Of a DNA stretch of 64,000 nt, positions 1 to 64,000 are shown one piece after another. How positions within the stretch are numbered: position 1 is the stretch's first letter; the number at the start of each line of letters is the position of its first letter. Below the pieces are notes generated by a model, which worked only from the letters and a program-made list of their open reading frames with translations, ran no database searches and was not told the origin of the DNA. The position numbers and the translations under genes are program-made. The DNA comes from Thiohalorhabdus denitrificans (GTDB taxonomy: Bacteria; Pseudomonadota; Gammaproteobacteria; Thiohalorhabdales; Thiohalorhabdaceae), in NCBI RefSeq assembly GCF_001399755.1, contig NZ_LJCP01000007.1, positions 62,001-126,000 of the forward strand, read 5' to 3'.

Positions 1-991
1 TCACCTCGTCCATGCGCGAGCCCGTATCCACCAGCGCCGTGGCCATGATGGTCAGGCTGCCGCCCTCCTCGATGTTGCGGGCGGCGCCGAAGAAGCGCTT
101 GGGCTTGTGCAGGGCGTTGGCGTCCACGCCGCCGGTGAGCACCTTGCCGGAGCTCGGCACCGTGGTGTTGTAGGCGCGCGCCAGGCGGGTGATGGAGTCG
201 AGCAGGATCACCACGTCGTTCTTGTGCTCCACCAGCCGCTTGGCCTTCTCGATGACGATTTCCGCCACCTGGGTGTGGCGCTGGGCGGGCTCGTCGAAGG
301 TGGAGGAGATCACCTCGCCGCGTACCGAGCGCTGCATCTCCGTCACCTCCTCGGGCCGCTCGTCGATGAGCAGCACGATGAGGTAGCACTCGGGGTTGTT
401 GGCGGTGATGGAGTGGGCGATGGACTGCAGCATCATGGTCTTGCCGGCCTTGGGCGGGGACACCAGCAGGCCGCGCTGCCCCTTGCCCACCGGCGATACC
501 AGGTCGATGACCCGGCCGGTGAGGTCCTTCGGGTCGCCGTTTTCCACCTCCATGCGCAGCCGCTCCTCGGGGAACAGCGGCGTCAGGTTGTCGAGCAGGA
601 CCTTGTGCTTGGTGCTCTCCGGCGACTCGTAGTTGATCTGCTCGACCTTGAGCAGGGCGAAGTAGCGCTCGCTATCCTTGGGCGGCCGGATCTGGCCGGC
701 CACCGTATCGCCCACCCGCAGGTTGAAGCGCCGGATCTGGCTCGGCGACACGTAGATGTCGTCGGGGCCGGCCTGGTAGGAGGCATCCGCGGCGCGCAGA
801 AAGCCGAAGCCGTCGGAGAGGATCTCCAGCACCCCCTCGCCGTAGATGCTCTCACCCTGCTTGGCCCGGGCCTTGAGGATGTTGAAGATCAGGTCCTGCT
901 TGCGCAGGCGGCCCACGCCTTCAATTCCCATCTCCTGGGCCAGCTCATTGAGGTCGTAGGCAGTTTGTGCCTTGAGTTCGTTGAGGTTCAT
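1..991 (-). CDS. rho: Transcription termination factor Rho (3' end outside window)
   Basis: ATP-dependent RNA helicase/translocase that ends transcription at Rho-dependent sites. About 330 of the usual ~420 residues are present; the C-terminus lies beyond base 1. It starts [18 protein letters not shown], the typical Rho N-terminal helical domain. A cold-shock-like RNA-binding domain follows ([20 protein letters not shown]). The ATPase core has the Walker A motif [14 protein letters not shown], then [13 protein letters not shown] and the late motif [20 protein letters not shown]. The ATG at 989-991 is the conserved family start. It is the first gene after trxA on the same strand, with a 332-base spacer, so it probably has its own promoter. 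Recognition is certain; only the distal end is unseen. Confidence 0.97.
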
Positions 992-1323
992 GGGTGCGAT
1001 TCGGTCCTGACTGCGTTTCCTGGATAGCGAGGGAGTTCGGGTCGGTGTGCTCGGGGTGGTCTCGGCTAGGGAATGGCCGTCATAGGCGGCGGAACGGCGG
1101 CGCCTGGGGGGAGCCGCCTCTTAGGGTATGTGATGGCCTACGCCACGGCGGCCAGGGGGTTGTCGGAAGATCCTGACGGGCCGGGCGAACGGCAAGCTTG
1201 CGGTTGGGGGCAGGGGCCCGGCGGACCGCCCTCTGGCGGCCTCGCGCTGGCCTCCGGCCCCGCCGGTGGTCCGGGTCGGGGGAAGGGCTCCCACTCCGCG
1301 GCAGGGGCAGCCCTGGGACGATG
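992..1323. other. Spacer between trxA and rho, no gene seen
   Basis: This very GC-rich 332-base stretch lies downstream of trxA and upstream of rho, both on the minus strand. The reading frames crossing it have no recognisable protein and no good ribosome site. It must hold the trxA 3' region and the rho leader. I see no strong intrinsic terminator or clear promoter. Rho genes are often autoregulated through their leader, but nothing here demonstrates that. Confidence 0.5.
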
Positions 1324-1647
1324 TTACAGGTTTTCCTCGACGAAGGCCTGCAGCTGGGCCTTGGACAGGGCGCCCACCTTGGTGGCCTCGACGTTGCCGT
1401 CCTTGAACAGCATCAAGGTGGGGATGCCGCGCACGCCGTACTTGGGGGGCGTGTTGGGGTTCTCGTCGATGTTCAGCTTGGCCACCTTGAGCTTGTCGGC
1501 GTACTCGTCCGACACCTCGTCGAGGATCGGGGCGGTCATCTTGCACGGACCGCACCATTCGGCCCAGTAGTCCACCAGCACCGGTTTGTCCGCGTTCAGC
1601 ACTTCCTCTTCGAAGGTGCTATCGGTGACATCCAGAGTCGAGCTCAT
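1324..1647 (-). CDS. trxA: Thioredoxin 1
   Basis: Small cytoplasmic dithiol-disulfide oxidoreductase that reduces ribonucleotide reductase, PAPS reductase and other targets. The 107-residue protein has the family's normal length. The active site [10 protein letters not shown] is at about residues 28-37, the cis-proline region is [13 protein letters not shown], and the start [16 protein letters not shown] is typical. A purine-rich ribosome site (AGGAGGAAGG) lies just upstream of the ATG. It sits directly before rho on the same strand, an order common in gammaproteobacteria. A weak promoter-like pair lies upstream at 1682-1710. Confidence 0.97.
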
Positions 1648-1681
1648 CCCTTCCTCCTGCGCTGGACCGGACGTACGGGAT

Positions 1682-1710
1682 ATTTAACCGCCCGGTCGCG
1701 GTTTCGGTAA
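1682..1710 (-). promoter_or_regulatory. Possible trxA promoter
   Basis: Read on the minus strand, TTACCG and TTAAAT are separated by 17 bases, about 35 bases upstream of the trxA start. The match to sigma-70 elements is modest. Support comes from the spacing and from the short AT-rich patch in GC-rich surroundings. Confidence 0.35.
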
Positions 1711-1811
1711 AGGGGGCGCAGCCTGCCGGCGGCCCCCAGCGGGCCGCGGTGCTTGGTCAATGTAAGGGGGTCGGGGGCGGCGGTCAACCCTGCCTTGGCG
1801 GGAGAGGGCCG

Positions 1812-2444
1812 TCAGACACGCCGTTTGGCGTCCACCAGCTCCTGGAGGGTCATGGCGTCGAGGATCGCTTTGCCCCCTTCGACCGCGGTGAAAAAGACGA
1901 AGTTCGGACGCCCCTGGCGCCCCCGGGCCGCCAGGTGGTCCGCCAGGCGGCCCAGGGTCTCCGGGGCGTAGCGCCCGGGTCCCTCCAGGCGGCGATACAC
2001 GGAGCCCGGAGGGTCGCCGTCGGTCGCCGGATGGGGGTCGGTGATCACCTCCCGGGGGGCGTCCACGTGGAGGGCGTTGGGCCAGAAGGCGGGCGCCTGG
2101 GTGGGGGGTTTCTGGGGCCAGACCAGGGCCGCCAGCTTTTCCCCCAGGGGCTCCAGGGCCCGGGCAAGGGGCAGCAGGTCGCCCCCCGCCGCCAGACGCC
2201 GGGCCCAGTCGCCCCCCAGGGGCAGGCTGAGGGCGGCGTCCTCCAGGGTGCCCTCCTCCCACGCGGCGACCGTCTCCGGGTCCGGGAGGGCCTGCACCGG
2301 CGGGAGCTCCAGGGCGTGGAACTGGGTGGTGTAGTACTCCAGCGCCCAATCCTCCGGGAGGTCCTCCGGGTAGAACCCGCTGGCGTCGTCGGGGAAGACC
2401 CAGCCGCGGGTGCCGATGTGGATGCCGCCGGCTCTCCGGTCCAT
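1812..2444 (-). CDS. DUF72 family protein
   Basis: The 210-residue protein starts MDRRAGGIHIGTRGWVFPDD and continues FYPEDLPEDWALEYYTTQF. This matches the N-terminal pattern of DUF72 (IHIGTSGW...FYP...LEYYA..F.T.E), a TIM-barrel-like family of unknown biochemical role. The family usually runs 240-280 residues, so this is a short member. The middle is low-complexity and leucine/proline-rich, while the C-terminus (PNFVFFTAVEGGKAILDAMTL) looks structured. It is transcribed away from the Tat-exported DsrE-like gene, and the two share the 140-base region between them. Family assignment is fairly secure; function is unknown. Confidence 0.7.
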   Translation of the reverse strand: MDRRAGGIHIGTRGWVFPDDASGFYPEDLPEDWALEYYTTQFHALELPPVQALPDPETVAAWEEGTLEDAALSLPLGGDWARRLAAGGDLLPLARALEPLGEKLAALVWPQKPPTQAPAFWPNALHVDAPREVITDPHPATDGDPPGSVYRRLEGPGRYAPETLGRLADHLAARGRQGRPNFVFFTAVEGGKAILDAMTLQELVDAKRRV

Positions 2445-2490
2445 CGGGGACGCCTCTTGGTTGCAATCGAACGGGGTTAGGCGGTTTTGC

Positions 2491-2521
2491 TATAGTGGCC
2501 CGGGATTTTATCAGTCCCGGG
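2491..2521 (+). promoter_or_regulatory. -10-like element followed by a leader hairpin
   Basis: TATAGT at 2491-2496 is a good -10 element in the divergent region upstream of the DsrE-like gene, but no -35 at standard spacing is obvious. It is followed by CCCGGGA (2499-2505), a nine-base loop and TCCCGGG (2515-2521). This hairpin would lie at the very 5' end of the leader and could stabilise the transcript or bind a regulator. Confidence 0.45.
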
Positions 2522-2585
2522 ATGGTCCACGGAGAAGACGCATCCACTCCACCACCGACGGTTCTCTATGGAGAGGAGCTAGCCG

Positions 2586-3116
2586 ATGAAAGCATGGTTC
2601 AAGCCGCGGAACGCCGCCTCCTCCGGCGGTACGGACACGGGCCGCCGGGGGGTGCTGCGCGGTCTGGCGGGGACCGTGGGCGGCGGTCTGTTGGCCCTGG
2701 GCGGAGCGCGGACGGCGCAGGCCCAGGACGAGCTGGCCTTCCCGGGGGAGAATCCCGACGCCAAGGTGCTGTATCAGCTCAACCGCAACGACCCCGAGTA
2801 CCAGGGGCATATCATGCACAGCGCCTCCGTGGTCCTGCAGAACTACGACAACAACGCCGCCATCGTGGTGGAGTGCTTCGGACCGGGGATCCATCTCCTG
2901 CTCGAGGAGCCGCGTTCCCCGGTGGATCCGGAGGTGCGCGAGCGGATCCAGAGCTTGGCCGCCTACGACGTGAAATTCCACGCTTGCGGCGAGACCCTGA
3001 AGGCCCTCGGTCTCGGCAAGGAGGCCCTCATCGACGAGGCCACCTACGTAGCCAGCGGGGTGGTGGACATGGTCGAGCTGCAGAAAAACGAGGGCTACAC
3101 CTACGTGGCCTGGTAA
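2586..3116 (+). CDS. Tat-exported DsrE/DsrF-like protein
   Basis: The 176-residue protein has a twin-arginine signal: GRRGVLRGLAG at about residues 19-29, a hydrophobic glycine/leucine segment, and a likely cleavage after AQA near residue 46. The mature part resembles the DsrE/DsrF/TusD fold: KVLYQLNRNDPEYQGHIMHS, then NAAIVVECFGPGIHLL, then KFHACGETLKALGL with one cysteine where sulfur-carrier members keep theirs, and a C-terminal AIVVD-like strand region (ASGVVDMVELQKNEGYTYV). DsrE-type proteins move persulfide sulfur between partners. A periplasmic version would act outside the cytoplasm. The two genes that follow (a 53-residue membrane protein and a GST-like protein) are 22 and 8 bases away and probably co-transcribed. 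The ribosome site GAGAGGAG supports the ATG at 2586. Confidence 0.75.
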   Translation: MKAWFKPRNAASSGGTDTGRRGVLRGLAGTVGGGLLALGGARTAQAQDELAFPGENPDAKVLYQLNRNDPEYQGHIMHSASVVLQNYDNNAAIVVECFGPGIHLLLEEPRSPVDPEVRERIQSLAAYDVKFHACGETLKALGLGKEALIDEATYVASGVVDMVELQKNEGYTYVAW

Positions 3117-3138
3117 GGCCGGGCAAGGAGGAAGAACC

Positions 3139-3300
3139 ATGCTGGGCAAGATCATACTGGGCGCCGGCGCCGTTTCCGTGGTGGCGGGCGGCATCGGCGG
3201 TTTCCTGACCGAGTTCCAGTCCGCCGTCTACGCGCTGGTGCCCGTGGGGCTCCTCCTGATCATGGTGGGCATGGTGCAATCCCTGAACACCTCGGACTGA
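3139..3300 (+). CDS. Small membrane protein, 53 residues, unknown
   Basis: A short frame with an excellent ribosome site (AAGGAGGAAGAACC before ATG) encodes 53 residues. It starts MLGKIILGAGAVSVVAGG and ends MVGMVQSLNTSD. Two hydrophobic segments (residues ~4-22 and ~30-47) separated by a short FLTEFQS loop predict two membrane spans. It lies 22 bases after the DsrE-like gene and 8 bases before the GST-like gene, so it looks like part of their operon. I do not recognise the family. It may anchor or partner the exported DsrE-like protein, which is inference from position only. Confidence 0.7.
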   Translation: MLGKIILGAGAVSVVAGGIGGFLTEFQSAVYALVPVGLLLIMVGMVQSLNTSD

Positions 3301-3308
3301 CCGCGGCC

Positions 3309-3986
3309 ATGGCGACTCTCTACCATTACCCCTTCTGCCCTCCCGCCCAGCGGGTCCGCCTGGCGCTGGGCCTCAAGGAGATCCCGGCCGAGCAGGTGGC
3401 GCTGGCCTATACGGACCTGGAGACCCCCATCGAGCTTGCGGGCAAGAAGCAGGTGCCCATCTTCGTGACCGACGCGGGGGAGGTCTTGCTGGAGTCGGAG
3501 GCCATCCTGGGCCGGCTGGACCGGGACGCCCCGGAGCCGCCCCTGTTTGAGGGGGCCATCGATCCGGACGACTACGCCTCCCTGAAACGCTGGATGGAGG
3601 GTTTCGAGCCCCTGGTGGACCGGCTGCGCGGGCCGGTCCAGCTGGGCTACGCCGGGCTGGGCGACGACGAGGAGGCCGCCGCGTACTTCCGCCGCCAGGT
3701 GGAGAGCCGGCACGGCGCCCAGCTGGAGGAGCTGGTCAACGCCCGCTATGCGGACTACCGCCAATTCGAGGCGGAGGCCGAGCTGAAGCGCTTCGCCAAC
3801 CTGCTGGCCAAGAGCCGCTTCTTCAGCGGCCGGCTGTCGGCGGCGGACCTCCTGATCGTCAGCGAATGGGGGTTCCTGCGCTGGGTGGACGGCGTGTCGC
3901 CGCCCCTGGACCTGCTCTATTACTTCGAGCGGGTGGAGGAGGCCTGCGGCGTGAAGCTGGCGAGCGGGGAGGACGCCCTCTTCTGA
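3309..3986 (+). CDS. Glutathione S-transferase family protein
   Basis: The 225-residue protein has an N-terminal thioredoxin-fold GST domain: MATLYHYPFCPPAQRVRLAL with a CPPA redox-like site, then KKQVPIFVTDAGEVLLESEAIL, which holds the cis-proline and the glutathione gamma-glutamyl binding motif (ESEAI). A helical C-terminal domain spans about residues 95-215. The pattern is close to glutaredoxin-2/GST hybrids. The likely role is glutathione-dependent reduction or conjugation in the cytoplasm. It is the third gene behind the DsrE-like protein, which suggests a thiol or persulfide link, but the substrate cannot be read from the sequence. Confidence 0.8.
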   Translation: MATLYHYPFCPPAQRVRLALGLKEIPAEQVALAYTDLETPIELAGKKQVPIFVTDAGEVLLESEAILGRLDRDAPEPPLFEGAIDPDDYASLKRWMEGFEPLVDRLRGPVQLGYAGLGDDEEAAAYFRRQVESRHGAQLEELVNARYADYRQFEAEAELKRFANLLAKSRFFSGRLSAADLLIVSEWGFLRWVDGVSPPLDLLYYFERVEEACGVKLASGEDALF

Positions 3987-3998
3987 GGAGGCCCCCGC

Positions 3999-4319
3999 CT
4001 ACACCTCCTTGTAGAACCGCATGCTCCCGGCGTCGGGATCCAGGTCCACCAGGTAGCCATTGCCGTCGGCCTTGTCGTGGAGCTGGGCCAGCGGCCTGAG
4101 GTTGTCGTGCCGGCCGGCGCCCAGCACCGCCTGCACGGGGTAGAGGCCGGGGCGCTTGAGCTCCGGCTTCTCGTTCAGGGGGTCCAGGTGCCGCGCCATG
4201 GCCACCAGGTCCTCCACCGGCTCGCCCTCGAACCAGACCACCACCTCGTCGCCGCTGTCCAGGGCCTCCGACAGCAGGTTCAGGGAATCATCGTTGTGCC
4301 ATTGGATTTCCCGGGCCAT
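3999..4319 (-). CDS. Conserved hypothetical protein, 106 residues
   Basis: The frame from the ATG at 4317-4319 has a clear ribosome site (AAGGAGTG) and strong codon bias. The protein begins MAREIQWHNDDSLNLLSEAL and ends DPDAGSMRFYKEV. It is acidic and soluble, with no signal peptide or membrane span. The frame stays open upstream, but the extra part has poor coding character and lies upstream of this ribosome site. I do not recognise a family. It converges with the GST-like gene and lies 58 bases downstream of pilU on the same strand. Confidence 0.65.
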   Translation of the reverse strand: MAREIQWHNDDSLNLLSEALDSGDEVVVWFEGEPVEDLVAMARHLDPLNEKPELKRPGLYPVQAVLGAGRHDNLRPLAQLHDKADGNGYLVDLDPDAGSMRFYKEV

Positions 4320-4377
4320 GTTCCACTCCTTATGCTGAAGGGCTCGTACGTTCCAAGATGGGGCCGCGAGGGGCGCT

Positions 4378-5526
4378 CTACAACCGCCGGCCGCCTCGAT
4401 CCCCTCCCGCCGAGCCGTCGTCGATCTGGTATTCCGACTCCTCCGCCACCGATTCGCCATTCTCGATCTTGGCCATCTTGACCGCCAGGCGCACGTCGTT
4501 GACGGAATCGGCGTGGCTCTGGGCCTCCTCGGCGGTGATCTCGCCGCGGTTGTACAGATCCAGCAGGGCCTGGTCAAAGGTCTGCATGCCCAGGTCCCGG
4601 GAGCTCTCCATCACCTGTTTGATCTCGCCGAATTTGCCCTGGGCGATGAGGTCGGCCACGGTCCCCGTGTTCAGCAGGATCTCCACCGCCGCCACCCGGC
4701 CGCGGCCGTCGGCGCGCGGGACCAGGCGCTGGGAGACGACCGCCTTCAGGTTGAGGGACAGGTCCATGAGGGTCTGGTTGTGGCGGTCCTCGTTGAAGAA
4801 GTTGACGATCCGCTCCATGGCCTGGTTGGCGTTGTTGGCGTGCAGGGTGGAGATGGCCAGGTGGCCGGTGTCGGCGAAGGCGATCACGTGCTCCATCACC
4901 TCGGCGTTGCGGATCTCGCCGATCAGGATCACGTCCGGGGCCTGACGCAGGGTGTTCTCCAGCGCCGACTCCCAGGAGTGGGTGTCCATGCTCAGCTCGC
5001 GCTGGTTCACCAGCGACTTCTTGTGGCTGTGCACGTACTCGATGGGGTCTTCCACCGTGATGATGTGGTCGGCGTGGGTGCGGTTGCGGTGGTCGATCAT
5101 GGCCGCCAGCGAGGTGGACTTGCCGGACCCCGTGGCCCCCACCACCAGCACCATGCCGCGCTGGGCCTCGATGATCTCCCGCACCTGGTCCGGCAGGTTG
5201 AGCTCCTCGAAGGAGGGGATCTGGTCGTAGATGCGCCGGATCACCAGGCCGACGGTGCCCCGCTGGCGGAAGATGTTGACGCGGAAGCGCCCCAGCCCCT
5301 CGTAGGACAGGGCCAGGTTCAGCTCCAGGTCGCGCTCGAACTCGGCCTGCTGCCGCTCGCTGAGGATGGTGTGGGCGATATTCTCCGTGTCCGCCGGGCG
5401 GACCGCGGTCTTGCCGATCCGCGCCAGCTTGCCGTCCACCTTCATGGACGGCGGGGTCCCGGTGCTGAGGTAGAGGTCCGAGCCCTCCTTGTCCACCATG
5501 AACTTGAGTAACGCCTTCAGATCCAT
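4378..5526 (-). CDS. pilU: Type IV pilus retraction ATPase PilU
   Basis: Cytoplasmic hexameric ATPase that works with PilT to retract type IV pili. The 382-residue protein starts MDLKALLKFMVDKEGSDLYL and continues TGTPPSMKVDGKL, which matches PilU better than PilT. Walker A is GATGSGKSTSLA near residue 130, the Asp box is HIITVEDPIEYVHSH, Walker B is APDVILIGEIRN, and the His box is GHLAISTLHANNA. The C-terminus is acidic (MAKIENGESVAEESEYQIDD). An ATG six codons further upstream exists, but the conserved family start is the one chosen. No pilT is adjacent in this window. Confidence 0.9.
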   Translation of the reverse strand: MDLKALLKFMVDKEGSDLYLSTGTPPSMKVDGKLARIGKTAVRPADTENIAHTILSERQQAEFERDLELNLALSYEGLGRFRVNIFRQRGTVGLVIRRIYDQIPSFEELNLPDQVREIIEAQRGMVLVVGATGSGKSTSLAAMIDHRNRTHADHIITVEDPIEYVHSHKKSLVNQRELSMDTHSWESALENTLRQAPDVILIGEIRNAEVMEHVIAFADTGHLAISTLHANNANQAMERIVNFFNEDRHNQTLMDLSLNLKAVVSQRLVPRADGRGRVAAVEILLNTGTVADLIAQGKFGEIKQVMESSRDLGMQTFDQALLDLYNRGEITAEEAQSHADSVNDVRLAVKMAKIENGESVAEESEYQIDDGSAGGDRGGRRL

Positions 5527-5792
5527 AAGGAATCGCCCCTGCATGCCCCGATTGGATGGCCGCGGAGCCCCCGGCTCCCGGCGCGGTCCCTAAAGGACTA
5601 CCACAGCGGGGCGGGGCTGTGCAGGTGTGCCGTTACTCGCCCCGGATCCGAGAGCGGCAAGGTTGGGCCGGTCGAATGGAGTCCGGTGGGTCGCGCCAAA
5701 ACCCATCCCCGTGGCCCTCGGGGTGCGGTATCCTTGGCGCGGCCGGACACCGGCCCCGATCTTTTCAACTCCCTGCCACGGAGGGTGCGCTT

Positions 5793-6416
5793 GTGTATCC
5801 GGATTCGACCTGGCTGATCGCGGTGGCGGCCGTCGCCGCCGCCTACGCCATCGGCTCCCTGACCTCCGCGGTGGTGGTCTCCCGGGCCCTCGGGCTGCCC
5901 GACCCCCGCTACGCCGGGTCCAAGAACCCCGGGGCCACCAACGTCCTGCGGTTGGGCGGCAAGCTGCCGGCGGCCCTGACCCTCATCGCCGATGTCCTCA
6001 AGGGCACCCTGCCGGTGGCCGTGGCCATGCTCTGGCTTTCCGGCTGGCCGTTGATGGCGGTGGCCGCGGCGCCCTTCCTGGGGCACCTGTTTCCCCTCTA
6101 TTCCGGTCTGCGCAACGGCGGCAAGGGGGTGGCCACCGGGCTCGGGGTCTACATCGCGCTGGCGCCGCCGGTGGCCGGCTCCCTGGTGGCCACCTGGCTG
6201 GCGGTGGCCGCCCTCACCCGCTACTCCTCCCTTTCCGCCCTGGCCGCGGCGGTGAGCGTGCCCCTGTGGAGCGCCTTCTGGTACCCCGGCAGCACCCCGC
6301 TGCTCGGCCTGGGGGTGGTGCTCGCCGTGCTACTCGTCTACCGGCACAAGGACAACATCGCGCGCCTGCTCCGGGGCGAGGAATCCCGGATCGGCGACAA
6401 GTCTAAGACGGCCTGA
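5793..6416 (+). CDS. plsY: Glycerol-3-phosphate acyltransferase PlsY
   Basis: Inner-membrane enzyme that transfers the acyl group from acyl-phosphate to glycerol-3-phosphate, the first step of phospholipid synthesis. The 207-residue protein starts at GTG behind GGAGGG. It has the family motifs YAIGSLTSAVVVSRALGLPD, then GSKNPGATNVLRLGGK, then GHLFPLYSGLRNGGKGVATG, and VYRHKDNIARLLRGEE near the C-terminus, with about five membrane spans. The upstream open frame has no PlsY homology, so the GTG start is preferred. It diverges from pilU and converges with tsaD, a plsY/tsaD pairing common in proteobacteria. Confidence 0.93.
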   Translation: MYPDSTWLIAVAAVAAAYAIGSLTSAVVVSRALGLPDPRYAGSKNPGATNVLRLGGKLPAALTLIADVLKGTLPVAVAMLWLSGWPLMAVAAAPFLGHLFPLYSGLRNGGKGVATGLGVYIALAPPVAGSLVATWLAVAALTRYSSLSALAAAVSVPLWSAFWYPGSTPLLGLGVVLAVLLVYRHKDNIARLLRGEESRIGDKSKTA

Positions 6417-6434
6417 AAGAGGCTAAAGGCGTCG

Positions 6435-6574
6435 AACCGCCAAGGACGCCAAGACCGCCAAGTACAGCGATAAGGCGCAAGCCCTTCCGGTCGTTGGCCG
6501 GGGGTGCGGCCCGTATCGCCTGTCTTTTTGGTCGTTGCCGCTTTCTTGGCGCGCTTGGCGTCCTTGGCGGTTAA
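6435..6574. repeat. CCGCCAAG inverted-repeat element, copy 1
   Basis: The left arm is AACCGCCAAGGACGCCAAG (6435-6453), continuing ACCGCCAAG. The right arm is CTTGGCGTCCTTGGCGGTT, ending at 6573, nearly its perfect reverse complement. About 80 bases of non-conserved DNA lie between. The same arms recur at 41160-41311, 42154-42307 and in part near 28403-28438, always between genes. Such arms are known as dispersed intergenic repeats in several proteobacteria. Here the element sits between the convergent plsY and tsaD. Confidence 0.8.
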
Positions 6575-6591
6575 CCCTTTGTTTGCCGTTA

Positions 6592-7617
6592 TCAGATCGA
6601 AGGCGGGGTGAGCTCGTCGAGGGGCCAGCGGGCCACGGCGGTGCGGTCCCAGCCGTCGCGCTCGCCGGCGAGCAGGCGCAGGCCCCCGGCGTGGGCCACC
6701 ATGGCGCCGTTGTCGGTGCAGAATTCCGGGCGGGGGAAGTGCAGGCCGACGCTCCGCGCCTCGGCCTCCGTCGCGAAGCGCGCGCGCAGGTGGGCGTTGG
6801 CGCCCACCCCGCCGGCCACCACCAGGCGCTCCAGGCCGGTCTGCCGGAGCGCCCGCGCCGACTTGCGCCACAGCACGTCCACCACCGCCTCCTGGAAGCT
6901 GGCGCACAGATCGCGCCGGAAGGCCGCATCGGCGTCCTCGCCCCGGGTCTTGGCGGCGTTGAGCACCGCCGTCTTCAGGCCGGAAAAGCTGAAGTCGAGG
7001 TTGGGCTTGTCCACCATGGGCCGGGGCAGGGCGAAGGCCTCTGGGTCGCCGCCCTCCGCCGCCCGGGCCACCGCCGGGCCGCCGGGGAAGCCCAGCTCCA
7101 GGAGCTTGGCGGTCTTGTCGAAGGCCTCGCCGGCGGCGTCGTCCAGGCTCTGCCCCAGCAGCCGGTAGCGGCCCACCCCCGCCACCTCCGCCAGCAGCGT
7201 GTGGCCGCCGGAGACCAGCAAGGCCAGGAACGGGAACGGCGGGGGGTTGTCTTCCAGGGCGGGCGCCAGCAGATGGGCCTCCAGGTGATGGATGCCGAGG
7301 AAGGGCAGGTCCCGGGCGAAGGCGATGGCCTTGCCCGCCGACAACCCCACCAGCAGGGCACCGAGCAGGCCCGGGCCGGCGGTGGCGGTGACGCCGTCCA
7401 CCCCGTCCAGGTCCACGCCGGCGTCCGCCAGCGTCTGCTCCACCAGCGGGATGGTACGCCGGATGTGGTCCCGGGAGGCCAGCTCGGGGACCACGCCGCC
7501 GTAGGCGGCGTGGACCTCGGTCTGGGAGTGGAGGCGGTGGGCGAGCAGCCCGGCCTCGCTGTCCCAGAGGGCAACGCCGGTCTCGTCGCAGGAGGTTTCG
7601 ATGCCTAGAACGCGCAC
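6592..7617 (-). CDS. tsaD: tRNA N6-threonylcarbamoyladenosine transferase TsaD
   Basis: Catalytic subunit of the TsaBDE complex that makes t6A at position 37 of ANN-decoding tRNAs. The protein has 341 residues, the normal family length. It starts [17 protein letters not shown], then [16 protein letters not shown] with the metal-binding histidines of HxxxH type, [19 protein letters not shown], and [13 protein letters not shown]. The C-terminal half has [10 protein letters not shown] and [13 protein letters not shown], and ends with the [13 protein letters not shown] motif. It is transcribed away from rpsU, the classic tsaD/rpsU divergent pair of gammaproteobacteria. Confidence 0.97.
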
Positions 7618-7712
7618 GGGGCCTCGCGCAGGTTGGTTGCCGGGCGGCCTATTCTAGGCGCTTCGCGCCCCGGCGGGAATCCGGGGCCCTTGGCGCTCCC
7701 GGTTGGGGGTAG

Positions 7713-7742
7713 TTGCAAGGGCTTGGTCGCCTTGCGTAGAAT
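7713..7742 (+). promoter_or_regulatory. rpsU operon promoter
   Basis: TTGCAA at 7713-7718 and TAGAAT at 7737-7742 are separated by 18 bases, a good sigma-70 arrangement 46 bases before the rpsU start. It lies in the divergent tsaD-rpsU spacer, where the main promoter of the macromolecular synthesis operon is expected. Confidence 0.6.
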
Positions 7743-7787
7743 GAATAGTTTTCCGGTGAAGTCGGCTAGCCACGAGGAGGGGTGTCT

Positions 7788-8021
7788 ATGACAGCCGTGA
7801 AGGTACGCGATAACGAGCCGTTCGAGGCCGCGCTCAAGCGTTTCCGCAAGTCCTGCGAGAAGGCGGGTGTGATCTCCGAGGCCCGTCGCCGCGAGCGCTA
7901 CGAGAAGCCCACCGAGGCCCGCAAGCGCAAGGAAGCCGCCGCCCGCAAGCGCCTGCTCAAGCGCCTGCGCCGTCAGCAGCGCCGGATGGAGCGCGGTTCC
8001 AGCGGCTGGCGCAACCGCTAG
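7788..8021 (+). CDS. rpsU: 30S ribosomal protein S21
   Basis: Small basic ribosomal protein of the 30S platform, important for initiation. The 77-residue protein starts [20 protein letters not shown] and contains [21 protein letters not shown], the S21 signature. The tail is arginine/lysine-rich ([16 protein letters not shown]). The ATG at 7788 is preceded by GAGGAGGGG at ideal distance; a GTG two codons upstream is less likely. It is the first gene of the operon with yqeY, mutS2, dnaG and rpoD. Confidence 0.98.
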
Positions 8022-8029
8022 GTCGCGCG

Positions 8030-8476
8030 GTGTCCCTCAAAGACCGGATCACTGAAGACACCAAGGCCGCCATGCGGGCCAAGGACAAGGCCCGTCTGGG
8101 GACTTTGCGCATGCTGAGCTCGGCCATCAAGGATGCCGAGATCAAGCAGGGCGGCGAGCTTCCGGAGCCCGAGCAGCTCGCGCTGATCAACAAGCTGATC
8201 AAGCAGCGCCGGGATTCCGCGGCCCAGTACCGCGATGCCGGGCGCGAGGAGCAGGCTGCCGCCGAGGACGCGGAGGCCGAGCTGCTCGCCGAGTACCTCC
8301 CGCCGGCCCTGAGCCCGGAGGAGATCGACGCGGCCATCGACGAGGCCGTGGCCGAATCCGGCGCCAGCGGGCCCCAGGAGACGGGCAAGGTGATGGGCCT
8401 GCTCAAGGGCAAGCTCCAGGGGCGGGCCGACCTCGGTGAGGTCAGCCAGCGCGTCAAGGAGCGTTTGGGCTCCTGA
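8030..8476 (+). CDS. yqeY: GatB/YqeY domain protein
   Basis: The 148-residue protein resembles the tail domain of the GatB amidotransferase subunit, which binds tRNA; the stand-alone YqeY role is not established. It starts at GTG: SLKDRITEDTKAAMRAKDKAR, then LGTLRMLSSAIKDAEIKQG, and it ends MGLLKGKLQGRADLGEVSQRVKERL, all typical. It lies 8 bases after rpsU, the usual place in gammaproteobacteria and Bacillota. The start is GTG because no ATG fits the conserved N-terminus. A GC-rich imperfect hairpin follows the gene at about 8504-8534 and may reduce read-through into mutS2. Confidence 0.93.
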   Translation: MSLKDRITEDTKAAMRAKDKARLGTLRMLSSAIKDAEIKQGGELPEPEQLALINKLIKQRRDSAAQYRDAGREEQAAAEDAEAELLAEYLPPALSPEEIDAAIDEAVAESGASGPQETGKVMGLLKGKLQGRADLGEVSQRVKERLGS

Positions 8477-8599
8477 GCGGTCAAACAGGCAAGCGCACGG
8501 ATCGCACCCCCGAGGGCCAACCCGGGGGCGTGCTGTATTTGGGGCCCCCGGCCATTTCCTGCCGCGGGCCCATGTCTTCGTTGGGGCCGGAAGGAACCC

Positions 8600-11071
8600 G
8601 TGGAGCGTAACGAAGCGGCGGTGAGCCAACCGATTTCGGACCGCGAGATCCCCCGCCGGGCCGGTGATCCGGGCCTGGCCACGGCGCTCGGCCGCTACGC
8701 CGCCGGCGCCACGCCTCCGGACGACCCCCTGGAAGCGGGCCGCGTCCGCCAGGCCCTGCGGGAGCGCACCGCCCACGTCTACGGGGCCGAGCGGGCCGAA
8801 ACCCTGGACCCGCTGGCGGACGCGGCGGCGGTGGCTGGCCGCTTGGCCCTGGCCGGCGCAGTGGCGGAGGAAACGGCGGCAGGGCGGCCCCTGCCCCGTC
8901 TCGCCCTGGCGGAGATACGCCCCGCCCTGCAACGGGCCAGCATCGAAGGCGCCGTGCTGGAGACCGACGAGCTCGGTGCCCTGCACGGGTTCCTCAGCGC
9001 CGCCGCCGAGGTGGAGGCCTGCGCCGCGGAGGCGGAGAACCCGCGGCTGGCCGAATTCCTCGGCGGCTTCGCCCGCCCCGAGGAGCTGGTGCGCCACCTC
9101 GACCGGATCATGGATCCGGCCGGGGGGATCCGGGACCAAGCGAGCGCCGAGCTGGCCGCCGCCCGCTCCGGCGTCCGCCAGGCCCGCGACCGGGTACGTG
9201 GCCACCTCGAACAGCGGGCCCAGAGCAGCGCCCTGCGGTCGCTGCTGCAGGACACCCGCGTAACGCTGCGCCAGGGCCGCTACGTGCTCCCGGTAAAGGC
9301 CGAGAGCCAGGGCCGGGTGAAGGGCGTGGTGCACGCCGCGTCGGGCAGCGGCGAGACCGTGTTCATGGAGCCGCTGGACGCGGTTTCCCTGAACAATGCC
9401 CTGGAGAAGGCCGAGAGCGAGGCCCTACGCGCCGAGTACCAGGTGCGGGTCCTGGCCACCCGGGCCGTGGCCCGGGCCCGCGAGGAGATGGAAGGGGCGG
9501 TGGGCTTTCTCGGCCTGCTGGACCTGCTGCAGGCCGGGGAGCGCCTGCGCGCCGATCTGGGCGGTACCATCCCCGAACTCGCCGATGGCCCGGAATTCGC
9601 CCTGGAGGCCGTCGCCCACCCGCTGCTGGTGCTGGAGCACGGGCAGGAGGGCGTGGTGCCCACCGACCTTGCGCTGGGCGGCGACGACCACTGCCTGGTG
9701 GTCTCCGGCCCCAACACCGGTGGCAAGACGGTGCTGCTCAAGACCGTGGGCCTTGCCCACTGGATGGCCTACTGCGGCCTGCCGGTGGCGGGGCGGGGCC
9801 GCGTGGGACGCTTCAGCGACCTGTGGGCGGTGATCGGCGACCAGCAGAGCCTGGCCGCCGACCTGTCCACCTTCTCGGCGCAGCTCGTGCGCCTCAAGGG
9901 GGTCCTGGAGGGCCTGGACGAGCACCGGTTGGTGCTCATCGACGAGCTGGGCTCGGGGACCAACCCGGGCGAGGGCAGTGCCCTGGGCGTGGCCGTGCTG
10001 GAGCGGCTCCGTCAGGCCGGGGCCGTGGCCCTGGTCTCCACGCACCTCGATCGCCTCAAGCACTACGCCGTCCGCAGCCCGGGCGTGATCAACGCCGCCC
10101 TCTCCTTCGATGTGGAGCGGCTCGCTCCTACCTACCAGGTGGAGTGGGCCCAGGCCGGCCGTTCCCAGGCCCTGGAGATCGCCGAGCGTCTGGGGCTGCC
10201 GGACGACCTCCTGGAGGCCGCCCGGGAGGCCCTGGGCGAGGAGACCCAGGAGGTGGAGCGGCTGCTCGCCGAGCGCGACCGGCTGCTCGCCGAGGCCAAT
10301 CGGGAACGGGACGAGGCGACGGCCGCGCGTCAGCGGGCGGAGGCCGCCGAGCGCGAGGCCCGGGCCCTGCGCGAACGCCTCGCCGCCGAGCGGGAGGAGG
10401 CCTTCGGCAAGGTGGAGGCGGAGTGGCAACAGACCCTGGAGGGCGCCCGGCGGGAGGTGCGGGAGATCATCCGCCACCTCAAGGAGTCCGGGAACACCGC
10501 CGCCGCCGACGAGGCCCTGGCCCGCCTGGACCAGCAGTTCCGTCGCCAGGCCCCGACGGAACAGGCGGAACCGGCCATTGTCGAAGAAGGTCCGAAGGTG
10601 GCCGTGGGCGACCGGGGGCGTCTGGCTCCCTTCCGGAAGGCGGGAGAGGTGGTGGCTGTGGACCACGACCGCGGTGAGGTGGAGATGGACCTGGGCGGCA
10701 AGCGGGTGCGCGGGGACCTGGCCAACTTCCAGCGCACCGAGGCCGCCGCGCCCCGCCCCGAGGAACCGGCGCCGGAGCCCGCCGGTGGCGGCACGAGCGG
10801 GCGGGGCCCCGCCCTCCCCGAGAGCACCCGGCTGGACCTGCGTGGGCAGCGTCGGGACGAGGCGCTGGCCACCCTGCAGCATTTTCTGGACAACGCCTAT
10901 GGGGCCGGGCTGGGCCAGGTGACGGTCCTGCACGGCAAGGGGACGGGCGTGCTCGCCGAGGCGGTCCAGCAGGCCCTCACCGATGACCCCCGGGTGGCCC
11001 GCTTTGGCCACGCCCGCCCGGAGGAAGGCGGCGCCGGGGTCACCGAGGTGGAATTCAAGAAGGGCGGTTAG
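8600..11071 (+). CDS. mutS2: MutS2 family endonuclease/ATPase
   Basis: MutS-like ATPase without the mismatch-recognition domain. It is known for suppressing homologous recombination and for splitting collided ribosomes (ribosome quality control) in other bacteria. The 823-residue protein starts at GTG behind GGAAGGA. The clamp/core region has QGRYVLPVKAESQGRVKG and ASGSGETVFMEPL. Walker A is VSGPNTGGKTVLLKTVG near residue 371, and Walker B is LIDELGSGTNPGEGSALG near residue 450. A long charged coiled coil covers ~525-640, a KOW-like strand part ~665-710, and a C-terminal Smr nuclease domain starts at LDLRGQRRDEAL (~743) with LHGKGTGVL. Its place between yqeY and dnaG is unusual. Confidence 0.93.
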   Translation: MERNEAAVSQPISDREIPRRAGDPGLATALGRYAAGATPPDDPLEAGRVRQALRERTAHVYGAERAETLDPLADAAAVAGRLALAGAVAEETAAGRPLPRLALAEIRPALQRASIEGAVLETDELGALHGFLSAAAEVEACAAEAENPRLAEFLGGFARPEELVRHLDRIMDPAGGIRDQASAELAAARSGVRQARDRVRGHLEQRAQSSALRSLLQDTRVTLRQGRYVLPVKAESQGRVKGVVHAASGSGETVFMEPLDAVSLNNALEKAESEALRAEYQVRVLATRAVARAREEMEGAVGFLGLLDLLQAGERLRADLGGTIPELADGPEFALEAVAHPLLVLEHGQEGVVPTDLALGGDDHCLVVSGPNTGGKTVLLKTVGLAHWMAYCGLPVAGRGRVGRFSDLWAVIGDQQSLAADLSTFSAQLVRLKGVLEGLDEHRLVLIDELGSGTNPGEGSALGVAVLERLRQAGAVALVSTHLDRLKHYAVRSPGVINAALSFDVERLAPTYQVEWAQAGRSQALEIAERLGLPDDLLEAAREALGEETQEVERLLAERDRLLAEANRERDEATAARQRAEAAEREARALRERLAAEREEAFGKVEAEWQQTLEGARREVREIIRHLKESGNTAAADEALARLDQQFRRQAPTEQAEPAIVEEGPKVAVGDRGRLAPFRKAGEVVAVDHDRGEVEMDLGGKRVRGDLANFQRTEAAAPRPEEPAPEPAGGGTSGRGPALPESTRLDLRGQRRDEALATLQHFLDNAYGAGLGQVTVLHGKGTGVLAEAVQQALTDDPRVARFGHARPEEGGAGVTEVEFKKGG

Positions 11072-11107
11072 CGCCCGTTCCGGCTGACGGCGAAAAGAGG
11101 CCGGCCC

Positions 11108-12934
11108 ATGGGGCGGATCCCCCAATCCTTCATCGATGAGCTCCTGGCCCGCGCGGACATCGTGGAGGTCATCGACGAGTACGTCCCCTTGAAGAAGCAG
11201 GGGGCCAACTACAAGGCCCGGTGCCCGTTCCACGAGGAGCGCACCGCTTCGTTCAATGTAAACCCCGATCGCCAGATCTTCCACTGCTTCGGCTGCGGTG
11301 CGGGGGGCAACGCGCTCGGCTTCCTCATGGAGTACGAGCACCTGCGCTTTCCCGAGGCGGTGCGCGAGCTGGCCGGCCGCTACGGGCTGGAGGTGCCGGA
11401 GGAGGCCGGGGGCGAGCGCCAGACCCGGCCCGCCGGGGGGCCGGATCCGGCCTTCCTGGCGGACCTGAACGAGAAGGCCGCCCGCTACTACGAATACCAG
11501 ATCCGGCACAACGACCAGGCCGGGGACGTGCAGGACTACCTGCGCAACCGTGGGATCAGCGGCGAGATCGCCGCCCGCTTCCGGCTCGGCTACGCCCCGC
11601 CGGGCTGGCGCAACCTGGCCGGCGCCCTGGGCCGGGACGGCCAGAGCCGCGAGGCCCTGGAGGCCCTGGGCCTGGTGGTCAACCGCAACGGCTCCGTCTA
11701 CGACCGCTTCCGCGGGCGGCTCATGTTCCCCATCCGCGACCGGCGGGGGCGGGTGATCGCCTTCGGCGGCCGCGTCCTGGGCGACGACGAGCCCAAATAC
11801 CTGAACTCCCCCGAGGGCCCGCTGTTCCAAAAGGGCCGGGAGCTCTACGGGCTCCATGAAGGGCGGCAGGCCCTGCGCCGCGAGCAGCGCGCCCTGGTGG
11901 TGGAGGGCTACATGGACGTGATCGCCCTGGCCCAGGCCGGGGTGGACCACGCCGTGGCCCCGCTGGGAACCGCCCTCACCGGCGACCAGCTGCGTCTCCT
12001 GCTGCGCACCGTGCCCGAGGTGGTGTTCTGCTTCGACGGCGACGATGCCGGCCGGGAGGCGGCGTGGCGGGCGGTGGAGACCGCCCTCCCCGAGGCCGGC
12101 AAGGGCCGGCTGGTGCGCTTCCTGTTCCTCCCCGAGGGGGAGGATCCGGACACCCTGGTCCGCCGCGAGGGGGCCGAGGCCTTCCGCGCGCGCATGGACG
12201 CCGCCGTCCCTCTGCTGGAGTTCCTGATTCAGGGGCTCAAAAGCCGCGTGGACCTGGACTACCCCGAGGGGCGCGACCGCCTCCTGGAGCTGGCCGGGCC
12301 CTTCTACGCCCGCCTGGAGGACGAGAAGGCGCGTGGTTTGCTGGTTCAGCGCCTGGATGGCATTGTCAAACTAGGCCAAAAACAAGTCGTTCGGTATCTG
12401 CAACGGAGCACACCGCGAAATCGCGGGTCTAACCAAGCAGAGGCGGCGGAAACGGAACAACGCTCCCTGGAGTTCTTGCGCCGCCAACCGGTTACGCGGC
12501 GCGCCCTGCTCCTTTTGCTGAGCGACCCCCAGGAGCTGGCGGAGGACATCCTGGCCGTCGCGGACAACCTGGCCCGGCACCGCTCCACCGGTATCCGCCT
12601 GTTGCTGTCGGCGGCGGAGGCGGTGCGGGCCAACCCCGGGATCTCCGTGGGCGCCCTGATCGAGCACATGCGTCAGGTCCCCTACGGAGAGGCGCTCGGC
12701 CAATTGGCCGGGGAGGAGCCCGACGTGCCGGCGGAGGGCCGGCGCATGGAGCTGAAGGGCTGCCTCCACAAGCTCCAGGCCCACGCCATCCAGGCCCGGC
12801 TGGATGCCCTGGAGGAGGAGGCGCGCTCGGGATCGCTGGCGGCCGAGCAGTGGCAGGAGTTCACCGAGCTCAAGCGCCAGAAGCAGGCCCTGGAGCGGGT
12901 CAACGCGCCCCAGCCGGGCTCGGCGACCCCGTGA
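11108..12934 (+). CDS. dnaG: DNA primase
   Basis: Makes RNA primers at the replication fork. The 608-residue protein starts [19 protein letters not shown]. The N-terminal CHC2 zinc finger ([18 protein letters not shown], then [17 protein letters not shown]) is at about residues 38-70. The catalytic core has [20 protein letters not shown]. The TOPRIM segment has [16 protein letters not shown] and [16 protein letters not shown]. The C-terminal helical DnaB-binding domain begins near residue 450. The linker at roughly 12345-12500 is poorer in GC and uses rarer codons than the rest. The family place before rpoD supports the call. Confidence 0.97.
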
Positions 12935-13064
12935 GCCGCTCCCGACCCGACGGGGTAACAGGATTTGCGCGAGGACGGTTCGATCCGGACGCGCCCGCAC
13001 CGGCGCCCGTGTCTCAGCACCGGGACCAAGCATATGTTTCAGTTCAGTCAGGAGGGATTGCCGC

Positions 13065-14930
<1,866 letters not shown>

Positions 14931-14946
14931 CCCGTGCCGGAACCCC

Positions 14947-15002
14947 TTACCCCAGCGTCCGCCTTCCTTTTGCGGGAAGGGTTGGACCTGGGGTAAATTT
15001 TG
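14947..15002 (+). terminator. rpoD terminator hairpin
   Basis: TTACCCCAG pairs with CTGGGGTAA, with further pairing inside (GTCC/GGAC and CCTTCC/GGAAGG), then ATTTTG. The hairpin covers 14947-14996 just after the rpoD stop and just before the tRNA gene. Confidence 0.8.
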
Positions 15003-15011
15003 TTCTCCTAC

Positions 15012-15088
15012 GGGCTCGTAGCTCAGTTGGTCAGAGCAGGGGACTCATAATCCCTTGGTCGTCGGTTCAAGTCCGACCGAGCCCACCA
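15012..15088 (+). tRNA. ileX: tRNA-Ile2 (anticodon CAU, lysidine-modified)
   Basis: The 77-base cloverleaf has acceptor stem GGGCTCG/CGAGCCC, anticodon loop CTCATAA (anticodon CAT), T loop TTCAAGT and encoded CCA at 15086-15088. CAU anticodons can be initiator Met, elongator Met or Ile2. The stem-loop around GACTCATAATC and the variable region TTGGTCG match the Ile2 (ileX) pattern, and E. coli ileX also lies close to rpoD. The C34 would be converted to lysidine by TilS to read AUA. Confidence 0.88.
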
Positions 15089-15129
15089 TTCCCTCTTCCG
15101 GAAGATCCGGGTATCCACCGGAGTGTCTG

Positions 15130-15156
15130 AAGCCCGCCCAGCGCGGGCTTTTTTTT
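15130..15156 (+). terminator. Intrinsic terminator after tRNA-Ile2
   Basis: AAGCCCGC (15130-15137), a five-base loop and GCGGGCTT (15143-15150) form a perfect stem followed by an uninterrupted T run to 15156. This is a textbook Rho-independent terminator 41 bases after the tRNA. Confidence 0.92.
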
Positions 15157-15162
15157 CGGCTA

Positions 15163-15190
15163 TGGCGGGACCGGGGGATTCGAACCCCTA
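15163..15190 (-). other. tRNA 3'-end-like fragment (T arm plus CCA)
   Basis: On the minus strand the sequence reads AGGGGTTCGAATCCCCC followed by GGTCCCGCCA, which looks like a T arm, acceptor strand and CCA of a tRNA. No matching D arm, anticodon arm or 5' acceptor strand (CGGGACC) was found upstream, and the acceptor register is one base off. It may be a decayed tRNA, an old integration site or chance. Confidence 0.3.
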
Positions 15191-15623
15191 CAGGGCTGAA
15201 GAGCACTCCGCTTCCTTATTCCGTTAGGCGCCCGACCTAAAGCCCGTGGTGACTGGCCCCTCGGGCCCGATCCCATCCCGCTTGCTACCTCCGTCTGACA
15301 CGTCCTTTCCCGTTCCCGAATCGGCCCCTTCGGCTTGGTTCCGGTCATGCCTCCGGCCCGGAAATGGCTTGTTTCTGGGGGCTTCCCCGGATGGCGTCTT
15401 TCCTTATCGGGAGGAATACTGATGGAAAGAATGCCGGATCGGGAGGGCTGCCGCTGCTAGGCCGCCTTGCGCCATTCGGCGTGTCGCCGCCCCGTCCCGC
15501 GCGGGCCGCCCGCGATGGTCCCAGGCGGATGGGCTCCTGCCCTGCCCGGTAGGGTGGGCCTGATGGGGGAAGGATGGACGGAAGACGGGGTGGAAACGCG
15601 CGCTGCGACCGAGGGAGTAGGGC
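15191..15623. other. 433-base gap before the Mce operon, no gene seen
   Basis: I find no supported gene. A 12-codon frame at 15421 with a ribosome-site-like GGGAGGAA is too short to call. The promoter of the Mce/Mla-type operon should lie here, but no clear -35/-10 pair stands out in the GC-rich sequence. Confidence 0.4.
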
Positions 15624-16763
15624 ATGGCGGCCGAGCCCCGAATCGACCTGGAGCGGGTAGGGGGCGAGGTGTTCCTTAGCCTGTCCGGGGACTGGGTGAT
15701 CGACCACGCCATCAGCCTTGACCAGCGCATCCAGGCGATCCCGGGAAGGGTGAAGGGGGAGGGCCGGGTGATTGTCCGCGGCAGCGCCATTGGGGCCCTG
15801 GACACCACCGGCGCGTGGCTGCTGCAGCGGTTGCTCGAGGCCTTGGCGGAGCAGGGCCTGGACACCACCTCCGAGGGGTTCCGGGAGCCCCACTCCCGGT
15901 TCCTGGCCCGCATCAGCCAGGGGTTCGAGCCCCCCGTCTCTCCGCCCCGGCGCCACTGGGCCGGGCCGGTCACGCGGTTGGAGCGGCTCGGGCGCCATTC
16001 GGTGGGCGGGATCCGGCACGTCGGGGAGTTGACCGCCTTTCTGGCTCAGGTGCTGCTGGACTTTGTCCGCTGTCTCCTGCTGCCGCACCGGTTCCGGCTC
16101 GGGGTGATGGTGGCCAACATGTTCCGCGCGGGGGTGACCGCCATCCCGATCGTGGCCCTTATGGCCTTCCTCATCAGCATCGTCCTGTCCTACCAGGGAA
16201 TGGTTCAGCTGGAACGCTTCGGGGCCGAGATCTACACCATCAACCTGGCCGTGGTCTCGCTGCTGCGGGAGATGGGAGTGCTGCTGACGGCGGTGGTGGT
16301 GGCGGGCCGATCGGGGAGCGCCTTCGCCGCGGAGCTGGGGGTGATGCGCCTCAACGGGGAGATCGACGCCATGCACGTCCTTGGCATGCCCCCGACGGAA
16401 ATCCTGGTGCTGCCCCGCATCCTGGCCCTTCTGATCATGGTCCCTCTCCTGACCCTCCTCGCCGACCTCGCCGGGCTAGTGGGCAGCGCCTTCAGCGCCC
16501 GGATCCTCGTGGGGCTCTCCCTCCCCCAGTTCCTGCATCACGTGCAGACGGCGGTGACCCCGGCGTCTTTCTGGGTGGGCATGATCAAGGCCCCCATCTT
16601 CGCCTTCCTGATCGCCCTCACCGCCACCTTCTGGGGGATGAAGGAGGCGGATTCGCCGGAGAAGGTGGGGCAGCAGGTCACGGTCTCCGTGGTCCAATCC
16701 ATCTTCCTGGTCATCGTCGCCGACGCCCTGGTCTCGGTGGCCCTTTCCCGGCTGGGGGCCTGA
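15624..16763 (+). CDS. Mce/Mla-type ABC permease with N-terminal STAS-like domain
   Basis: MlaE-family inner-membrane permease for lipid transport across the envelope. The 379-residue protein is longer than E. coli MlaE (~260). Residues 1-110 look like a STAS domain similar to MlaB (VFLSLSGDWVIDHAI, IVRGSAIGALDTTGAWLLQR). The permease part starts near residue 125, with VANMFRAGVTAIPIVALMAF, the conserved EMGVLLTAVVVAGRSGSAFAAELG, and IDAMHVLGMPPTEILVLPR. It is the first gene of a four-gene operon (permease, ATPase, MCE protein, lipoprotein). The fused STAS domain probably replaces a separate MlaB. Confidence 0.88.
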   Translation: MAAEPRIDLERVGGEVFLSLSGDWVIDHAISLDQRIQAIPGRVKGEGRVIVRGSAIGALDTTGAWLLQRLLEALAEQGLDTTSEGFREPHSRFLARISQGFEPPVSPPRRHWAGPVTRLERLGRHSVGGIRHVGELTAFLAQVLLDFVRCLLLPHRFRLGVMVANMFRAGVTAIPIVALMAFLISIVLSYQGMVQLERFGAEIYTINLAVVSLLREMGVLLTAVVVAGRSGSAFAAELGVMRLNGEIDAMHVLGMPPTEILVLPRILALLIMVPLLTLLADLAGLVGSAFSARILVGLSLPQFLHHVQTAVTPASFWVGMIKAPIFAFLIALTATFWGMKEADSPEKVGQQVTVSVVQSIFLVIVADALVSVALSRLGA

Positions 16764-17537
16764 ATGGGGGCTCCGGGCACGGAGCCCGTGATCCGGGTGG
16801 AGGGGCTGGTCAACCGCCTGGGGGGCCAGCTGGTGCATGACGGGGTGGACCTGGAGGTGCACCGGCGGGAGATATTGGGCCTGGTGGGGGAATCGGGGAG
16901 CGGCAAGACCGTCCTGCTGCGGAGCCTGATCGGCCTGCAGCGGCCTCTTGATGGACGAATCCTCTTCGAGGGACGGGATATACGGGCCCTGTCCGCGCGG
17001 GAATGGCGCGCGGTCCAGGAGGACTGGGGGGTGCTGTTCCAGCAAGGGGCCCTGTTCTCCGGGCTGACCGTGCAGGAGAACGTGGAGCTGCCCATGCGCG
17101 AGCACTTCAAGCTGCCGCCCGAGTTGCTGCGCCCCCTGGCGCGGCTCCGGCTGCGTCTGGCCCGGTTCCCCCTGGAGCATGGGGACAAGTTCCCGGCGGA
17201 TTTGTCCGGCGGCATGACCAAGCGGGCCGCTCTGGCACGTGCCCTGGCCCTGGATCCCGAGGTGTTGTTTCTGGACGAGCCCACCGCCGGTCTCGATCCC
17301 TTGTCGGCCACGGCCCTGGACGAGCTCGTGCGCGACCTGCGGGACACCCTGGGCCTGACGGTGGTGCTGACCACCCACGACCTTCACACCCTCACGCAGA
17401 TCTGCGACCGATTGACGGCACTGGTGGACGGCCGGGCGGTGACGGGGACCCTGGAGGAGATGCGGAGCCATCCCCATCCCTGGCTGCATGCCTTCTTCGG
17501 CGGGGCGCGCATGCAGTCGGCATTGAGGACGGACTGA
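16764..17537 (+). CDS. Mce/Mla-type ABC transporter ATPase (MlaF-like)
   Basis: Cytoplasmic ATPase that powers lipid movement through the MlaE-like permease. It has 257 residues. Walker A is GLVGESGSGKTVLLRSLIGL, the Q loop is LFQQGALFSGLTVQENV, the signature is DLSGGMTKRAALARAL, Walker B is VLFLDEPTAGLDP, and the H loop is TTHDLHTL. The GMTKR signature variant and LFQQGALF are typical of the MlaF/MceG/TGD3 group. The ATG directly follows the permease stop codon, so translation is probably coupled. Confidence 0.92.
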   Translation: MGAPGTEPVIRVEGLVNRLGGQLVHDGVDLEVHRREILGLVGESGSGKTVLLRSLIGLQRPLDGRILFEGRDIRALSAREWRAVQEDWGVLFQQGALFSGLTVQENVELPMREHFKLPPELLRPLARLRLRLARFPLEHGDKFPADLSGGMTKRAALARALALDPEVLFLDEPTAGLDPLSATALDELVRDLRDTLGLTVVLTTHDLHTLTQICDRLTALVDGRAVTGTLEEMRSHPHPWLHAFFGGARMQSALRTD

Positions 17538-17541
17538 GGCC

Positions 17542-18465
17542 ATGGAGCGCAATGTCCCCTATCTGGTGGTGGGGATCGTCGTGATCCTCACCGGGATCGC
17601 CTTTTTCCTGTTTGTCCTCTGGTTCTCCCAGAAGCCCGGGGGCGACGAGGCCGAACACTACACCATCTATTTCCGGGGCAGCGTGGGCGGCCTCGACACG
17701 GGAAGCGAGGTCCGGTACCAGGGGGTGGCGGTGGGCCGGGTGGCGGGGGTGGAGGTGCTGAAGGACCGTCCCCGGGACATTCGGGTGACCATCCAGGTCG
17801 GGGCCGGTACCCCCATCAACCGGAGCACCGTCGCCACTAGCAGCTCGGTGGGACTCACCGGCCTCTCCTACGTGGGACTGCGCACCGAGGACGCCGGGGC
17901 CCCGCCCCCGGAACGGGTCTCGGGGGAGCCCTTCCCGGTGCTCGAGTCGCGCACCTCGGGCATGGACCGCATGCTCGAGGACCTGCCGAGGGTTATGGAG
18001 GGGATCCGGTCCGTAACGGCCCGGCTGGAGAAGCTCCTCGGTGAGGATACGGAGCGCCGGGTGCAGGCGATCCTGCGGAATTCCGAGGCGTTCAGCGAGA
18101 AGCTCGACCGGCGGGCCGGCGAGCTCGCCGACCTGATGGCGCAAAGCGACTCCACCATGGAGAGCCTGGAAGCCACCCTGGGGGAGACCCGGGAGACCCT
18201 GGCGACGGCCCGAGGCCTCGCGCCGGAGGCGGAGGCCCTTTTGAAGCGGCTGCGGGCCACGAGCCGCCGCCTGGACCGGTTTACCGCCCGACACGAGGAG
18301 TCCCTCGACCGGTTCGCCGAGGAGGGGCTGGAGGACGTGCATGTCCTCCTCGAGGAGGGTCGCGCCACCCTCCAGGAGATCCGAGAGCTGAGCCGGCGGC
18401 TGGAGGAGGACCCCTCTCGCATCCTCTATCCGCCGGGCAAGCAAGGCGTGGAGATTCCCCGATGA
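17542..18465 (+). CDS. MlaD family MCE-domain protein
   Basis: Periplasmic lipid-binding protein anchored in the inner membrane. The 307-residue protein has one N-terminal span (YLVVGIVVILTGIAFFLFVL). A single MCE domain follows at about residues 40-125, with FRGSVGGLDTGSEVRYQGVA and VGLTGLSYVGL. A long helical, coiled-coil-like C-terminus (about 140-300) is rich in Glu, Arg and Leu. This architecture matches MCE proteins that form hexameric rings with a helical tunnel. It starts 4 bases after the ATPase stop, and its end overlaps the lipoprotein start. Confidence 0.9.
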   Translation: MERNVPYLVVGIVVILTGIAFFLFVLWFSQKPGGDEAEHYTIYFRGSVGGLDTGSEVRYQGVAVGRVAGVEVLKDRPRDIRVTIQVGAGTPINRSTVATSSSVGLTGLSYVGLRTEDAGAPPPERVSGEPFPVLESRTSGMDRMLEDLPRVMEGIRSVTARLEKLLGEDTERRVQAILRNSEAFSEKLDRRAGELADLMAQSDSTMESLEATLGETRETLATARGLAPEAEALLKRLRATSRRLDRFTARHEESLDRFAEEGLEDVHVLLEEGRATLQEIRELSRRLEEDPSRILYPPGKQGVEIPR

Positions 18466-19169
18466 GATCCCCAATGCTCGGGGCGTTGGCGGCCCTGCTC
18501 ATCCCGTTGCTGTTCGCCGGATGCCTGTCCCTTCCCGAGCCGGAGGAGGCCCCCGCCCTGTACCGGTTGAACGCCCCGCCTCCTGACGACCGACCAAGCG
18601 GGGAGGAGCGCGCGGGGGAGTCGGCCATGATGGCGGTGGAGGTGCCCCGCGTGGCGCCCGGGCTGGGCACGGACCGGATCGCGCTCATCCGGGACGAGCG
18701 GCGGATCGACTACTTCGCCGGGGCCCGTTGGGTGCGGCCCCTCCCCGAGCTGCTGCAGGACTTTTTCGTGGAAAGCCTGGGCCACGGCCTTCCCGAAGTT
18801 CAGGGGGCGCGGTCCGGCGAGGTGCGTGGGGCGGAGTATCGCCTGCGGGTGGTCGTGCGGGACTTCCAGGCGGTGTACCCCGAGGGGATGGATGGGCCAC
18901 CCCGGGTGCGGGTCACCCTGGAGGGGAGCCTGGAACGCCCTGAAGCCGAGGCAATACGCATCCGGAGGACGCGGGACCGGGTGGCCCCGGCCAACCGCCT
19001 GGAGGCGGTGGTGGGCACGCTGGAGGAGCTGCTCGCGGACGCCTATGGGGCCCTCCTCCGTTCCCTGGCGGAGGAGCTGGGTCCCGGGGCGGCCAAGGAG
19101 GGCCACGCCGGCACCAGCCTGGCCCGTGGGCCGCATGGGACCCCGCTTGCCGGCCAGGGAGGCCGATAA
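18462..19169 (+). CDS. PqiC-like transport auxiliary lipoprotein
   Basis: ABC-type transport auxiliary lipoprotein of the PqiC/YmbA (DUF330) family, probably anchored in the outer membrane. The 235-residue precursor has a lipoprotein signal ending LLFAGC at residue ~20. Family motifs include ALYRLNAP, then VEVPRVAPGLGTDRIALIR, then RIDYFAGARWVRPLPELLQD, and a late EYRLRVVVRDFQAVY. It overlaps the MCE gene by four bases (ATGA). In Pqi systems this lipoprotein docks the MCE tunnel at the outer membrane. The operon therefore combines Mla-type ABC parts with a Pqi-type lipoprotein. Confidence 0.85.
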   Translation: MRSPMLGALAALLIPLLFAGCLSLPEPEEAPALYRLNAPPPDDRPSGEERAGESAMMAVEVPRVAPGLGTDRIALIRDERRIDYFAGARWVRPLPELLQDFFVESLGHGLPEVQGARSGEVRGAEYRLRVVVRDFQAVYPEGMDGPPRVRVTLEGSLERPEAEAIRIRRTRDRVAPANRLEAVVGTLEELLADAYGALLRSLAEELGPGAAKEGHAGTSLARGPHGTPLAGQGGR

Positions 19170-19209
19170 GCCCCGTAGGGGCGCGGGCACGGGCAGCCGT
19201 GCGGGGGGG

Positions 19210-19773
19210 TCAGTCCCGTTCCCGTCCCTTGCGGGCGCGGTCCCACAGGGTCTCGGGGGCGCCGCCGCGCCGGTTGAGCAGCCGGGCCAGGACGAAGAGC
19301 AGATCGGAGAGGCGGTTCAGGTAACGCAGGGTTACCGGAGACACGTCCTCCTCCCGGGAGAGGGCGTAGACGGTCCGCTCCGCCCGACGGCACACCGCGC
19401 GCGCCGCGTGCGCCTGGGCCCCGGCCGGTCCCCCGCCCGGCAGGATAAACTCCTGGAGCGGGCCCAGCTCGGCGTTGAAGGCGTCGATGCGCTCTTCCAG
19501 CGCCTCCACCTGGGCCTCCCGCAGGGCCTCGTGGGACGGGACCACCAGCTCGGCCCCGAGGTCGAACAGGTCGTGCTGGATGTCCGCCAGCAGCTCCCCG
19601 AACTCTTCGGGAACCCCCTGGGCGGCGATCACCCCCACCTGGCTGTTGAGCTCATCCACGTCCCCGTAGGCATGGAGCCTGAAGTGGTCCTTGGGCACGC
19701 GGGTGCCGTCGCCCAGGTCGCTGGATCCCTGGTCGCCCGTGCGGGTGTAGATGCGGGAAAGCCGGTGGCCCAT
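19210..19773 (-). CDS. Cob(I)alamin adenosyltransferase, PduO/MMAB type
   Basis: Transfers the adenosyl group from ATP to cob(I)alamin to make coenzyme B12. The 187-residue protein has the family start LSRIYTRTGDQGSSDLGDGT, then HAYGDVDELNSQVGVI, and the late motifs ARAVCRRAERTVYAL and YLNRLSDLLFVLARLLN. No B12-dependent enzyme or other cob gene is adjacent. It converges with the Mce operon and lies 24 bases downstream of the tandem binding-protein genes on the same strand, which may be chance. Confidence 0.93.
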   Translation of the reverse strand: MGHRLSRIYTRTGDQGSSDLGDGTRVPKDHFRLHAYGDVDELNSQVGVIAAQGVPEEFGELLADIQHDLFDLGAELVVPSHEALREAQVEALEERIDAFNAELGPLQEFILPGGGPAGAQAHAARAVCRRAERTVYALSREEDVSPVTLRYLNRLSDLLFVLARLLNRRGGAPETLWDRARKGRERD

Positions 19774-19797
19774 GGGGGCTGCCTCCTGCGGGGGCGG

Positions 19798-20670
19798 TTA
19801 CTGGGCGACCTCGACGTAGTCGCCGCCCCAGGGATTGTCGATTGCCTCGCCCATCTCCAGGTTCACCGTGCCCTCGTCGGCGATGATGCGTTGCCCCTCG
19901 GCAGACAGCGCGAAGTCCACGAAGCGCTGCACCACCGGCTTCGGGTCCTTGGAGACGGTGAGATAGAGCGGGCGGTACAGGGGATACTCGGCGCTGGCGA
20001 TGTTCTCTGGGGTGGGCTTCACCCCGTCCAGCGCCAGCAGCTTCACCTCACGCTTCTTGGCGCTGGACACCCCGGTTACCGCCATGGCGTCCGGGAGCTT
20101 TTCCACGGCGGTCTCCAGGGGTCCCGAGGACTGGCGAGCCAGCCCCTGGGTGAAATCGCCCGAGCCGGTGGTCTTGCGGAAGCCCAGCTCACGGAACGCG
20201 TAGCCCACCCCGGAGAGCGGCGGAGAGCGGTAGCCGACGATGATGAACTTGTCGGGGCCGCCGAGCTCCTTCCAGTTGGTGATCTCGCCGCGGAAGACCT
20301 GCTGCAGCTCCTCGCTGCTGATCTCGTCCACGGGATTGGAGGGGTGGACGATGGCCACCAGGGCGTCCCAGGCCACCTGCACCATCTGGACGTCCTCGCG
20401 CTCATCCCCCGCCACCGCCGGCCGGCAGGAGCCGCCGAGGTCGATCTCCCCTTCCTTGACCCCCCGCACGCCGAAGGTGGCGCCGCCGCCCTGGATCTCG
20501 ATCTCGGTGCCGGTCTTCGCCTCGAAGCGCTCGGCCAGGGCGGACATGAAGGCCTTCTTGGTGATCCCGCAGCCGCCCCATTGCAGGGTTGCGGCGGACG
20601 CGGGGGAGGCCATGATCTGGGTGGTGGCCACGACCACGCCCAGGGCGACCAAACGAATGATACCGGGCAT
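19798..20670 (-). CDS. PstS-like phosphate/solute-binding protein (copy B)
   Basis: Periplasmic substrate-binding protein of the PstS-like (PBP_like_2) family. The 290-residue precursor has a Sec signal (MPGIIRLVALGVVVATTQIM, cleavage after ASA). The mature part has WGGCGITKKAFMSALAERFE, then ATFGVRGVKEGEIDLGGSCR, then VDEISSEELQQVFRGEITNW, and a PGTVNLE-like end. It lacks the typical GSGGS phosphate loop of classical PstS, so the ligand may differ. It follows a closely similar gene (20749-21615) in tandem. No PstA/B/C transport components are adjacent, so it may act in sensing or scavenging. Confidence 0.82.
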   Translation of the reverse strand: MPGIIRLVALGVVVATTQIMASPASAATLQWGGCGITKKAFMSALAERFEAKTGTEIEIQGGGATFGVRGVKEGEIDLGGSCRPAVAGDEREDVQMVQVAWDALVAIVHPSNPVDEISSEELQQVFRGEITNWKELGGPDKFIIVGYRSPPLSGVGYAFRELGFRKTTGSGDFTQGLARQSSGPLETAVEKLPDAMAVTGVSSAKKREVKLLALDGVKPTPENIASAEYPLYRPLYLTVSKDPKPVVQRFVDFALSAEGQRIIADEGTVNLEMGEAIDNPWGGDYVEVAQ

Positions 20671-20689
20671 ACTTGGGCTCCTCCTTGTC

Positions 20690-20710
20690 CGCCCGGCCCG
20701 GGGCCGGGCG
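20690..20710 (-). promoter_or_regulatory. Hairpin between the tandem binding-protein genes
   Basis: CGCCCGGCC, a three-base loop and GGCCGGGCG form a perfect nine-base stem just upstream of the second copy. A similar hairpin lies before the first copy (21638-21658). No T run follows, so a processing or attenuation role is more likely than termination. Confidence 0.45.
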
Positions 20711-20748
20711 CAGTAGGCCGGGGATCCCCTTAGGGGGTGTCCCCACGG

Positions 20749-21615
20749 TCACAGCTCAATGTGCGCTCCGCCCCAGGGGTTGTCGATCCCCTTGCCCATC
20801 TCCAGGTTCACCGTGCCTTCGTCGGCGATGATGCGCTGGCCTTCCGAGGACAGGGCGAAGTCCACGAAGCGCTGCACCTCCTCTTCCGGATCCTTGGAGA
20901 CGGTCAGGAACAGGGGCCGGTAAAGCGGGTACTCGCCTTGGGCGATATTCTCGACGGAGGGGGCGACGCCGTCCAGGCCCAGGGTTTTCACGTCCCGTTT
21001 CCGGGCGCTGGAGGCGCCGGTGACGGCGATGGCGTCCGGCATCTTCTCCACGGCGATCTCCAGGGGACCCGAGGACCGTTGGGCCAGGCCCTGGGTGAAG
21101 TCCCCGGCGCCGGTGGTCTCACGGAAGCCCAGCTCGCGGAAGGCCAGGCCCACGCCGGACAGGTCCTGGGAGCGGTAGCCGACGATGATGAACTTGTCGG
21201 GGCCGCCGAGCTCCTTCCAGTTGGTGATCTCGCCGCGGAAGATCTTCTGGAGCTCCTCGCTGCTGATCTCGTCCACGGGGTTGTCGGGGTGGACGATGGC
21301 GACCAGGGCGTCCCAGGCCACCTGCACCATCTGCACGTCCTCGCGCTTGTCCTTGGCCAGGGCCGGGCGGCAGGCGCCTCCGAGGTCGAGCTCATGACTC
21401 TTCACCGCCCGGATGCCGTGGGTGGCCCCACCGCCCTCGATCTCGATGCGGGTGCCCGTTTTCTTCTGGAAGCCTTCCGCCAGCGAGGACATGAAGGCCT
21501 TCTTGGTGATTCCGCAACCGCCCCAGCGCATGGGGTCGGCGGCCACGGGGGTAGCGGTCAGCAAGGTGGTGGCCAATGCCGCCCCCAGGGCGATCGCGCG
21601 AATGAAACCGGGCAT
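20749..21615 (-). CDS. PstS-like phosphate/solute-binding protein (copy A)
   Basis: Tandem paralogue of the gene at 19798-20670, 288 residues. It starts MPGFIRAIALGAALATTLLT behind AAGGAGG; longer in-frame starts upstream are rejected because they would break the signal peptide. The mature part begins near ADPMRWGGCGITKKAFMSSL. Long identical runs are shared with copy B (EDVQMVQVAWDALVAIVHP, GEITNWKELGGPDKFIIVGY), so the duplication is fairly recent or maintained. It differs mainly in the signal, in the loop after GGGATHGIRAVKSHELDLG and at the C-terminus (WGGAHIEL). It is the first gene of the pair. Confidence 0.82.
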   Translation of the reverse strand: MPGFIRAIALGAALATTLLTATPVAADPMRWGGCGITKKAFMSSLAEGFQKKTGTRIEIEGGGATHGIRAVKSHELDLGGACRPALAKDKREDVQMVQVAWDALVAIVHPDNPVDEISSEELQKIFRGEITNWKELGGPDKFIIVGYRSQDLSGVGLAFRELGFRETTGAGDFTQGLAQRSSGPLEIAVEKMPDAIAVTGASSARKRDVKTLGLDGVAPSVENIAQGEYPLYRPLFLTVSKDPEEEVQRFVDFALSSEGQRIIADEGTVNLEMGKGIDNPWGGAHIEL

Positions 21616-21637
21616 GCTTCGGATCCTCCTTCGTTTG

Positions 21638-21658
21638 GCCCCGGCCCCGTGCCGGGGC
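21638..21658 (-). promoter_or_regulatory. Leader hairpin of the binding-protein pair
   Basis: GCCCCGGC, a five-base loop and GCCGGGGC form an eight-base stem about 22 bases upstream of copy A. It mirrors the hairpin before copy B. The 350-base region from here to bioB holds no gene that I can support. Confidence 0.4.
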
Positions 21659-21956
21659 GTTTGCGTGCAGGACACCGGGCCGTACCGCGGCCCGGCAAAA
21701 GGTTTTATGGTCAGGGAGATGGGTCCGCACCGCCCGGGTGGGTGACCCCTTGGCCCCTGTGCGGGCCCCGGTATGTCCGCCCCCTCTCGGACTCCCGGCA
21801 GGCTTTCCAGGCGGTGGTTGATTCCGTGGCAAGGAGGGCCCCCGTAGGGGGCCGCTCGGCAAGGCCCACGCCATCCGCATTCCCCCAGGGCGGGGAAATG
21901 TTTGAATGGAGGACGGATTCTAGCATGTTTATCGATTTTGTCGGAAAAGGGGGACG

Positions 21957-21985
21957 TTGACAGGTGCCCGCCCCGTCGCTAGGTT
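21957..21985 (+). promoter_or_regulatory. bioB promoter
   Basis: TTGACA (21957-21962), 17 bases and TAGGTT (21980-21985) form a strong sigma-70 promoter 29 bases before the bioB start. A short AT-rich patch (TTTATCGATTTTG) lies upstream. I did not find the long palindrome expected of a BirA-type biotin operator. Confidence 0.65.
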
Positions 21986-22014
21986 CGGTGCCTTTCCCAG
22001 CCGGAGAAGCGATC

Positions 22015-22971
22015 ATGGCCCGAATCACCCCCGAAGAGGTGCAAGCGCTTCTGGAGAAGCCCTTCCTCGATCTGGTCTACGAGGCCCAGACCGTCCATCG
22101 CCAGCACTTCCGCCCGGGGGCGGTCCAGGTGAGCAGCCTGCTGTCGGTGAAGACCGGGGGCTGCCCGGAGGACTGCGGCTACTGCTCCCAGGCCGCCCGC
22201 TACCACACCGATACGGAGCGGGACGGCCTGATGGAGGTGGACGAGGTGCTGGAACGGGCCCGCGCGGCCCGGGAGGCGGGGGCCACGCGCTTCTGCCTGA
22301 GCGCCGCCTGGCGGGGGCCCAAGGACAAGGACCTGGATCAGGTGACGGAGATGGTGGCCGCGGTCAAGGAAATGGGCATGGAGACCTGCGCCACCCTCGG
22401 CATGCTCCGGGAGGGCCAGGCGGAGCGCCTGGCGGATGCGGGCCTGGACTACTACAACCACAATCTGGACACCTCGCCGGAGCACTACGACGAGGTGATC
22501 TCCACGCGCACCTACGACGACCGGCTGGATACCCTGCAGAGGGTGCAGGACGCCGGCATGAAGGTCTGCTGCGGCGGCATCCTGGGGTTGGGCGAGGAGC
22601 GCAGCGACCGCGCCGGCCTCATCGCCCAGCTCGCCGCCCTCGATCCCCAGCCGCAGAGCGTGCCCATCAACAACCTGGTGCCGGTACCGGGCACCCCCAT
22701 GGGCGACCGGGAGCCGGTGGACGCCGTGGAGTTCATCCGCACCGTGGCCGCGGCGCGCATCGCCCTGCCCACCTCCTACATCCGGCTCGCCGCCGGCCGC
22801 CTGTCCATGACCGAGGCGGAGCAGGCCCTGTGCTTCATGGCCGGGGCCAACTCCATCTTCTACGGTGAGCAGCTCCTCACTACGCCCAACCCCGATGAGA
22901 ACAGCGACCGGGCCTTGCTGGACAAGCTGGGCATGACCATCGAAGAGGTCGCCCAGGACGCCCGGGCCTGA
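22015..22971 (+). CDS. bioB: Biotin synthase
   Basis: Radical SAM enzyme that inserts sulfur into dethiobiotin. The 318-residue protein starts [19 protein letters not shown] behind GGAGAAG; an in-frame start 17 codons upstream would lie inside the promoter. The [4Fe-4S] radical SAM motif is [18 protein letters not shown] (CxxxCxxC). The rest follows the family: [46 protein letters not shown], and a late [17 protein letters not shown]. The conserved Arg of the [2Fe-2S] cluster is in YIRLAAGRL. It stands alone here, without bioFCD. Confidence 0.97.
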
Positions 22972-23019
22972 AGGCGGGCACCCCGGCGGCGAGCCGCCGG
23001 GAAAGGGCACAGCACGAAC

Positions 23020-23045
23020 GGGGCCCGGCGTGATCGCCGGGCCCC
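23020..23045. terminator. Hairpin between bioB and a convergent gene
   Basis: GGGGCCCGGCG, loop TGAT and CGCCGGGCCCC form a perfect 11-base stem. The T run is weak, but the position between convergent genes suggests a bidirectional terminator. A second stem (CCGGCGGC/GCCGCCGG) precedes it near 22983-23000. Confidence 0.65.
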
Positions 23046-23115
23046 GCGTGTTTGGTGCGGACCTCCGCCGCTGCCGCGGGGGTGAGGCGCCGCCGCCGGC
23101 GTCGGAGCGAGCCGG

Positions 23116-23754
23116 TCAGCTCTCCTGGCCGCCCCCCCGCCATTCCTGGATCCGCGCTATGAGCGTGTCCGTGTCCAGGTCCCAGGGGGCCTCGCCGGCG
23201 TAGAGGCTGACCCGCCCGCTGCGCAGGTGCTGGTACCAGGCCCCCAGGAACTTGCGGTAGGTCTCGTCCACGTACCGGCTGTCGGCGGCGGCCTCCGGGC
23301 CGAGATAGGCCGCCCCGGACAGGCTGTCCCCGTGGGCGGCCAGATCCGGGTCCCCGGCCAAGGGCTCGGCCTCGGGATCACGCAGACGGAAGTTGCCGTC
23401 GGTGTCCAGACAGAGGACTCGGCGCTCATCGGCGGGGGCCTGCGCCAGCACCCGCTGCAGGGCCTCCCGGTCCGGGACCCGTGCCGTGCCTTCCCGGTGG
23501 GCAATGGGGTGGATGCCGATCTCCCCCGGGGCGAAGGGGCCCCGGTCGGGGGCGGCCTCCCAGGAGAGTCGTCCCCGCCAGTCCTTCTGCAACCGGCCGG
23601 CGAGCCACCGCCGGGCCTCGGCGGGATCGGTGGTGGTGAGGTCGCCCGCGCTCAGCGGCTCGGCGAACTGGGCCTTGCGCCAGGTGTGGTCGTCCTGGAG
23701 GCGCCAGGCGCGGCTTCCGCTGGGGTTGAGGGCGTCGATGGAGTAGCGGGGCAT
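23116..23754 (-). CDS. Hypothetical protein, 212 residues
   Basis: Strong codon bias and a ribosome site (GGAAGGGA) support this gene. The protein starts MPRYSIDALNPSGSRAWRLQ and ends DLDTDTLIARIQEWRGGGQE. It is soluble and rich in Asp, Arg and Ala, with no signal peptide. RRVLCLDTDGNFRLRDPEAE resembles a nucleotide- or metal-binding strand-loop, but I cannot assign a family. It follows the PP2C phosphatase gene by 49 bases on the same strand and could be its partner or substrate, which is inference from position only. Confidence 0.6.
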   Translation of the reverse strand: MPRYSIDALNPSGSRAWRLQDDHTWRKAQFAEPLSAGDLTTTDPAEARRWLAGRLQKDWRGRLSWEAAPDRGPFAPGEIGIHPIAHREGTARVPDREALQRVLAQAPADERRVLCLDTDGNFRLRDPEAEPLAGDPDLAAHGDSLSGAAYLGPEAAADSRYVDETYRKFLGAWYQHLRSGRVSLYAGEAPWDLDTDTLIARIQEWRGGGQES

Positions 23755-23803
23755 GGCGGATCCCTTCCGGCGGTGCGCGGCGATTGCGGGGCTTTCCCCC
23801 AGG

Positions 23804-24511
23804 CTAGCGCCTTGGCCCGATCACCACCACCGTGAGGTTGTCCTGAAAGGGGTTGCCGGCCGCATGGACGGCTTCCGCGAGGGCGCTGGGCGCCTCGGGG
23901 GGCGGGGATTCCCGGAGGACGGCCGCGATCCGCTCGTCGCCGAGGGTGTCCGTGAGCCCGTCGCTGCACAGCAGGAAGGTCTCGGAGCCCGCCAGGGGCC
24001 CTTCTTGGGTGCCGGGGTAGGCCTCCTGCTCCAGGCCCGCGGCCCGGGTGAGGACATGTCCGTAGGGGTGTCGGCGGGCCTCGGCGGGGGAGATGCGGCC
24101 CTGGGCCACCCAGTCCTGCACCAGGGTGTGGTCGGTGGATAGCTGTTCCAGCCGCTCCCCCGTCCAGCGGTAGGCGCGGCTGTCGCCGAGCCAAGCCAGC
24201 TCCCAGCGGTGGGGGTGGAGGCGCAGGGCCACCAGGGTGGTGCCCATGTCGGAGTCGCGGCGGCGGGCCTCCTCCCAGGTGGCCCGGTTGGCGGCGACCA
24301 CCGCTCCCGGCAGGTCCGCGTCTTCCAGGATGGCGTGCTTCAGGCCCGCCAGGGCCGTGCGGCTCGCCACCTCCCCGTGGCGGTGGCCGCCCATGCCGTC
24401 GGCCACCGCCCACAGGCGCAGGTCGGGGGCCTCCAGGAAGGCGTCCTCGTTGGCGCCGCGGGCGCCGATCTCGGAGACCGCGGCGCTGGTCCAGGGCTCC
24501 ATGGCGGGCAT
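23804..24511 (-). CDS. PP2C-family serine/threonine phosphatase
   Basis: Metal-dependent protein phosphatase of the Stp1/PrpC type. The protein is about 235 residues. Motifs in order: GARGANEDAFLEAPDL, then LWAVADGMGGHRHGEVASR with the metal-binding Asp-Gly, then DSDMGTTLVAL, then LAWLGDSRAYRW, then LSTDHTLVQDWV, then HVLTRAAGLE, then FLLCSDGLTDTL, and DNLTVVVIG at the end. The frame stays open far upstream through the hemerythrin-like gene, but homology begins at MPAMEPW or MEPW (24511 or 24502). No kinase of the Hanks type is adjacent. It lies 11 bases after the hemerythrin-like gene. Confidence 0.9.
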   Translation of the reverse strand: MPAMEPWTSAAVSEIGARGANEDAFLEAPDLRLWAVADGMGGHRHGEVASRTALAGLKHAILEDADLPGAVVAANRATWEEARRRDSDMGTTLVALRLHPHRWELAWLGDSRAYRWTGERLEQLSTDHTLVQDWVAQGRISPAEARRHPYGHVLTRAAGLEQEAYPGTQEGPLAGSETFLLCSDGLTDTLGDERIAAVLRESPPPEAPSALAEAVHAAGNPFQDNLTVVVIGPRR

Positions 24512-24522
24512 CCCGCTGTCGG

Positions 24523-25050
24523 TCAGGGGTCTTCGACGATCCGTTCGGGGTCGGGGCGGGGCGGCAAAACCGCCTCGGCGGCCTCGGGGTCGAGGGCGTG
24601 GCCGATCCCCGCCTCGGCCTCGGCGAGCAGCTCCGCTTCCAGCTCCGCCTCCAGCTGCGGCAGCCACGTGCGCTCCTCGAAGCGCACGTGGGCGTTGACG
24701 CACTGACCGAGGCGCAGCGTCTCCTCCCAGGCACCCTCCAGGTCGTCGGCGCGCAGGCGGCGGCTCAGGCGCTGGGCCACCCGGTGGATGCCGACGTGCT
24801 CCTGCAGCACGCGCGTGGCCAGGGGGTCGGTGGCCGGCCGCTGCCAGCGGCCCAGCAGGCCCTCCTCCTCGGCCCGGAAGTGGGGGACCAGCTCCACCTC
24901 CCAGAAGCGGTGGGCGGCCTCGGCCACGGCCCGCTTCTCCGCCGCCTCCGGCGGCGGAGCGAGGCGGCCCCATTGGCGCAGGGTCTTGGCGAAGACCAGG
25001 GCGATGTGGTGCTGCCGGCTGAGGGGCTGGAGCGGGTCGCTGCGGCGCAT
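24523..25050 (-). CDS. Hemerythrin-like (HHE) domain protein
   Basis: The 175-residue protein starts MRRSDPLQPLSRQHHIALVF behind GAGGAC. The helical HHE pattern is present: SRQHHIALVFAKTL, FWEVELVPHFRAEEEGLL, LQEHVGIHRVAQRL and HVRFEERTWLPQLE. These provide the His and Glu ligands expected for a di-iron site. Such proteins sense or carry O2, NO or iron in other bacteria. An ATG 29 codons upstream is less likely because it lies in the divergent promoter region. It is the first gene of a set with the PP2C phosphatase and the 212-residue protein. Confidence 0.8.
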   Translation of the reverse strand: MRRSDPLQPLSRQHHIALVFAKTLRQWGRLAPPPEAAEKRAVAEAAHRFWEVELVPHFRAEEEGLLGRWQRPATDPLATRVLQEHVGIHRVAQRLSRRLRADDLEGAWEETLRLGQCVNAHVRFEERTWLPQLEAELEAELLAEAEAGIGHALDPEAAEAVLPPRPDPERIVEDP

Positions 25051-25154
25051 GCTGTCCTCGTTTCCACCATTGCCTTCGGCGGCCGTCGGGGGCAAGGGCT
25101 GGAAGGCCGCCGTATGCCAGAATGCGGGAATCCCCATCCCTACCCGGAGACGCC

Positions 25155-25949
25155 GTGGACCGCAAGATCCTGTACCGCCATCGGGACGACGAGGGGACCA
25201 TCGAGGTGGTCCAGGAACGGGACGCCCGCAGCCTCTACTTCGGCAGTCCCTCCAAGCAGAGCAGCGTCCGTCCCGACGCCCCCCACGAGCTGGTTCTGCC
25301 CTACACTCGGACCCTTACCGCCGCTCTCCTGTTCCGGCCCGAGCCGCGCCGGATCCTGCTGGTGGGGCTCGGCGGCGGGGCGCTGGCCCACTTCTTCCTG
25401 CACCACTTCCCGGAGGCCCGGGTGGAGGCCGTGGAGAACCGAGCGGAAGTGGTGGCGGTGGCCCGGGACTTCTTCGCCCTGCCCCTCGACCACCCCCGGC
25501 TGACGGTCCACCTGCGCGAGGCCGGGTCCTTCCTCGCGGAGCCGGGCACGGCGCCCCGGGAGGGCTGGGACCTGATCGTGGCCGACGCCTACAACTCCGA
25601 GGGTCCGGACCCCGCCACCCTGCTGGAGGACTTCTACCAGCGTTGCCGGTCGGGGATGCACCCCGAGGGGGTGCTGGCGGCCAACCTGTGGAGCAGCCGC
25701 CGCCGGCGCCTGCGGGCGGCCCTGGACGCCATGGAGCGGGTCTTCGGCGCCCCGGTCTACCGGCTGCAGGCGCGGGGAAGGGCCAACGTGTCGGCCTTCG
25801 CCGGCCGGGGCGGCCTGCCGGCGGAGCCCGGCCCCACCCTGGCGGACCGGGCGCGGTCCCTGGAGGAGCGCATCGGGCTGGCCTACGAACGCTACCTCGC
25901 CGACCTGGAGCCCAATCGCAGGACCTGGCTGGACGCTATCTTTCCCTAG
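25155..25949 (+). CDS. Spermidine synthase-like methyltransferase-fold protein
   Basis: Spermidine/spermine synthase family (SpeE-like), which uses a Rossmann methyltransferase fold to move aminopropyl groups. The protein is about 264 residues. It starts DRKILYRHRDDEGTIEVVQE, then RSLYFGSPSKQSSV, the nucleotide-binding loop RRILLVGLGGGALAHFFLHH, the acidic VEAVENRAEVVAVARDFF, and WDLIVADAYNSEG at the active-site position. True SpeE has the motif GG(G/D)G followed by conserved Asp and Tyr residues; the gate region is short here, so the substrate is uncertain. A GTG at 25155 follows GGAG; an ATG at 25122 is possible. Confidence 0.75.
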   Translation: MDRKILYRHRDDEGTIEVVQERDARSLYFGSPSKQSSVRPDAPHELVLPYTRTLTAALLFRPEPRRILLVGLGGGALAHFFLHHFPEARVEAVENRAEVVAVARDFFALPLDHPRLTVHLREAGSFLAEPGTAPREGWDLIVADAYNSEGPDPATLLEDFYQRCRSGMHPEGVLAANLWSSRRRRLRAALDAMERVFGAPVYRLQARGRANVSAFAGRGGLPAEPGPTLADRARSLEERIGLAYERYLADLEPNRRTWLDAIFP

Positions 25950-25959
25950 CCCGGGCGGG

Positions 25960-27750
25960 TCAGTCCGTCAGCGGTCCCACCTCGTCGGCCAGCCGCTCCG
26001 CCCGCTCCACCATGGAGGCCAGCACGTCCAGACCGCGGTCCCAGAAGCCGGGATCGGCCAGGTCCAGCCCGAGCAGGCCCACCAACGCCTCCGGGGAGTC
26101 CGAGCCGCCCGCCGCCAGCAGCTCCAGGTAGCGGGGCACGAAGTCCTCGCCCTGGTCCCGGTAGCGCTCGTACAGGGCCAGGGTGAGCAGCTCGCCGAAG
26201 GCGTAGGCGTAGACGTAGCCGGGCACATGAAGGAAGTGGGGGATGTAGGACCACCACGACCGGTAGTCCTCGGTGAGCACCACGCTGTCGCCGAACATGG
26301 GGCGCTGGGTCTCCAGCCACAGCTCGCCGAGCCGCTCCGCCGACAGCTCGCCCTCCTCGCGCCGGGCGGTGTGCGCCGCGTGCTCGAAGCGGTTCATGGC
26401 CACCTGGCGGAACACGGTGGCGAACATCTCCTCGAGCTTGTTGCACAGCAGCCCCAGCCGGGCGCGCTCGTCGGACTCCCGGCCCATGAGGTGCTCGAAG
26501 GCGAGCATCTCGCCGAACACCGAGGCGGTCTCGGCGGTGGTCAGCGGCGTGTCGGCGTTGAAGTAGCCCCGCTCGCGGGCCAGGTACTGGTGGACGCCGT
26601 GGCCGAGCTCGTGGGCCAGGGTCATGACGTCCGAGGGGGTGCCGGTGAAGTTCACCATCACGTAGGGGTGAGCGTCCGGCGTGGCGGGGTGGGAGAAGGC
26701 GCCGCCCTGCTTGCCGTCGGCCACCGGGGCGTCGATCCAGCCGCGCTCGAAGAACATCTCGGCGATTTCGCGCATCCGCTGGGAGAAGCCGCCGAAGGCG
26801 TCCAGCACGGTGGCGCGCGCCTCGTCCCAGGAGACGGTGCGCTGGGTGCCCGGCAGCGGGGCGTAGCGGTCGTAGTCGTACAGGGTATCGAGGCCCAGCA
26901 GGCGCGCCTTGAGGCGGTAGTAGCGCGCCACCAGGTCGTAGCGGTCCGTGACCCGCCCCACCAGGGCCTCCACCATGGCGTCGGAGGCCTCGTTGTCCAG
27001 GTTGCGCTCCGTGAGCCAGTGCGGGTAGCCGCGCAGGCGGTCCTCGATGGCCTTGTCGGAGAGCACGGTGTTGAAGACGTGGGTGAGCAGGGGCAGCTGC
27101 TCCTGCAGCCCGGCGGTGAAGCCCGTCGCGGCGGACCGTCGGGTGGCGCGGTCCTCCCGCTTGAGGCGGGCCAGGACCTCCTCCTCGGGCAGCCCTTCGC
27201 CGTCCACCGTGAAGCGTAGCCGGGCGAAGGTCTCGTCGAACAGGCGGTTCCAGGCGGCGCGGCTGGTGAGCTGCTTCTCCGCCAGGATCCGCTCCTCCGG
27301 CTCGGAGAGGCGGTAGGGGCGGTGCTGGCGAGCGGTCTCCAGAAAGTGGCGGTAGCCGGCCAGGGCGTCGTCGGCCAGCAGGGCCTCGGCCCGGTCCGCG
27401 TCCACCCCCTGCCATTCCAGCTGGAAGAACAGCACCTGATTGCCGATGGCGGTGGCCCGCTCCTGCACGTGGGTGAGCAGGGCCCCCACCTCGGGGTCGT
27501 CCGTCCGCACCGTGTGCAGGAGCTGGATGTAGACCGCCGGCCGCGCCAGGCGCTGCTCCAGGGCTTCCAGATCGGTCACCGCTTTGGCCAGCTCGGCGGG
27601 CTCCAGATCCGCCACGCGGCCGTGGTAGCGCTCGCGGAAGGCGCCCGCCGCCGCATCGGCGGCGTCCAGGTCCTGCTGAAGGGCCGGGTCCTCCGGCCCG
27701 CTATAGAGATCGGAGAGGTCCCAGCGGACCGCTTGCACGTCCGTGGTCAT
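25960..27750 (-). CDS. pepF: M3 family oligoendopeptidase (PepF type)
   Basis: Zinc metallopeptidase that degrades short peptides in the cytoplasm. The 596-residue protein starts MTTDVQAVRWDLSDLYSGPE, typical of the pepF/M3 group. The zinc site is TLAHELGHGVHQYLAR with the HExxH motif, and the third ligand region is TAETASVFGEMLAFEHLM. PHFLHVPGYVYAYAFGELLT near the C-terminus is also conserved. It overlaps the DUF1841 gene by four bases (ATGA), so the two are co-translated. It converges with the spermidine-synthase-like gene. Confidence 0.93.
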   Translation of the reverse strand: MTTDVQAVRWDLSDLYSGPEDPALQQDLDAADAAAGAFRERYHGRVADLEPAELAKAVTDLEALEQRLARPAVYIQLLHTVRTDDPEVGALLTHVQERATAIGNQVLFFQLEWQGVDADRAEALLADDALAGYRHFLETARQHRPYRLSEPEERILAEKQLTSRAAWNRLFDETFARLRFTVDGEGLPEEEVLARLKREDRATRRSAATGFTAGLQEQLPLLTHVFNTVLSDKAIEDRLRGYPHWLTERNLDNEASDAMVEALVGRVTDRYDLVARYYRLKARLLGLDTLYDYDRYAPLPGTQRTVSWDEARATVLDAFGGFSQRMREIAEMFFERGWIDAPVADGKQGGAFSHPATPDAHPYVMVNFTGTPSDVMTLAHELGHGVHQYLARERGYFNADTPLTTAETASVFGEMLAFEHLMGRESDERARLGLLCNKLEEMFATVFRQVAMNRFEHAAHTARREEGELSAERLGELWLETQRPMFGDSVVLTEDYRSWWSYIPHFLHVPGYVYAYAFGELLTLALYERYRDQGEDFVPRYLELLAAGGSDSPEALVGLLGLDLADPGFWDRGLDVLASMVERAERLADEVGPLTD

Positions 27751-28199
27751 TGCGCCGGCCCTCCCTTGTCGCGGGCCAGCCGCTGGACGCACTCCAGGTA
27801 GCCCTGCTCGTCGGGCTGGGTCCCGGAGCGCTGCGCCTCCCACAGGGCCCGGCCCAGGCACTCCATGATCTCGTGCTCGGCGGCGTGGGTGTCGCCCATG
27901 CCGGCCGCCAGGCGCTGGTAGGCCTCGCGGATCCCCTGCGGGCGGTCGGTGCCCACCTGCTCCGCGATGGCGATGTGCATGCCCATGTGGAGGAAGGGGT
28001 TGGTCTCGCCGCTCTCCGGGGTCCACTCGTAATCGGCGTAGCCGGCGCGGTCGCCCACCACCCGGTGGTACTCGGGGTGGCGGTGGAGGACGTCGATCAC
28101 CAGCTGCTCCCCGGGCTCCAGGGTCTCGCCCTTGTGGAACTTCTCCCAGGAGCGGAAGAACACCTCGCGGGTCTCGGAGCGGTCGTTGCCGAATAGCAT
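27747..28199 (-). CDS. DUF1841 family protein
   Basis: The 150-residue protein matches DUF1841, a family of unknown function found mostly in beta- and gammaproteobacteria: MLFGNDRSETREVFFRSWEK, then HPEYHRVVGDR, then TNPFLHMGMHIAIAEQV, then DTHAAEHEIMECLGRALWEA. The conserved histidines and acidic residues look like a possible metal site. It is co-translated with the downstream M3 peptidase through a four-base overlap. The upstream region is an intergenic repeat cluster. Confidence 0.88.
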   Translation of the reverse strand: MLFGNDRSETREVFFRSWEKFHKGETLEPGEQLVIDVLHRHPEYHRVVGDRAGYADYEWTPESGETNPFLHMGMHIAIAEQVGTDRPQGIREAYQRLAAGMGDTHAAEHEIMECLGRALWEAQRSGTQPDEQGYLECVQRLARDKGGPAQ

Positions 28200-28237
28200 G
28201 GGGGAATCCTTGTTCGCTTTTTCGCAGGTCTAAATCG

Positions 28238-28438
28238 GATTATTTACCACGGAGGGCACTGAGGTCACGGATGGATGCCTCGCGACGTTAGCGCCTTGCG
28301 TAGGAGCTCGCTTCAGCGAGGGAATTCATCAATGGCTGGATGGCCGAATCGGGCTGGCGCTCGCTGAAACGAGCTCCCACAGGCGGGCCGTGGGTTCGAG
28401 TCTTTTCCTTGGCGTCTCTTGGCGCCCTTGGCGGTTTG
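28238..28438. repeat. Composite intergenic repeat block
   Basis: Three repeat types are nested here. A TTTACCACGGAGGGCACTGAGG motif starts near 28243. A REP-like inverted pair follows at 28300-28380 (GTAGGAGCTCGCTTCAGCGAG and CTCGCTGAAACGAGCTCCCAC). The right arm of the CCGCCAAG element closes it (CCTTGGCGTCTCTTGGCG then CCCTTGGCGG, about 28407-28436). The block fills the 257-base gap between the DUF1841 gene and nth; no gene is seen. Confidence 0.75.
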
Positions 28439-28456
28439 GTGTTGGCGTTCTGCCGT

Positions 28457-29131
28457 TCACGAGGCCGCCGACTCGGCGTACTCCGCCTTCTCCGGCCACA
28501 GGCACAGATCGAACACCCGGCACTGGGCGCACTTGGGTCGCCGGGCGGTGCAGGTGTAGCGGCCGTGGAGGATGAGCCAGTGATGGGCGTGGCGCTTGTA
28601 GGCCGCCGGCAGGATGGCCTCCAGGGCCCGCTCCACGGCCGTCACGTTCTTGCCCGGGGCCAGGCCCGTGCGGTTGGAGACCCGGAAGATGTGGGTGTCC
28701 ACGGCGATGGTGGGGTGGCCGAAGGCGGTGTTGAGGATGACGTTGGCCGTCTTGCGGCCCACTCCCGGTAGCCGCTCCAAGGCGGCGCGGTCCTCGGGGA
28801 CCTCGCCGCCGTGCTCCGCCACCAGGATGCGGGCGGCCTCCGCCAGGTTTTTGGCCTTGTTGTTGTACAGGCCCAGGTTGCGGATGTAGTCGCGGATCCC
28901 CTCCTCCCCCAGCTCCAGCATGGCCTGCGGGGTGTTGGCCACGCGGAACAGCTTCTCCGTGGCCTTGTTCACGCCCACGTCGGTGCTCTGCGCCGACAGG
29001 CTCACCGCCACCAGCAGCTCGAAGGGAGTGGAATAGTTGAGCTCGGTGGTGGGGGCGGGGTCGGTCTCCGCCAGGCGGGCGATGAAGGCCTCGGCTTCCT
29101 CGGCGGTCATGGCGCGCGGGGCGTCGGACAT
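28457..29131 (-). CDS. nth: Endonuclease III
   Basis: DNA glycosylase/AP lyase that removes oxidised pyrimidines in base excision repair. The 224-residue protein has ELLVAVSLSAQSTDVGVNKA, the helix-hairpin-helix LERLPGVGRKTANVILNTAF with the catalytic Lys, and the catalytic Asp in AVDTHIFRVSNRTGL. The C-terminal iron-sulfur cluster is CTARRPKCAQCRVFDLC (C-x6-C-x2-C-x5-C). It has a normal length with a short N-terminal extension. No rnf or rsx genes are adjacent. Confidence 0.97.
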   Translation of the reverse strand: MSDAPRAMTAEEAEAFIARLAETDPAPTTELNYSTPFELLVAVSLSAQSTDVGVNKATEKLFRVANTPQAMLELGEEGIRDYIRNLGLYNNKAKNLAEAARILVAEHGGEVPEDRAALERLPGVGRKTANVILNTAFGHPTIAVDTHIFRVSNRTGLAPGKNVTAVERALEAILPAAYKRHAHHWLILHGRYTCTARRPKCAQCRVFDLCLWPEKAEYAESAAS

Positions 29132-29174
29132 GCGCTTGCTCCCTGGGCTACTGGGCGGGGTCGGGCCGATGCAA

Positions 29175-29206
29175 CAAGCAGGGCGGCCCCGCGGGACCGC
29201 CCTTGT
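29175..29206 (-). terminator. Probable terminator of the histidine-rich protein gene
   Basis: On the minus strand, CAAGGGCGG and CCGCCCTGCTTG form a stem with a small bulge around a GC-rich loop, about 25 bases after the stop of the gene at 29230. The T-rich tail is short (GCTTGTTG). It separates that gene from nth. Confidence 0.5.
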
Positions 29207-29229
29207 GTGGGTCCGGAGGGGCCGGGCCC

Positions 29230-29649
29230 TCAGGTGTGGCGGAAGCCCGGGATGTCGTCGGTTTCCTCCTTGGGCTTCTGCTCCGCCTTCTTGCCCAGCT
29301 CCGCCACCTTCTCCTCATGCCGCCGGGTAAACTCCTGCTTGTCCTCATCGGACATGGCCAGGTAGGCCGTCTTGCCGATGAAGTTGCCCAGATCGGCGGT
29401 GCGCACCGCCCACTTGTGGCCGTGGAGGTGGAAGTCCTCGCCGTGGTGCTGGCCGTGGGGGTAGTGCTGGAAGGTGGGGCCGAAGGCGGCCTTGAGTCCG
29501 TTGTCCTTCTCCATCCGCTCCAGGACGAAGTCGTACAGGAAGCGGTAGTACTCCTCCTCCAGCTCCTCGTCGAAGCCGTGGTACTCGAAGAAGCTATGCA
29601 TGGTATTGCGGTCGACGCGCTTCTCGAAAGGCAGCTCGTGTCCGCTCAT
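29230..29649 (-). CDS. Hypothetical histidine-rich protein, 139 residues
   Basis: The protein starts MSGHELPFEKRVDRNTMHSF and contains a helical acidic part (DEELEEEYYRFLYDFVLERM). A histidine-rich stretch follows at about residues 60-80 (FQHYPHGQHHGEDFHLHGHK), then a charged C-terminus (KKAEQKPKEETDDIPGFRHT). It has no signal peptide or membrane span. I do not recognise the family. The histidine cluster could bind metal or cofactor. It lies 46 bases after ptsH on the same strand, where ptsI (enzyme I) is often found, but it has no resemblance to enzyme I. Confidence 0.65.
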   Translation of the reverse strand: MSGHELPFEKRVDRNTMHSFFEYHGFDEELEEEYYRFLYDFVLERMEKDNGLKAAFGPTFQHYPHGQHHGEDFHLHGHKWAVRTADLGNFIGKTAYLAMSDEDKQEFTRRHEEKVAELGKKAEQKPKEETDDIPGFRHT

Positions 29650-29695
29650 GGTTCTTTCCTCGTCGCTGGGTTTGCCTAACGGTGATGCAACCCGG

Positions 29696-29965
29696 TCATT
29701 CCCCCTCGCCGAAGCGATCCTCCACCAGCTCGCTGATGGCGTCGGCGGCGTCCTCCTCGTCCGGGCCTTCCGCGATGAGCTCGAGCTCCGTGCCGCGGCT
29801 GGCGCCGAGCATCATGACCCCCATGATGCTCTTGGCCGATACCGTCTGGCCTTCGCGGGTGAGGCTGACCTCGGACTCGTAGGAGGAGGCCAGGGAAACC
29901 AGCTTGGAGGCCGCACGCGCGTGCAGCCCCAGCTTGTTGATGATGCGCAGGGGCCGCTGGATCAT
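29696..29965 (-). CDS. HPr-family phosphocarrier protein
   Basis: Phosphocarrier of a PTS. The 89-residue protein has the active-site histidine in RIINKLGLHARAASKLVSLA (near residue 16), and the serine region VSAKSIMGVMMLGASRGTEL is the target of HPr kinase. It overlaps the EIIA-Man gene by four bases (ATGA). With HprK, RapZ and EIIA nearby it most likely works in regulation rather than sugar uptake, as no sugar permease is present. Confidence 0.93.
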   Translation of the reverse strand: MIQRPLRIINKLGLHARAASKLVSLASSYESEVSLTREGQTVSAKSIMGVMMLGASRGTELELIAEGPDEEDAADAISELVEDRFGEGE

Positions 29966-30393
29966 AGGTGGCCCGGGGACGGGTGGCGCAGGGAGCGGCT
30001 GCGGCCGAGCACCACTCCCTCCCGGCCCCCCTCCAGGGCCTTCTGCACCTGCTCCTCCAGGGGCCGGGAGCGGTAGGTGAGCAGCCGCACCAGCATGGGC
30101 AGGCTGGCCCCGGCGATCACCTCGATCCGGCCGGGATCCAGGAAGTCCATGCCCAGGTTGGCCGGGGTCCCGCCGTACATGTCGGTGAGGATGATCACGC
30201 CCTCCTCCCCGGCCACCTCGTCGAGGGCGGCGCGGATGCGCTCGCGGGCCTCCTCGTAGGCGGTCTCCGGGCCGATGTCCACCGCCGCCAGGGCGGCCTC
30301 GTCGCGGCCCATGATGTGCTGGGCGGCCCGCACCAGCTCGTGGCCGAGGTGCTGGTGGGCGATGATCAGGATTCCGGCCATGGGCAATGTCAT
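29962..30393 (-). CDS. PTS EIIA component, mannose (EIIA-Man) family
   Basis: The 143-residue protein starts MTLPMAGILIIAHQHLGHEL with the phospho-accepting histidine near residue 13. It continues DEVAGEEGVIILTDMYGGTP, the conserved EIIA-Man active-site loop, and DFLDPGRIEVIAGASLPMLV. No EIIB, C or D subunits are nearby, so it is a regulatory protein. This matches the hprK-rapZ-EIIA-HPr order of betaproteobacteria. The start ATG overlaps the rapZ stop by four bases; AGGAG lies upstream. Confidence 0.9.
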   Translation of the reverse strand: MTLPMAGILIIAHQHLGHELVRAAQHIMGRDEAALAAVDIGPETAYEEARERIRAALDEVAGEEGVIILTDMYGGTPANLGMDFLDPGRIEVIAGASLPMLVRLLTYRSRPLEEQVQKALEGGREGVVLGRSRSLRHPSPGHL

Positions 30394-31289
30394 TGCGCTC
30401 CTGGCCCCGGTTGATGCCCCGCCGGCTGCCCGGACCCCAGCTCCCGGTGGCGCACCAGCACATGCGGCGCCCGGTCGCCGAAGCGCTCGGCCAGGCGTTC
30501 CACCATGTACACGGACCGGTGCCGGCCCCCCGTGCAGCCGATGGAAACCGTCAGGTAGCTGCGCGGCTCCTCGGCGTAGGCGGGCAGCCAGTCCTCCAGC
30601 AGCCGGTGGACGTCCGCCAGCCGCTGCTCCAGCTCGGGCTGGGCCTCCAGGTAGTCCCGGACCGGCTGGTCCAGCCCGGTGAGCTCGGCCAGGCCGGACT
30701 CGTAATTCGGGTTGGGCAAAAAGCGTATGTCGAAAAGGAGGTCGCTGTCCATCGGTATGCCGTGCTTGAAGCCGAAGGACTGGAAGAGCAGCGTCAGGGG
30801 GCGCGGGGCCGAGCCGCCGGAGGCGAAGTCCTGCACCCGCCGCCGCAGGGTGTGGACGGAGAGCTCGCTGGTGTCCAGGACGCGGTCGGCGGCCTCGGCG
30901 AGCGGAGCGAGGTGGCGCCGCTCCAGGCCGATGGCCTCGGGCAGGCTGAGGCCGCCCTCGGCCAGGGGATGGCGGCGGCGGGTCTCGCTGAAGCGCCGCA
31001 GGAGGCTGGTCTCGTTGGCCTCCAAAAAGAGGCCGCGGATCTCCAGGTCGCCCTCCTTCTCCAGGCCGTGCAGGACCTGCGGCAGATCCTCGAGGTGGGC
31101 GCGGGTGCGCACGTCCATGCCCACCGCGGCCTTGCGCACCGGTTTGGGCCCGGAGGCCAGCACCCGGGCCAGGTCGCACAGCAGGTCGGGCGGCAGGTTG
31201 TCCACGCAGTAGTAGCCGGCATCCTCCAGGGCATGGATGGCGCTGGATTTGCCCGAGCCGGAGATGCCGCTGACGATGATCAGTTCCAT
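30390..31289 (-). CDS. rapZ: RNase adapter RapZ
   Basis: Nucleotide-binding protein that in E. coli guides RNase E to the small RNA GlmZ and so controls GlmS. It has 299 residues. Walker A is VSGISGSGKSSAIHALEDAG at the N-terminus, followed by YYCVDNLPPDLL and LFLEANETSLLRRFSETRRRHP. The C-terminal domain has LTLLFQSFGFKHGIPMDSDL and IGCTGGRHRSVYMVERLAER. The protein is about 15 residues longer than E. coli RapZ, with a Gly/Pro-rich tail. Its start overlaps hprK by ten bases. No glmS is nearby. Confidence 0.94.
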   Translation of the reverse strand: MELIIVSGISGSGKSSAIHALEDAGYYCVDNLPPDLLCDLARVLASGPKPVRKAAVGMDVRTRAHLEDLPQVLHGLEKEGDLEIRGLFLEANETSLLRRFSETRRRHPLAEGGLSLPEAIGLERRHLAPLAEAADRVLDTSELSVHTLRRRVQDFASGGSAPRPLTLLFQSFGFKHGIPMDSDLLFDIRFLPNPNYESGLAELTGLDQPVRDYLEAQPELEQRLADVHRLLEDWLPAYAEEPRSYLTVSIGCTGGRHRSVYMVERLAERFGDRAPHVLVRHRELGSGQPAGHQPGPGAQ

Positions 31290-32251
31290 TCGCCGCCCCG
31301 GTCGTCCTCCAGCAGCCGCTTGCGCAGCCGGTCCCGGAAGTCCTTCTCGGGGTTGAACCCCGAGGCCTTGTGGAAGTAGCTCTGCACGGCCACCTCCACC
31401 ATCACCGCCAGGTTGCGCCCCGGCGTCACCGGCAGCACCACCCGGGGGATCTCGATGCCCAGGATGGACTGGGTATCCTGCTCCTGCTGGAGACGGTCGA
31501 TCTGGGAGAGGTCGTCGCCCTGGACCCGCTTGAACTGGATGATGAGCCGTAAGCGCTTGCTGGCCACGATGGTGGCCGGGCCGAACAGGTGGCGGATGTT
31601 GAGGATGCCCAGGCCGCGCACCTCCATGTGGTCCTGGAGAAGCTCCGGACTGCGTCCCACCAGCATGCCGGGGACCTCGGCGGCGAGCTCGGGGGCGTCG
31701 TCGGCGATGAGGTGGTGGCCGCGGGTGAGGAGCTCCAGGGCCACCTCGCTTTTGCCCACCCCGCTGGGGCCGGTGAGCAGGGTGCCCAGGCCCATGACGT
31801 CCAGGAAGACGCCGTGGACCGTGGTTCGCTCCGCGAGCACCCGGCTCAGGTAGTGGTGGAGGTGGTGCACCAGTCGGGGGCTGGAGAGGCGGGCCAGGAG
31901 CAGGGGGGTGCTGTGGGCCTCGGCCACCTCGGTGAGCTCCGGTGGCAGGTCCTGGCGGCCGCGGTCGCTGACCACCAGGGCCGACAGGCCCTTGCCGAAC
32001 AGGCCCTCCAGGGCGGCGCGCCGGTCGCCCAAGGCCATCTTGTTGAGGAAGCTGATCTCGGCGCGGCCGAAGACCTGCAGGCGGTTGGGGTAGACGAAGT
32101 CCAGCTGGCCGGCGAGGGCCAGGGAGGGCTTCTGGACCATCTCGGACTCGATCTCGTGGTCCCCGGCCGCCCGCGCCGCCACCCATTCCAGGCCGAGGGG
32201 CTCGGCCTGGGCGTTGAAGACCTCCTCAACGGTGATGGTGGTGGCGCTCAC
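31280..32251 (-). CDS. hprK: HPr kinase/phosphorylase
   Basis: Bifunctional enzyme that phosphorylates and dephosphorylates the regulatory serine of HPr. It has 323 residues. The N-terminal domain covers residues 1-130. The catalytic domain has the P loop GTLLTGPSGVGKSEVALELL, then RGHHLIADDAPELAAEVPGM, then LEVRGLGILN-type text (HMEVRGLGILNIRHLFG), and RVVLPVTPGRNLAVMVEVA. It lies between ptsN and rapZ with overlaps on both sides. HprK is absent from enteric bacteria but common in betaproteobacteria and some other gammaproteobacteria. Confidence 0.95.
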   Translation of the reverse strand: MSATTITVEEVFNAQAEPLGLEWVAARAAGDHEIESEMVQKPSLALAGQLDFVYPNRLQVFGRAEISFLNKMALGDRRAALEGLFGKGLSALVVSDRGRQDLPPELTEVAEAHSTPLLLARLSSPRLVHHLHHYLSRVLAERTTVHGVFLDVMGLGTLLTGPSGVGKSEVALELLTRGHHLIADDAPELAAEVPGMLVGRSPELLQDHMEVRGLGILNIRHLFGPATIVASKRLRLIIQFKRVQGDDLSQIDRLQQEQDTQSILGIEIPRVVLPVTPGRNLAVMVEVAVQSYFHKASGFNPEKDFRDRLRKRLLEDDRGGEWN

Positions 32252-32787
32252 TGGCTCGCCATTTCCTCGTCCTTGCCCACCAGGAGGTCGTAGAGCTCAC
32301 GCCCCGGGGCGTGGCGCAGGCGCTCCCGGAATTCCCCGTCGTCGAGCATGCGCGCCAGCCGGGAGAGCACCTGCAGGTGCTGGTCGTTCTCCTCGTCCGG
32401 CACCAGCAGGGCGAACACCAGGGACACCGGCTGGTCGTCGAGGGCGTCGAAGTCCGTGGGCTCCTCGAGCCGCGTGAAGGCGCCGAGGGGCCGGTCCAGG
32501 TCGGCCATGCGCCCGTGGGGGAGGGCGACACCGTGGCCGACGGCGGTGGAACCGAGCTGCTCCCGGCGCAGGAGGGTCTGGAACACCTCGCGCTCGTCCA
32601 GCTCGGGATGGTCGGCGTGGAACTCTTCCGCCAGCTGGTCCAGGAGGCTCTTCTTGCTGGAGGCGGCCAGATCGGTGCGGATCCGCCCCCGCGACAGAAG
32701 GTCCCGCACCCGGATGGGCCCGTTGGCCTCCTGGGGCTCGCCGTCCTCCGGCTCAGTCGGTGGCTTCGGGGGGCTGTTCCTTGGCAT
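32248..32787 (-). CDS. ptsN: PTS EIIA-Ntr protein PtsN
   Basis: Regulatory EIIA of the nitrogen PTS, involved in potassium, nitrogen and envelope regulation. The core starts IRVRDLLSRGRIRTDLAASS and continues KKSLLDQLAEEF. The phosphorylated histidine is in GSTAVGHGVALPHGRM. FALLVPDEENDQHLQVLSRL is also typical. The chosen ATG at 32787 lies inside the hpf end (35-base overlap); the first ~25 residues are Pro/Glu-rich and not conserved, so a later GTG start is possible. It overlaps hprK by four bases. Confidence 0.92.
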   Translation of the reverse strand: MPRNSPPKPPTEPEDGEPQEANGPIRVRDLLSRGRIRTDLAASSKKSLLDQLAEEFHADHPELDEREVFQTLLRREQLGSTAVGHGVALPHGRMADLDRPLGAFTRLEEPTDFDALDDQPVSLVFALLVPDEENDQHLQVLSRLARMLDDGEFRERLRHAPGRELYDLLVGKDEEMASQ

Positions 32788-33091
32788 CGCGGGCTTCACG
32801 CTGGTGGTGGTCTTTTGCTTTGCCTTGGTGCCGGCGCGCCTGCCGGTCGATCTTGTCGGCCATCGCATCGATTGCCGCATACATGTCCTTGTCTTCGGCT
32901 TCGGCGTGCAGGGTGGCGCCGTCGACGGTGATGGTGATCTCGGCGATGTTGCGGATCTTCTCCACCGACAGCACCACGTGCGCCCCGGTGGGGTTGTCGA
33001 GATGGCGCGCTACCCGGTCCGTCTTCTCGCGCACGTAATCGCGCAGGGCGTCGGTGATCTCCAGGTTTTGACCGCTAACCTCTGGCTGCAT
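32753..33091 (-). CDS. hpf: Ribosome hibernation promoting factor (short form)
   Basis: Binds the 30S subunit in stationary phase and promotes 100S dimers. The 112-residue protein starts MQPEVSGQNLEITDALRDYV, then REKTDRVARHLDN, VEKIRNIAEITITVDGATLH, and DMYAAIDAMADKIDRQARRH. Only the short-form domain is present, with a charged tail (KAKDHHQREARDAKEQPPEA). It sits between rpoN and ptsN as in E. coli. Confidence 0.95.
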   Translation of the reverse strand: MQPEVSGQNLEITDALRDYVREKTDRVARHLDNPTGAHVVLSVEKIRNIAEITITVDGATLHAEAEDKDMYAAIDAMADKIDRQARRHQGKAKDHHQREARDAKEQPPEATD

Positions 33092-33127
33092 TTGCTTCCT
33101 CCCAGTGGGGGGCGGGGGCCGCCCGGT

Positions 33128-34588
33128 TCAGCGCCGCGTCATCCGGCGCCGCTGGCTGGAGGAGGGGATGCCCAGGGCCTTGCGGTATTTCACCACGGTC
33201 CGGCGGGCCACCTGGAACCCCTGCTCTTCAAGGATCTCGGCGAGCTTGGCGTCGCTGTACGGCTTGCCCGGCTCCTCCTCGTCCACCAGCCGCTGGATCA
33301 TGGCCCGGATGGCGGTGGCGGAAACGCCCTCGCCGTCGGAGGTGCCCAGCTGGCTGGAGAAGAAGTACTTGAGCTCGAACACCCCCTGCGGGGTGTGCAT
33401 GTATTTCTGGGTGGTGACCCGGGAGACGGTGGACTCATGCAGGTCCACGGCTTCGGCGATGTCGCGCAGGACCATGGGGCGCATGGCGGTGGGGCCGTTC
33501 TCCAGGAAGCTCTGCTGCCGTTCGACGATGGCCGTGGCCACCTTGAGCAGGGTCTCGTTGCGGCTGGCCAGGCTCTTGATGAACCACCGCGCCTGCTGGA
33601 GGTGGTCCCGCACGTACTTGCGGGCCTCCTGGTCCGCGGCGGTGCCTCGCACCAGATCGGAGTAGGCGGCGTTGATGCGCAGCCGGGGGATGGCCTCGGC
33701 GTTCAGCTCCACCTGCCAGCGGTCGCCCCGGTGGTAGACCAGGACATCGGGGAGGACCGTGGGGGCGGTCTGGCCGCCCATGACCGAGCCCGGACGGGGG
33801 TTGAGGGTACGGATCAGGTCCACCGCCCTGTCCAGCTCCTCTTCCCCCACGCCCAGGGCCTTGCGGATGCCCTTCAGGTCGTGCTTGCCCAGGTCCTCCA
33901 GGTGGTGGGCCACCACCGCGCGGGCCGTGTCCAGGCCCGGGGTGTCCTGTTCCAGGAGGTCCAGCTGCGCCCCCAGGCACTCCGCAAGATCCCGGGCCCC
34001 CACCCCCACCGGGTCCAGGTGCATGACCCAGACGTGCACCGCGTGCACGTCCTCCTCGGGGACCCCAAGGGTCTCGGCCACCTCGGCCAGGGTCGCCGTC
34101 TGGTACCCCTCGTCGCTGATCCCGGAGACCAGGGCCTCGGCGATGGCCCGGTCCCCCGGGGACAGGGGGGCCATGTGGATCTGCCACAGGAGGTGGTCGC
34201 CGAGGGTCTCGGGCGCGGAGTTGCGGGCCTCGATCCCGGGCAGCTCGTCCTCCTCGCCGGAGCCCGAGAGCCCGGGGCTGTCGGGGGCAACCCCCGCGTC
34301 CCAGTCGGTATCCACCGACTCCGCCGTGCCCTGGTCCTCGGAGGCCCGCTCGGGCTCGGAGGTCCGGTCCTCCACCTCCATGGAGGAGAGGGGCTCGGAA
34401 TCGGCCTCCGTCTCGAACTCGTCCTCGTTCCCGGGGGTGACCTCCTCCAGCAGGGGGTTCTCCTCGAGGGTTTCCCGGATCTCCTGATCCAGCTCCAGGC
34501 GCGATAGCTGCAGCAGATGGATGGCCTGCCGCAGCTGCGGGGTCATCTTGAGCTGCTGGGAGACCTTGAGTTCGAGGGCTGGTTTCAT
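33128..34588 (-). CDS. rpoN: RNA polymerase sigma-54 factor
   Basis: Alternative sigma factor for -24/-12 promoters, which needs enhancer-binding ATPases. The 486-residue protein starts MKPALELKVSQQLKMTPQLR, with region I continuing QAIHLLQLSRLELDQEIRET. An acidic region II covers about 50-125. The core-binding domain is in the middle, the helix-turn-helix is RDIAEAVDLHESTVSRVTTQ, and the C-terminal RpoN box is ARRTVVKYRKALGIPSSSQR. It lies three bases after lptB, as in most gammaproteobacteria. Confidence 0.97.
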   Translation of the reverse strand: MKPALELKVSQQLKMTPQLRQAIHLLQLSRLELDQEIRETLEENPLLEEVTPGNEDEFETEADSEPLSSMEVEDRTSEPERASEDQGTAESVDTDWDAGVAPDSPGLSGSGEEDELPGIEARNSAPETLGDHLLWQIHMAPLSPGDRAIAEALVSGISDEGYQTATLAEVAETLGVPEEDVHAVHVWVMHLDPVGVGARDLAECLGAQLDLLEQDTPGLDTARAVVAHHLEDLGKHDLKGIRKALGVGEEELDRAVDLIRTLNPRPGSVMGGQTAPTVLPDVLVYHRGDRWQVELNAEAIPRLRINAAYSDLVRGTAADQEARKYVRDHLQQARWFIKSLASRNETLLKVATAIVERQQSFLENGPTAMRPMVLRDIAEAVDLHESTVSRVTTQKYMHTPQGVFELKYFFSSQLGTSDGEGVSATAIRAMIQRLVDEEEPGKPYSDAKLAEILEEQGFQVARRTVVKYRKALGIPSSSQRRRMTRR

Positions 34589-34591
34589 AAC

Positions 34592-35314
34592 CTACAGTTG
34601 GAAGTTCTCGCCCAGGTAGACGCGCCTGACGCGCTCATCACCAATGATAGCGTCTGGCCGTCCGGACGTCAGCACGGTGCCTTCGGAAAGGATGTAGGCC
34701 CGGTGGCAGATGCCGAGCGTCTCGCGGACGTTGTGGTCCGTGATGAGGATGCCGATGCCCCGCTCCTCGAGCTGGTGGATGATGTGCTGGATGTCCCGCA
34801 CGGCGATGGGGTCCACGCCGGCGAAGGGCTCGTCGAGGAGGATGAACTGGGGATCGGTGGTCAGCGCCCGGGCGATCTCCACCCGGCGGCGCTCACCGCC
34901 GGAGAGGGACTGACCCTTCTGCCGGCGGACGTGGTCCACCCCCAGCTCCTGGAGCAGGCTCTCCAGACGCTCCTCCATCTGGGCCCGGGTCAGGTCCAGG
35001 GTCTCCAGGATGGCCAGCAGGTTCTGCTCCACGGTCAGCCGCCGGAAGACCGAGGCCTCCTGGGGCAGGTAGCCGATGCCCAGCCGGGCCCGGCGGTACA
35101 TGGGGAGCTCGGTGATGTCGGCCCCGTCCAGGGCGATGGAGCCGTCGTCGGGCCGCACCAAGCCCACGATCATGTAGAAGCTGGTGGTCTTGCCCGCGCC
35201 GTTGGGCCCGAGCAGGCCCACGATCTCACCGGGACGCAGGGCGAGGTCAACCCCGGAGACCACGGTGCGGCCCTTGTACTGCTTGGTGAGGTTGGTGGCC
35301 TCGAGCTTACTCAT
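34592..35314 (-). CDS. lptB: LPS export ABC transporter ATPase LptB
   Basis: Cytoplasmic ATPase of the LptB2FGC complex that extracts LPS from the inner membrane. The 240-residue protein has Walker [21 protein letters not shown], the Q-loop region [20 protein letters not shown], signature [15 protein letters not shown], Walker [21 protein letters not shown], and [20 protein letters not shown]. It overlaps lptA by eight bases. lptF and lptG are not in the window. Confidence 0.97.
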
Positions 35315-35879
35315 CGTCCGGCGCGCCGCCTTGCTCTCGGGATTCCCGCGCTCCCGGCTCGCTGCCCGGCTGGAACACGCCCCGGGCCCGGCCGTTTTCC
35401 TCCCCCTCGCCGCTGAAGACCTCGGTGCGCTCCTCGTCGAGGTAGTACCGGATGCGCGCCCCCTCCAGGGAGTTGGGTCCCTCCTCCAGATAGGCCGAGC
35501 CGGTGAGCAGCACGGTGCCCTCCCGGGCGTCGTAGAGGGCCTCCTCCGCCTCCCCGTGGCGCTCCCCCTGGTCCAGGGTCACCGGGGCGCCGAAGGCCCG
35601 GATGGTGCGCATCCCCTCCTCGCCGTAGCTCACCACCACGCGCCGGGCGCGCAGCACCATGTCCCCGCGGGTGGCCACCACGTTGCCGGTGTAGATGGCC
35701 TCCTGGTCGGCGTCGCGGATGGTCATCTCGTCGGATTCCACCACCAGCGGCTCCTCGCGGCTGGGGCCGTCCTGCGCGGTGGACGGGGAAGGGGATTCCT
35801 GGGCCGCTGCCCCCGGGGACAGGGCGGCGGCCAGGACCAGGAGGAACAGGGGCGGGAGGATGCGGTCAGCCGGGCTCAC
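35307..35879 (-). CDS. lptA: LPS transport periplasmic protein LptA
   Basis: Periplasmic bridge protein of the Lpt machine. The 190-residue precursor has a Sec signal ([20 protein letters not shown], cleaved after AQA or nearby). The OstA-like beta-jellyroll follows: [20 protein letters not shown], then [20 protein letters not shown], then [20 protein letters not shown] and [20 protein letters not shown]. The Asp/Glu-rich tail is long. It overlaps lptB and lptC, and its position confirms the call. Confidence 0.92.
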
Positions 35880-36456
35880 TCGGGACCTTCCAGAAGGTGG
35901 TGTTGACCTGCTCGTGGATCCGCACGCGGCGCTCGTCGGTCCAGACGGTGGCGCCCACGCCGTCGGCGGTGCCGAAGTCGGCGGTGACCTGTACCGGCTC
36001 CTCGGTGGAGGCCCGCTGCTCCTGCGGGAAATAATGCAGGGTCTCGGTGGTCATGCGATAGCCCTCCGGGTCGGCGACCCGGACGTTGCCCTCCAGGGTG
36101 ACCTGGTTGCTGTCGTCGGCCACCCGGCCCCGCCGGGAGCGCACGGTCAGGGGCGGCCCGTCGGGGCGGCTCACCTCCAGGTGGACCGTGCGCAGGCGGG
36201 TTTGGCCGGCCTCGGGGAAGTGGGCGGCGTGGTCGGCGATGAGCTGCCAGCGGTCGCCGTCGGCGGAGCGCTGGCGCAGCCGCACGTCCCAGGCCTCCAT
36301 GTCGGCCTCGGGGCCCTCTTCCGCGACGGTGGGGGCCCGGCCCCGATCCTGCCAGAGCAGCGCCACGCCCACCCCCGCGGCCACGGCCACCACCAGGGCC
36401 AGGAGGAAGGGCCGTCCCCCCGGGGCCAGGCCCCGCCCCGCCCCCCGCGCCGCCAT
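35866..36456 (-). CDS. lptC: LPS export protein LptC
   Basis: Bitopic inner-membrane protein that hands LPS from LptBFG to LptA. The protein is 196 residues from the ATG at 36456. One N-terminal span (PFLLALVVAVAAGVGVALLW) is followed by a periplasmic jellyroll: EAWDVRLRQRSADGDRWQLI, then HLEVSRPDGPPLTVRSRRGR, then VTLEGNVRVADPEGYRMTTE and VWTDERRVRIHEQVNTTFWK. Sequence conservation is low in this family, but fold pattern and position agree. It overlaps lptA by 14 bases and follows kdsC by two. Confidence 0.88.
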   Translation of the reverse strand: MAARGAGRGLAPGGRPFLLALVVAVAAGVGVALLWQDRGRAPTVAEEGPEADMEAWDVRLRQRSADGDRWQLIADHAAHFPEAGQTRLRTVHLEVSRPDGPPLTVRSRRGRVADDSNQVTLEGNVRVADPEGYRMTTETLHYFPQEQRASTEEPVQVTADFGTADGVGATVWTDERRVRIHEQVNTTFWKVPSEPG

Positions 36457-36458
36457 GG

Positions 36459-37016
36459 TCAGGGGCCGCCCCCGAGGTAGCCTGCCAGGATCTCCGCCTC
36501 CAGGCCCTTGGCCCATAGGAGGCGGTCGGTCACCTCGCGCACGGCCCCGTGCCCGCCGGGGCTTTCCGTGCACCAATGGGCGCGCGCGCACACGGCGGCA
36601 TGGGCGTTGGGCACGGTGACGGCCAGCCCTGCCCGGGACAGGATGGGCAGGTCCACCACGTCGTCGCCCACCATGGCCACCGCCTCGGGGGCTACGTTAA
36701 CCCGCTCAAGCAGCTCCTGGAAGGCCGGTGCCTTCTGCTCGCGGCCCTGGTAGAGGTGGGCGATGCCCAGCTCCTCGGCGCGGGCCGCCACCACCCGCGA
36801 GGTGCGGCCGGTGACCACGGCCACCGGCACGCCGTGGCGCTGCAGGAGCTTGATGCCGTGGCCGTCGCGCACGTGGAAGCGCTTGGACTCCTTGCCGTCG
36901 TCGTCCAGGACGATGCCGCCGTCGGTCAGCACGCCGTCCACGTCCAGCACCAGCAGCTCCACCGCCGCGGCGCGCCGGTCGACCTCGGCCGGGCTCAGGG
37001 GCTGGAGGTCGCTCAT
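36459..37016 (-). CDS. kdsC: KDO-8-phosphate phosphatase KdsC
   Basis: HAD-family phosphatase that releases KDO for LPS core synthesis. The 185-residue protein has motif I LLVLDVDGVLTDGGIVLDDD, then FHVRDGHGIKLLQRHGVPVA, motif II VVTGRTSRVVAARAEELGI, and motif III VAMVGDDVVDLPILSRAGLA, followed by HAAVCARAHWCTESPGGHGA. The normal length is 170-190. It overlaps kdsD by four bases. Confidence 0.95.
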   Translation of the reverse strand: MSDLQPLSPAEVDRRAAAVELLVLDVDGVLTDGGIVLDDDGKESKRFHVRDGHGIKLLQRHGVPVAVVTGRTSRVVAARAEELGIAHLYQGREQKAPAFQELLERVNVAPEAVAMVGDDVVDLPILSRAGLAVTVPNAHAAVCARAHWCTESPGGHGAVREVTDRLLWAKGLEAEILAGYLGGGP

Positions 37017-37978
37017 ATGACACCCGCCCGCAGGAAGTCGTGCATGTTCAGGGCCCCCACCACGCAGTGGTCGCCGTCCACCACCAGCAGGCCGTTTATG
37101 GCCTTCTCTTCCATGAACTGCAGGCCCCGGGCGGCGAGCTCGTCGGGGCCGATGGTGTGGGGGTCGGGGGTCATGGCCTCGCCGGCGGTGGTGGCGAGGA
37201 GGTCCATCTCCTCGTCCAGCGCGCGGCGCAGGTCGCCGTCGGTGATCAGGCCCGCCAGGCGTCCTTCGCCGTCCTCCACGGCGGTCATGCCCAGCCGCTT
37301 GGAGGTCATCTCCAGCAGGGCCTCGCGCATGGAGGCGGTGGTGGGCACGCGGGGGATGTCGTCGTCCGTGTGCATGAGGTCGCGGATGTGCAGCAGCAAG
37401 CGCTTGCCCAGGCTGCCGCCGGGGTGGAAGCGGGCGAAGTCCTCGGGGGTGAAGCCGCGCTCCTCCAGCAAAGCCACGGCCAGGGCGTCGCCCAGGGCCA
37501 GGGTCACCGTGGTGGATGCGGTGGGCGCCAGGTTCATGGGGCAGGCCTCCGTCTCCACGCTGATGTCCAGCACCGCGTCGGAGCGGCTGCCCAGGGTGGA
37601 ATCCAACCGGCCCACCATGGCCACCAGCGGGACCTTGAGGCGCTGCAGCAGGGGCAGCAGGGCCACCACTTCCTGGGTCTCGCCCGAGGAGGAGATGGCC
37701 AGCACCACGTCCTGCCGGGTCACCATGCCCAGATCGCCGTGGCTGCCCTCGGCGGGGTGCATGAAGAAGGCGGGGGTGCCGGTGCTGGCCAGGGTGGCGG
37801 CGATCTTGCGGCCGATGAGGCCCGATTTGCCCATGCCGGTGACCACCACGCGCCCCTGGGACCCCAGGATCAGCTCAGTGGTACGCTCGAAGGCCCCGTC
37901 CAGGCTGCGCTCGGCGGCGCGGATGGCGTCGGCCTCGATGGCTAGGGTGCGTCGGGCGTTGTCCAGGGCTCGGCTCAT
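37013..37978 (-). CDS. kdsD: Arabinose-5-phosphate isomerase KdsD
   Basis: Makes D-arabinose 5-phosphate, the precursor of KDO. The 321-residue protein has an N-terminal SIS domain (RVVVTGMGKSGLIGRKIAAT, FMHPAEGSHGDLGMVTRQDV, AISSSGETQEVVALLPLLQR). Two C-terminal CBS domains follow (about 200-260 and 270-321; HTDDDIPRVPTTASMREALL). It is the first gene of the minus-strand kds-lpt-rpoN-pts block and diverges from folB. Confidence 0.96.
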   Translation of the reverse strand: MSRALDNARRTLAIEADAIRAAERSLDGAFERTTELILGSQGRVVVTGMGKSGLIGRKIAATLASTGTPAFFMHPAEGSHGDLGMVTRQDVVLAISSSGETQEVVALLPLLQRLKVPLVAMVGRLDSTLGSRSDAVLDISVETEACPMNLAPTASTTVTLALGDALAVALLEERGFTPEDFARFHPGGSLGKRLLLHIRDLMHTDDDIPRVPTTASMREALLEMTSKRLGMTAVEDGEGRLAGLITDGDLRRALDEEMDLLATTAGEAMTPDPHTIGPDELAARGLQFMEEKAINGLLVVDGDHCVVGALNMHDFLRAGVI

Positions 37979-37994
37979 GCGGCGTTACCTGTGC

Positions 37995-38023
37995 TTGCGG
38001 GGCGACCGCCCCGGCCGTAGAGT
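37995..38023 (+). promoter_or_regulatory. Possible folB-folK promoter
   Basis: TTGCGG (37995-38000), 17 bases and TAGAGT (38018-38023) lie 33 bases before the folB start in the divergent kdsD-folB gap. The spacing is ideal and the matches are moderate. Confidence 0.45.
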
Positions 38024-38055
38024 GAGGGCGGATTCGGACCGGCTTCGGGGTGCCC

Positions 38056-38412
38056 ATGGATAAGGTGTTCGTCACCGACCTGCGGGTCAGCGCGGTGATC
38101 GGTATTTTCGAATGGGAGCGGCGCATCCGCCAGACCCTTGCCGTGGATCTGGAGGTGGCGGCGGACTGCGCCGCCGCGGCCGCCACCGACCGGGTGACGG
38201 AGGCCGTGGACTACAAGGCCCTGGCCAAGCGGGTCTCCGCCTTCCTGGTGGAGGGCGAGTTCCAGCTGGTGGAGACGGCCGCCGAGCGCACGGCCGAGAT
38301 GGTACGGGCCGAGTTCGGGGTGCCGTGGATCCGCCTCCGGCTGCACAAGCCCGGGGCCCTGAGCGGTGCCCGCGACGTGGGCGTCGAGGTAGAGCGCGGC
38401 CAATGCCCCTGA
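38056..38412 (+). CDS. folB: Dihydroneopterin aldolase
   Basis: Cleaves dihydroneopterin to hydroxymethyl-dihydropterin in folate synthesis. The 118-residue protein starts MDKVFVTDLRVSAVIGIFEW, then ERRIRQTLAVDLEVAADCA, then VTEAVDYKALAKRVSAFLVE with the conserved Tyr-Lys, and VRAEFGVPWIRLRLHKPGAL. A GTG two codons upstream is possible. It is followed by folK after 16 bases, so the two consecutive folate enzymes are likely co-transcribed. Confidence 0.93.
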   Translation: MDKVFVTDLRVSAVIGIFEWERRIRQTLAVDLEVAADCAAAAATDRVTEAVDYKALAKRVSAFLVEGEFQLVETAAERTAEMVRAEFGVPWIRLRLHKPGALSGARDVGVEVERGQCP

Positions 38413-38428
38413 CCCGGAACGCGGCCCC

Positions 38429-38935
38429 ATGACTATCGCCTATGTCGGCATCGGGAGCAACCTGGATCCGGCCGCCCACGTGCGGGCCGGGGTGGAGGAG
38501 CTGCGGGCCCATTTCCCCGCGGTGGCCTGCTCGCCCGTCTACCGGACCGAGCCCGTGGGCTTCGAAGGGCCCTCCTTCCTCAACCTGGTGGTACGCCTGG
38601 CCACCGAGGACTCCCTGGAGGCGGTCCGGGATCGCCTCCGGGCCATCGAGGCCCGCTGCGGGCGGGAGCGGTCGGGCGGCGGGTCCGGGGATCCCTCCGG
38701 AAGCCGCACCCTCGACCTGGACCTGCTCCTGTTCGGCGACCGGGTCATCGCCGAGCCGGTGGTCCTGCCCCGCGAGGACGTGACCCGCTACGCCTTCGTC
38801 GCCAAGCCCCTGGCCGATCTGGATCCGGAAGGGCGGTTGCCCGGAGACGGCCGCACCTTCCGGGAGGTGTGGGCGTCCTTCCCGGAGGGCGCGGAGGCCG
38901 GGATGCGCCGCGAGGAGCTGGACCTGCCCTGCTGA
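38429..38935 (+). CDS. folK: HPPK: hydroxymethyl-dihydropterin pyrophosphokinase
   Basis: Transfers pyrophosphate from ATP to 6-hydroxymethyl-dihydropterin, the step after FolB. The 168-residue protein has MTIAYVGIGSNLDPAAHVRA, then PVYRTEPVGFEGPSFLNLVV, then LRAIEARCGRERSG, and SRTLDLDLLLFGDRVIAEP with the metal-binding Asp pair. PREDVTRYAFVAKPLADLDP also matches. It has a normal length and lies directly downstream of folB. Confidence 0.95.
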   Translation: MTIAYVGIGSNLDPAAHVRAGVEELRAHFPAVACSPVYRTEPVGFEGPSFLNLVVRLATEDSLEAVRDRLRAIEARCGRERSGGGSGDPSGSRTLDLDLLLFGDRVIAEPVVLPREDVTRYAFVAKPLADLDPEGRLPGDGRTFREVWASFPEGAEAGMRREELDLPC

Positions 38936-38976
38936 GAGGGCCCCGGGCCTTTCTCCCCCAGGACCGATCGGCCTGC

Positions 38977-39059
38977 TGTAGGAGCCCGCTTTAGCGGGCG
39001 ATGGTTCGATCTTGCCCGGAAGACAAGTTCGGACCGCTCACTGTAAGTGAGCTCCTACA
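38977..39059. repeat. REP-like inverted doublet
   Basis: TGTAGGAGCCCGCTTTAGCGGGCG (38977-39000) and CCGCTCACTGTAAGTGAGCTCCTACA (39034-39059) face each other. Each unit has the conserved TGTAGGAGC head followed by a short palindrome, as in REP/BIME elements of Pseudomonas and related bacteria. A related pair lies at 28300-28380. A further partial GCGCTCCCACCGCGG follows at about 39062-39076. It lies between the convergent folK and SDR genes. Confidence 0.8.
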
Positions 39060-39088
39060 AACGCGCTCCCACCGCGGGAGCCGCGGAC

Positions 39089-39832
39089 TCAATACAGCAG
39101 CCGTCCGCCCTCGATGCCGAGCACCTGGCCGGTAATATAGTCGGCGCGGGCCAGGAAGTGAACCGCCTCGGCGATGGGCTCGGGGCCGCTGGCCCGGGCC
39201 AGGGCCGTATGGCGCAGGATGGCCTCCTTGTCCTGCTCGCTCTTGCCCGACTCCGGCCACAGGGCCGCACCGGGGGCCACGGCGTTGACCCGCACCCGCG
39301 GCCCCATCTCCTTGGCCAGGGCGCGGGTCAGCATCACCAGCCCCGCCTTGGAGATGGAGTAGACGGCGTGGTGCTCCAGGGGGCGCTCGGCGTACACGTC
39401 GGCCAGGCTGATGATGGCCCCGCCGCGCTCCTCCAGGTATTCCTGGGCCGCCTGGGCCAGGAAGAAGGGGGCCTTGAGGTTGGTCCCCAGGAGATCGTCC
39501 CAGGCCGCCTCGCTCGCCTCCCGCAAGGGGGTGGGGTAGAAGCGGGCGGCGTTGTTGACCAGGATGTCCAGGCCGCCGAAGGCGGCGGCTACCGACTCCA
39601 CCAGCGGCGCGAGGTTGGCGGTGTCCTCCAGGGCGCAGCCGAAGGCCCGCGCCCGGGCCGGCCCCCGGGCCTCCAGCTCCTCGGCCAGGGCCTCCGCCTC
39701 GGCCCGGCTGGTATGGTAGTGGATGGCCACGTCCGCCCCGGCTGCGTGCAGCTGCCGGGCGGTTGCCCGCCCGAGGCGGTGGGCGGCCCCGGTCACCAGG
39801 GCCACGTGGTCGGCGAGATTGCCATCGGCCAT
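39089..39832 (-). CDS. SDR family oxidoreductase, pteridine reductase-like
   Basis: Short-chain dehydrogenase of 247 residues. The cofactor motif is VALVTGAAHRLGRATARQLH, a TGxxxRLG variant typical of pteridine reductases (PTR1/FolM). NADPH preference is suggested by IHYHTSRAEAEAL. Then DILVNNAARFYPTPL, catalytic VYSISKAGLVMLTRALAKE (YxxxK) and the C-terminal ITGQVLGIEGGRLLY. Since it lies next to folB-folK, reduction of dihydropteridines or dihydrofolate is likely. FolM assignment by sequence alone is not certain. Confidence 0.82.
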   Translation of the reverse strand: MADGNLADHVALVTGAAHRLGRATARQLHAAGADVAIHYHTSRAEAEALAEELEARGPARARAFGCALEDTANLAPLVESVAAAFGGLDILVNNAARFYPTPLREASEAAWDDLLGTNLKAPFFLAQAAQEYLEERGGAIISLADVYAERPLEHHAVYSISKAGLVMLTRALAKEMGPRVRVNAVAPGAALWPESGKSEQDKEAILRHTALARASGPEPIAEAVHFLARADYITGQVLGIEGGRLLY

Positions 39833-39959
39833 ATGCCGTCCTCAGAAGGTTGGGGAGCTCCCATCGCTTTTCCCGCCCCGCCGTCCGGGGCCGGGCCCCG
39901 GCGGCCCGTGTAAAGGCCGCCCCGATCGCCAAGCATTGCCAATCCCGCCGAGGATGTCC

Positions 39960-41144
39960 ATGGAATACACCGAGTCCGCCCTCCCCGAGCCCAACGACGC
40001 CGAGCGCGAGCGCGCCGAGACCGTGGCCGCGGCCCTGCGCGAGCGCATGGCCGGAAGCGGTGCCATCCCCTTCGACGCGTTCATGCGCACGGCCCTCTAC
40101 GAGCCCGGCCTGGGCTACTACGTGGGCGGCCGTGAGCGGCTCGGGCGCGGCGGCGACTTCGTCACCGCCCCCGAGCTGACCCCCTTCTTCGGGTACACCG
40201 TGGCCGGGCAGGTGGTGGACCTGCTGGCGCGCTGCGGGGGCGGGGACGTCCTGGAGGCGGGGGCCGGCAGCGGCGCCCTGGCCACCCAGCTGCTCGCCGA
40301 GCTGGAGCGGCTGGGCAACCTCCCCGAGCGCTACCGCATCCTGGAGGTGAGCCCCGACCTCAAGGACCGCCAGCGTCGCACCCTGGAGCGCACCCTGCCG
40401 CACCTCCTGGATCGGGTGGAATGGCTGGAGGATTTCCCCGCCGAGCCCTGGTCCGGCGTCCTGGTGGCCAACGAGCTGCTGGACAGCCTGCCGGTGCACC
40501 GGGTGCGCATCACCGAGGAGGGCCTCAAGGAGCTCTACGTGGCCCCGGACGAGGACAGCGGCGGCTTCAAGTGGCAGGAAGGCCCCGTGAGCGACCCCCT
40601 CGTGGCCGACAGCCTCGGCGACCTCTCCGGGCTGCCGGTGGGCATGGAGACGGAGGTGAACCTGGAGGCGCCGGCCTGGGTGGCCCAGGCCGCGGAGCGC
40701 ATGGAGCGGGGCGGGCTGCTGCTTATCGATTACGGCCATCCCGCCGCCGAGCTCTACCGTCCCGAGCGCGCCCGCGGCACCCTCATGTGCCACTTCCGCC
40801 ACCGCGCGCACGACGACCCCTTCTACCTACCCGGGGTGCAGGACATCACGGCCCACGTGGACTTCTCGGCGGTCGCCGAGGCCGCCCAGGCGGCCGGCCT
40901 GGAGGTGGGCGGCTTCACCAACCAGGCCCAGTTCCTCATCAACCTGGGCCTCACCCACCGGGTGGAGGAGTACCTGGGCGGCGGCGCGGTAAGCGACGAG
41001 GAACAGCTTCAGCTCGCCACGGCCCTGAAGCAGCTCACCCTGCCCCAGGGCATGGGCGAGTCCTTCAAGGCCCTGCTGCTGGTGCGGGGGGTGGAGGGGC
41101 CCTTCCCGGGCTACCGCCAGGGCGACCGCGCCGGGGAGCTGTAG
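39960..41144 (+). CDS. MidA/NDUFAF7-type SAM-dependent methyltransferase
   Basis: The family methylates an arginine of complex I subunit NuoD/NDUFS2 in eukaryotes; the bacterial role is unclear. The 394-residue protein has AIPFDAFMRTALYEPGLGYY, then RLGRGGDFVTAPELTPFFGY, the SAM loop DVLEAGAGSGALATQLLAEL, then YRILEVSPDLKDRQRRTLER, GVLVANELLDSLPVHRVRI and LLLIDYGHPAAELYRPERAR. The second of two close ATGs is favoured by its GAGG spacing. It diverges from the SDR gene. Confidence 0.88.
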   Translation: MEYTESALPEPNDAERERAETVAAALRERMAGSGAIPFDAFMRTALYEPGLGYYVGGRERLGRGGDFVTAPELTPFFGYTVAGQVVDLLARCGGGDVLEAGAGSGALATQLLAELERLGNLPERYRILEVSPDLKDRQRRTLERTLPHLLDRVEWLEDFPAEPWSGVLVANELLDSLPVHRVRITEEGLKELYVAPDEDSGGFKWQEGPVSDPLVADSLGDLSGLPVGMETEVNLEAPAWVAQAAERMERGGLLLIDYGHPAAELYRPERARGTLMCHFRHRAHDDPFYLPGVQDITAHVDFSAVAEAAQAAGLEVGGFTNQAQFLINLGLTHRVEEYLGGGAVSDEEQLQLATALKQLTLPQGMGESFKALLLVRGVEGPFPGYRQGDRAGEL

Positions 41145-41159
41145 GCGCCGAAGACATCG

Positions 41160-41311
41160 AACCGCCAAGTACGCCAAGAAAAGTTGAAAAGGAAACAAAA
41201 ACATAAGGAATACATGCCAAGGCTGCATCCCCTTCAGATGGCGATGCTTCCCTTCTAGGTTTTGGGATCTCGCCGTTTTTCCTTGGCGTGCTTGGCGTCC
41301 TTGGCGGTTAA
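41160..41311. repeat. CCGCCAAG inverted-repeat element, copy 2
   Basis: The left arm is AACCGCCAAGTACGCCAAG (41160-41178). The right arm is CTTGGCGTGCTTGGCGTCCT, then TGGCGGTTAA, ending at 41311. The middle ~95 bases are AT-richer and not shared with the other copies. It fills the gap between the MidA-type gene and uppP. Confidence 0.82.
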
Positions 41312-41350
41312 TTCCCTTTTTCCTGCCGCTATCCGACTAAAGGGGACTCC

Positions 41351-42145
41351 ATGACCTACCTCCAGGCCCTGGTGCTGGCTCTGATCCAGGGCATCACCGA
41401 GTGGCTGCCCATCTCCAGTTCCGCCCACCTGATCCTGTTCCCCGCCCTGGCAGGCTGGCCTGACCAGGGGCTGGCCTTCGACGTGGCGGTGCATGTGGGC
41501 TCGCTGATGGCGGTGCTGCTCTACTTCCGCGCGGACATCGCCGCCATGGCGCGGGACTGGGGGCGGTCGCTGGTTACCCGTCGGCTGGCGGGGGAGGCCC
41601 GGCTGGCTTGGGCGGTGCTGTTCGCCACCATCCCGGTGGGGCTGGCCGGGCTCGCCTTCAAGGAGCAGGTGGAAGGGGTCATGCGCGATCCACACGTGCT
41701 GGCCTGGGCCCTGATCGGCTTCGGCGTGCTGCTGTGGGGGGCGGACCGCTGGGGGCGGCGGGTGCGCACCGAGCGCCAGCTCACCTGGAAGGACGTGGCG
41801 GTGATCGGCTGCGCCCAGGCCCTGGCCTTGATCCCCGGCACCAGCCGCTCGGGCATCACCATGACCGCAGGGCTGGCGGTAGGCTGGACCCGCGAGGCAG
41901 CCGCCCGCTTCTCCTTCCTGCTTGCCATCCCGGTGATCGTTCTGGCCGGCGGGCTGGATGCGGTGGACGTGGTCCGCGGCGAGGCGGGGCAGCCGCTGTC
42001 CCTGCTGGCCGTGGGCTTCCTCGCCAGCGCCCTTTCCGCCTACCTGTGCATCTGGGCCTTCCTGGCCTGGATCCGCCGCATCGGCATGGGGCCCTTCGTC
42101 ATCTATCGGATTGCGCTGGGCCTGCTGTTGCTGGCGGTGTTCTGA
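41351..42145 (+). CDS. uppP: Undecaprenyl-diphosphatase UppP (BacA)
   Basis: Integral membrane phosphatase that recycles the lipid carrier of cell-wall synthesis and can give bacitracin resistance. The 264-residue protein starts MTYLQALVLALIQGITEWLP with the conserved ISSSAHL next, then FDVAVHVGSLMAVLLYFRAD. The second motif is ALALIPGTSRSGITMTAGLA, and RFSFLLAIPVIVLAGGLDAV follows. About eight membrane spans are predicted. It is flanked by two copies of the CCGCCAAG repeat. Confidence 0.96.
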   Translation: MTYLQALVLALIQGITEWLPISSSAHLILFPALAGWPDQGLAFDVAVHVGSLMAVLLYFRADIAAMARDWGRSLVTRRLAGEARLAWAVLFATIPVGLAGLAFKEQVEGVMRDPHVLAWALIGFGVLLWGADRWGRRVRTERQLTWKDVAVIGCAQALALIPGTSRSGITMTAGLAVGWTREAAARFSFLLAIPVIVLAGGLDAVDVVRGEAGQPLSLLAVGFLASALSAYLCIWAFLAWIRRIGMGPFVIYRIALGLLLLAVF

Positions 42146-42153
42146 AAACGGTG

Positions 42154-42307
42154 AACCGCCAAGGCCGCCAAGCACGCCAAGAAGGAAACGGCCAAGACTG
42201 TGCCTTATGAATTCGGCGATGGAGGCCCCTACCGGGCCCATATCCATTCGCCTTCGGGTGGTTGGTCTTTTTGGTCTTCCTTGGCGTGCTTGGCGGCCTT
42301 GGCGGTT
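42154..42307. repeat. CCGCCAAG inverted-repeat element, copy 3
   Basis: The left arm is AACCGCCAAGGCCGCCAAGC, then ACGCCAAG, ending at 42181. The right arm is CTTGGCGTGCTTGGCGGCCT, then TGGCGGTT, ending at 42307. The arms carry matching differences (GGCCGCC with GGCGGCC) from copies 1 and 2, so each copy keeps its own pairing. It lies between the convergent uppP and MipA/OmpV-like genes. Confidence 0.82.
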
Positions 42308-42321
42308 GGATGTCGTTCTGT

Positions 42322-43095
42322 CTATTTCCCTCGCTGCTGCCCCCCGCCGAAGGCGTAGCTGATCGCCAGGATGCCGCTATAAGACGTGCTGCGGTCGACG
42401 ATGGGGCTGTCGGTGATGGCGTCGTCCAGCCAGCTGTGGCGCAGGTAGGCGAACAGCCCCCAGCGGCCGGTGAGGCGGGCCCGCCCCACCAGGGCCACGT
42501 AGGGGTTCCAGGCCGCCGTCCCCGTGTAGGCCGGACGCCCGGCTCGGGCCTCTTCCGGCCGCACGCCGTAGTAGTAGTCCACGAAGGGGCCGCTCGCCCA
42601 CTCCATCCCGGCCCCGGGCGAGACGCTGAGCCGGCGGCCCCCCAGCCGGTAGGTGACCTCGACGGAAACCTCCTGGCCGTCATGCCGCCCGAGCAGGTCC
42701 GTTACCCCCTGTGCCCGCAGGCGCCACGGGCCGAGGCGCCGGGTGAGCTGCAGGCCGGCCTCGGCGGTCCGGCGTCGGGTCTCCATGCCGGCGAGGGCCG
42801 GGCTGTCCTCGGCCCGGAAGCTCTGGAAGCGCGGCCGGGCCACCGCCTCCAGGCGGAAGTCGCGGTCGCCCCACAGGCGGTACTGCGCCTGGATGCCGCG
42901 AAGCTTGAACCGGCCGAGGTCCAGGTTGACCACCGGCACCGGGGTCAGGTTGCTGGACACCCCGGCGTAGGGCGAGGGCGAGGCCACCACGCCCATCCCC
43001 ACCATCACCGGCGGCTGGCCGGGCGGCCCCTGGGCGGCGCAGAGCGCCGGGGCAGCCAGGGCCAGGAGGGTGATCGGGCCGATGCGGCGTTTCAT
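42322..43095 (-). CDS. MipA/OmpV family outer membrane protein
   Basis: The 257-residue precursor starts MKRRIGPITLLALAAPALCA, a Sec signal. The mature part is a beta-barrel pattern of the MipA/OmpV family: GMGVVASPSPYAGVSSNLTP, then FKLRGIQAQYRLWGDRDFRL, then RARLTGRWGLFAYLRHSWLD and IVDRSTSYSGILAISYAFGG. The family scaffolds murein enzymes or forms pores in various bacteria. It overlaps the upstream exchanger by four bases, so it ends a minus-strand cluster. Family call is good; specific role unknown. Confidence 0.83.
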   Translation of the reverse strand: MKRRIGPITLLALAAPALCAAQGPPGQPPVMVGMGVVASPSPYAGVSSNLTPVPVVNLDLGRFKLRGIQAQYRLWGDRDFRLEAVARPRFQSFRAEDSPALAGMETRRRTAEAGLQLTRRLGPWRLRAQGVTDLLGRHDGQEVSVEVTYRLGGRRLSVSPGAGMEWASGPFVDYYYGVRPEEARAGRPAYTGTAAWNPYVALVGRARLTGRWGLFAYLRHSWLDDAITDSPIVDRSTSYSGILAISYAFGGGQQRGK

Positions 43096-44498
43096 ACAGG
43101 GTTCCCATAAGCGATCAGCACCAGGATCAGCAGGGCCACGATGGCGGTCATGATGGTGGTGTCCAGGATCCCCAGGGTGTGGTTCTCCTCGATGAGCTCC
43201 AGCAGCACGAAGAAGGTGGGGAACAGGAACAGCAGCAGGAAGGTGTTGGACAGGTCGAAGCCCAGCGGCAGGGTCGGATGGTCCGGGGCCACCCAGCCCT
43301 GGTAGGCGGCGATGGCCAGCAGGGTGATCGGCACCACCAGGAACATCACCTGGGTGATGCCGCCGAAGGCGTTGGCCAGGGCGATGCCGTACTCCCCCTT
43401 GCGGTGCGCTTGCCACAGGATCACGTACTCGCTCATGCCGGCGAAGCCGGCCAGGACCAGGGCGGTGAGCAGGGGGTTGAAGCCGAAGTCCGCCATGGCC
43501 ACCTCGGCGAAGTGGGCCACCCGCTCGCCGCCCAGGAAGGCCCCGCCAATACCCGCCAGCAGCAGCCAGCCGATCACCGGCAGGGGGCTGCGCGCCACGC
43601 CCCGGTAGACCAGGTCCAGGCGCCGTTCCACCTCCGCCTCGGAGAGGTCCAGGGTCTCCCGCACCTCCGTTTCCTCCCGGGCGTACTCCGCCAGCAGCTT
43701 GTAAATGTAAACGGCGAAGATGGCCAGCAGGACCACCGCCACCACGGCCAGGTCCAGGGGGGCGAAGGCGTCCTTGGCGTGGCCGTTGGCGTTGAGGGTC
43801 AGCATCACCAGCCCCAGGATCAGCCCCATGGCGGCCCCGGCGATGAGCACCTGGGTGCCGGCTTCGGTGATGGGGCGCGGCATGAGGAACTTGCCGTGGA
43901 TGTCCTTGGGCAGGAAGTAGGAGTACAGGCTGAACACCAGGGTGTTCAGGTAGATGGTCACCAGGGCCAGGGTGAAGGCGGCCACCGGGCTCACCGGAAC
44001 CACGAAGGCGATGGTCACCAGCTCGGGAAGGGTGGACAGGACCTCCGCCACCGTGCCGGCCACGTAGTGGTCCCATTCCAGCCGCGCCGCCAGGCGCTGG
44101 CTCCCCACCACGAACGCCTCGCAGGCCGCCTGCAGGAGCAGGATCCCCGCGACTAGGGCCCCCGCGGCCGCGGCCCACTCCGGCAGGGCCACGCCGAGGC
44201 CCTCGCCGAGGTACAGGAAGGCCCACAGGACCACCCCTAGCACCATGCGGCGGGCCCAGTGGGGGTAGGGTGGCCGGAGGGCCCCCGCAGGCAGGCCCAA
44301 GTGGAGGATGGGCAAACGGTCCGGGTCGATGCCGGCCCGGCGCAGGCGGCGCTCCGCCCGGGAGGGAGCCTCGGGCAGGCCCGCAGCGGCGCGGTCGCGG
44401 GAGGAGGGTGGCTCCTGGTGTGGCGGTTCGCGGCCCATGGGGCGTCCGGGGAAAGGTGGGGATTCCCGGATTATGGCGCAGGCGCCAGAGTCCGTCAT
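43092..44498 (-). CDS. Sodium/calcium exchanger-family (CaCA) membrane protein
   Basis: The 468-residue protein has a polar N-terminus of ~80 residues and about eleven spans. The first alpha-repeat is AGTVAEVLSTLPELVTIAFV, which has the family G-x4-S-x-PE pattern. The second is ILWQAHRKGEYGIALANAFG, then GITQVMFLVVPITLLAI. These repeats form the cation site of CaCA exchangers. The ion is not known. The start may be 44498 or the internal ATG at 44438; neither has a strong ribosome site. It lies 14 bases after the 386-residue membrane protein gene and overlaps the MipA/OmpV gene. Confidence 0.8.
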   Translation of the reverse strand: MTDSGACAIIRESPPFPGRPMGREPPHQEPPSSRDRAAAGLPEAPSRAERRLRRAGIDPDRLPILHLGLPAGALRPPYPHWARRMVLGVVLWAFLYLGEGLGVALPEWAAAAGALVAGILLLQAACEAFVVGSQRLAARLEWDHYVAGTVAEVLSTLPELVTIAFVVPVSPVAAFTLALVTIYLNTLVFSLYSYFLPKDIHGKFLMPRPITEAGTQVLIAGAAMGLILGLVMLTLNANGHAKDAFAPLDLAVVAVVLLAIFAVYIYKLLAEYAREETEVRETLDLSEAEVERRLDLVYRGVARSPLPVIGWLLLAGIGGAFLGGERVAHFAEVAMADFGFNPLLTALVLAGFAGMSEYVILWQAHRKGEYGIALANAFGGITQVMFLVVPITLLAIAAYQGWVAPDHPTLPLGFDLSNTFLLLFLFPTFFVLLELIEENHTLGILDTTIMTAIVALLILVLIAYGNPV

Positions 44499-44512
44499 CC
44501 GGGGAGCCGGGC

Positions 44513-45673
44513 TCAGGTGGACTCGGAGCCGGTGCGGATCCGTTGGCGGTAGCCGAAGGCCGCCTGACGGACGTTCTCCTCGTCCTCCAGGCCGCTCCCC
44601 AGCGCCCCGCCAATGGTGGCCAGGGAGCTCGCCAGCCAGGCCAGGGTGAGGTAATCGGGCCAGGACAGGGGGTAGCCCTTGATGACGTTCTGTATCGCCG
44701 CCCGGAAGACGTTCTCAGGAACGAAGAGCCAGGCGCCCGCCAGGAGCAGCACGAACAGGGTAAGGTAGAACAGGAAGGCGGCGGTGCTCATGGTCAGGAC
44801 GGTTACGGTGTTGTACAGCACCGTCAGCCCCCGGCTGCTCCGCTTGTAGCGGCCGGCCTCCCACAGGTGGTGGGCGACGATGGTCCAACCGGTGAGGCTG
44901 GCGAGGGAGACCGCCATCAGGGCGAGAAGCTTCGTCTCCCCGAGGGACACGCTCACCTGGTGCACGCTCGTGAAGAACACGGCGTAGGCGCCCGTGGCGG
45001 CGGCCGCGGCAAGGGCCCCCCGGAAGCTCAGGAACAGGTTGCGTGGGCTGTTGTTCAGCACCATGCCGGCCAAGAGCCTCGGTAGCCCCCGGCGCTTGGG
45101 CGTAGTGTATTCCACGTTGCCCCCGATGTCGGCCTCTTCCCGGGCGATCTGGGCGTGCCGGCGGATGGGGGCCAGGAGCTGGGAAAGGGGGCCGAAGAAG
45201 AGCCGCGGCCGACGGCGTGCGCGGCGCCGTGGCTTCCTGCGACCGGCCTGTCCCGCCTCCGGGGCGGCCTCCCGTCCCGGCTCGGCGATCTCGCGGACGA
45301 GCTGCAGGACCGCATTCCGGGCCCGCCGGTGGAGCCTGCAGGCCCCCAGGGCGGGCAGCGATACCCCGCCGACCCCCTTCGCCTGGCTCTCCGTGGCCAC
45401 GACGATCCGCTTGCTGCGCAAGATCGGCAGGTCAGTGAGGAACAGGGCCATATCCCAGCCTTCCCGCTCCTGCCGGTCCTCGCAGTGGGGCAACAGATCC
45501 GGGGCCTCCAGGTCGCTCCCCGTCAAAGGGTCGGTCCGGAGCTGTACCTCCCACGTGACGGAGGGGTCCACGCGTTCCTCCAGCAGTCCCGGGAGCTCGT
45601 CGGCGAGCCTGCGGGCCACCTGCTCGCAAAGCCCGGGGGCCGGCACCAATCCCAGCGTGATCCGTTCGGTCAT
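44513..45673 (-). CDS. Membrane protein of unknown function, 386 residues
   Basis: A soluble N-terminal part (about 1-120) starts MTERITLGLVPAPGLCEQVA and has ERVDPSVTWEVQLRTDPLTG and DMALFLTDLPILRSKRIVVA. A very basic linker follows (RKPRRRARRRPRLFFGPL). Four to five membrane spans come next (SFRGALAAAAATGAYAVFF, LLALMAVSLASLTGWTIVAH, TVLTMSTAAFLFYLTLFVLL, DYLTLAWLASSLATIGGALG). Similar proteins in actinobacteria have been labelled methylene-tetrahydrofolate dehydrogenase, from memory and without support in this sequence. The longer frame running upstream is rejected because it covers the SCO1 gene in another frame. Confidence 0.7.
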   Translation of the reverse strand: MTERITLGLVPAPGLCEQVARRLADELPGLLEERVDPSVTWEVQLRTDPLTGSDLEAPDLLPHCEDRQEREGWDMALFLTDLPILRSKRIVVATESQAKGVGGVSLPALGACRLHRRARNAVLQLVREIAEPGREAAPEAGQAGRRKPRRRARRRPRLFFGPLSQLLAPIRRHAQIAREEADIGGNVEYTTPKRRGLPRLLAGMVLNNSPRNLFLSFRGALAAAAATGAYAVFFTSVHQVSVSLGETKLLALMAVSLASLTGWTIVAHHLWEAGRYKRSSRGLTVLYNTVTVLTMSTAAFLFYLTLFVLLLAGAWLFVPENVFRAAIQNVIKGYPLSWPDYLTLAWLASSLATIGGALGSGLEDEENVRQAAFGYRQRIRTGSEST

Positions 45674-45828
45674 AGGGGCTCCCAGTGCGGCCCCGTTCGG
45701 TTGGAGCTGGGGGCGGAGGCCGCTGGCCCCATCGTGGGCCGAAACAGGGCCCCGGATCAGTCCGGAAGGTTCCGGTTCCGGAAGGGGGTCGGGAAAGGCG
45801 GGAGGCGCGGCCCGGGAAGGGGCGGTGG

Positions 45829-46458
45829 TTACCGTCGGGCGAGCTCGGATCCCGCGCGGGCGGATAGCAGCCGGTCGAGGTCGTGGGCGATGGCGTCGGG
45901 GCCGTCGTCGGGCAGGGCCAGCAGGCGCGGCTCGCCCTCGGGACCGAAGATGAACAGCCCCGTGCTGTGGGAGACGTCGTAGTTTCCGTGGGCGTCGGGC
46001 TCGCCGTAGCCGTAGGCCACCCGGTAGCGCTTGGTGAAGGCGTCGAGCTGCTCGCGGTTGCCGCGCAAGCCCACGAACCGGGGTCCGAAGGCGCGCACGT
46101 AGGAGCGCAGCACCTCGCGGGTGTCGCGCTCGGGGTCCACGGTAACGAACAGCACCCGCACCCGGTCGGCCTTTTCCTCCCCCAGGCGGCCCAGGGCCTG
46201 GCGGACGTTGGCGAGGGTAGCGGGGCAGACGTCGGGGCAGTGGGTGAAGCCGAAGTAGACCAGGGTCACCTTTCCCCGGTAGTCGGCCCCGCGCACCGTC
46301 GCGCCCTGGTGGTCGGTCATGGTGAAGGCGAGGCGCGGCATGAGCCCCGAGATGTCCTTGAGCCGCCAGGGGCTGTCGCCACTGCAACCGGCTACCAGCA
46401 GCAGGGCTCCGAGGAGCAGCAGGGCGGGGAACCGGCGGCGGGGCATTATCCGGGGCAT
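45829..46458 (-). CDS. SCO1/SenC family copper chaperone lipoprotein
   Basis: Delivers copper to the CuA centre of cytochrome oxidases or acts in thiol redox. The 209-residue precursor has a lipoprotein signal (ALLLLGALLLVAGCSG). The thioredoxin-fold part has GKVTLVYFGFTHCPDVCPAT with the CxxxC copper site near residue 75, then RVLFVTVDPERDTREVLRSY, and the conserved copper-ligand histidine in NYDVSHSTGLFIFGPEG. It lies 10 bases downstream of ctaG on the same strand. No oxidase subunit genes are in the window. Confidence 0.93.
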   Translation of the reverse strand: MPRIMPRRRFPALLLLGALLLVAGCSGDSPWRLKDISGLMPRLAFTMTDHQGATVRGADYRGKVTLVYFGFTHCPDVCPATLANVRQALGRLGEEKADRVRVLFVTVDPERDTREVLRSYVRAFGPRFVGLRGNREQLDAFTKRYRVAYGYGEPDAHGNYDVSHSTGLFIFGPEGEPRLLALPDDGPDAIAHDLDRLLSARAGSELARR

Positions 46459-46468
46459 GGGGCGCTCC

Positions 46469-47329
46469 TCAGCGCGTTCCCGCGGGGTCGGCCATGGTGG
46501 CCCGGCCCCGGGGCCGGTGGCCTTCCCGCATCCACATGCGCAGCACGATGAGCCCCACCACCACGCTCATCATGGCCGCCGGGATCCAGGTGAGCAGGCC
46601 GCCGATCTGCTGGTCGAGCAGGGGCGCGATGGGCCAGGCCCGCCCGCAGACCTGGTAGATGTCGAACAGCACCTCGTTGCTGAGGCTGATGTAGGCGCCC
46701 AGGGCGATCTGGGGAAGCATGATGGCCCACAGCATGATGATCCGCGTACCGAAGCCGACGCCCCCGCGAGCCGGGGAACGCGGGTCCACCGCCAGCCACC
46801 AGAACAGCAGGCCTTCCACCACCATGCTCCAGTTCATGGCCTGGTACAGGGGGAGGCTGAGCATGGCGTCGAAGTGGACGGGCGGATACAGCCACAGGAA
46901 GATCAGCCCCACGAACAGCAGGGGGGCCACCAGGGGATGCTGGATGCCGCGGTAGGGTCCCCGGATGGCGGGGTGCCGCCAGAGGCGGCGCAGGCCCTGC
47001 TTGAGGCGCCCCTCGGGCAGGCCGCGGCCCAGGATCTCATGGGGCGTTGCCAGCACCATGAGCACCGGGCCCACGTGGTGCAGCACCAGGTGCTGGGCGC
47101 GGTGGATCCAGAACATGTTCTGGGCGTAGTAGTCGATCTGGGTCTGGAGCATGGCGTAGGTGAGGCCCAGACCCAGGAGGAAGGAGGCGGAGCGCCAGAA
47201 GCCGGTGCCCTCGCCGGTTCGCCGGCGGATCAGCAGGCCGCGCAGGAACAGCGCGGCCGCCCCCAGGGTGACGGCCAGCACGGTGGGGGAGAACTCGTAG
47301 GGCAGCAGGAAGCCGGCGACCGATTCCAT
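46469..47329 (-). CDS. Cytochrome c oxidase assembly protein, caa3-type CtaG
   Basis: Membrane protein of the CtaG (COG3336) family, involved in CuB or haem-copper oxidase assembly in Bacillus. The 286-residue protein has about seven spans. Family marks: TQIDYYAQNMFWIHRAQHLV, then LHHVGPVLMVLATPHEIL, and the histidine-rich region LVEGLLFWWLAVDPRSPA-like segment (MVVEGLLFWWLAVDPRSP). ALGAYISLSNEVLFDIYQVC follows. The ATG at 47329 begins MESVAGFLLPYEFSPTVLAV; longer frames upstream are not conserved. It probably forms an operon with SCO1. Confidence 0.88.
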   Translation of the reverse strand: MESVAGFLLPYEFSPTVLAVTLGAAALFLRGLLIRRRTGEGTGFWRSASFLLGLGLTYAMLQTQIDYYAQNMFWIHRAQHLVLHHVGPVLMVLATPHEILGRGLPEGRLKQGLRRLWRHPAIRGPYRGIQHPLVAPLLFVGLIFLWLYPPVHFDAMLSLPLYQAMNWSMVVEGLLFWWLAVDPRSPARGGVGFGTRIIMLWAIMLPQIALGAYISLSNEVLFDIYQVCGRAWPIAPLLDQQIGGLLTWIPAAMMSVVVGLIVLRMWMREGHRPRGRATMADPAGTR

Positions 47330-47448
47330 GGGTGGGCGCGCCCGCGAAAGCCTGGAACTCGGCCAGAATGCCTCGGGGCGGAGGCGGGGGCAAGCGGGGC
47401 GCGCCGGGGTCCGGCCGCGGCCCCGCCCGGGCAGGGGGTGCGTTCCGC

Positions 47449-47664
47449 TTACTTCCCCGCGGGGCGCTGGATGCCGCCGGAGGGCAGGCCGGCCTTGCCC
47501 AGCATGGAGTCCAGCGGGCAGAAGCGGGTGAAACCGCTCTGCAACAGGTTCAGGCCCACGAAGCCGGTGAGCAGCAGCCACCACTGGCTGTGGTAGATCA
47601 CCAATGCAACGGACACCAGGATCACGGTGCCGGCGAAGATGCGGACCACGCGTTCGGTCGTCAT
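47449..47664 (-). CDS. DUF2892 family membrane protein (YgaP-like tail)
   Basis: The 71-residue protein matches DUF2892: TTERVVRIFAGTVILVSVAL, then WWLLLTGFVGLNLLQSGFTR, then FCPLDSMLGKAGL with the conserved Cys-Pro. Two spans are predicted. In E. coli the same region is the membrane part of the rhodanese YgaP, which is controlled by the ArsR-type regulator YgaV. DUF2892 proteins are also found in BigR/SqrR sulfide-response loci. Here it lies 47 bases after the RND pump gene. The likely role is linked to sulfur or thiol metabolism, as inference. Confidence 0.82.
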   Translation of the reverse strand: MTTERVVRIFAGTVILVSVALVIYHSQWWLLLTGFVGLNLLQSGFTRFCPLDSMLGKAGLPSGGIQRPAGK

Positions 47665-47711
47665 GGACTCGTTTCCTCCGTTGTGCGGTTCAGGGTGCGA
47701 ACGGACCCGGC

Positions 47712-50700
47712 TCAGCCGGCCCGGCCCGCCTCGATCACCCGATCCATGCGCTTGCGCATGAAGGCGAAGTACATCACCGGGATCACCACCAGCGTCAGCA
47801 GGGTGGCGGCGGCGATCCCGAACAGCAGGGAGATGGCCAGACCCTGGAAGATGGGGTCAAACAGGATCACGAAGGCGCCCACCATGGCGGCGGCCGCGGT
47901 GAGGACGATGGGCCGCAGCCGCACCGCGCCGGAGCGGATCACCGCCTCCTGGAAGTCCACCCCTTGAGCCGTCTCCTGGTTGATGAAGTCCACCAGCAGG
48001 ATGGAGTTGCGGACGATGATGCCGCCCAGGGCGATCATGCCGATCATGGAGGTGGCGGTGAAATGGGCGCCGAACAGTGCGTGCCCGGGCATCACCCCCA
48101 CCACCGTCAGCGGTATGGGCGCCATGATGATGACGGGCACCAGGTAGCTGCGGAACTGCCCCACGATGAGCAGGAAGATCAGCACCAGGCCCACCGCGTA
48201 GGCGGCGCCCATGTCGCGGAAGGTCTCGTAGGTGACCTGGGCCTCGCCGTCCCACTTGAGGGCGTACTTGTACTCCTGCTCCGGCTGCTGGGTGAACAGC
48301 TGCGGGATGGTGTAGCCCTGGTCGAGCGGCTCCTCCTGCAGGCTGTCCCAGATGTAGTAGAGGCCGTAGAGGGGGCTGTCGTTGGGCTGCGCCTTGTCGC
48401 CCGTGACGTAGACCACCGGTTTCAGGTTCTTGTGGTAGATGGTCTGGTCCCGCGTGGTCTCCACGGGGGTCACCAGCTCCGCCAGCGGCACGAGGGCGCC
48501 GTCGCGGGACTGCACCCGCATCTCCAGCAGGGAGTCGATGCGCGCCTTCTGGGCGTCGGGCAGCTCGGCGCGGATCAGCAGCGGGTACTTCTGGTTCTCG
48601 CGGTGCAGCGCTGAGATGTCCTCGCCCTCCAGGGCCATGGAGATGGCCTGGGCGATGCGCTGCTCGGAGACCCCGGCGCGGGCGGCCTTCTCCTTGTCCA
48701 CCACCAGCCGCACCTTCTCGCCCTGGGCCTCCACCGTGCTGTCCACGTCGGTGACGGTGTCCACTTGGCGGAAGCGCTCCTCCACCTGCCGGGCCACGTC
48801 CAGCTGGCCCTCGTAGGAGGGGCCGTAGATCTCCGCCACCAGGGGGGAAAGCACCGGCGGGCCCGGCGGCACCTCCACGATCTTCACGTTGGCCCCGTGC
48901 TCCTCGCCGATGGCGTGCAGCTCGTCGCGCACGTCCAGGGCGATCTCGTGGCTGGAGCGCTCGCGGTGCTCCTTGTGCGCCAGGTTCACCTGGATGTCGG
49001 CCTGGTGGGGCGCCTCCCGCATGTAGTACTGGCGCACCAGGCCGTTGAAGTTGATGGGCGAGTGGATGCCCACATACTCCTGGTAGTCGGTGACCTCGGG
49101 GACGGTGGCCAGGTACTGTCCCAGCTCCTGGGTCACCTGGGCGGTGGTCTCCAGGGCCGTGCCTTCGGGCATGTCCACCACCACCTGGAGCTCCGACTTG
49201 TTGTCGAAGGGCAGCATCTTGAGGGTCACCAGCTTGAAGTAGGCCAGCGACATGGCCGCCCCCATGAGCACGAGCACCACCGCGAACATGGCCCAGCGCT
49301 TGCCGCGGCTCTCGAAGAACGGCGTCAGGAACCAGCGGTAGAACCGGAAGGTCCAGCCTTCCTCGGGATGGCGGTCGGCGCCCCCTTCCTCCAGGGGCTG
49401 CTCCCCGCCGGGCTCCCCCTCATGGTGGGTCCCGCTGCGTTTGAGCAGCAGGTAGGCCAGCCAGGGCGTGATGATGAAGGCCACCAGCAGGGAGAAGAAC
49501 ATGGCGAAGGAGGCGTTGATGGGGATGGGGCTCATGTAGGGCCCCATCAGCCCCGTCACGAACGCCATGGGCAGGAGGGCGGCGATCACCGTGAAGGTGG
49601 CCAGGATGGTGGGGTTGCCCACCTCGTCCACGGCGTAGGGGGTGGCCGCGTCCAGGGAGCGCTCGCCGAGCATGTGGTGGCGGTGGATGTTCTCCACCAC
49701 CACGATGGCGTCGTCCACCAGGATGCCGATGGAGAAGATCAGGGCGAACAGCGACACCCGGTTGATGGTGAAGCCCCACATGTAGGAGGCGAACAGGGTC
49801 AGGCCCAGGGTAATGGGGATCACCACCAGGACCACGGTGCCCTCCTTGCGGCCCAGGGCCAGGCCGATGAACAGCACCACGGAGACCGTGGCCACGCCCA
49901 GGTGGAACAGCAGCTCGTTGGCCTTGTGGTTGGCGGTGTAGCCGTAGTCCCGGGTGACGCTGTACTCGATGTCCTCGGGGACGATGTGGCCGCTCAGGTC
50001 CTCGAAGCGCTCCACCACCGCCTCGGCGACCTCCACGGCGTTGGTGCCCTTCTTTTTGGCCACCGCCACGGTCACCGCGGGGGTGCGCGTCCCGGCCTCC
50101 AGACCCTTCTGTCCGGCGGACGGTCCGGTGCCCATCCACACGTACTGGTCGGGATCCCCCGGGCCCTCGGAGACCTCGGCCACGTCCTTGAGATAGACCG
50201 GGGCCTGCTCGTGCACCCCCACCACCAGGTTGCGGGTCTCCTCCACGGTGGTCAGGAAGGTGCCCGTCTGCACGATGACGGACTGGTTGTCGCGGGTCAG
50301 CTCGCCGGAGGGCAGGCTGCTGTTGGAGACCTTCAGGGCGTCCCGGATGGCCCCCGGGCCGACGCCGAATTCGGCCATGCGGTCGGGCTGCATGTGGATC
50401 CGGACGTTGTGATCGGGGCCGCCGAGGGTGTAGACGTCGGCGGTGTCCTGCACCTTCTTGAGCTCCGCCTCCACCGCATGGGCGGTCTGGCGCAGCTCGT
50501 ACCCGGTGTACTCGTCCGAGAACAGAGTCAGGTTGACCACCGGGACGTCGTTGATGCTCTTGGGCTTGACGATGGGCTCGCCCACGCCCACCGCCTGAGG
50601 GATCCAGTCGCGGTTGGCCATGACCTTGTTGTAGGTCTTGACCAGGGCGTCGGTGCGGTCCGAGCCCACCTCGAAGCGCACCGTGATCACCGCCATGTCC

Positions 50701-50981
50701 GGGCTGGAGGCCGAGTAGACGTACTTGGCGCCCTTGATCTCCGAGAGGACCTGCTCGGCGGGGGTGGCCACCAGGGACTCCACCTCCTCCGCCGAGGCGC
50801 CCGGGAAGGGGATGAAGATGTCCACGAGGGGCACCTTGATCTGGGGCTCCTCCTCGCGGGGCGTCAGCATCACCGCCAGAAGGCCGGCCAGCAGGGCCAG
50901 GATCCCTAGCAGCGGGGTGATCCGGGCCCCCATGAACTTGGCGGCCATCCGTCCGGCGATGCCGTAGGTTTGCTCGGCCAT
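47712..50981 (-). CDS. RND family efflux pump permease
   Basis: Proton-driven inner-membrane trimeric pump. The 1089-residue protein has an N-terminal span, then VPLVDIFIPFPGASAEEVES and two large periplasmic loops. Spans 2-6 include SLFALIFSIGILVDDAIVVV with the acidic proton-relay Asp pair, and NASFAMFFSLLVAFIITPWL. A Glu/His-rich cytoplasmic linker (about 510-535) separates the halves. The second half has GGIIVRNSILLVDFINQETA. It does not show the CzcA heavy-metal DFG/DxxxD signature clearly, so substrates may be organic or sulfur compounds. It is third in the TolC-adaptor-pump operon. Confidence 0.92.
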   Translation of the reverse strand: MAEQTYGIAGRMAAKFMGARITPLLGILALLAGLLAVMLTPREEEPQIKVPLVDIFIPFPGASAEEVESLVATPAEQVLSEIKGAKYVYSASSPDMAVITVRFEVGSDRTDALVKTYNKVMANRDWIPQAVGVGEPIVKPKSINDVPVVNLTLFSDEYTGYELRQTAHAVEAELKKVQDTADVYTLGGPDHNVRIHMQPDRMAEFGVGPGAIRDALKVSNSSLPSGELTRDNQSVIVQTGTFLTTVEETRNLVVGVHEQAPVYLKDVAEVSEGPGDPDQYVWMGTGPSAGQKGLEAGTRTPAVTVAVAKKKGTNAVEVAEAVVERFEDLSGHIVPEDIEYSVTRDYGYTANHKANELLFHLGVATVSVVLFIGLALGRKEGTVVLVVIPITLGLTLFASYMWGFTINRVSLFALIFSIGILVDDAIVVVENIHRHHMLGERSLDAATPYAVDEVGNPTILATFTVIAALLPMAFVTGLMGPYMSPIPINASFAMFFSLLVAFIITPWLAYLLLKRSGTHHEGEPGGEQPLEEGGADRHPEEGWTFRFYRWFLTPFFESRGKRWAMFAVVLVLMGAAMSLAYFKLVTLKMLPFDNKSELQVVVDMPEGTALETTAQVTQELGQYLATVPEVTDYQEYVGIHSPINFNGLVRQYYMREAPHQADIQVNLAHKEHRERSSHEIALDVRDELHAIGEEHGANVKIVEVPPGPPVLSPLVAEIYGPSYEGQLDVARQVEERFRQVDTVTDVDSTVEAQGEKVRLVVDKEKAARAGVSEQRIAQAISMALEGEDISALHRENQKYPLLIRAELPDAQKARIDSLLEMRVQSRDGALVPLAELVTPVETTRDQTIYHKNLKPVVYVTGDKAQPNDSPLYGLYYIWDSLQEEPLDQGYTIPQLFTQQPEQEYKYALKWDGEAQVTYETFRDMGAAYAVGLVLIFLLIVGQFRSYLVPVIIMAPIPLTVVGVMPGHALFGAHFTATSMIGMIALGGIIVRNSILLVDFINQETAQGVDFQEAVIRSGAVRLRPIVLTAAAAMVGAFVILFDPIFQGLAISLLFGIAAATLLTLVVIPVMYFAFMRKRMDRVIEAGRAG

Positions 50982-51061
50982 GGGCTAGTCCTTGCCTGGT
51001 TCGCTGACCGTGGAGCGATATAAAGGGGGGCGCGCCCGCCGCGCGGCCCCGGCGCGTCCGG

Positions 51062-52123
51062 TTAGTGGGCGGCCTCCGTGGCCTCGTCTCCCGCGGCGGG
51101 CTGCTCCTCCTTGAGGTAGCGCAGCGCCCGCTCGGGGTCCAGGGCGATGCGGTCGCCTGCGCGCAGGCCGGCGAGCACCTCGCGGCCCTCCTGGGAGTGC
51201 TCGCCCAGTTCCACCAGGCGGAACACCACCCGGTTCTCCCGCACCACGTACACCCCGGTGATCTCGTTGCGGTGGACCAGGGCCCGACGCGGCACCACCA
51301 GGGAATCCTCGGCGCCCATCAGGAACTCCGCCCGGCCGAACATCCCAGCGGACACGGGGGCTTCCTCGGGGAGCCGGAGGCGGACCTGGAAGGTGTGGGT
51401 GGTGGGGTCGCCCTGCGGCACGATGGTGACCCGCTCGGCCGGGAAGCGCTCGTCCAGGGCGGGGATCCAGGCGCGGGCCTCGCCGTCCGCCAGCAGTTCG
51501 GGGATGCGGCTCTCCTGGACTCGGGCGGTCAGGCGCAGCCGGCTGGGATCCAGGACCGTGATCAGGGGAGCCCCGGGCTGGGCCAGCTCGCCCTCCTCCA
51601 TGTGGGTCGCCGTCACCACGCCGTCCACCGGGGCCTGGATCTCGGTCTTGTCCAGCCGGATGCGCAGCTTGCGGATCTCGGCCTCCGCTTGGCTGCGCTG
51701 GGCCTCCGCGCGGCTCAGGGCCGCGCTGGCCTCGTCCATCTGCTGCTCGGAGGCGGAGTTCTGCTCGTAGAGGCTCTTGGTCCGCTGGAAGGTGCTCCGG
51801 GCCTCCTCGGCCCGCGCCTTCGCGGCCTCCAGGGCGGCCTCGGTCACCGCCAGCTGGGCCCGCAGGCTCTCGTCGTCGAGGCGCACCAGGGTGTCGCCCT
51901 TGGCCACCGAGTCGCCCACGTCGTAGGGCATGGCCACCACCTGGCCGCTCACCTCCGCGGAGATCCGGGAGGCGCGCCGGGACTCCACGGTGCCGGGGGC
52001 GCTGCGTATCCGTTCCACGGGCTGGGGCTCCAGCACCATGGTCTCGAAGGGCATCTCCGCCGCTTCGGCGGACACCGTCGCGAAAAGGGCAGCTCCGGCC
52101 AGGACAACGGCGAGCCTTTTCAT
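51062..52123 (-). CDS. RND efflux periplasmic adaptor
   Basis: Membrane-fusion protein linking the RND pump to the outer-membrane channel. The 353-residue precursor has a Sec signal (LAVVLAGAALFATVSAEAAE). The lipoyl half (PGTVESRRASRISAEVSGQV) is followed by a helical hairpin (about 85-165, KAEEARSTFQRTKSLYEQ-type heptads), the second lipoyl half (IRLDKTEIQAPVDGVVTATH), then a barrel and the membrane-proximal domain (EITGVYVVRENRVVFRLVEL). No metal-binding histidine tail of the CusB type is seen. Confidence 0.9.
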   Translation of the reverse strand: MKRLAVVLAGAALFATVSAEAAEMPFETMVLEPQPVERIRSAPGTVESRRASRISAEVSGQVVAMPYDVGDSVAKGDTLVRLDDESLRAQLAVTEAALEAAKARAEEARSTFQRTKSLYEQNSASEQQMDEASAALSRAEAQRSQAEAEIRKLRIRLDKTEIQAPVDGVVTATHMEEGELAQPGAPLITVLDPSRLRLTARVQESRIPELLADGEARAWIPALDERFPAERVTIVPQGDPTTHTFQVRLRLPEEAPVSAGMFGRAEFLMGAEDSLVVPRRALVHRNEITGVYVVRENRVVFRLVELGEHSQEGREVLAGLRAGDRIALDPERALRYLKEEQPAAGDEATEAAH

Positions 52124-52196
52124 GCGGTGCTCCTGTGGTTGGGATCGTCGGGCCGGGGCGCGCCGGGCGCCCCGAGGGCAATGGGGCGGCGGTGCG

Positions 52197-53591
52197 TCAA
52201 CCGTGGGGGGCGCCGCCGGTCCCGTCCGGGCCCGCGAGGCGGTCCAGGACGGGGGTCTGGCCCACCGCCTTCTGCAGCCGCGCGTGGCTCAGGCGCAGGT
52301 CGTAGAAGGCCTCCACCTGCCGCAGCCGGGCCTGTTGGCGGGCAAGCTGGGCGTCAAGGACCTCCACCATGGTGGCCGCTCCCTGCCGGTAGCGGTCCGT
52401 GTTAGTGCGCAGGCTCTCCCGGGCGCTCGCCACGGCGTGGCCCACGGTGTCCAGGCGGCGCCGGGCGGTATCCAGGTCGAGCCTGGCCCGCTTCACCTCC
52501 AGCCGGACCTTGCGCCGGATGTCGGTGAGCCGGGCCCGGGCGGCGTAGCGCTCCGCCTCCGCCGCATCGCGGCTGGCCCAGCGGCCGCCGCCGAACAGCC
52601 GCCAGTCCATCCGCACCCCCGCCAGCCAGCTCTGGTCGGCGGTGCTGGCGCGATGGTCCTCCAGTCGCGCCTCCAGATTCACGTGGGGGAGGAGCTCCGC
52701 GGTGGCGGCATCCACCCCCGCGCGGGCCGCGCCGAGCTGGGCCTCGGTGGCGGCGATGGCGGGTCGCTTGGCGATGGCCCGCTCCACCAGGGCGTCCAGC
52801 CCGGGCGCCTTGGCGGGCAGGTCCTCGCCCAGGTCACGGTCGAGGTTCACCGGGGCGTCGAGGTCGCGCCCGAGCCGCTCGTTGAGGGCGCTCTTGGCCA
52901 CGGCCACCCCGTTGCGGTGGGCGAGGAGCTGCTCCTCCAGCTCGCTGACCCGGGTCCGGGCCTGGAGCATGTCCCCGCGCATGGCCGCGCCCGTCTCCAG
53001 ACGGTTCTCGGCGATGCGCAGGTGCTCGCGGGCGGCCTTCAGGGCCTCCTCGGTTACCGCCACCCGCGCCTCGGCCAGCTGCACCCGCAGGAAGGCCTTG
53101 GTGGCGCCCAGGGCCACGTCGAGCCGGGTCTGATCGAGTTGGCGGCTCATGGCCTCCCGGTTGGAGCGGGCCCGGCGCACCTCGGCGCTGGTGGCCCCGC
53201 CGCGGTAGAGCGGCTGGCGCAGCACCAGGGCGGTGGCGAGGTCGCTGGTGGTGTCGGGGTCGTTGAGGGTGCCGAAATCCCCCTGGGTCAGGTCCCCGAA
53301 GTCCTCGCCCTGCACGTCCCCCTGGCTCAGCTTGGCCATGAAGGCCTGGGCGGGGCTGTTGGTGGCGCGGGCGCCCACCTCCAGGTCCACCACGGGCAGG
53401 TAGCCGCTGCCGGCGGCCTCGGCGCGGTATCCGGCGGCTTCCTGCCGGTAGCGCTGGGCCTGAACCTGGTTGTTGTTCTCCAGGGCCTGGCGCACGGCCT
53501 CGGGAAGCTCCAGGGCCTGGGCGGTGCCCGGGGCGAGAGCGGCGCCGAGGAGGCCCACGGGCAGGAGTCGGAGCAGGTCTTTAATAACCAT
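52197..53591 (-). CDS. TolC family outer membrane channel protein
   Basis: Outer-membrane efflux channel. The 464-residue precursor has a signal (LLPVGLLGAALAPGTAQA). Repeated OEP domains follow: LELPEAVRQALENNNQVQAQ at the start of the mature part, long helices such as LFGGGRWASRDAAEAERYAA, and YRQGAATMVEVLDAQLARQQ near the C-terminus. The ATG at 53591 has no Shine-Dalgarno sequence; an in-frame stop lies four codons upstream. The start codon lies inside an AT-rich inverted repeat, so the leader may be very short and bound by a regulator. Confidence 0.9.
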   Translation of the reverse strand: MVIKDLLRLLPVGLLGAALAPGTAQALELPEAVRQALENNNQVQAQRYRQEAAGYRAEAAGSGYLPVVDLEVGARATNSPAQAFMAKLSQGDVQGEDFGDLTQGDFGTLNDPDTTSDLATALVLRQPLYRGGATSAEVRRARSNREAMSRQLDQTRLDVALGATKAFLRVQLAEARVAVTEEALKAAREHLRIAENRLETGAAMRGDMLQARTRVSELEEQLLAHRNGVAVAKSALNERLGRDLDAPVNLDRDLGEDLPAKAPGLDALVERAIAKRPAIAATEAQLGAARAGVDAATAELLPHVNLEARLEDHRASTADQSWLAGVRMDWRLFGGGRWASRDAAEAERYAARARLTDIRRKVRLEVKRARLDLDTARRRLDTVGHAVASARESLRTNTDRYRQGAATMVEVLDAQLARQQARLRQVEAFYDLRLSHARLQKAVGQTPVLDRLAGPDGTGGAPHG

Positions 53592-53600
53592 ATTATTAAA
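53580..53600. promoter_or_regulatory. AT-rich operator-like inverted repeat at the efflux operon start
   Basis: TTTAATAA (53580-53587), five bases and TTATTAAA (53593-53600) form a perfect inverted repeat that contains the tolC-family start codon (53589-53591). The AT-rich stretch extends to about 53635 and includes TATAAG on the minus strand, a good -10. It shares the nine-mer TAATAATAT with the arsR promoter region. The likely ligand is the ArsR-family regulator encoded next door. Confidence 0.6.
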
Positions 53601-53773
53601 TTACCATTTGCTTATATTAAAAACCATAAATAAATCCGAGCACCTTGCCCGGACGTTCCCGTACGGCCATCTGGGAGAACCTTTCCCGCATGGGCCTGTC
53701 CTTCGCGGTCAGGTGGGGGCGGCCGACCCGTTCCCCTGGGGTCCGGCCGAGCCGGACCCACCCATGATAGAAG

Positions 53774-54097
53774 TTACGCGTGATCGTCGTCGAATGGGCA
53801 AAAGACCTCGCGCATCAGGGAGATCAGCTTCAGGGTGCGGGGGTCGCCGACCCGGTAGTACACCTTGTTGGCGTTCTTCCGGGCCTTGAGGATGCCCTTG
53901 TCGCGCATGATCCCCAGGTGCTGGGAAATGTTGCTCTGAGACGTGCCCACCTCCTCCACGATCTCCTGCACGCTCATCTCCTTGTCGTTGAGCGTGCACA
54001 GGACCTTGAGGCGCAAGGGGTGCGACATCGCCTTGAGGGAGCGAGAGGCCTGCTCGATGTTCTCGTCGCCCTCGAGCAGGTGTTCGGTGGACTCCAT
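53774..54097 (-). CDS. ArsR-family regulator of the SqrR/BigR type
   Basis: Winged-helix repressor of 107 residues. The fold is standard: IEQASRSLKAMSHPLRLKVL, then the recognition helix VGTSQSNISQHLGIMRDKGI and the wing ARKNANKVYYRVGDP. Cysteines are only at residues 34 (LKVLCTL) and 100 (REVFCPF). Their 66-residue spacing equals that of the redox cysteines of Rhodobacter SqrR (41/107) and Xylella BigR (42/108), which form a polysulfide bridge. The metal sites of arsenic or zinc sensors (CVC or HxH) are absent. It lies 182 bases upstream of the efflux operon on the same strand. Start ATG follows GGGGGAGGAAGG. Confidence 0.85.
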   Translation of the reverse strand: MESTEHLLEGDENIEQASRSLKAMSHPLRLKVLCTLNDKEMSVQEIVEEVGTSQSNISQHLGIMRDKGILKARKNANKVYYRVGDPRTLKLISLMREVFCPFDDDHA

Positions 54098-54110
54098 GAC
54101 CTTCCTCCCC

Positions 54111-54122
54111 CAGAATTCTGGG
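54111..54122. promoter_or_regulatory. Perfect 12-base palindrome in the arsR leader
   Basis: CCAGAATTCTGG is a perfect palindrome directly upstream of the ribosome site of the ArsR-family gene. It may be an operator or a short leader hairpin. Confidence 0.4.
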
Positions 54123-54134
54123 CTGTTTTACTGA

Positions 54135-54163
54135 GTAATAATAATATTATATGTCCGAGTCAA
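54135..54163 (-). promoter_or_regulatory. arsR promoter with palindromic operator
   Basis: On the minus strand, TTGACT (complement of 54158-54163), 17 bases and TATTAC (complement of 54135-54140) form a sigma-70 promoter 38 bases upstream of the ArsR-family gene. The spacer contains the perfect palindrome ATAATATTAT (54141-54150). A repressor bound there would block RNA polymerase, consistent with autoregulation. Confidence 0.6.
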
Positions 54164-54204
54164 GGAACCTGGGGGTTCCCCGGGCGTCACATGGCTATGG
54201 GTTT

Positions 54205-54232
54205 TTGCTAGAATTTAGAACCTTTCTATAAG
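54205..54232 (+). promoter_or_regulatory. gpmI operon promoter
   Basis: TTGCTA (54205-54210), 16 bases and TATAAG (54227-54232) lie about 60 bases before gpmI in an AT-rich patch. A GC-rich CCGCGGG/CCCGCGG hairpin follows (about 54235-54251) in the leader. Confidence 0.5.
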
Positions 54233-54291
54233 TCCCGCGGGCTCCCGCGGGGTTGTCCGTGACCGCGGCGGGAGACGAAGAGGGAGGCCCG

Positions 54292-55866
54292 ATGGCGCTG
54301 CCGCATCGTCCTATGGTGCTTATGATTCTCGATGGCTGGGGGTACCGGGAGGACCCGGAGTCCAACGCCGTCCATGCCGCGCATCTGCCGGTGATGGACG
54401 GCCTGTGGCGCGATTACCCCCATACCTTGATCCAGGCCTCCGCCGCTTCCGTGGGGCTGCCCTCCGGCCAGATGGGTAGCTCCGAGGTGGGCCACCTGAA
54501 CCTGGGCGCGGGGCGCGTCGTGTACCAGGAGTACGCCCGGATCAATCGTGCCATCGAGGACGGTTCATTTTATAGCAACCACGAGCTTACCGCCGCCGTG
54601 GACGCGGTGAAAGCCAGTGGCAAGGCCCTGCACATCATGGGGCTGCTCTCCGACGGCGGCGTGCACAGCCACCAGTCGCACATCGAGGCCATGGTGAAGC
54701 TGGCGGTGGAGCGCGGCGCCCCGGAGGTCTATGTCCACGCCTTCCTCGATGGCCGCGACACCGCGCCCCAGAGCGCCCACCGCTACGTCCACCGCCTGCA
54801 GAAGTTCATGGCGGAGGTGGGCGGGGGCCGTATCGCCACCGTGGTCGGCCGGTACTACGCCATGGACCGCGACCGGCGCTGGCAGCGGGTGCAGGCGGCC
54901 TACGACCTCCTCACCCAGGGCACGGGGCACGCGGCCCGAGGCGCCATCGAGGCCGTGGACATGGCCTACGAGCGGGGCGAGACCGACGAGTTCGTGGAGG
55001 CCACGGCCATGGTCGACGATGCCGGGGCCCCGATCGGGGTGGTGGGTGACGGCGACGCGGTGGTGTTCATGAACTTCCGCTCCGACCGCGCCCGGCAGAT
55101 CACCCAGCCCTTCATCGAGCCCGGGTTCGACAAGTTCGAGCGGGCGGTGGTCCCGGACCTGGCGCACTTCGTGTGCCTGACCGAGTACAACGACGCCTTC
55201 GACGTGCCCATGGCGTTCCCGCCTCAGCGCCTGAAGCGCATCTTCGGCGAGTACCTCGCCTCCCTGGGCATGGGGCAGCTGCGCATCGCCGAAACGGAGA
55301 AGTACGCCCACGTCACCTTCTTCTTCAACGGGGGCGAGGAGACGCCGTTCCCCGGCGAGGACCGGATCCTGATCCACTCGCCGCAGGTGGCCACCTACGA
55401 CCAGCAGCCGGAGATGAGCGCCCACGAGCTCACCGACGAGGTGGTGAAGGCGGTGGACGCCGGCACCTACGACGTCATCATCATGAACTACGCCAACGCG
55501 GACATGGTGGGCCACACCGGCAACTTCGACGCCACCGTGCAGGCCCTGGAGGCGGTGGACGAGTGCGTGGGCCGGGTGGTGGAGTCCGTGCGCGCCCACG
55601 GCGGGGAGCTGCTGGTCACCGCGGACCACGGCAACGCCGAGCAGATGGCGGACCCGGAGACCGGCAAGCCGCACACCGCCCACAGCATCAATCCTGTGCC
55701 CTTCATCTACGTGGGCGACCGCAAGGTGACCATGGCCGAGACCGGGGCCCTGGAGGACGTGGTGCCGACCATGCTCCACCTCATGGCGCTGCCCCAGCCC
55801 CACGAGATGACCGGCCACGCCCTGGCCCAGCTCGACGTGGCCACGGAACAGGCCGAAGGGGTGTGA
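54292..55866 (+). CDS. gpmI: 2,3-bisphosphoglycerate-independent phosphoglycerate mutase
   Basis: Manganese-dependent glycolytic enzyme that interconverts 3- and 2-phosphoglycerate. The 524-residue protein starts MALPHRPMVLMILDGWGYRE behind AGGGAGG; an earlier frame start is not conserved. The catalytic serine is in SGQMGSSEVGHLNLGAGR near residue 60. Metal ligands are in DGWG, in IIMNYANADMVGHTGNFDAT and in LLVTADHGNAEQMADPETGK. The normal length is ~510. It is the first gene of the gpmI-envC-ctpA-yibQ set. Confidence 0.97.
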   Translation: MALPHRPMVLMILDGWGYREDPESNAVHAAHLPVMDGLWRDYPHTLIQASAASVGLPSGQMGSSEVGHLNLGAGRVVYQEYARINRAIEDGSFYSNHELTAAVDAVKASGKALHIMGLLSDGGVHSHQSHIEAMVKLAVERGAPEVYVHAFLDGRDTAPQSAHRYVHRLQKFMAEVGGGRIATVVGRYYAMDRDRRWQRVQAAYDLLTQGTGHAARGAIEAVDMAYERGETDEFVEATAMVDDAGAPIGVVGDGDAVVFMNFRSDRARQITQPFIEPGFDKFERAVVPDLAHFVCLTEYNDAFDVPMAFPPQRLKRIFGEYLASLGMGQLRIAETEKYAHVTFFFNGGEETPFPGEDRILIHSPQVATYDQQPEMSAHELTDEVVKAVDAGTYDVIIMNYANADMVGHTGNFDATVQALEAVDECVGRVVESVRAHGGELLVTADHGNAEQMADPETGKPHTAHSINPVPFIYVGDRKVTMAETGALEDVVPTMLHLMALPQPHEMTGHALAQLDVATEQAEGV

Positions 55867-57086
55867 CCGCGGGGCGGGCCGCGCGGTCTCCCCTGCCGCG
55901 GGCCGCCGGGCTGCTTTTGCTCGGTGCCCTGGGGGGGCTGACCGCCTCCGCCGCGGCGGAGGACCCGGAGGCCCGCCTGGAGCGGAAAAAGGAGGAGCTG
56001 GCCGAGCTGCGCCGGGCCGCCCGGGAGATCGGCGAGGAGCTGGAGCGCACCCGGAAGCGCGAGGCGGACGCCCGCGAGGCCGTCTTCGAGCTGGAAGAGC
56101 GCATCTCCGTTCTGCGCAACCGCCGCCGGCGCAGCGAGCGCAACCTGGCGGCCAACACCGAGCGCCGGGAAGAGCTGAAGGCCGAACGGCAGCGCCTGCG
56201 GGAGCGGGTGGACCGCCACCGCGACCGCCTGGAGGCCTATCTGCGGGCCGCCCACCGCGCCGGCCAGAGCGGGTTCCTGCGCCAGCTCTTCGAGCACCGG
56301 GATCCTGGACGCATCCGCCGCGCCCTGACCTTCATGAGCTACCTGCACGAGGCGCGCCGCCAGGAGATGGAGCGCCTGCGGGAGGCCCGCGAGCGGGCCG
56401 CCGATGTGATGGACGAGCTGGCGGCGGAACGGACGGAGGAGACGCGCCTCCGGGACCGGCTGGCCGAGCAGAAGCGGGCCATTGCCCGGCGCCTGGAGGA
56501 GCGCCGGGCCCTGCTGGAGGAACTGGAGGCCCAGTCCGAGCGGAAGCGGAACCGCCTAGCCGCCGTGCGGTCCGACCAGCAGGCCCTGAAGAAGGTCATC
56601 GAGCGGCTGCGCGGGCTGCGCGAGGATGGGGTCCTCGAGAAGGTGGGCGAGAAGCACATGGCGGCCCGCAAGGGGGAGCTTCCCCTGCCCGTGGCCCGGC
56701 CCGAAATACTGGCCCACTACGGGGACTCCCGGGAGCGCCGCTCCATGCGCTGGAGGGGCCTGCTGCTGGGCGCCGAAACCGGAGCCGAGGTCCGCTCCAT
56801 CTTCCGGGGCCGGGTGGCCTACGCCGGACGGCTCCGTGGCTACGGGCTCATCACCATCATTGACCACGGCGACAATCTGCTCTCGTTGTATGCCCATAAC
56901 CGTGTGGTATACAAAGAAGTAGGGGAATGGGTGGAAACGGGGGCGCCGGTGGCCGCCGTGGGCACCACCGGCGGGCGGTCCCGGCCGGCCACCTACTTCG
57001 AGATCCGCCAGGGCGGCGAGCCCGTGGACCCCCTGCAGTGGTGTCGCGCGCCGGGCGGGAGCGAGCAACGCTCCGCCGGGCGCTGA
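55863..57086 (+). CDS. envC: Murein hydrolase activator EnvC
   Basis: Periplasmic activator of the AmiA/AmiB amidases during cell division. The 407-residue protein starts at a GTG that overlaps the gpmI stop by four bases (GTGTGA). A signal peptide (AAGLLLLGALGGLTASAAAE) is followed by a long coiled coil (about 30-270). A LytM/M23-like domain follows (GLITIIDHGDNLLSLYAHNR, VAAVGTTGGRSRPATYFEIR). The zinc ligands of active M23 peptidases are degenerate (no HxGxD; YAHN instead of HxH), as in EnvC. The long upstream frame runs inside gpmI and is rejected. Confidence 0.93.
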   Translation: MTAGRAARSPLPRAAGLLLLGALGGLTASAAAEDPEARLERKKEELAELRRAAREIGEELERTRKREADAREAVFELEERISVLRNRRRRSERNLAANTERREELKAERQRLRERVDRHRDRLEAYLRAAHRAGQSGFLRQLFEHRDPGRIRRALTFMSYLHEARRQEMERLREARERAADVMDELAAERTEETRLRDRLAEQKRAIARRLEERRALLEELEAQSERKRNRLAAVRSDQQALKKVIERLRGLREDGVLEKVGEKHMAARKGELPLPVARPEILAHYGDSRERRSMRWRGLLLGAETGAEVRSIFRGRVAYAGRLRGYGLITIIDHGDNLLSLYAHNRVVYKEVGEWVETGAPVAAVGTTGGRSRPATYFEIRQGGEPVDPLQWCRAPGGSEQRSAGR

Positions 57087-57217
57087 AAACTCCCGGTCTG
57101 CCTCCTCGGGACGGCCGAGCCTCCCGGGCGGGTCGCGTCCGGAGCCTCCTCGCCGGAGCCTGATCCCCCTGCACACCGGCGCGGTACGGGGAACGTATTC
57201 GCCATATGGAGCCATGC

Positions 57218-58558
57218 ATGAAACCGCCGAAACGCCTGCAAACCTTTTTCGTCCTGATGCTGGGCATCCTCATCGGGACCGGCCTGACGCTGGAGCGGAT
57301 CTCCCAGGCGGAGCGGGGGGTCTCCTCGGAGGAGGTGCCCATCCCCTACGAGCAGCTCCAGCTCTTCAGCGAGGTGTACTCCCAGATCAAGGGCAAGTAC
57401 GTGGAGGACGTGTCCGACGAGGACCTGATGAAGGGGGCCATCGACGGCATGCTCCGCGAGCTCGACCCCCACTCCTCCTACCTCACCAGGGACATGCTCG
57501 GCGAGATGCAGGTGGAGACGGAGGGCAAGTTCGGCGGCCTTGGCATCGAGGTCACTACCGAGAACGGCTTCATCAAGGTGGTTTCGCCCATCGACGGTAC
57601 CCCCGCGGATAAGGCCGGCCTCCAGGCGGGCGACCTGATCGTGCGCATCGACGACACCCCCACCAAGGACATGAACCTCATGGAGGCGGTGGACCAGATG
57701 CGGGGCGAGCCGGGCTCCGACATCAAGCTGACCGTGGTTCGCGAGGGCTTCGAGCAGCCGCGGGACTTCACCGTCACCCGGGACGTGATCCGCATCGAGA
57801 GCGTGAGCTCCCGCATGCTGCCGCACGGCGTCGGCTACCTGCGGGTCAAGCAGTTCCAGCAGGACACCGGGGCCAAGGTGCGCGAGCATCTCAACAAGCT
57901 GCAGGACAAGCGGGAGAGCGGCGAGCTTCGGGGGCTGGTGCTCGACCTGCGCAACAACCCCGGGGGCGTCCTCTCCGCCGCGGTGGAGGTGGCCGATGCC
58001 TTCGTCGAGGGCGGCAAGATCGTCTACACCGAGGGCCGCGAGTCCAACAGCGACATGACCCTCAACGCCAACCCGGACCAGGCCCTGAACGGCAAGCCCA
58101 TGGTGGTGCTGGTGAACAGCGGCTCCGCCTCGGCCTCCGAGATCGTCGCCGGTGCCCTGCAGGACGCCGAGCGGGCCCTTGTGGTGGGCACCCCCACCTT
58201 CGGCAAGGGCTCGGTGCAGAGCATCCTGGAGCTGTCCGACGGCTCCGGGCTCAAGCTCACCACCGCCCGGTACTTCACCCCGGCCGGCCGGTCCATCCAG
58301 GCCGAGGGAATCGACCCGGACATCGCCGTCAAGCCGCTGGAGGTTTCCCAGCCCGAGGACAACGGCAATCGCCTGACCGAGCGGGACCTCCCCGGCCATC
58401 TGATGAACAACAGCCTGGAGGGCGAGGAAGGCGGCGAAGAGGGCCAGGAGCAGTCGGAGGAGGGCGAGGCCCCGGATTACATGGACGACTATCAGCTCAA
58501 CCAGGCCCTGAACCTGCTGCGCGGCATCATCCTTATGGAGTCCAAGCAGGCCTCCTGA
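57218..58558 (+). CDS. ctpA: S41 family C-terminal processing peptidase
   Basis: Periplasmic serine protease (CtpA/Prc type) that trims envelope proteins. The 446-residue protein starts MKPPKRLQTFFVLMLGILIG after GGAG; an ATG four codons earlier is possible. Signal anchor, N-terminal helices (DPHSSYLTRDMLGEMQVETE), PDZ domain (about 90-170; VVSPIDGTPADKAGLQAGDL), and catalytic region with Ser in VVLVNSGSASASEIVAGALQ and Lys in VGTPTFGKGSVQSILEL. The C-terminus is acidic (GEEGGEEGQEQSEEGEAPDY). It is the third gene of the gpmI set. Confidence 0.95.
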   Translation: MKPPKRLQTFFVLMLGILIGTGLTLERISQAERGVSSEEVPIPYEQLQLFSEVYSQIKGKYVEDVSDEDLMKGAIDGMLRELDPHSSYLTRDMLGEMQVETEGKFGGLGIEVTTENGFIKVVSPIDGTPADKAGLQAGDLIVRIDDTPTKDMNLMEAVDQMRGEPGSDIKLTVVREGFEQPRDFTVTRDVIRIESVSSRMLPHGVGYLRVKQFQQDTGAKVREHLNKLQDKRESGELRGLVLDLRNNPGGVLSAAVEVADAFVEGGKIVYTEGRESNSDMTLNANPDQALNGKPMVVLVNSGSASASEIVAGALQDAERALVVGTPTFGKGSVQSILELSDGSGLKLTTARYFTPAGRSIQAEGIDPDIAVKPLEVSQPEDNGNRLTERDLPGHLMNNSLEGEEGGEEGQEQSEEGEAPDYMDDYQLNQALNLLRGIILMESKQAS

Positions 58559-58570
58559 GGGAAGCAGAGC

Positions 58571-59551
58571 GTGGCCCGGAAACGTAGTGGCAAGCGCAAG
58601 AAGCCGAGCCCGGCCCAGCGCCGGCGGCGGTACCTGGCCGCCGGCCTCCTGGGTCTCGGGCTGCTCCTGGGGTTGGTGGGCGGCATAGGGGTGTGGGTGT
58701 ACAGCGGGGGGGATCCCGCCGGCCACCGCACCGTGCAGCGCACGCCCTCGGTGGAGGCCGAGCCCGAAAAGGGTCCTGCCGACCCCGCGGAGGAGGAGCC
58801 GGGGCTGCGGGACCGCGGCCCGCGCGCCGCCATCATTATCGACGACATGGGCCGCAGCCGGGCCCAGGCGCGGGCCATCAGCCGGCTTCCCTACCCGGTG
58901 GCCATGGCCGTCCTGCCGGGCACCCCCCACGCCGACGACACGGCGCGGCAGGCTCATGCCCGGGAGAAGGAGGTCCTGGTGCACATGCCCATGGAGCCCG
59001 GGGACAGCGCCATCCCCCTGGGGCCCACCTTCCTGCGGGAGGACATGGACCGGGAGGCCCTGGTGCGCCAGCTGCGCGCCAATCTGCGGGTCATCCCCCA
59101 CGCCGTGGGCATCAACAACCACATGGGCAGCGCCCTGACCGCCGATGCACGGTCCATGGGCTGGGTGATGGAAGCCCTGGGGGAGCACGACCTGTTCTTC
59201 GTGGACTCGCGCACCACCCATAAGACTCGGGCGCTGGACGAGGCCCGGTCCGCCGGAATCCATTCGGCGAGCCGGGACGTCTTCCTCGACCACGAGCCGA
59301 CGGAGGAATACGTCCGCGCCCAGTTCCGGGAGCTCCTGCGGCTGGCCCGGAACCGGGGCACGGCCATCGCCATCGGCCACCCGCACCCCGCCACCCTCAA
59401 GGTGCTGCGGGAGATGCTGCCCGCCGCCTCGGCGGCGGGGGTGGAGATCGTCCCGGTGCGCGAGGTGGTGGCGGTACGCTCCAGCGAGGCGGCCCGGGCC
59501 GGCACCCTGGCCTACAGCGACACCAACCAAGGCGAAGGAGAGGCACCATGA
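58571..59551 (+). CDS. yibQ: Divergent polysaccharide deacetylase family protein (YibQ)
   Basis: The 326-residue protein starts at GTG, with a basic N-terminus (ARKRSGKRKKPSPAQRRRRY), one span, and a periplasmic deacetylase-like domain: AAIIIDDMGRSRAQARAISR, then YPVAMAVLPGTPHADDTARQ, then EVLVHMPMEPGDSAIPLGP, then AVGINNHMGSALTADARSMG, then LFFVDSRTTHKTRALDEARS, and AIAIGHPHPATLKVL. This is the YibQ (DUF610) family, of uncertain substrate. Its place after envC and ctpA is widely conserved and points to a role in cell-wall or division. Confidence 0.92.
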   Translation: MARKRSGKRKKPSPAQRRRRYLAAGLLGLGLLLGLVGGIGVWVYSGGDPAGHRTVQRTPSVEAEPEKGPADPAEEEPGLRDRGPRAAIIIDDMGRSRAQARAISRLPYPVAMAVLPGTPHADDTARQAHAREKEVLVHMPMEPGDSAIPLGPTFLREDMDREALVRQLRANLRVIPHAVGINNHMGSALTADARSMGWVMEALGEHDLFFVDSRTTHKTRALDEARSAGIHSASRDVFLDHEPTEEYVRAQFRELLRLARNRGTAIAIGHPHPATLKVLREMLPAASAAGVEIVPVREVVAVRSSEAARAGTLAYSDTNQGEGEAP

Positions 59552-60117
59552 GCCGCGTCGTCGTACCCCTCGTGGAAGGCTTCGAGGAAGTGGAAGCGCT
59601 CACCATCGTGGACATCCTGCGGCGCGCGGGGGTCGACGTGGTCACCGCCGCGGTGGCCGAGAGCCCCGTGCGCTCCTCCCACGACGTGCCGGTGGGGGCG
59701 GACACCACCGTCGCCGCCGTCAAGGACGACCCGGAGGTGGAGATGGTGGTGCTTCCGGGCGGCCCGGGCACGCCCCGGCTCGCCGAGAGCCCCGACCTCA
59801 AGGCCCTGGTCCAGCGCCTGCGGGATGCGGACCGGGAGGTGGCCGCCATCTGCGCGGCCCCCTCGGTGCTCGCGGAGTTCGGCGTCCTCGACGGCAAGCG
59901 CGCCACCAGCTTCCCCGCCGTCAAGGAGAAGCTCACCGCCGTGGGTGTGGACTACCAGGAGGACACGGTGGTCCGCGACGGCAAGGTGACCACCTCGCGG
60001 GGCCCCGGCACCGCCATGGACTTCGCCCTGGAGCTGGTGGGGATCCTGGAGGGCCCGGCCAAGCGCGACGAGGTGGAGTCCGGCCTCATGCGCCCGGAGG
60101 CGGCCGCCACCGCCTGA
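59548..60117 (+). CDS. DJ-1/PfpI family protein (YajL-like)
   Basis: The 189-residue protein has the DJ-1 fold: MSRVVVPLVEGFEEVEALTI with the conserved Glu, then VVLPGGPGTPRLAESPDLKA, then the nucleophile elbow EVAAICAAPSVLAEFGVLDG with the oxidisable Cys. Then TSRGPGTAMDFALELVGILE. YajL/DJ-1 members protect against electrophile and oxidative damage; a glyoxalase or deglycase role is debated. It overlaps yibQ by four bases and ends the operon before a strong terminator. Confidence 0.92.
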   Translation: MSRVVVPLVEGFEEVEALTIVDILRRAGVDVVTAAVAESPVRSSHDVPVGADTTVAAVKDDPEVEMVVLPGGPGTPRLAESPDLKALVQRLRDADREVAAICAAPSVLAEFGVLDGKRATSFPAVKEKLTAVGVDYQEDTVVRDGKVTTSRGPGTAMDFALELVGILEGPAKRDEVESGLMRPEAAATA

Positions 60118-60149
60118 GGGGGGCTGCAGGGAAGCCACCAGGAGCAGGA

Positions 60150-60183
60150 AGAAGGGCCCGCCCCCGCAGGGGCGGGCCCTTCT
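60150..60183. terminator. Bidirectional terminator
   Basis: AGAAGGGCCCGCCCC (60150-60164), loop CGCA and GGGGCGGGCCCTTCT (60169-60183) form a perfect 15-base stem between the convergent YajL-like and P-type ATPase genes. It is the most stable hairpin seen in the window. Confidence 0.9.
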
Positions 60184-60232
60184 GCGTTGGGGCGGGGCGG
60201 CTCGCTAACTAGGTTTCCTAGGCCAACCCGGC

Positions 60233-62710
60233 TCAGGGCGAGGCGAGGAAGCGCCGATAGGCGAGCACCTTGATGCCGTCAAGCAGGACCATCCACGCGA
60301 TGGCATACCCCCACACGATCCCCGCCCATACCCAGCCGATGGGCGCCATCAGGAACCCATATACCGCCGCGAGGGTCCCGGCGACCTGGGTGGCCTCCAG
60401 GGCGATGAACAGGGTCGCGCTGGGGAACGGGCGCTGCCAGAACCAGCCCTGCTGTCGGGTCAGGAACAGGGTCATGTGCCCGGCTACCAGGAGCTTCAGG
60501 AACAGGAGGGTCTGGATGAGGTGGGCGGGATGCCCCACCAGATCCCGCAGGATCCAGTACAGAAAGAAGCTGGACACCACCCCGGCCGGACCCAGCAACC
60601 CCGCGATGGCCAGAATGCGCGGCATCCGCCATCGGACCGGCCGCCCGGGGGTGGGAGCGTTGTCCCAGGCGATGGCGACGATGGCGATGTCGTTGAGGAT
60701 CACCAGCAGGATGATCATGATCGGGGTGATGGGGTGGAAGGCGAAGGCCGCCACCGCGATGGACAGGAACAGCAGCAGACGGATGGTTTCCGTGATGCGG
60801 TAGGTGGCGTAGCCCGTCATGCGCCCGAAGATGCGCCGGGCCTCCTCCACGCCCCGGATGATGACGTCCAGGCCGCTTTCCGTGAGGACCAGGTCCGAGG
60901 CGCTGCGGGCCGCATCGGTGGCCCCGGGTACCGCGATGCCCACATCCGCCTGCTTCAGGGCCGGCGCGTCGTTCACGCCGTCCCCGGTCATGCCGACGAT
61001 CCGGTCCGCCGCCTGGAAATGGCGGATGATCTCGAACTTGTGCTCCGGGGTCACCTCGGCGAAGCCGTCGGCGGCCAGCACCTCTTCGTGGATGCTCCAG
61101 TCGATCTCCCCCCGGCCCGGCCCCCCGGCCTCCCCCGGTCCGAACAGGTCCGCGGCCCGCACTAGGTTGGTGTTCAGGCCGATCTGCCGGGCAATCTGCC
61201 GGCCGATGGCGGGGTGGTCCCCCGTGACCATGCGCAGGTCGAGGTGGCGGGCCTTGGCGTCCCGGACCATCTGGGCCTTATCCTCCCGGGGCGGATCCAG
61301 GAGGGGCAGGATGGCCAGGTAGCGCCACCCCTCCTCCGGATCGTGGCGGGCCACCCCCAGGGAGCGGAAGCCCTGCTCCCCGAGCCGGTCCGCCTCCCGA
61401 TGGACCCGGTCGGTCACGCCCTCCGGCTCCCCCATGAGGTCCAGGACCACCTGAGGGGCGCCCTTGACCACCGTGAAGCGTCGGCCGTCCCGGGCCACGT
61501 CCGCCTCGGCCCGCTTGCGGTTCGGGTCGAAGGGCCGGAAGGCCTCCACCCGGTAGCCCTCCAGGCCGTCCGGGGGGTGCGGGTAGCCGAGGATGGCGCG
61601 GTCGATGGGGTCGGGCTCCTCGCGGTCCGTGGTCAGGGTGGCCGCGAGCACGGCCTCCCGGGCGTCCCTGCCCTCGATCAGGACCGGCTCCTGGAGGGCG
61701 AGCTGGTTCTTGGTCAGGGTCCCCGTCTTGTCGGCGCAAAGCACCTGAAGCCCCGCCATCTCGTCCATGGCGGCGAGGCGGGAGACGATGGCCTTCATGC
61801 GGGCCAGGCGACTGGCCCCGATGCTCATGGTGACGGAGAGCACGGCCGGCATGGCCTGGGGGATCCCGGCCAGCACCAGGCCCAGGGCGAACAGGATCAC
61901 CGTCCAGACCGGGGTGCCGCGATGGAGGGAGAGGGCGACGACGAGCGCCACCAGGAGCAGGGAGGCGGCGATCAGGAAATAGCCGATGCGCAGGACCGCC
62001 CGCCGGAAATGGGACTCCCCGCCGGCCTCCCGCACCAGCGCCACGGTGCGGGCGAACCGGGTGGCGGGTCCCGTGGCCACCACCACCGCCCAGGCCTTGC
62101 CCAGCTGGGCGGTGGTGCCGGAGTAGAGGAGGTCGCCGCCCTCCTTGGTCACCGGCAGCGACTCTCCGGTCAGGGCGGACTCATCGGCGCTCAGGGACTG
62201 GTCCTCCAACATCCGCGCGTCGGCCGGGACCACGTGGCCGAGGCTCACCAGGATGATGTCCCCGGGCACCAGGTCCCGCGCGGGGATCCTCGCCCGCCGG
62301 CCGTCGCGCAGGACCAGGGCCTCAAGGGCCAGGCGTCGCTTGAGGGCGTCGATGGCCTGGCTGGCCTTGTGTTCGTGCCAGAAGCTGACCCCGCCGTTGA
62401 TGGCGAGCAGGACCATGATGACGGCGAAGTCCTCCCACCGCTGGGAGATCCCGGCGAGCAGGGCGGCCACCTCGATCATCCAGGGTATTGGTCCCCAGAA
62501 GTAGGACAGGAACCGGAGCAGGGGATGGGCCTTCTCCTCCTCCAGCGCGTTGGGACCGACCTGCTCCCGGCGGCGGTCGGCCTCCTGGCTGGACAGGCCG
62601 GCAGCCGGGTCGGTTTCCAGCTCCTCAAGGGTCCGGGCGATCGGCTGGCTGCCCGCCGTGTCCGGATCCAGGGATGGGGGAGGTCTGCTTCCTGCCCGCG
62701 CTTGGGCCAT
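60233..62710 (-). CDS. P-type ATPase, plasma-membrane proton-ATPase (IIIA) type
   Basis: Cation pump of 825 residues; closest in pattern to type IIIA H+-ATPases of plants, fungi, archaea and some bacteria. Start MAQARAGSRPPPSLDPDTAG after AGGAGGAGG; the longer upstream frame is not conserved. Cytoplasmic N-terminus with GLSSQEADRRREQVGPNALE, actuator motif SALTGESLPVTKEGGDLLYS, phosphorylation site VLCADKTGTLTKNQLAL near residue 325, KGAPQVVLDL, and hinge VGMTGDGVNDAPALKQADVG near 575. Ten spans expected. The heavy-metal CPC motif is absent. It probably exports protons or affects pH homeostasis. Confidence 0.9.
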   Translation of the reverse strand: MAQARAGSRPPPSLDPDTAGSQPIARTLEELETDPAAGLSSQEADRRREQVGPNALEEEKAHPLLRFLSYFWGPIPWMIEVAALLAGISQRWEDFAVIMVLLAINGGVSFWHEHKASQAIDALKRRLALEALVLRDGRRARIPARDLVPGDIILVSLGHVVPADARMLEDQSLSADESALTGESLPVTKEGGDLLYSGTTAQLGKAWAVVVATGPATRFARTVALVREAGGESHFRRAVLRIGYFLIAASLLLVALVVALSLHRGTPVWTVILFALGLVLAGIPQAMPAVLSVTMSIGASRLARMKAIVSRLAAMDEMAGLQVLCADKTGTLTKNQLALQEPVLIEGRDAREAVLAATLTTDREEPDPIDRAILGYPHPPDGLEGYRVEAFRPFDPNRKRAEADVARDGRRFTVVKGAPQVVLDLMGEPEGVTDRVHREADRLGEQGFRSLGVARHDPEEGWRYLAILPLLDPPREDKAQMVRDAKARHLDLRMVTGDHPAIGRQIARQIGLNTNLVRAADLFGPGEAGGPGRGEIDWSIHEEVLAADGFAEVTPEHKFEIIRHFQAADRIVGMTGDGVNDAPALKQADVGIAVPGATDAARSASDLVLTESGLDVIIRGVEEARRIFGRMTGYATYRITETIRLLLFLSIAVAAFAFHPITPIMIILLVILNDIAIVAIAWDNAPTPGRPVRWRMPRILAIAGLLGPAGVVSSFFLYWILRDLVGHPAHLIQTLLFLKLLVAGHMTLFLTRQQGWFWQRPFPSATLFIALEATQVAGTLAAVYGFLMAPIGWVWAGIVWGYAIAWMVLLDGIKVLAYRRFLASP

Positions 62711-63182
62711 GCCTCCTCCTGCGCAGGGTTGTTGTAGGGAGCCAGGGGCGGAAGTCGGAGGGAAAGATCCCGGGAGGCACCGGGCCATGGATCCAGGATC
62801 CAGTGCCGCGCCCGGCCGGGCAATTGGCCCAATCCCTACGGAGCAGGGGTTGCGCGGTCCCGGCTGCGGTAGGGGGCGCCGGGATTCGGCGAGGGCCGTG
62901 CCGGGGCTCGGGGGTACACCCCAGGGCCATTGGGAAGGGCCCGAATCCTGGGAACCGTACTGACACTTTACGATGGTTGCGCACGGTTTGGCCGTACCCG
63001 ACACGGCTCCGGGAAGGATGGTCGGCTTTCCCTCTTCGACTTCCGCGCACCCGTGCCGGAGAGCCCCCCTTCCCGATCCGCGCCCGCCGGAGGACCTCGC
63101 CATGGAGCTGCAGGAGCGGGGGACCATCTACCTAGTGGGCGCCCGCTAGCGGCCCGCTTGGTGAGAGGAAGGAGACCCATCC
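62711..63182. other. 472-base divergent gap, no clear gene
   Basis: This region separates the P-type ATPase (minus) from the small gene at 63183 (plus). I see no gene with both coding character and ribosome site. A 15-residue frame at 63102 is too short to call. An AT-richer patch near 62945-62985 (CTGACACTTTACGATGG) is the best place for promoters, but no convincing pair stands out. Confidence 0.4.
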
Positions 63183-63446
63183 ATGCCCGCTCCCGATCCC
63201 GGCGCCGGGCCCCTCTACGACCGGGGCATGGTCTTCCACCAGGGGCTCCCCGTCGCCATGGGGGCCGTAACCCGGATCAACCGCGACCGGGTGGACCTCG
63301 AGGTGGGTCCCCTGGGCTTCGAGGCCGAAACCCCGGTCTCCGTGGACCTCTACCCCAGGGGCGACGTGCATGCCCCCGAGCGACGGGTGACCGGCTACGT
63401 GGAGGCCGCGGACCGGGGTCTCCTGGCCATCCGCCTGGAGCGGTGA
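63183..63446 (+). CDS. Small hypothetical protein, 87 residues
   Basis: The ATG follows AGAGGAAGGAG, a very good ribosome site. The protein starts MPAPDPGAGPLYDRGMVFHQ and contains AMGAVTRINRDRVDLEVGPL and RVTGYVEAADRGLLAIRLER. The strand pattern with short loops looks like a small beta-barrel, faintly like a PilZ domain, but the RxxxR and (D/N)xSxxG motifs are missing. The nearby GGDEF gene makes a c-di-GMP link tempting but unproven. It converges with the frameshifted gene at 63454. Confidence 0.55.
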   Translation: MPAPDPGAGPLYDRGMVFHQGLPVAMGAVTRINRDRVDLEVGPLGFEAETPVSVDLYPRGDVHAPERRVTGYVEAADRGLLAIRLER

Positions 63447-63453
63447 CGGCCGG

Positions 63454-63716
63454 TCAGCGCCTCCCGCGGATGGTTTCAAGGAGCCACCGCTCCAGGTCCC
63501 GGCAGAGACGCGCCAGGTTGCGCTCCTGGCCCTCCGCGGCCGCCGGGGCGTCGGCGCGCGGGGTGCCCCGCTTGTAGGAAAACCGCTCCTGTTTCGGGAG
63601 CTCCTCCGGGAAACCGCGCCGCCCACCAGGAAATTGATCGGGATCACCAGCGGGACGGCCTGGTAGTCGGCAGTGCCCAGGCGGTCGATGGCCCGCCGGT
63701 CCCAGCCCATGGCCAC
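63454..63716 (-). pseudogene. Frameshifted gene of unknown function
   Basis: Two consecutive frames on the minus strand both look coding. The first reads ARHVAMGWDRRAIDRLGTAD and continues YQAVPLVIPINFLVGG. The second reads RGFPEELPKQERFSYKRGTP and runs to LERWLLETIRGRR at the stop (63454-63456). They join if one base is restored in the GC-rich run at about 63612-63625. Upstream coding character extends to about 63770 (PRERDRARDQLASLARHV) without a clear start, right behind the GGDEF gene. It is either a recent mutation or a sequencing error. I do not recognise the family. Confidence 0.55.
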
Positions 63717-63769
63717 GTGGCGGGCGAGGGAGGCGAGTTGGTCCCGGGCACGGTCCCGCTCCCGCGGGG

Positions 63770-64000
63770 CTAGCCCGCGCCCCCGGGACCGCGAGGCGCC
63801 GGTGGATGGTCCGGGGCTCGCTCCAGGCGATTGCGGCCGGCGGTCTTGGCGGTGTAGAGGGCGTCGTCCACCCGCTTGAGCAGGGCCTTCATGGAGTCCC
63901 CCCGGTGGATGCCGGCCACACCCACGCTGATGGTGAGGGACAGGCCCCCGGCGAAGGTGGTGCCGGCCACCAGGCGGCGCAGGTCCTCGCCCACCTTGAC
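63770..64000 (-). CDS. GGDEF domain protein (diguanylate cyclase), 5' part outside window
   Basis: Only the last ~76 residues are present. They match the end of a GGDEF domain: VKVGEDLRRLVAGTTFAGGL, then LSLTISVGVAGIHRGDSM, then KRVDDALYTAKTAGRNRLER. This is the typical SxGVA ... ADxALYxAKxxGRN ending. The GGDEF motif itself and any sensor domain are beyond the window end, so activity cannot be judged. The tail is proline-rich (PDHPPAPRGPGGAG). Confidence 0.9.
   Translation of the reverse strand, partial: VKVGEDLRRLVAGTTFAGGLSLTISVGVAGIHRGDSMKALLKRVDDALYTAKTAGRNRLERAPDHPPAPRGPGGAG

Follow-up and report, generated by a model that had tools for sequence, protein, structure and literature searches.

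Persulfide-sensing regulators of the ArsR family fall into a cluster (SSN cluster 4: SqrR, BigR, YgaV, and HlyU) that is defined by a pair of cysteines in helices alpha2 and alpha5 (PMC10509353). In SqrR of Rhodobacter capsulatus these cysteines are 66 residues apart. The SqrR site is ATTC-N8-GAAT, and the region protected by YgaV has a similar site (PMC9774250). BigR is represented in Xylella fastidiosa and Acinetobacter baumannii, and the A. baumannii operon contains a persulfide dioxygenase and two membrane proteins. YgaV of E. coli and HlyU of Vibrio also have the Cys pair, but HlyU is an activator, of hlyA. The accessible parts of the literature on YgaV-YgaP and HlyU link neither an RND operon nor a sulfur-oxidation regulon to them. 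In Hyphomicrobium denitrificans, an alphaproteobacterium, the ArsR proteins sHdrR and SoxR, each with two Cys, respond to sulfane sulfur and repress sulfur-oxidation genes. A 2025 survey places RND pumps among the neighbours and likely targets of sulfane-sulfur ArsR regulators; RND control is drawn there from gene neighbourhood only, and no operator consensus was found in its accessible text (PMC12423496). Another RND pump responsive to sulfane sulfur is that of the MexR-MexAB-OprM system of Pseudomonas aeruginosa, where sulfane sulfur derepresses the pump (PMC11211675). However, MexR is a MarR-family regulator with another Cys arrangement, and its pump belongs to a different RND clade from the one considered here.

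The window, a 64-kb stretch of the Thiohalorhabdus denitrificans genome, encodes an ArsR-family regulator of 107 residues (53774..54097, minus strand, ATG start; ORF list, Pfam, NCBIfam), predicted to be a persulfide- or polysulfide-sensing repressor. A sequence-only reading had placed it at 53774-54163; the gene does lie there, but the end at 54163 includes 66 bp of upstream non-coding DNA. The protein scores 49.5 bits against Pfam HTH_5 (cut-off 22), as expected of an ArsR winged-helix protein. That reading had also pointed to the presence of two cysteines only, C34 and C100, 66 residues apart, and to the lack of a CVC motif. This holds: the 107-residue sequence contains exactly these two cysteines and neither CVC/CXC nor another metal motif, and both residues are kept in 87 of 87 orthologous sequences. 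In an AlphaFold2 model (pLDDT 75), C34 lies inside helix 27-36 (alpha2), and C100 is immediately past helix 86-99, at the end of alpha5, which is the arrangement that defines SSN cluster 4. An alignment with SqrR, BigR, and YgaV, which the sequence-only reading had proposed, matches the two residues with the Cys pairs of these proteins and of HlyU.

Database searches point the same way. Against PDB sequences (phmmer), BigR, YgaV, HlyU (three entries), and SqrR rank first and metal sensors come many orders of magnitude below them; the best Foldseek matches of the model are BigR, HlyU, NolR, SqrR, and YgaV. In the tree the regulator and its orthologs form a supported clade of their own (97/99) and the metal sensors, among which a placement would have spoken against persulfide sensing, fall apart from it (84/72). 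The branching order among the persulfide sensors has no resolution at the backbone, and assignment of the regulator inside any one characterised sensor was dropped. BigR is the best PDB match by both sequence and fold, but on the BigR equivalog model (NF040642, NCBIfam) the regulator reaches 78.2 bits where the cut-off is 155, and is therefore not classed as BigR. It is 36-38% identical to YgaV and HlyU. It resembles SqrR in fold and in Cys spacing, but the identity is 32%, SqrR has an extra N-terminal Cys, the genomic context is other, and the clade is separate. A rhodanese neighbourhood, also typical of the persulfide group, is found in relatives (rhodanese-grxC-secB), while in the window the neighbours are a DUF2892 gene and a pump only. 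Sequence, fold, and tree together support the earlier placement of the regulator in the persulfide-sensing SqrR/BigR/YgaV/HlyU group.

Downstream of arsR, all on the minus strand, are four genes whose identities, as originally read, are verified by family searches. The first gene of the operon encodes a TolC-family outer-membrane efflux protein (OEP; 464 aa, 52197..53591; Pfam, NCBIfam). It is followed by an RND periplasmic adaptor, or membrane-fusion protein (353 aa, 51062..52123; TIGR01730, 218 bits, over the cut-off), and an RND permease of the AcrB/AcrD/AcrF family (1089 aa, 47712..50981; ACR_tran, 533 bits), so that outer-membrane factor, adaptor, and permease of a tripartite RND system stand together. 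The last is a DUF2892 protein (71 aa, one Cys, 47449..47664; PF11127, now Pfam YgaP-like_TM, 57.7 bits); YgaP of E. coli carries the same transmembrane domain. CtaG and SCO1 genes lie further downstream. By its sequence the permease belongs with the multidrug type, not with CusA/CzcA: on the CusA/CzcA model TIGR00914 it scores 216 bits (cut-off 701), below its scores on multidrug RND models, and its best solved relatives, MexK among them, score about 255 bits. Permease relatives are present in 151 of 369 gammaproteobacterial genomes. In the sister species (G001; L120 11485-15156, flipped orientation) no DUF2892 gene was detected beside the pump, and substrate-binding-protein-like and sensor-like genes follow the RND gene in its place. 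In several genomes (L152, L159, L161; by eye) TusA-like and DsrE-like genes are found upstream of the RND operon, which may connect this pump clade further with sulfur trafficking.

The pump is not part of the regulator's usual neighbourhood. An ArsR match at E<=1e-15 occurs in 207 of the 369 genomes, 183 of them close, and orthologs at 70-80% identity are found in numerous Gammaproteobacteria, sulfur oxidizers and others alike. The gene order around them is constant: gpmI, transcribed divergently, and then arsR-(DUF2892)-rhodanese-grxC-secB-gpsA. In the window the conserved divergent neighbour is also present (gpmI, phosphoglycerate mutase, 54292..55866, plus strand), although it was missed at first, and the arsR-gpmI promoter region between them (54098..54291) has an AT-rich block, GACATATAATATTATTATTACTCAGTAAAACAG, that is near-identical in the sister species. 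A complete tripartite pump adjoining arsR was found in just two species, that of the window and one sister; in a third species of the genus, ctaG comes directly after arsR. The pump beside the regulator is thus a local arrangement of the genus, and we dropped the pump as a member of the usual neighbourhood. Variants of the arrangement occur: in genome G082 an adaptor-RND pair ends a divergent gpmI, arsR-rhodanese-secB-gpsA series, in G254 a more distant arsR (59% identity) lies upstream of adaptor-RND, and in G341 an ArsR-like match is followed by a phosphatase-like/YgaP-like_TM fusion protein and then adaptor-RND. Since nearly all relatives pair the regulator with gpmI and rhodanese, and almost never with a pump, adjacency is weak evidence for control, and the original inference of pump control is not supported by adjacency as such.

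The evidence for control comes instead from a candidate operator. In other Gammaproteobacteria a palindrome, ATATTAG-N6-CTAATAT, stands out before the adaptor gene of pumps of this type; it includes ATTA-N8-TAAT and so has the 4-N8-4 inverted-repeat form, with the same half-site spacing as the SqrR operator; the copy in the window is imperfect. Of 57 related pump loci, 34 have a copy with up to two mismatches in the 300 bp before the adaptor. The reversed pattern gives 0/57 and shuffled palindromes about 0.4, and a count inside the pump gene itself gives 0/58. The exact palindrome occurs in 92 of the 369 genomes of the class, and counts for reversed controls are near zero. A close ArsR ortholog is present in 81 of these 92 genomes and missing from 11, compared with 102 of the 277 others having it (odds ratio 12.6, P 1e-18, uncorrected for shared ancestry). 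Among the pump loci, the ortholog accompanies 33 of 34 with the site and 18 of 23 without (P 0.03, likewise uncorrected for shared ancestry). Other palindrome sites front TolC, DUF2892, DUF4395-rhodanese, DUF302-like, and rhodanese genes. The palindrome also fronts genes with no obvious sulfur link, for example a pyrophosphatase and a peptidase-like gene, so some sites may be non-functional. Separately, a second, unrelated ArsR-exporter pair has the same operator type: at L262 (G010:C204, 1522-1557) a two-Cys BigR-like ArsR, with 108 bits on the BigR model, is separated from a divergent RND/MMPL-type exporter by a stretch that holds two overlapping perfect palindromes.

In the 64-kb window the palindrome has one match at up to three mismatches (0.05 expected), namely the candidate operator AAATTACCATTTGCTTATAT (53598..53617; 3 mismatches). 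The site precedes the tolC start by 6 bp and is flanked by a weak promoter-like pair. In the sister species a single match is likewise found in 18.5 kb, where 0.01 would be expected; it occupies the equivalent position before tolC and is kept there despite divergence of the surrounding GC-rich spacer. Local shuffling reaches the quality of the window's site in 0.4% of cases over the whole intergenic region and in up to 5% over the AT-rich core, so the tolC site by itself is good but not conclusive. Together with the sites at related pumps, this SqrR-spaced candidate operator supports the proposal of the sequence-only reading that the regulator controls the pump. In the arsR-gpmI region the best match has 5 mismatches, and autoregulation of arsR through the palindrome is therefore not supported. 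Many relatives share a separate AT-rich element, TTATTATTGTATAATGTT, which is conserved some 70-120 bp ahead of arsR and may be a promoter or operator. This motif, made from the relatives' arsR promoters, has its top two window matches in the tolC and arsR promoters, but it was set aside as evidence because the window is 70% GC, where AT-rich motifs favour promoters, and local shuffling of its tolC site gives P 0.07. It may act chiefly as a promoter element.

The rest of the genome provides an independent check, since it was not used in defining the motif. A pattern search at up to three mismatches gives 22 palindrome sites, and the reversed control gives 8; at up to two mismatches sites remain for the real pattern and none for the control. 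We inspected the genes beside fourteen of the palindrome sites. A site lies 41 bp upstream of a sulfide:quinone reductase gene (3 mismatches; protein 603 bits to a solved SQR), so that sqr would belong to the regulon, as with SqrR. Another is 48 bp upstream of a persulfide dioxygenase gene (2 mismatches; 280 bits to 4ysb, 212 to ETHE1). Further sites are at soxX of a sox cluster (2 mismatches; the SoxB of the cluster scores 836 bits), in the coxBA region, and at ccoG (1 mismatch). The genes beside the eight reversed-control sites include no such sulfur-oxidation or oxidase enzymes. The palindrome before ccoG, which encodes a cbb3 oxidase accessory protein, recurs in G178 and the sister species (three genomes; L284, L301, L212), which hints that terminal-oxidase maturation is under sulfide control. 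Operator-like sites with 3 mismatches common to both sister species are found at an rnf-like cluster and at an EF-P-like gene/divergent small gene (L289 and L300; L290 and L302). Four ArsR proteins of the genome exceed the Pfam cut-off: the window's regulator, an arsenic-type protein with CVC, a fusion of ArsR with rhodanese, and a fourth that lacks the alpha2 Cys. Because only the first has a C34/C100-type pair, it is the sole two-Cys ArsR candidate for the regulon. The fusion, at L002 (G000:C11:304644-304895), has an open frame of about 240 aa and lacks the alpha2/alpha5 Cys pair.

The regulator might serve gpmI, rhodanese, and sulfur metabolism only, with the pump adjoining by chance and driven by a sulfur-independent promoter of its own. 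The usual gpmI and rhodanese-grxC-secB-gpsA setting without a pump, and ctaG in the pump's place in the third species, are what would be expected from such chance adjacency. It does not account for the SqrR-spaced operator at pumps of the same type whose arsR is far away, nor for the sole palindrome match of the window falling in the pump promoter, and we consider it unlikely. Alternatively, the palindrome could belong to another regulator while the window's ArsR, like HlyU, acts elsewhere. This would explain why arsR's own promoter lacks the palindrome and why some palindrome genomes have no close ortholog. The strong co-occurrence of palindrome and ArsR, the SqrR-like half-site spacing, the position of the palindrome between a two-Cys ArsR and an exporter at L262, and the absence of a second two-Cys ArsR from the window's genome make ownership by another regulator quite improbable.

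A metal or metalloid sensor controlling metal efflux of the CusA/CzcA kind was also considered, since the regulator scores 84 bits (cut-off 55) on a generic 'metalloregulator' model of NCBIfam and the adaptor has some CzcB similarity (NCBIfam). The NCBIfam scores as a whole, the ranking of PDB sequences, and the tree led us to drop the metal-sensor reading of the regulator. With no metal motif in the protein, a permease far below the CusA/CzcA cut-off, and palindromes at sqr, pdo, and sox, metal efflux is a very improbable function for the pair.

The reading we prefer, with a probability of about 0.7, is that of a persulfide-sensing ArsR repressor whose palindrome targets include the adjoining pump as well as sqr, persulfide dioxygenase, sox, and ccoG. 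By analogy with SqrR, BigR, and SoxR, the reduced dimer would bind palindromes of the ATATTAG-N6-CTAATAT type and repress. Reactive or sulfane sulfur would then form a C34-Sn-C100 bridge inside one protomer, and the bridged protein would leave the DNA, allowing the targets to be expressed. The tolC-adaptor-RND-DUF2892 operon, sqr, persulfide dioxygenase, the sox operon, and the oxidase genes/ccoG would rise together. Because the putative targets comprise both the pump and the sulfide-oxidation genes, the pump would be co-induced with sulfide oxidation, and we infer that it most likely removes a toxic product or by-product of that process.

The sequence-only reading had called a sulfide-responsive RND system new or little described. 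The link between RND pumps and sulfane sulfur is already on record (PMC12423496; PMC11211675), so the novelty lies in the regulon and the subfamily, not in the principle. The openly searchable literature yielded no description of the ortholog group, the gpmI-rhodanese context, the palindrome, or a regulon joining RND and sulfide oxidation, although the original BigR papers could already describe the operator; a paper on SqrR and c-di-GMP has nothing on efflux. More tentatively, and with rather more doubt than confidence, the sites may reflect a previously undescribed persulfide regulon across the Gammaproteobacteria, in which one two-Cys ArsR and one palindrome would govern sulfide oxidation, terminal-oxidase maturation, and a dedicated RND exporter of a sulfur-bearing toxic product. 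The recurrence of the control site before the pump and before sulfide-oxidizing enzymes means that the pump is probably part of the reactive-sulfur response. If so, many sulfur-oxidizing Gammaproteobacteria would turn on a pump of the antibiotic-efflux type along with sulfide oxidation, a widespread but unassigned RND clade would acquire a testable physiological role, and a concrete operator would become available for predicting persulfide regulons throughout the class.
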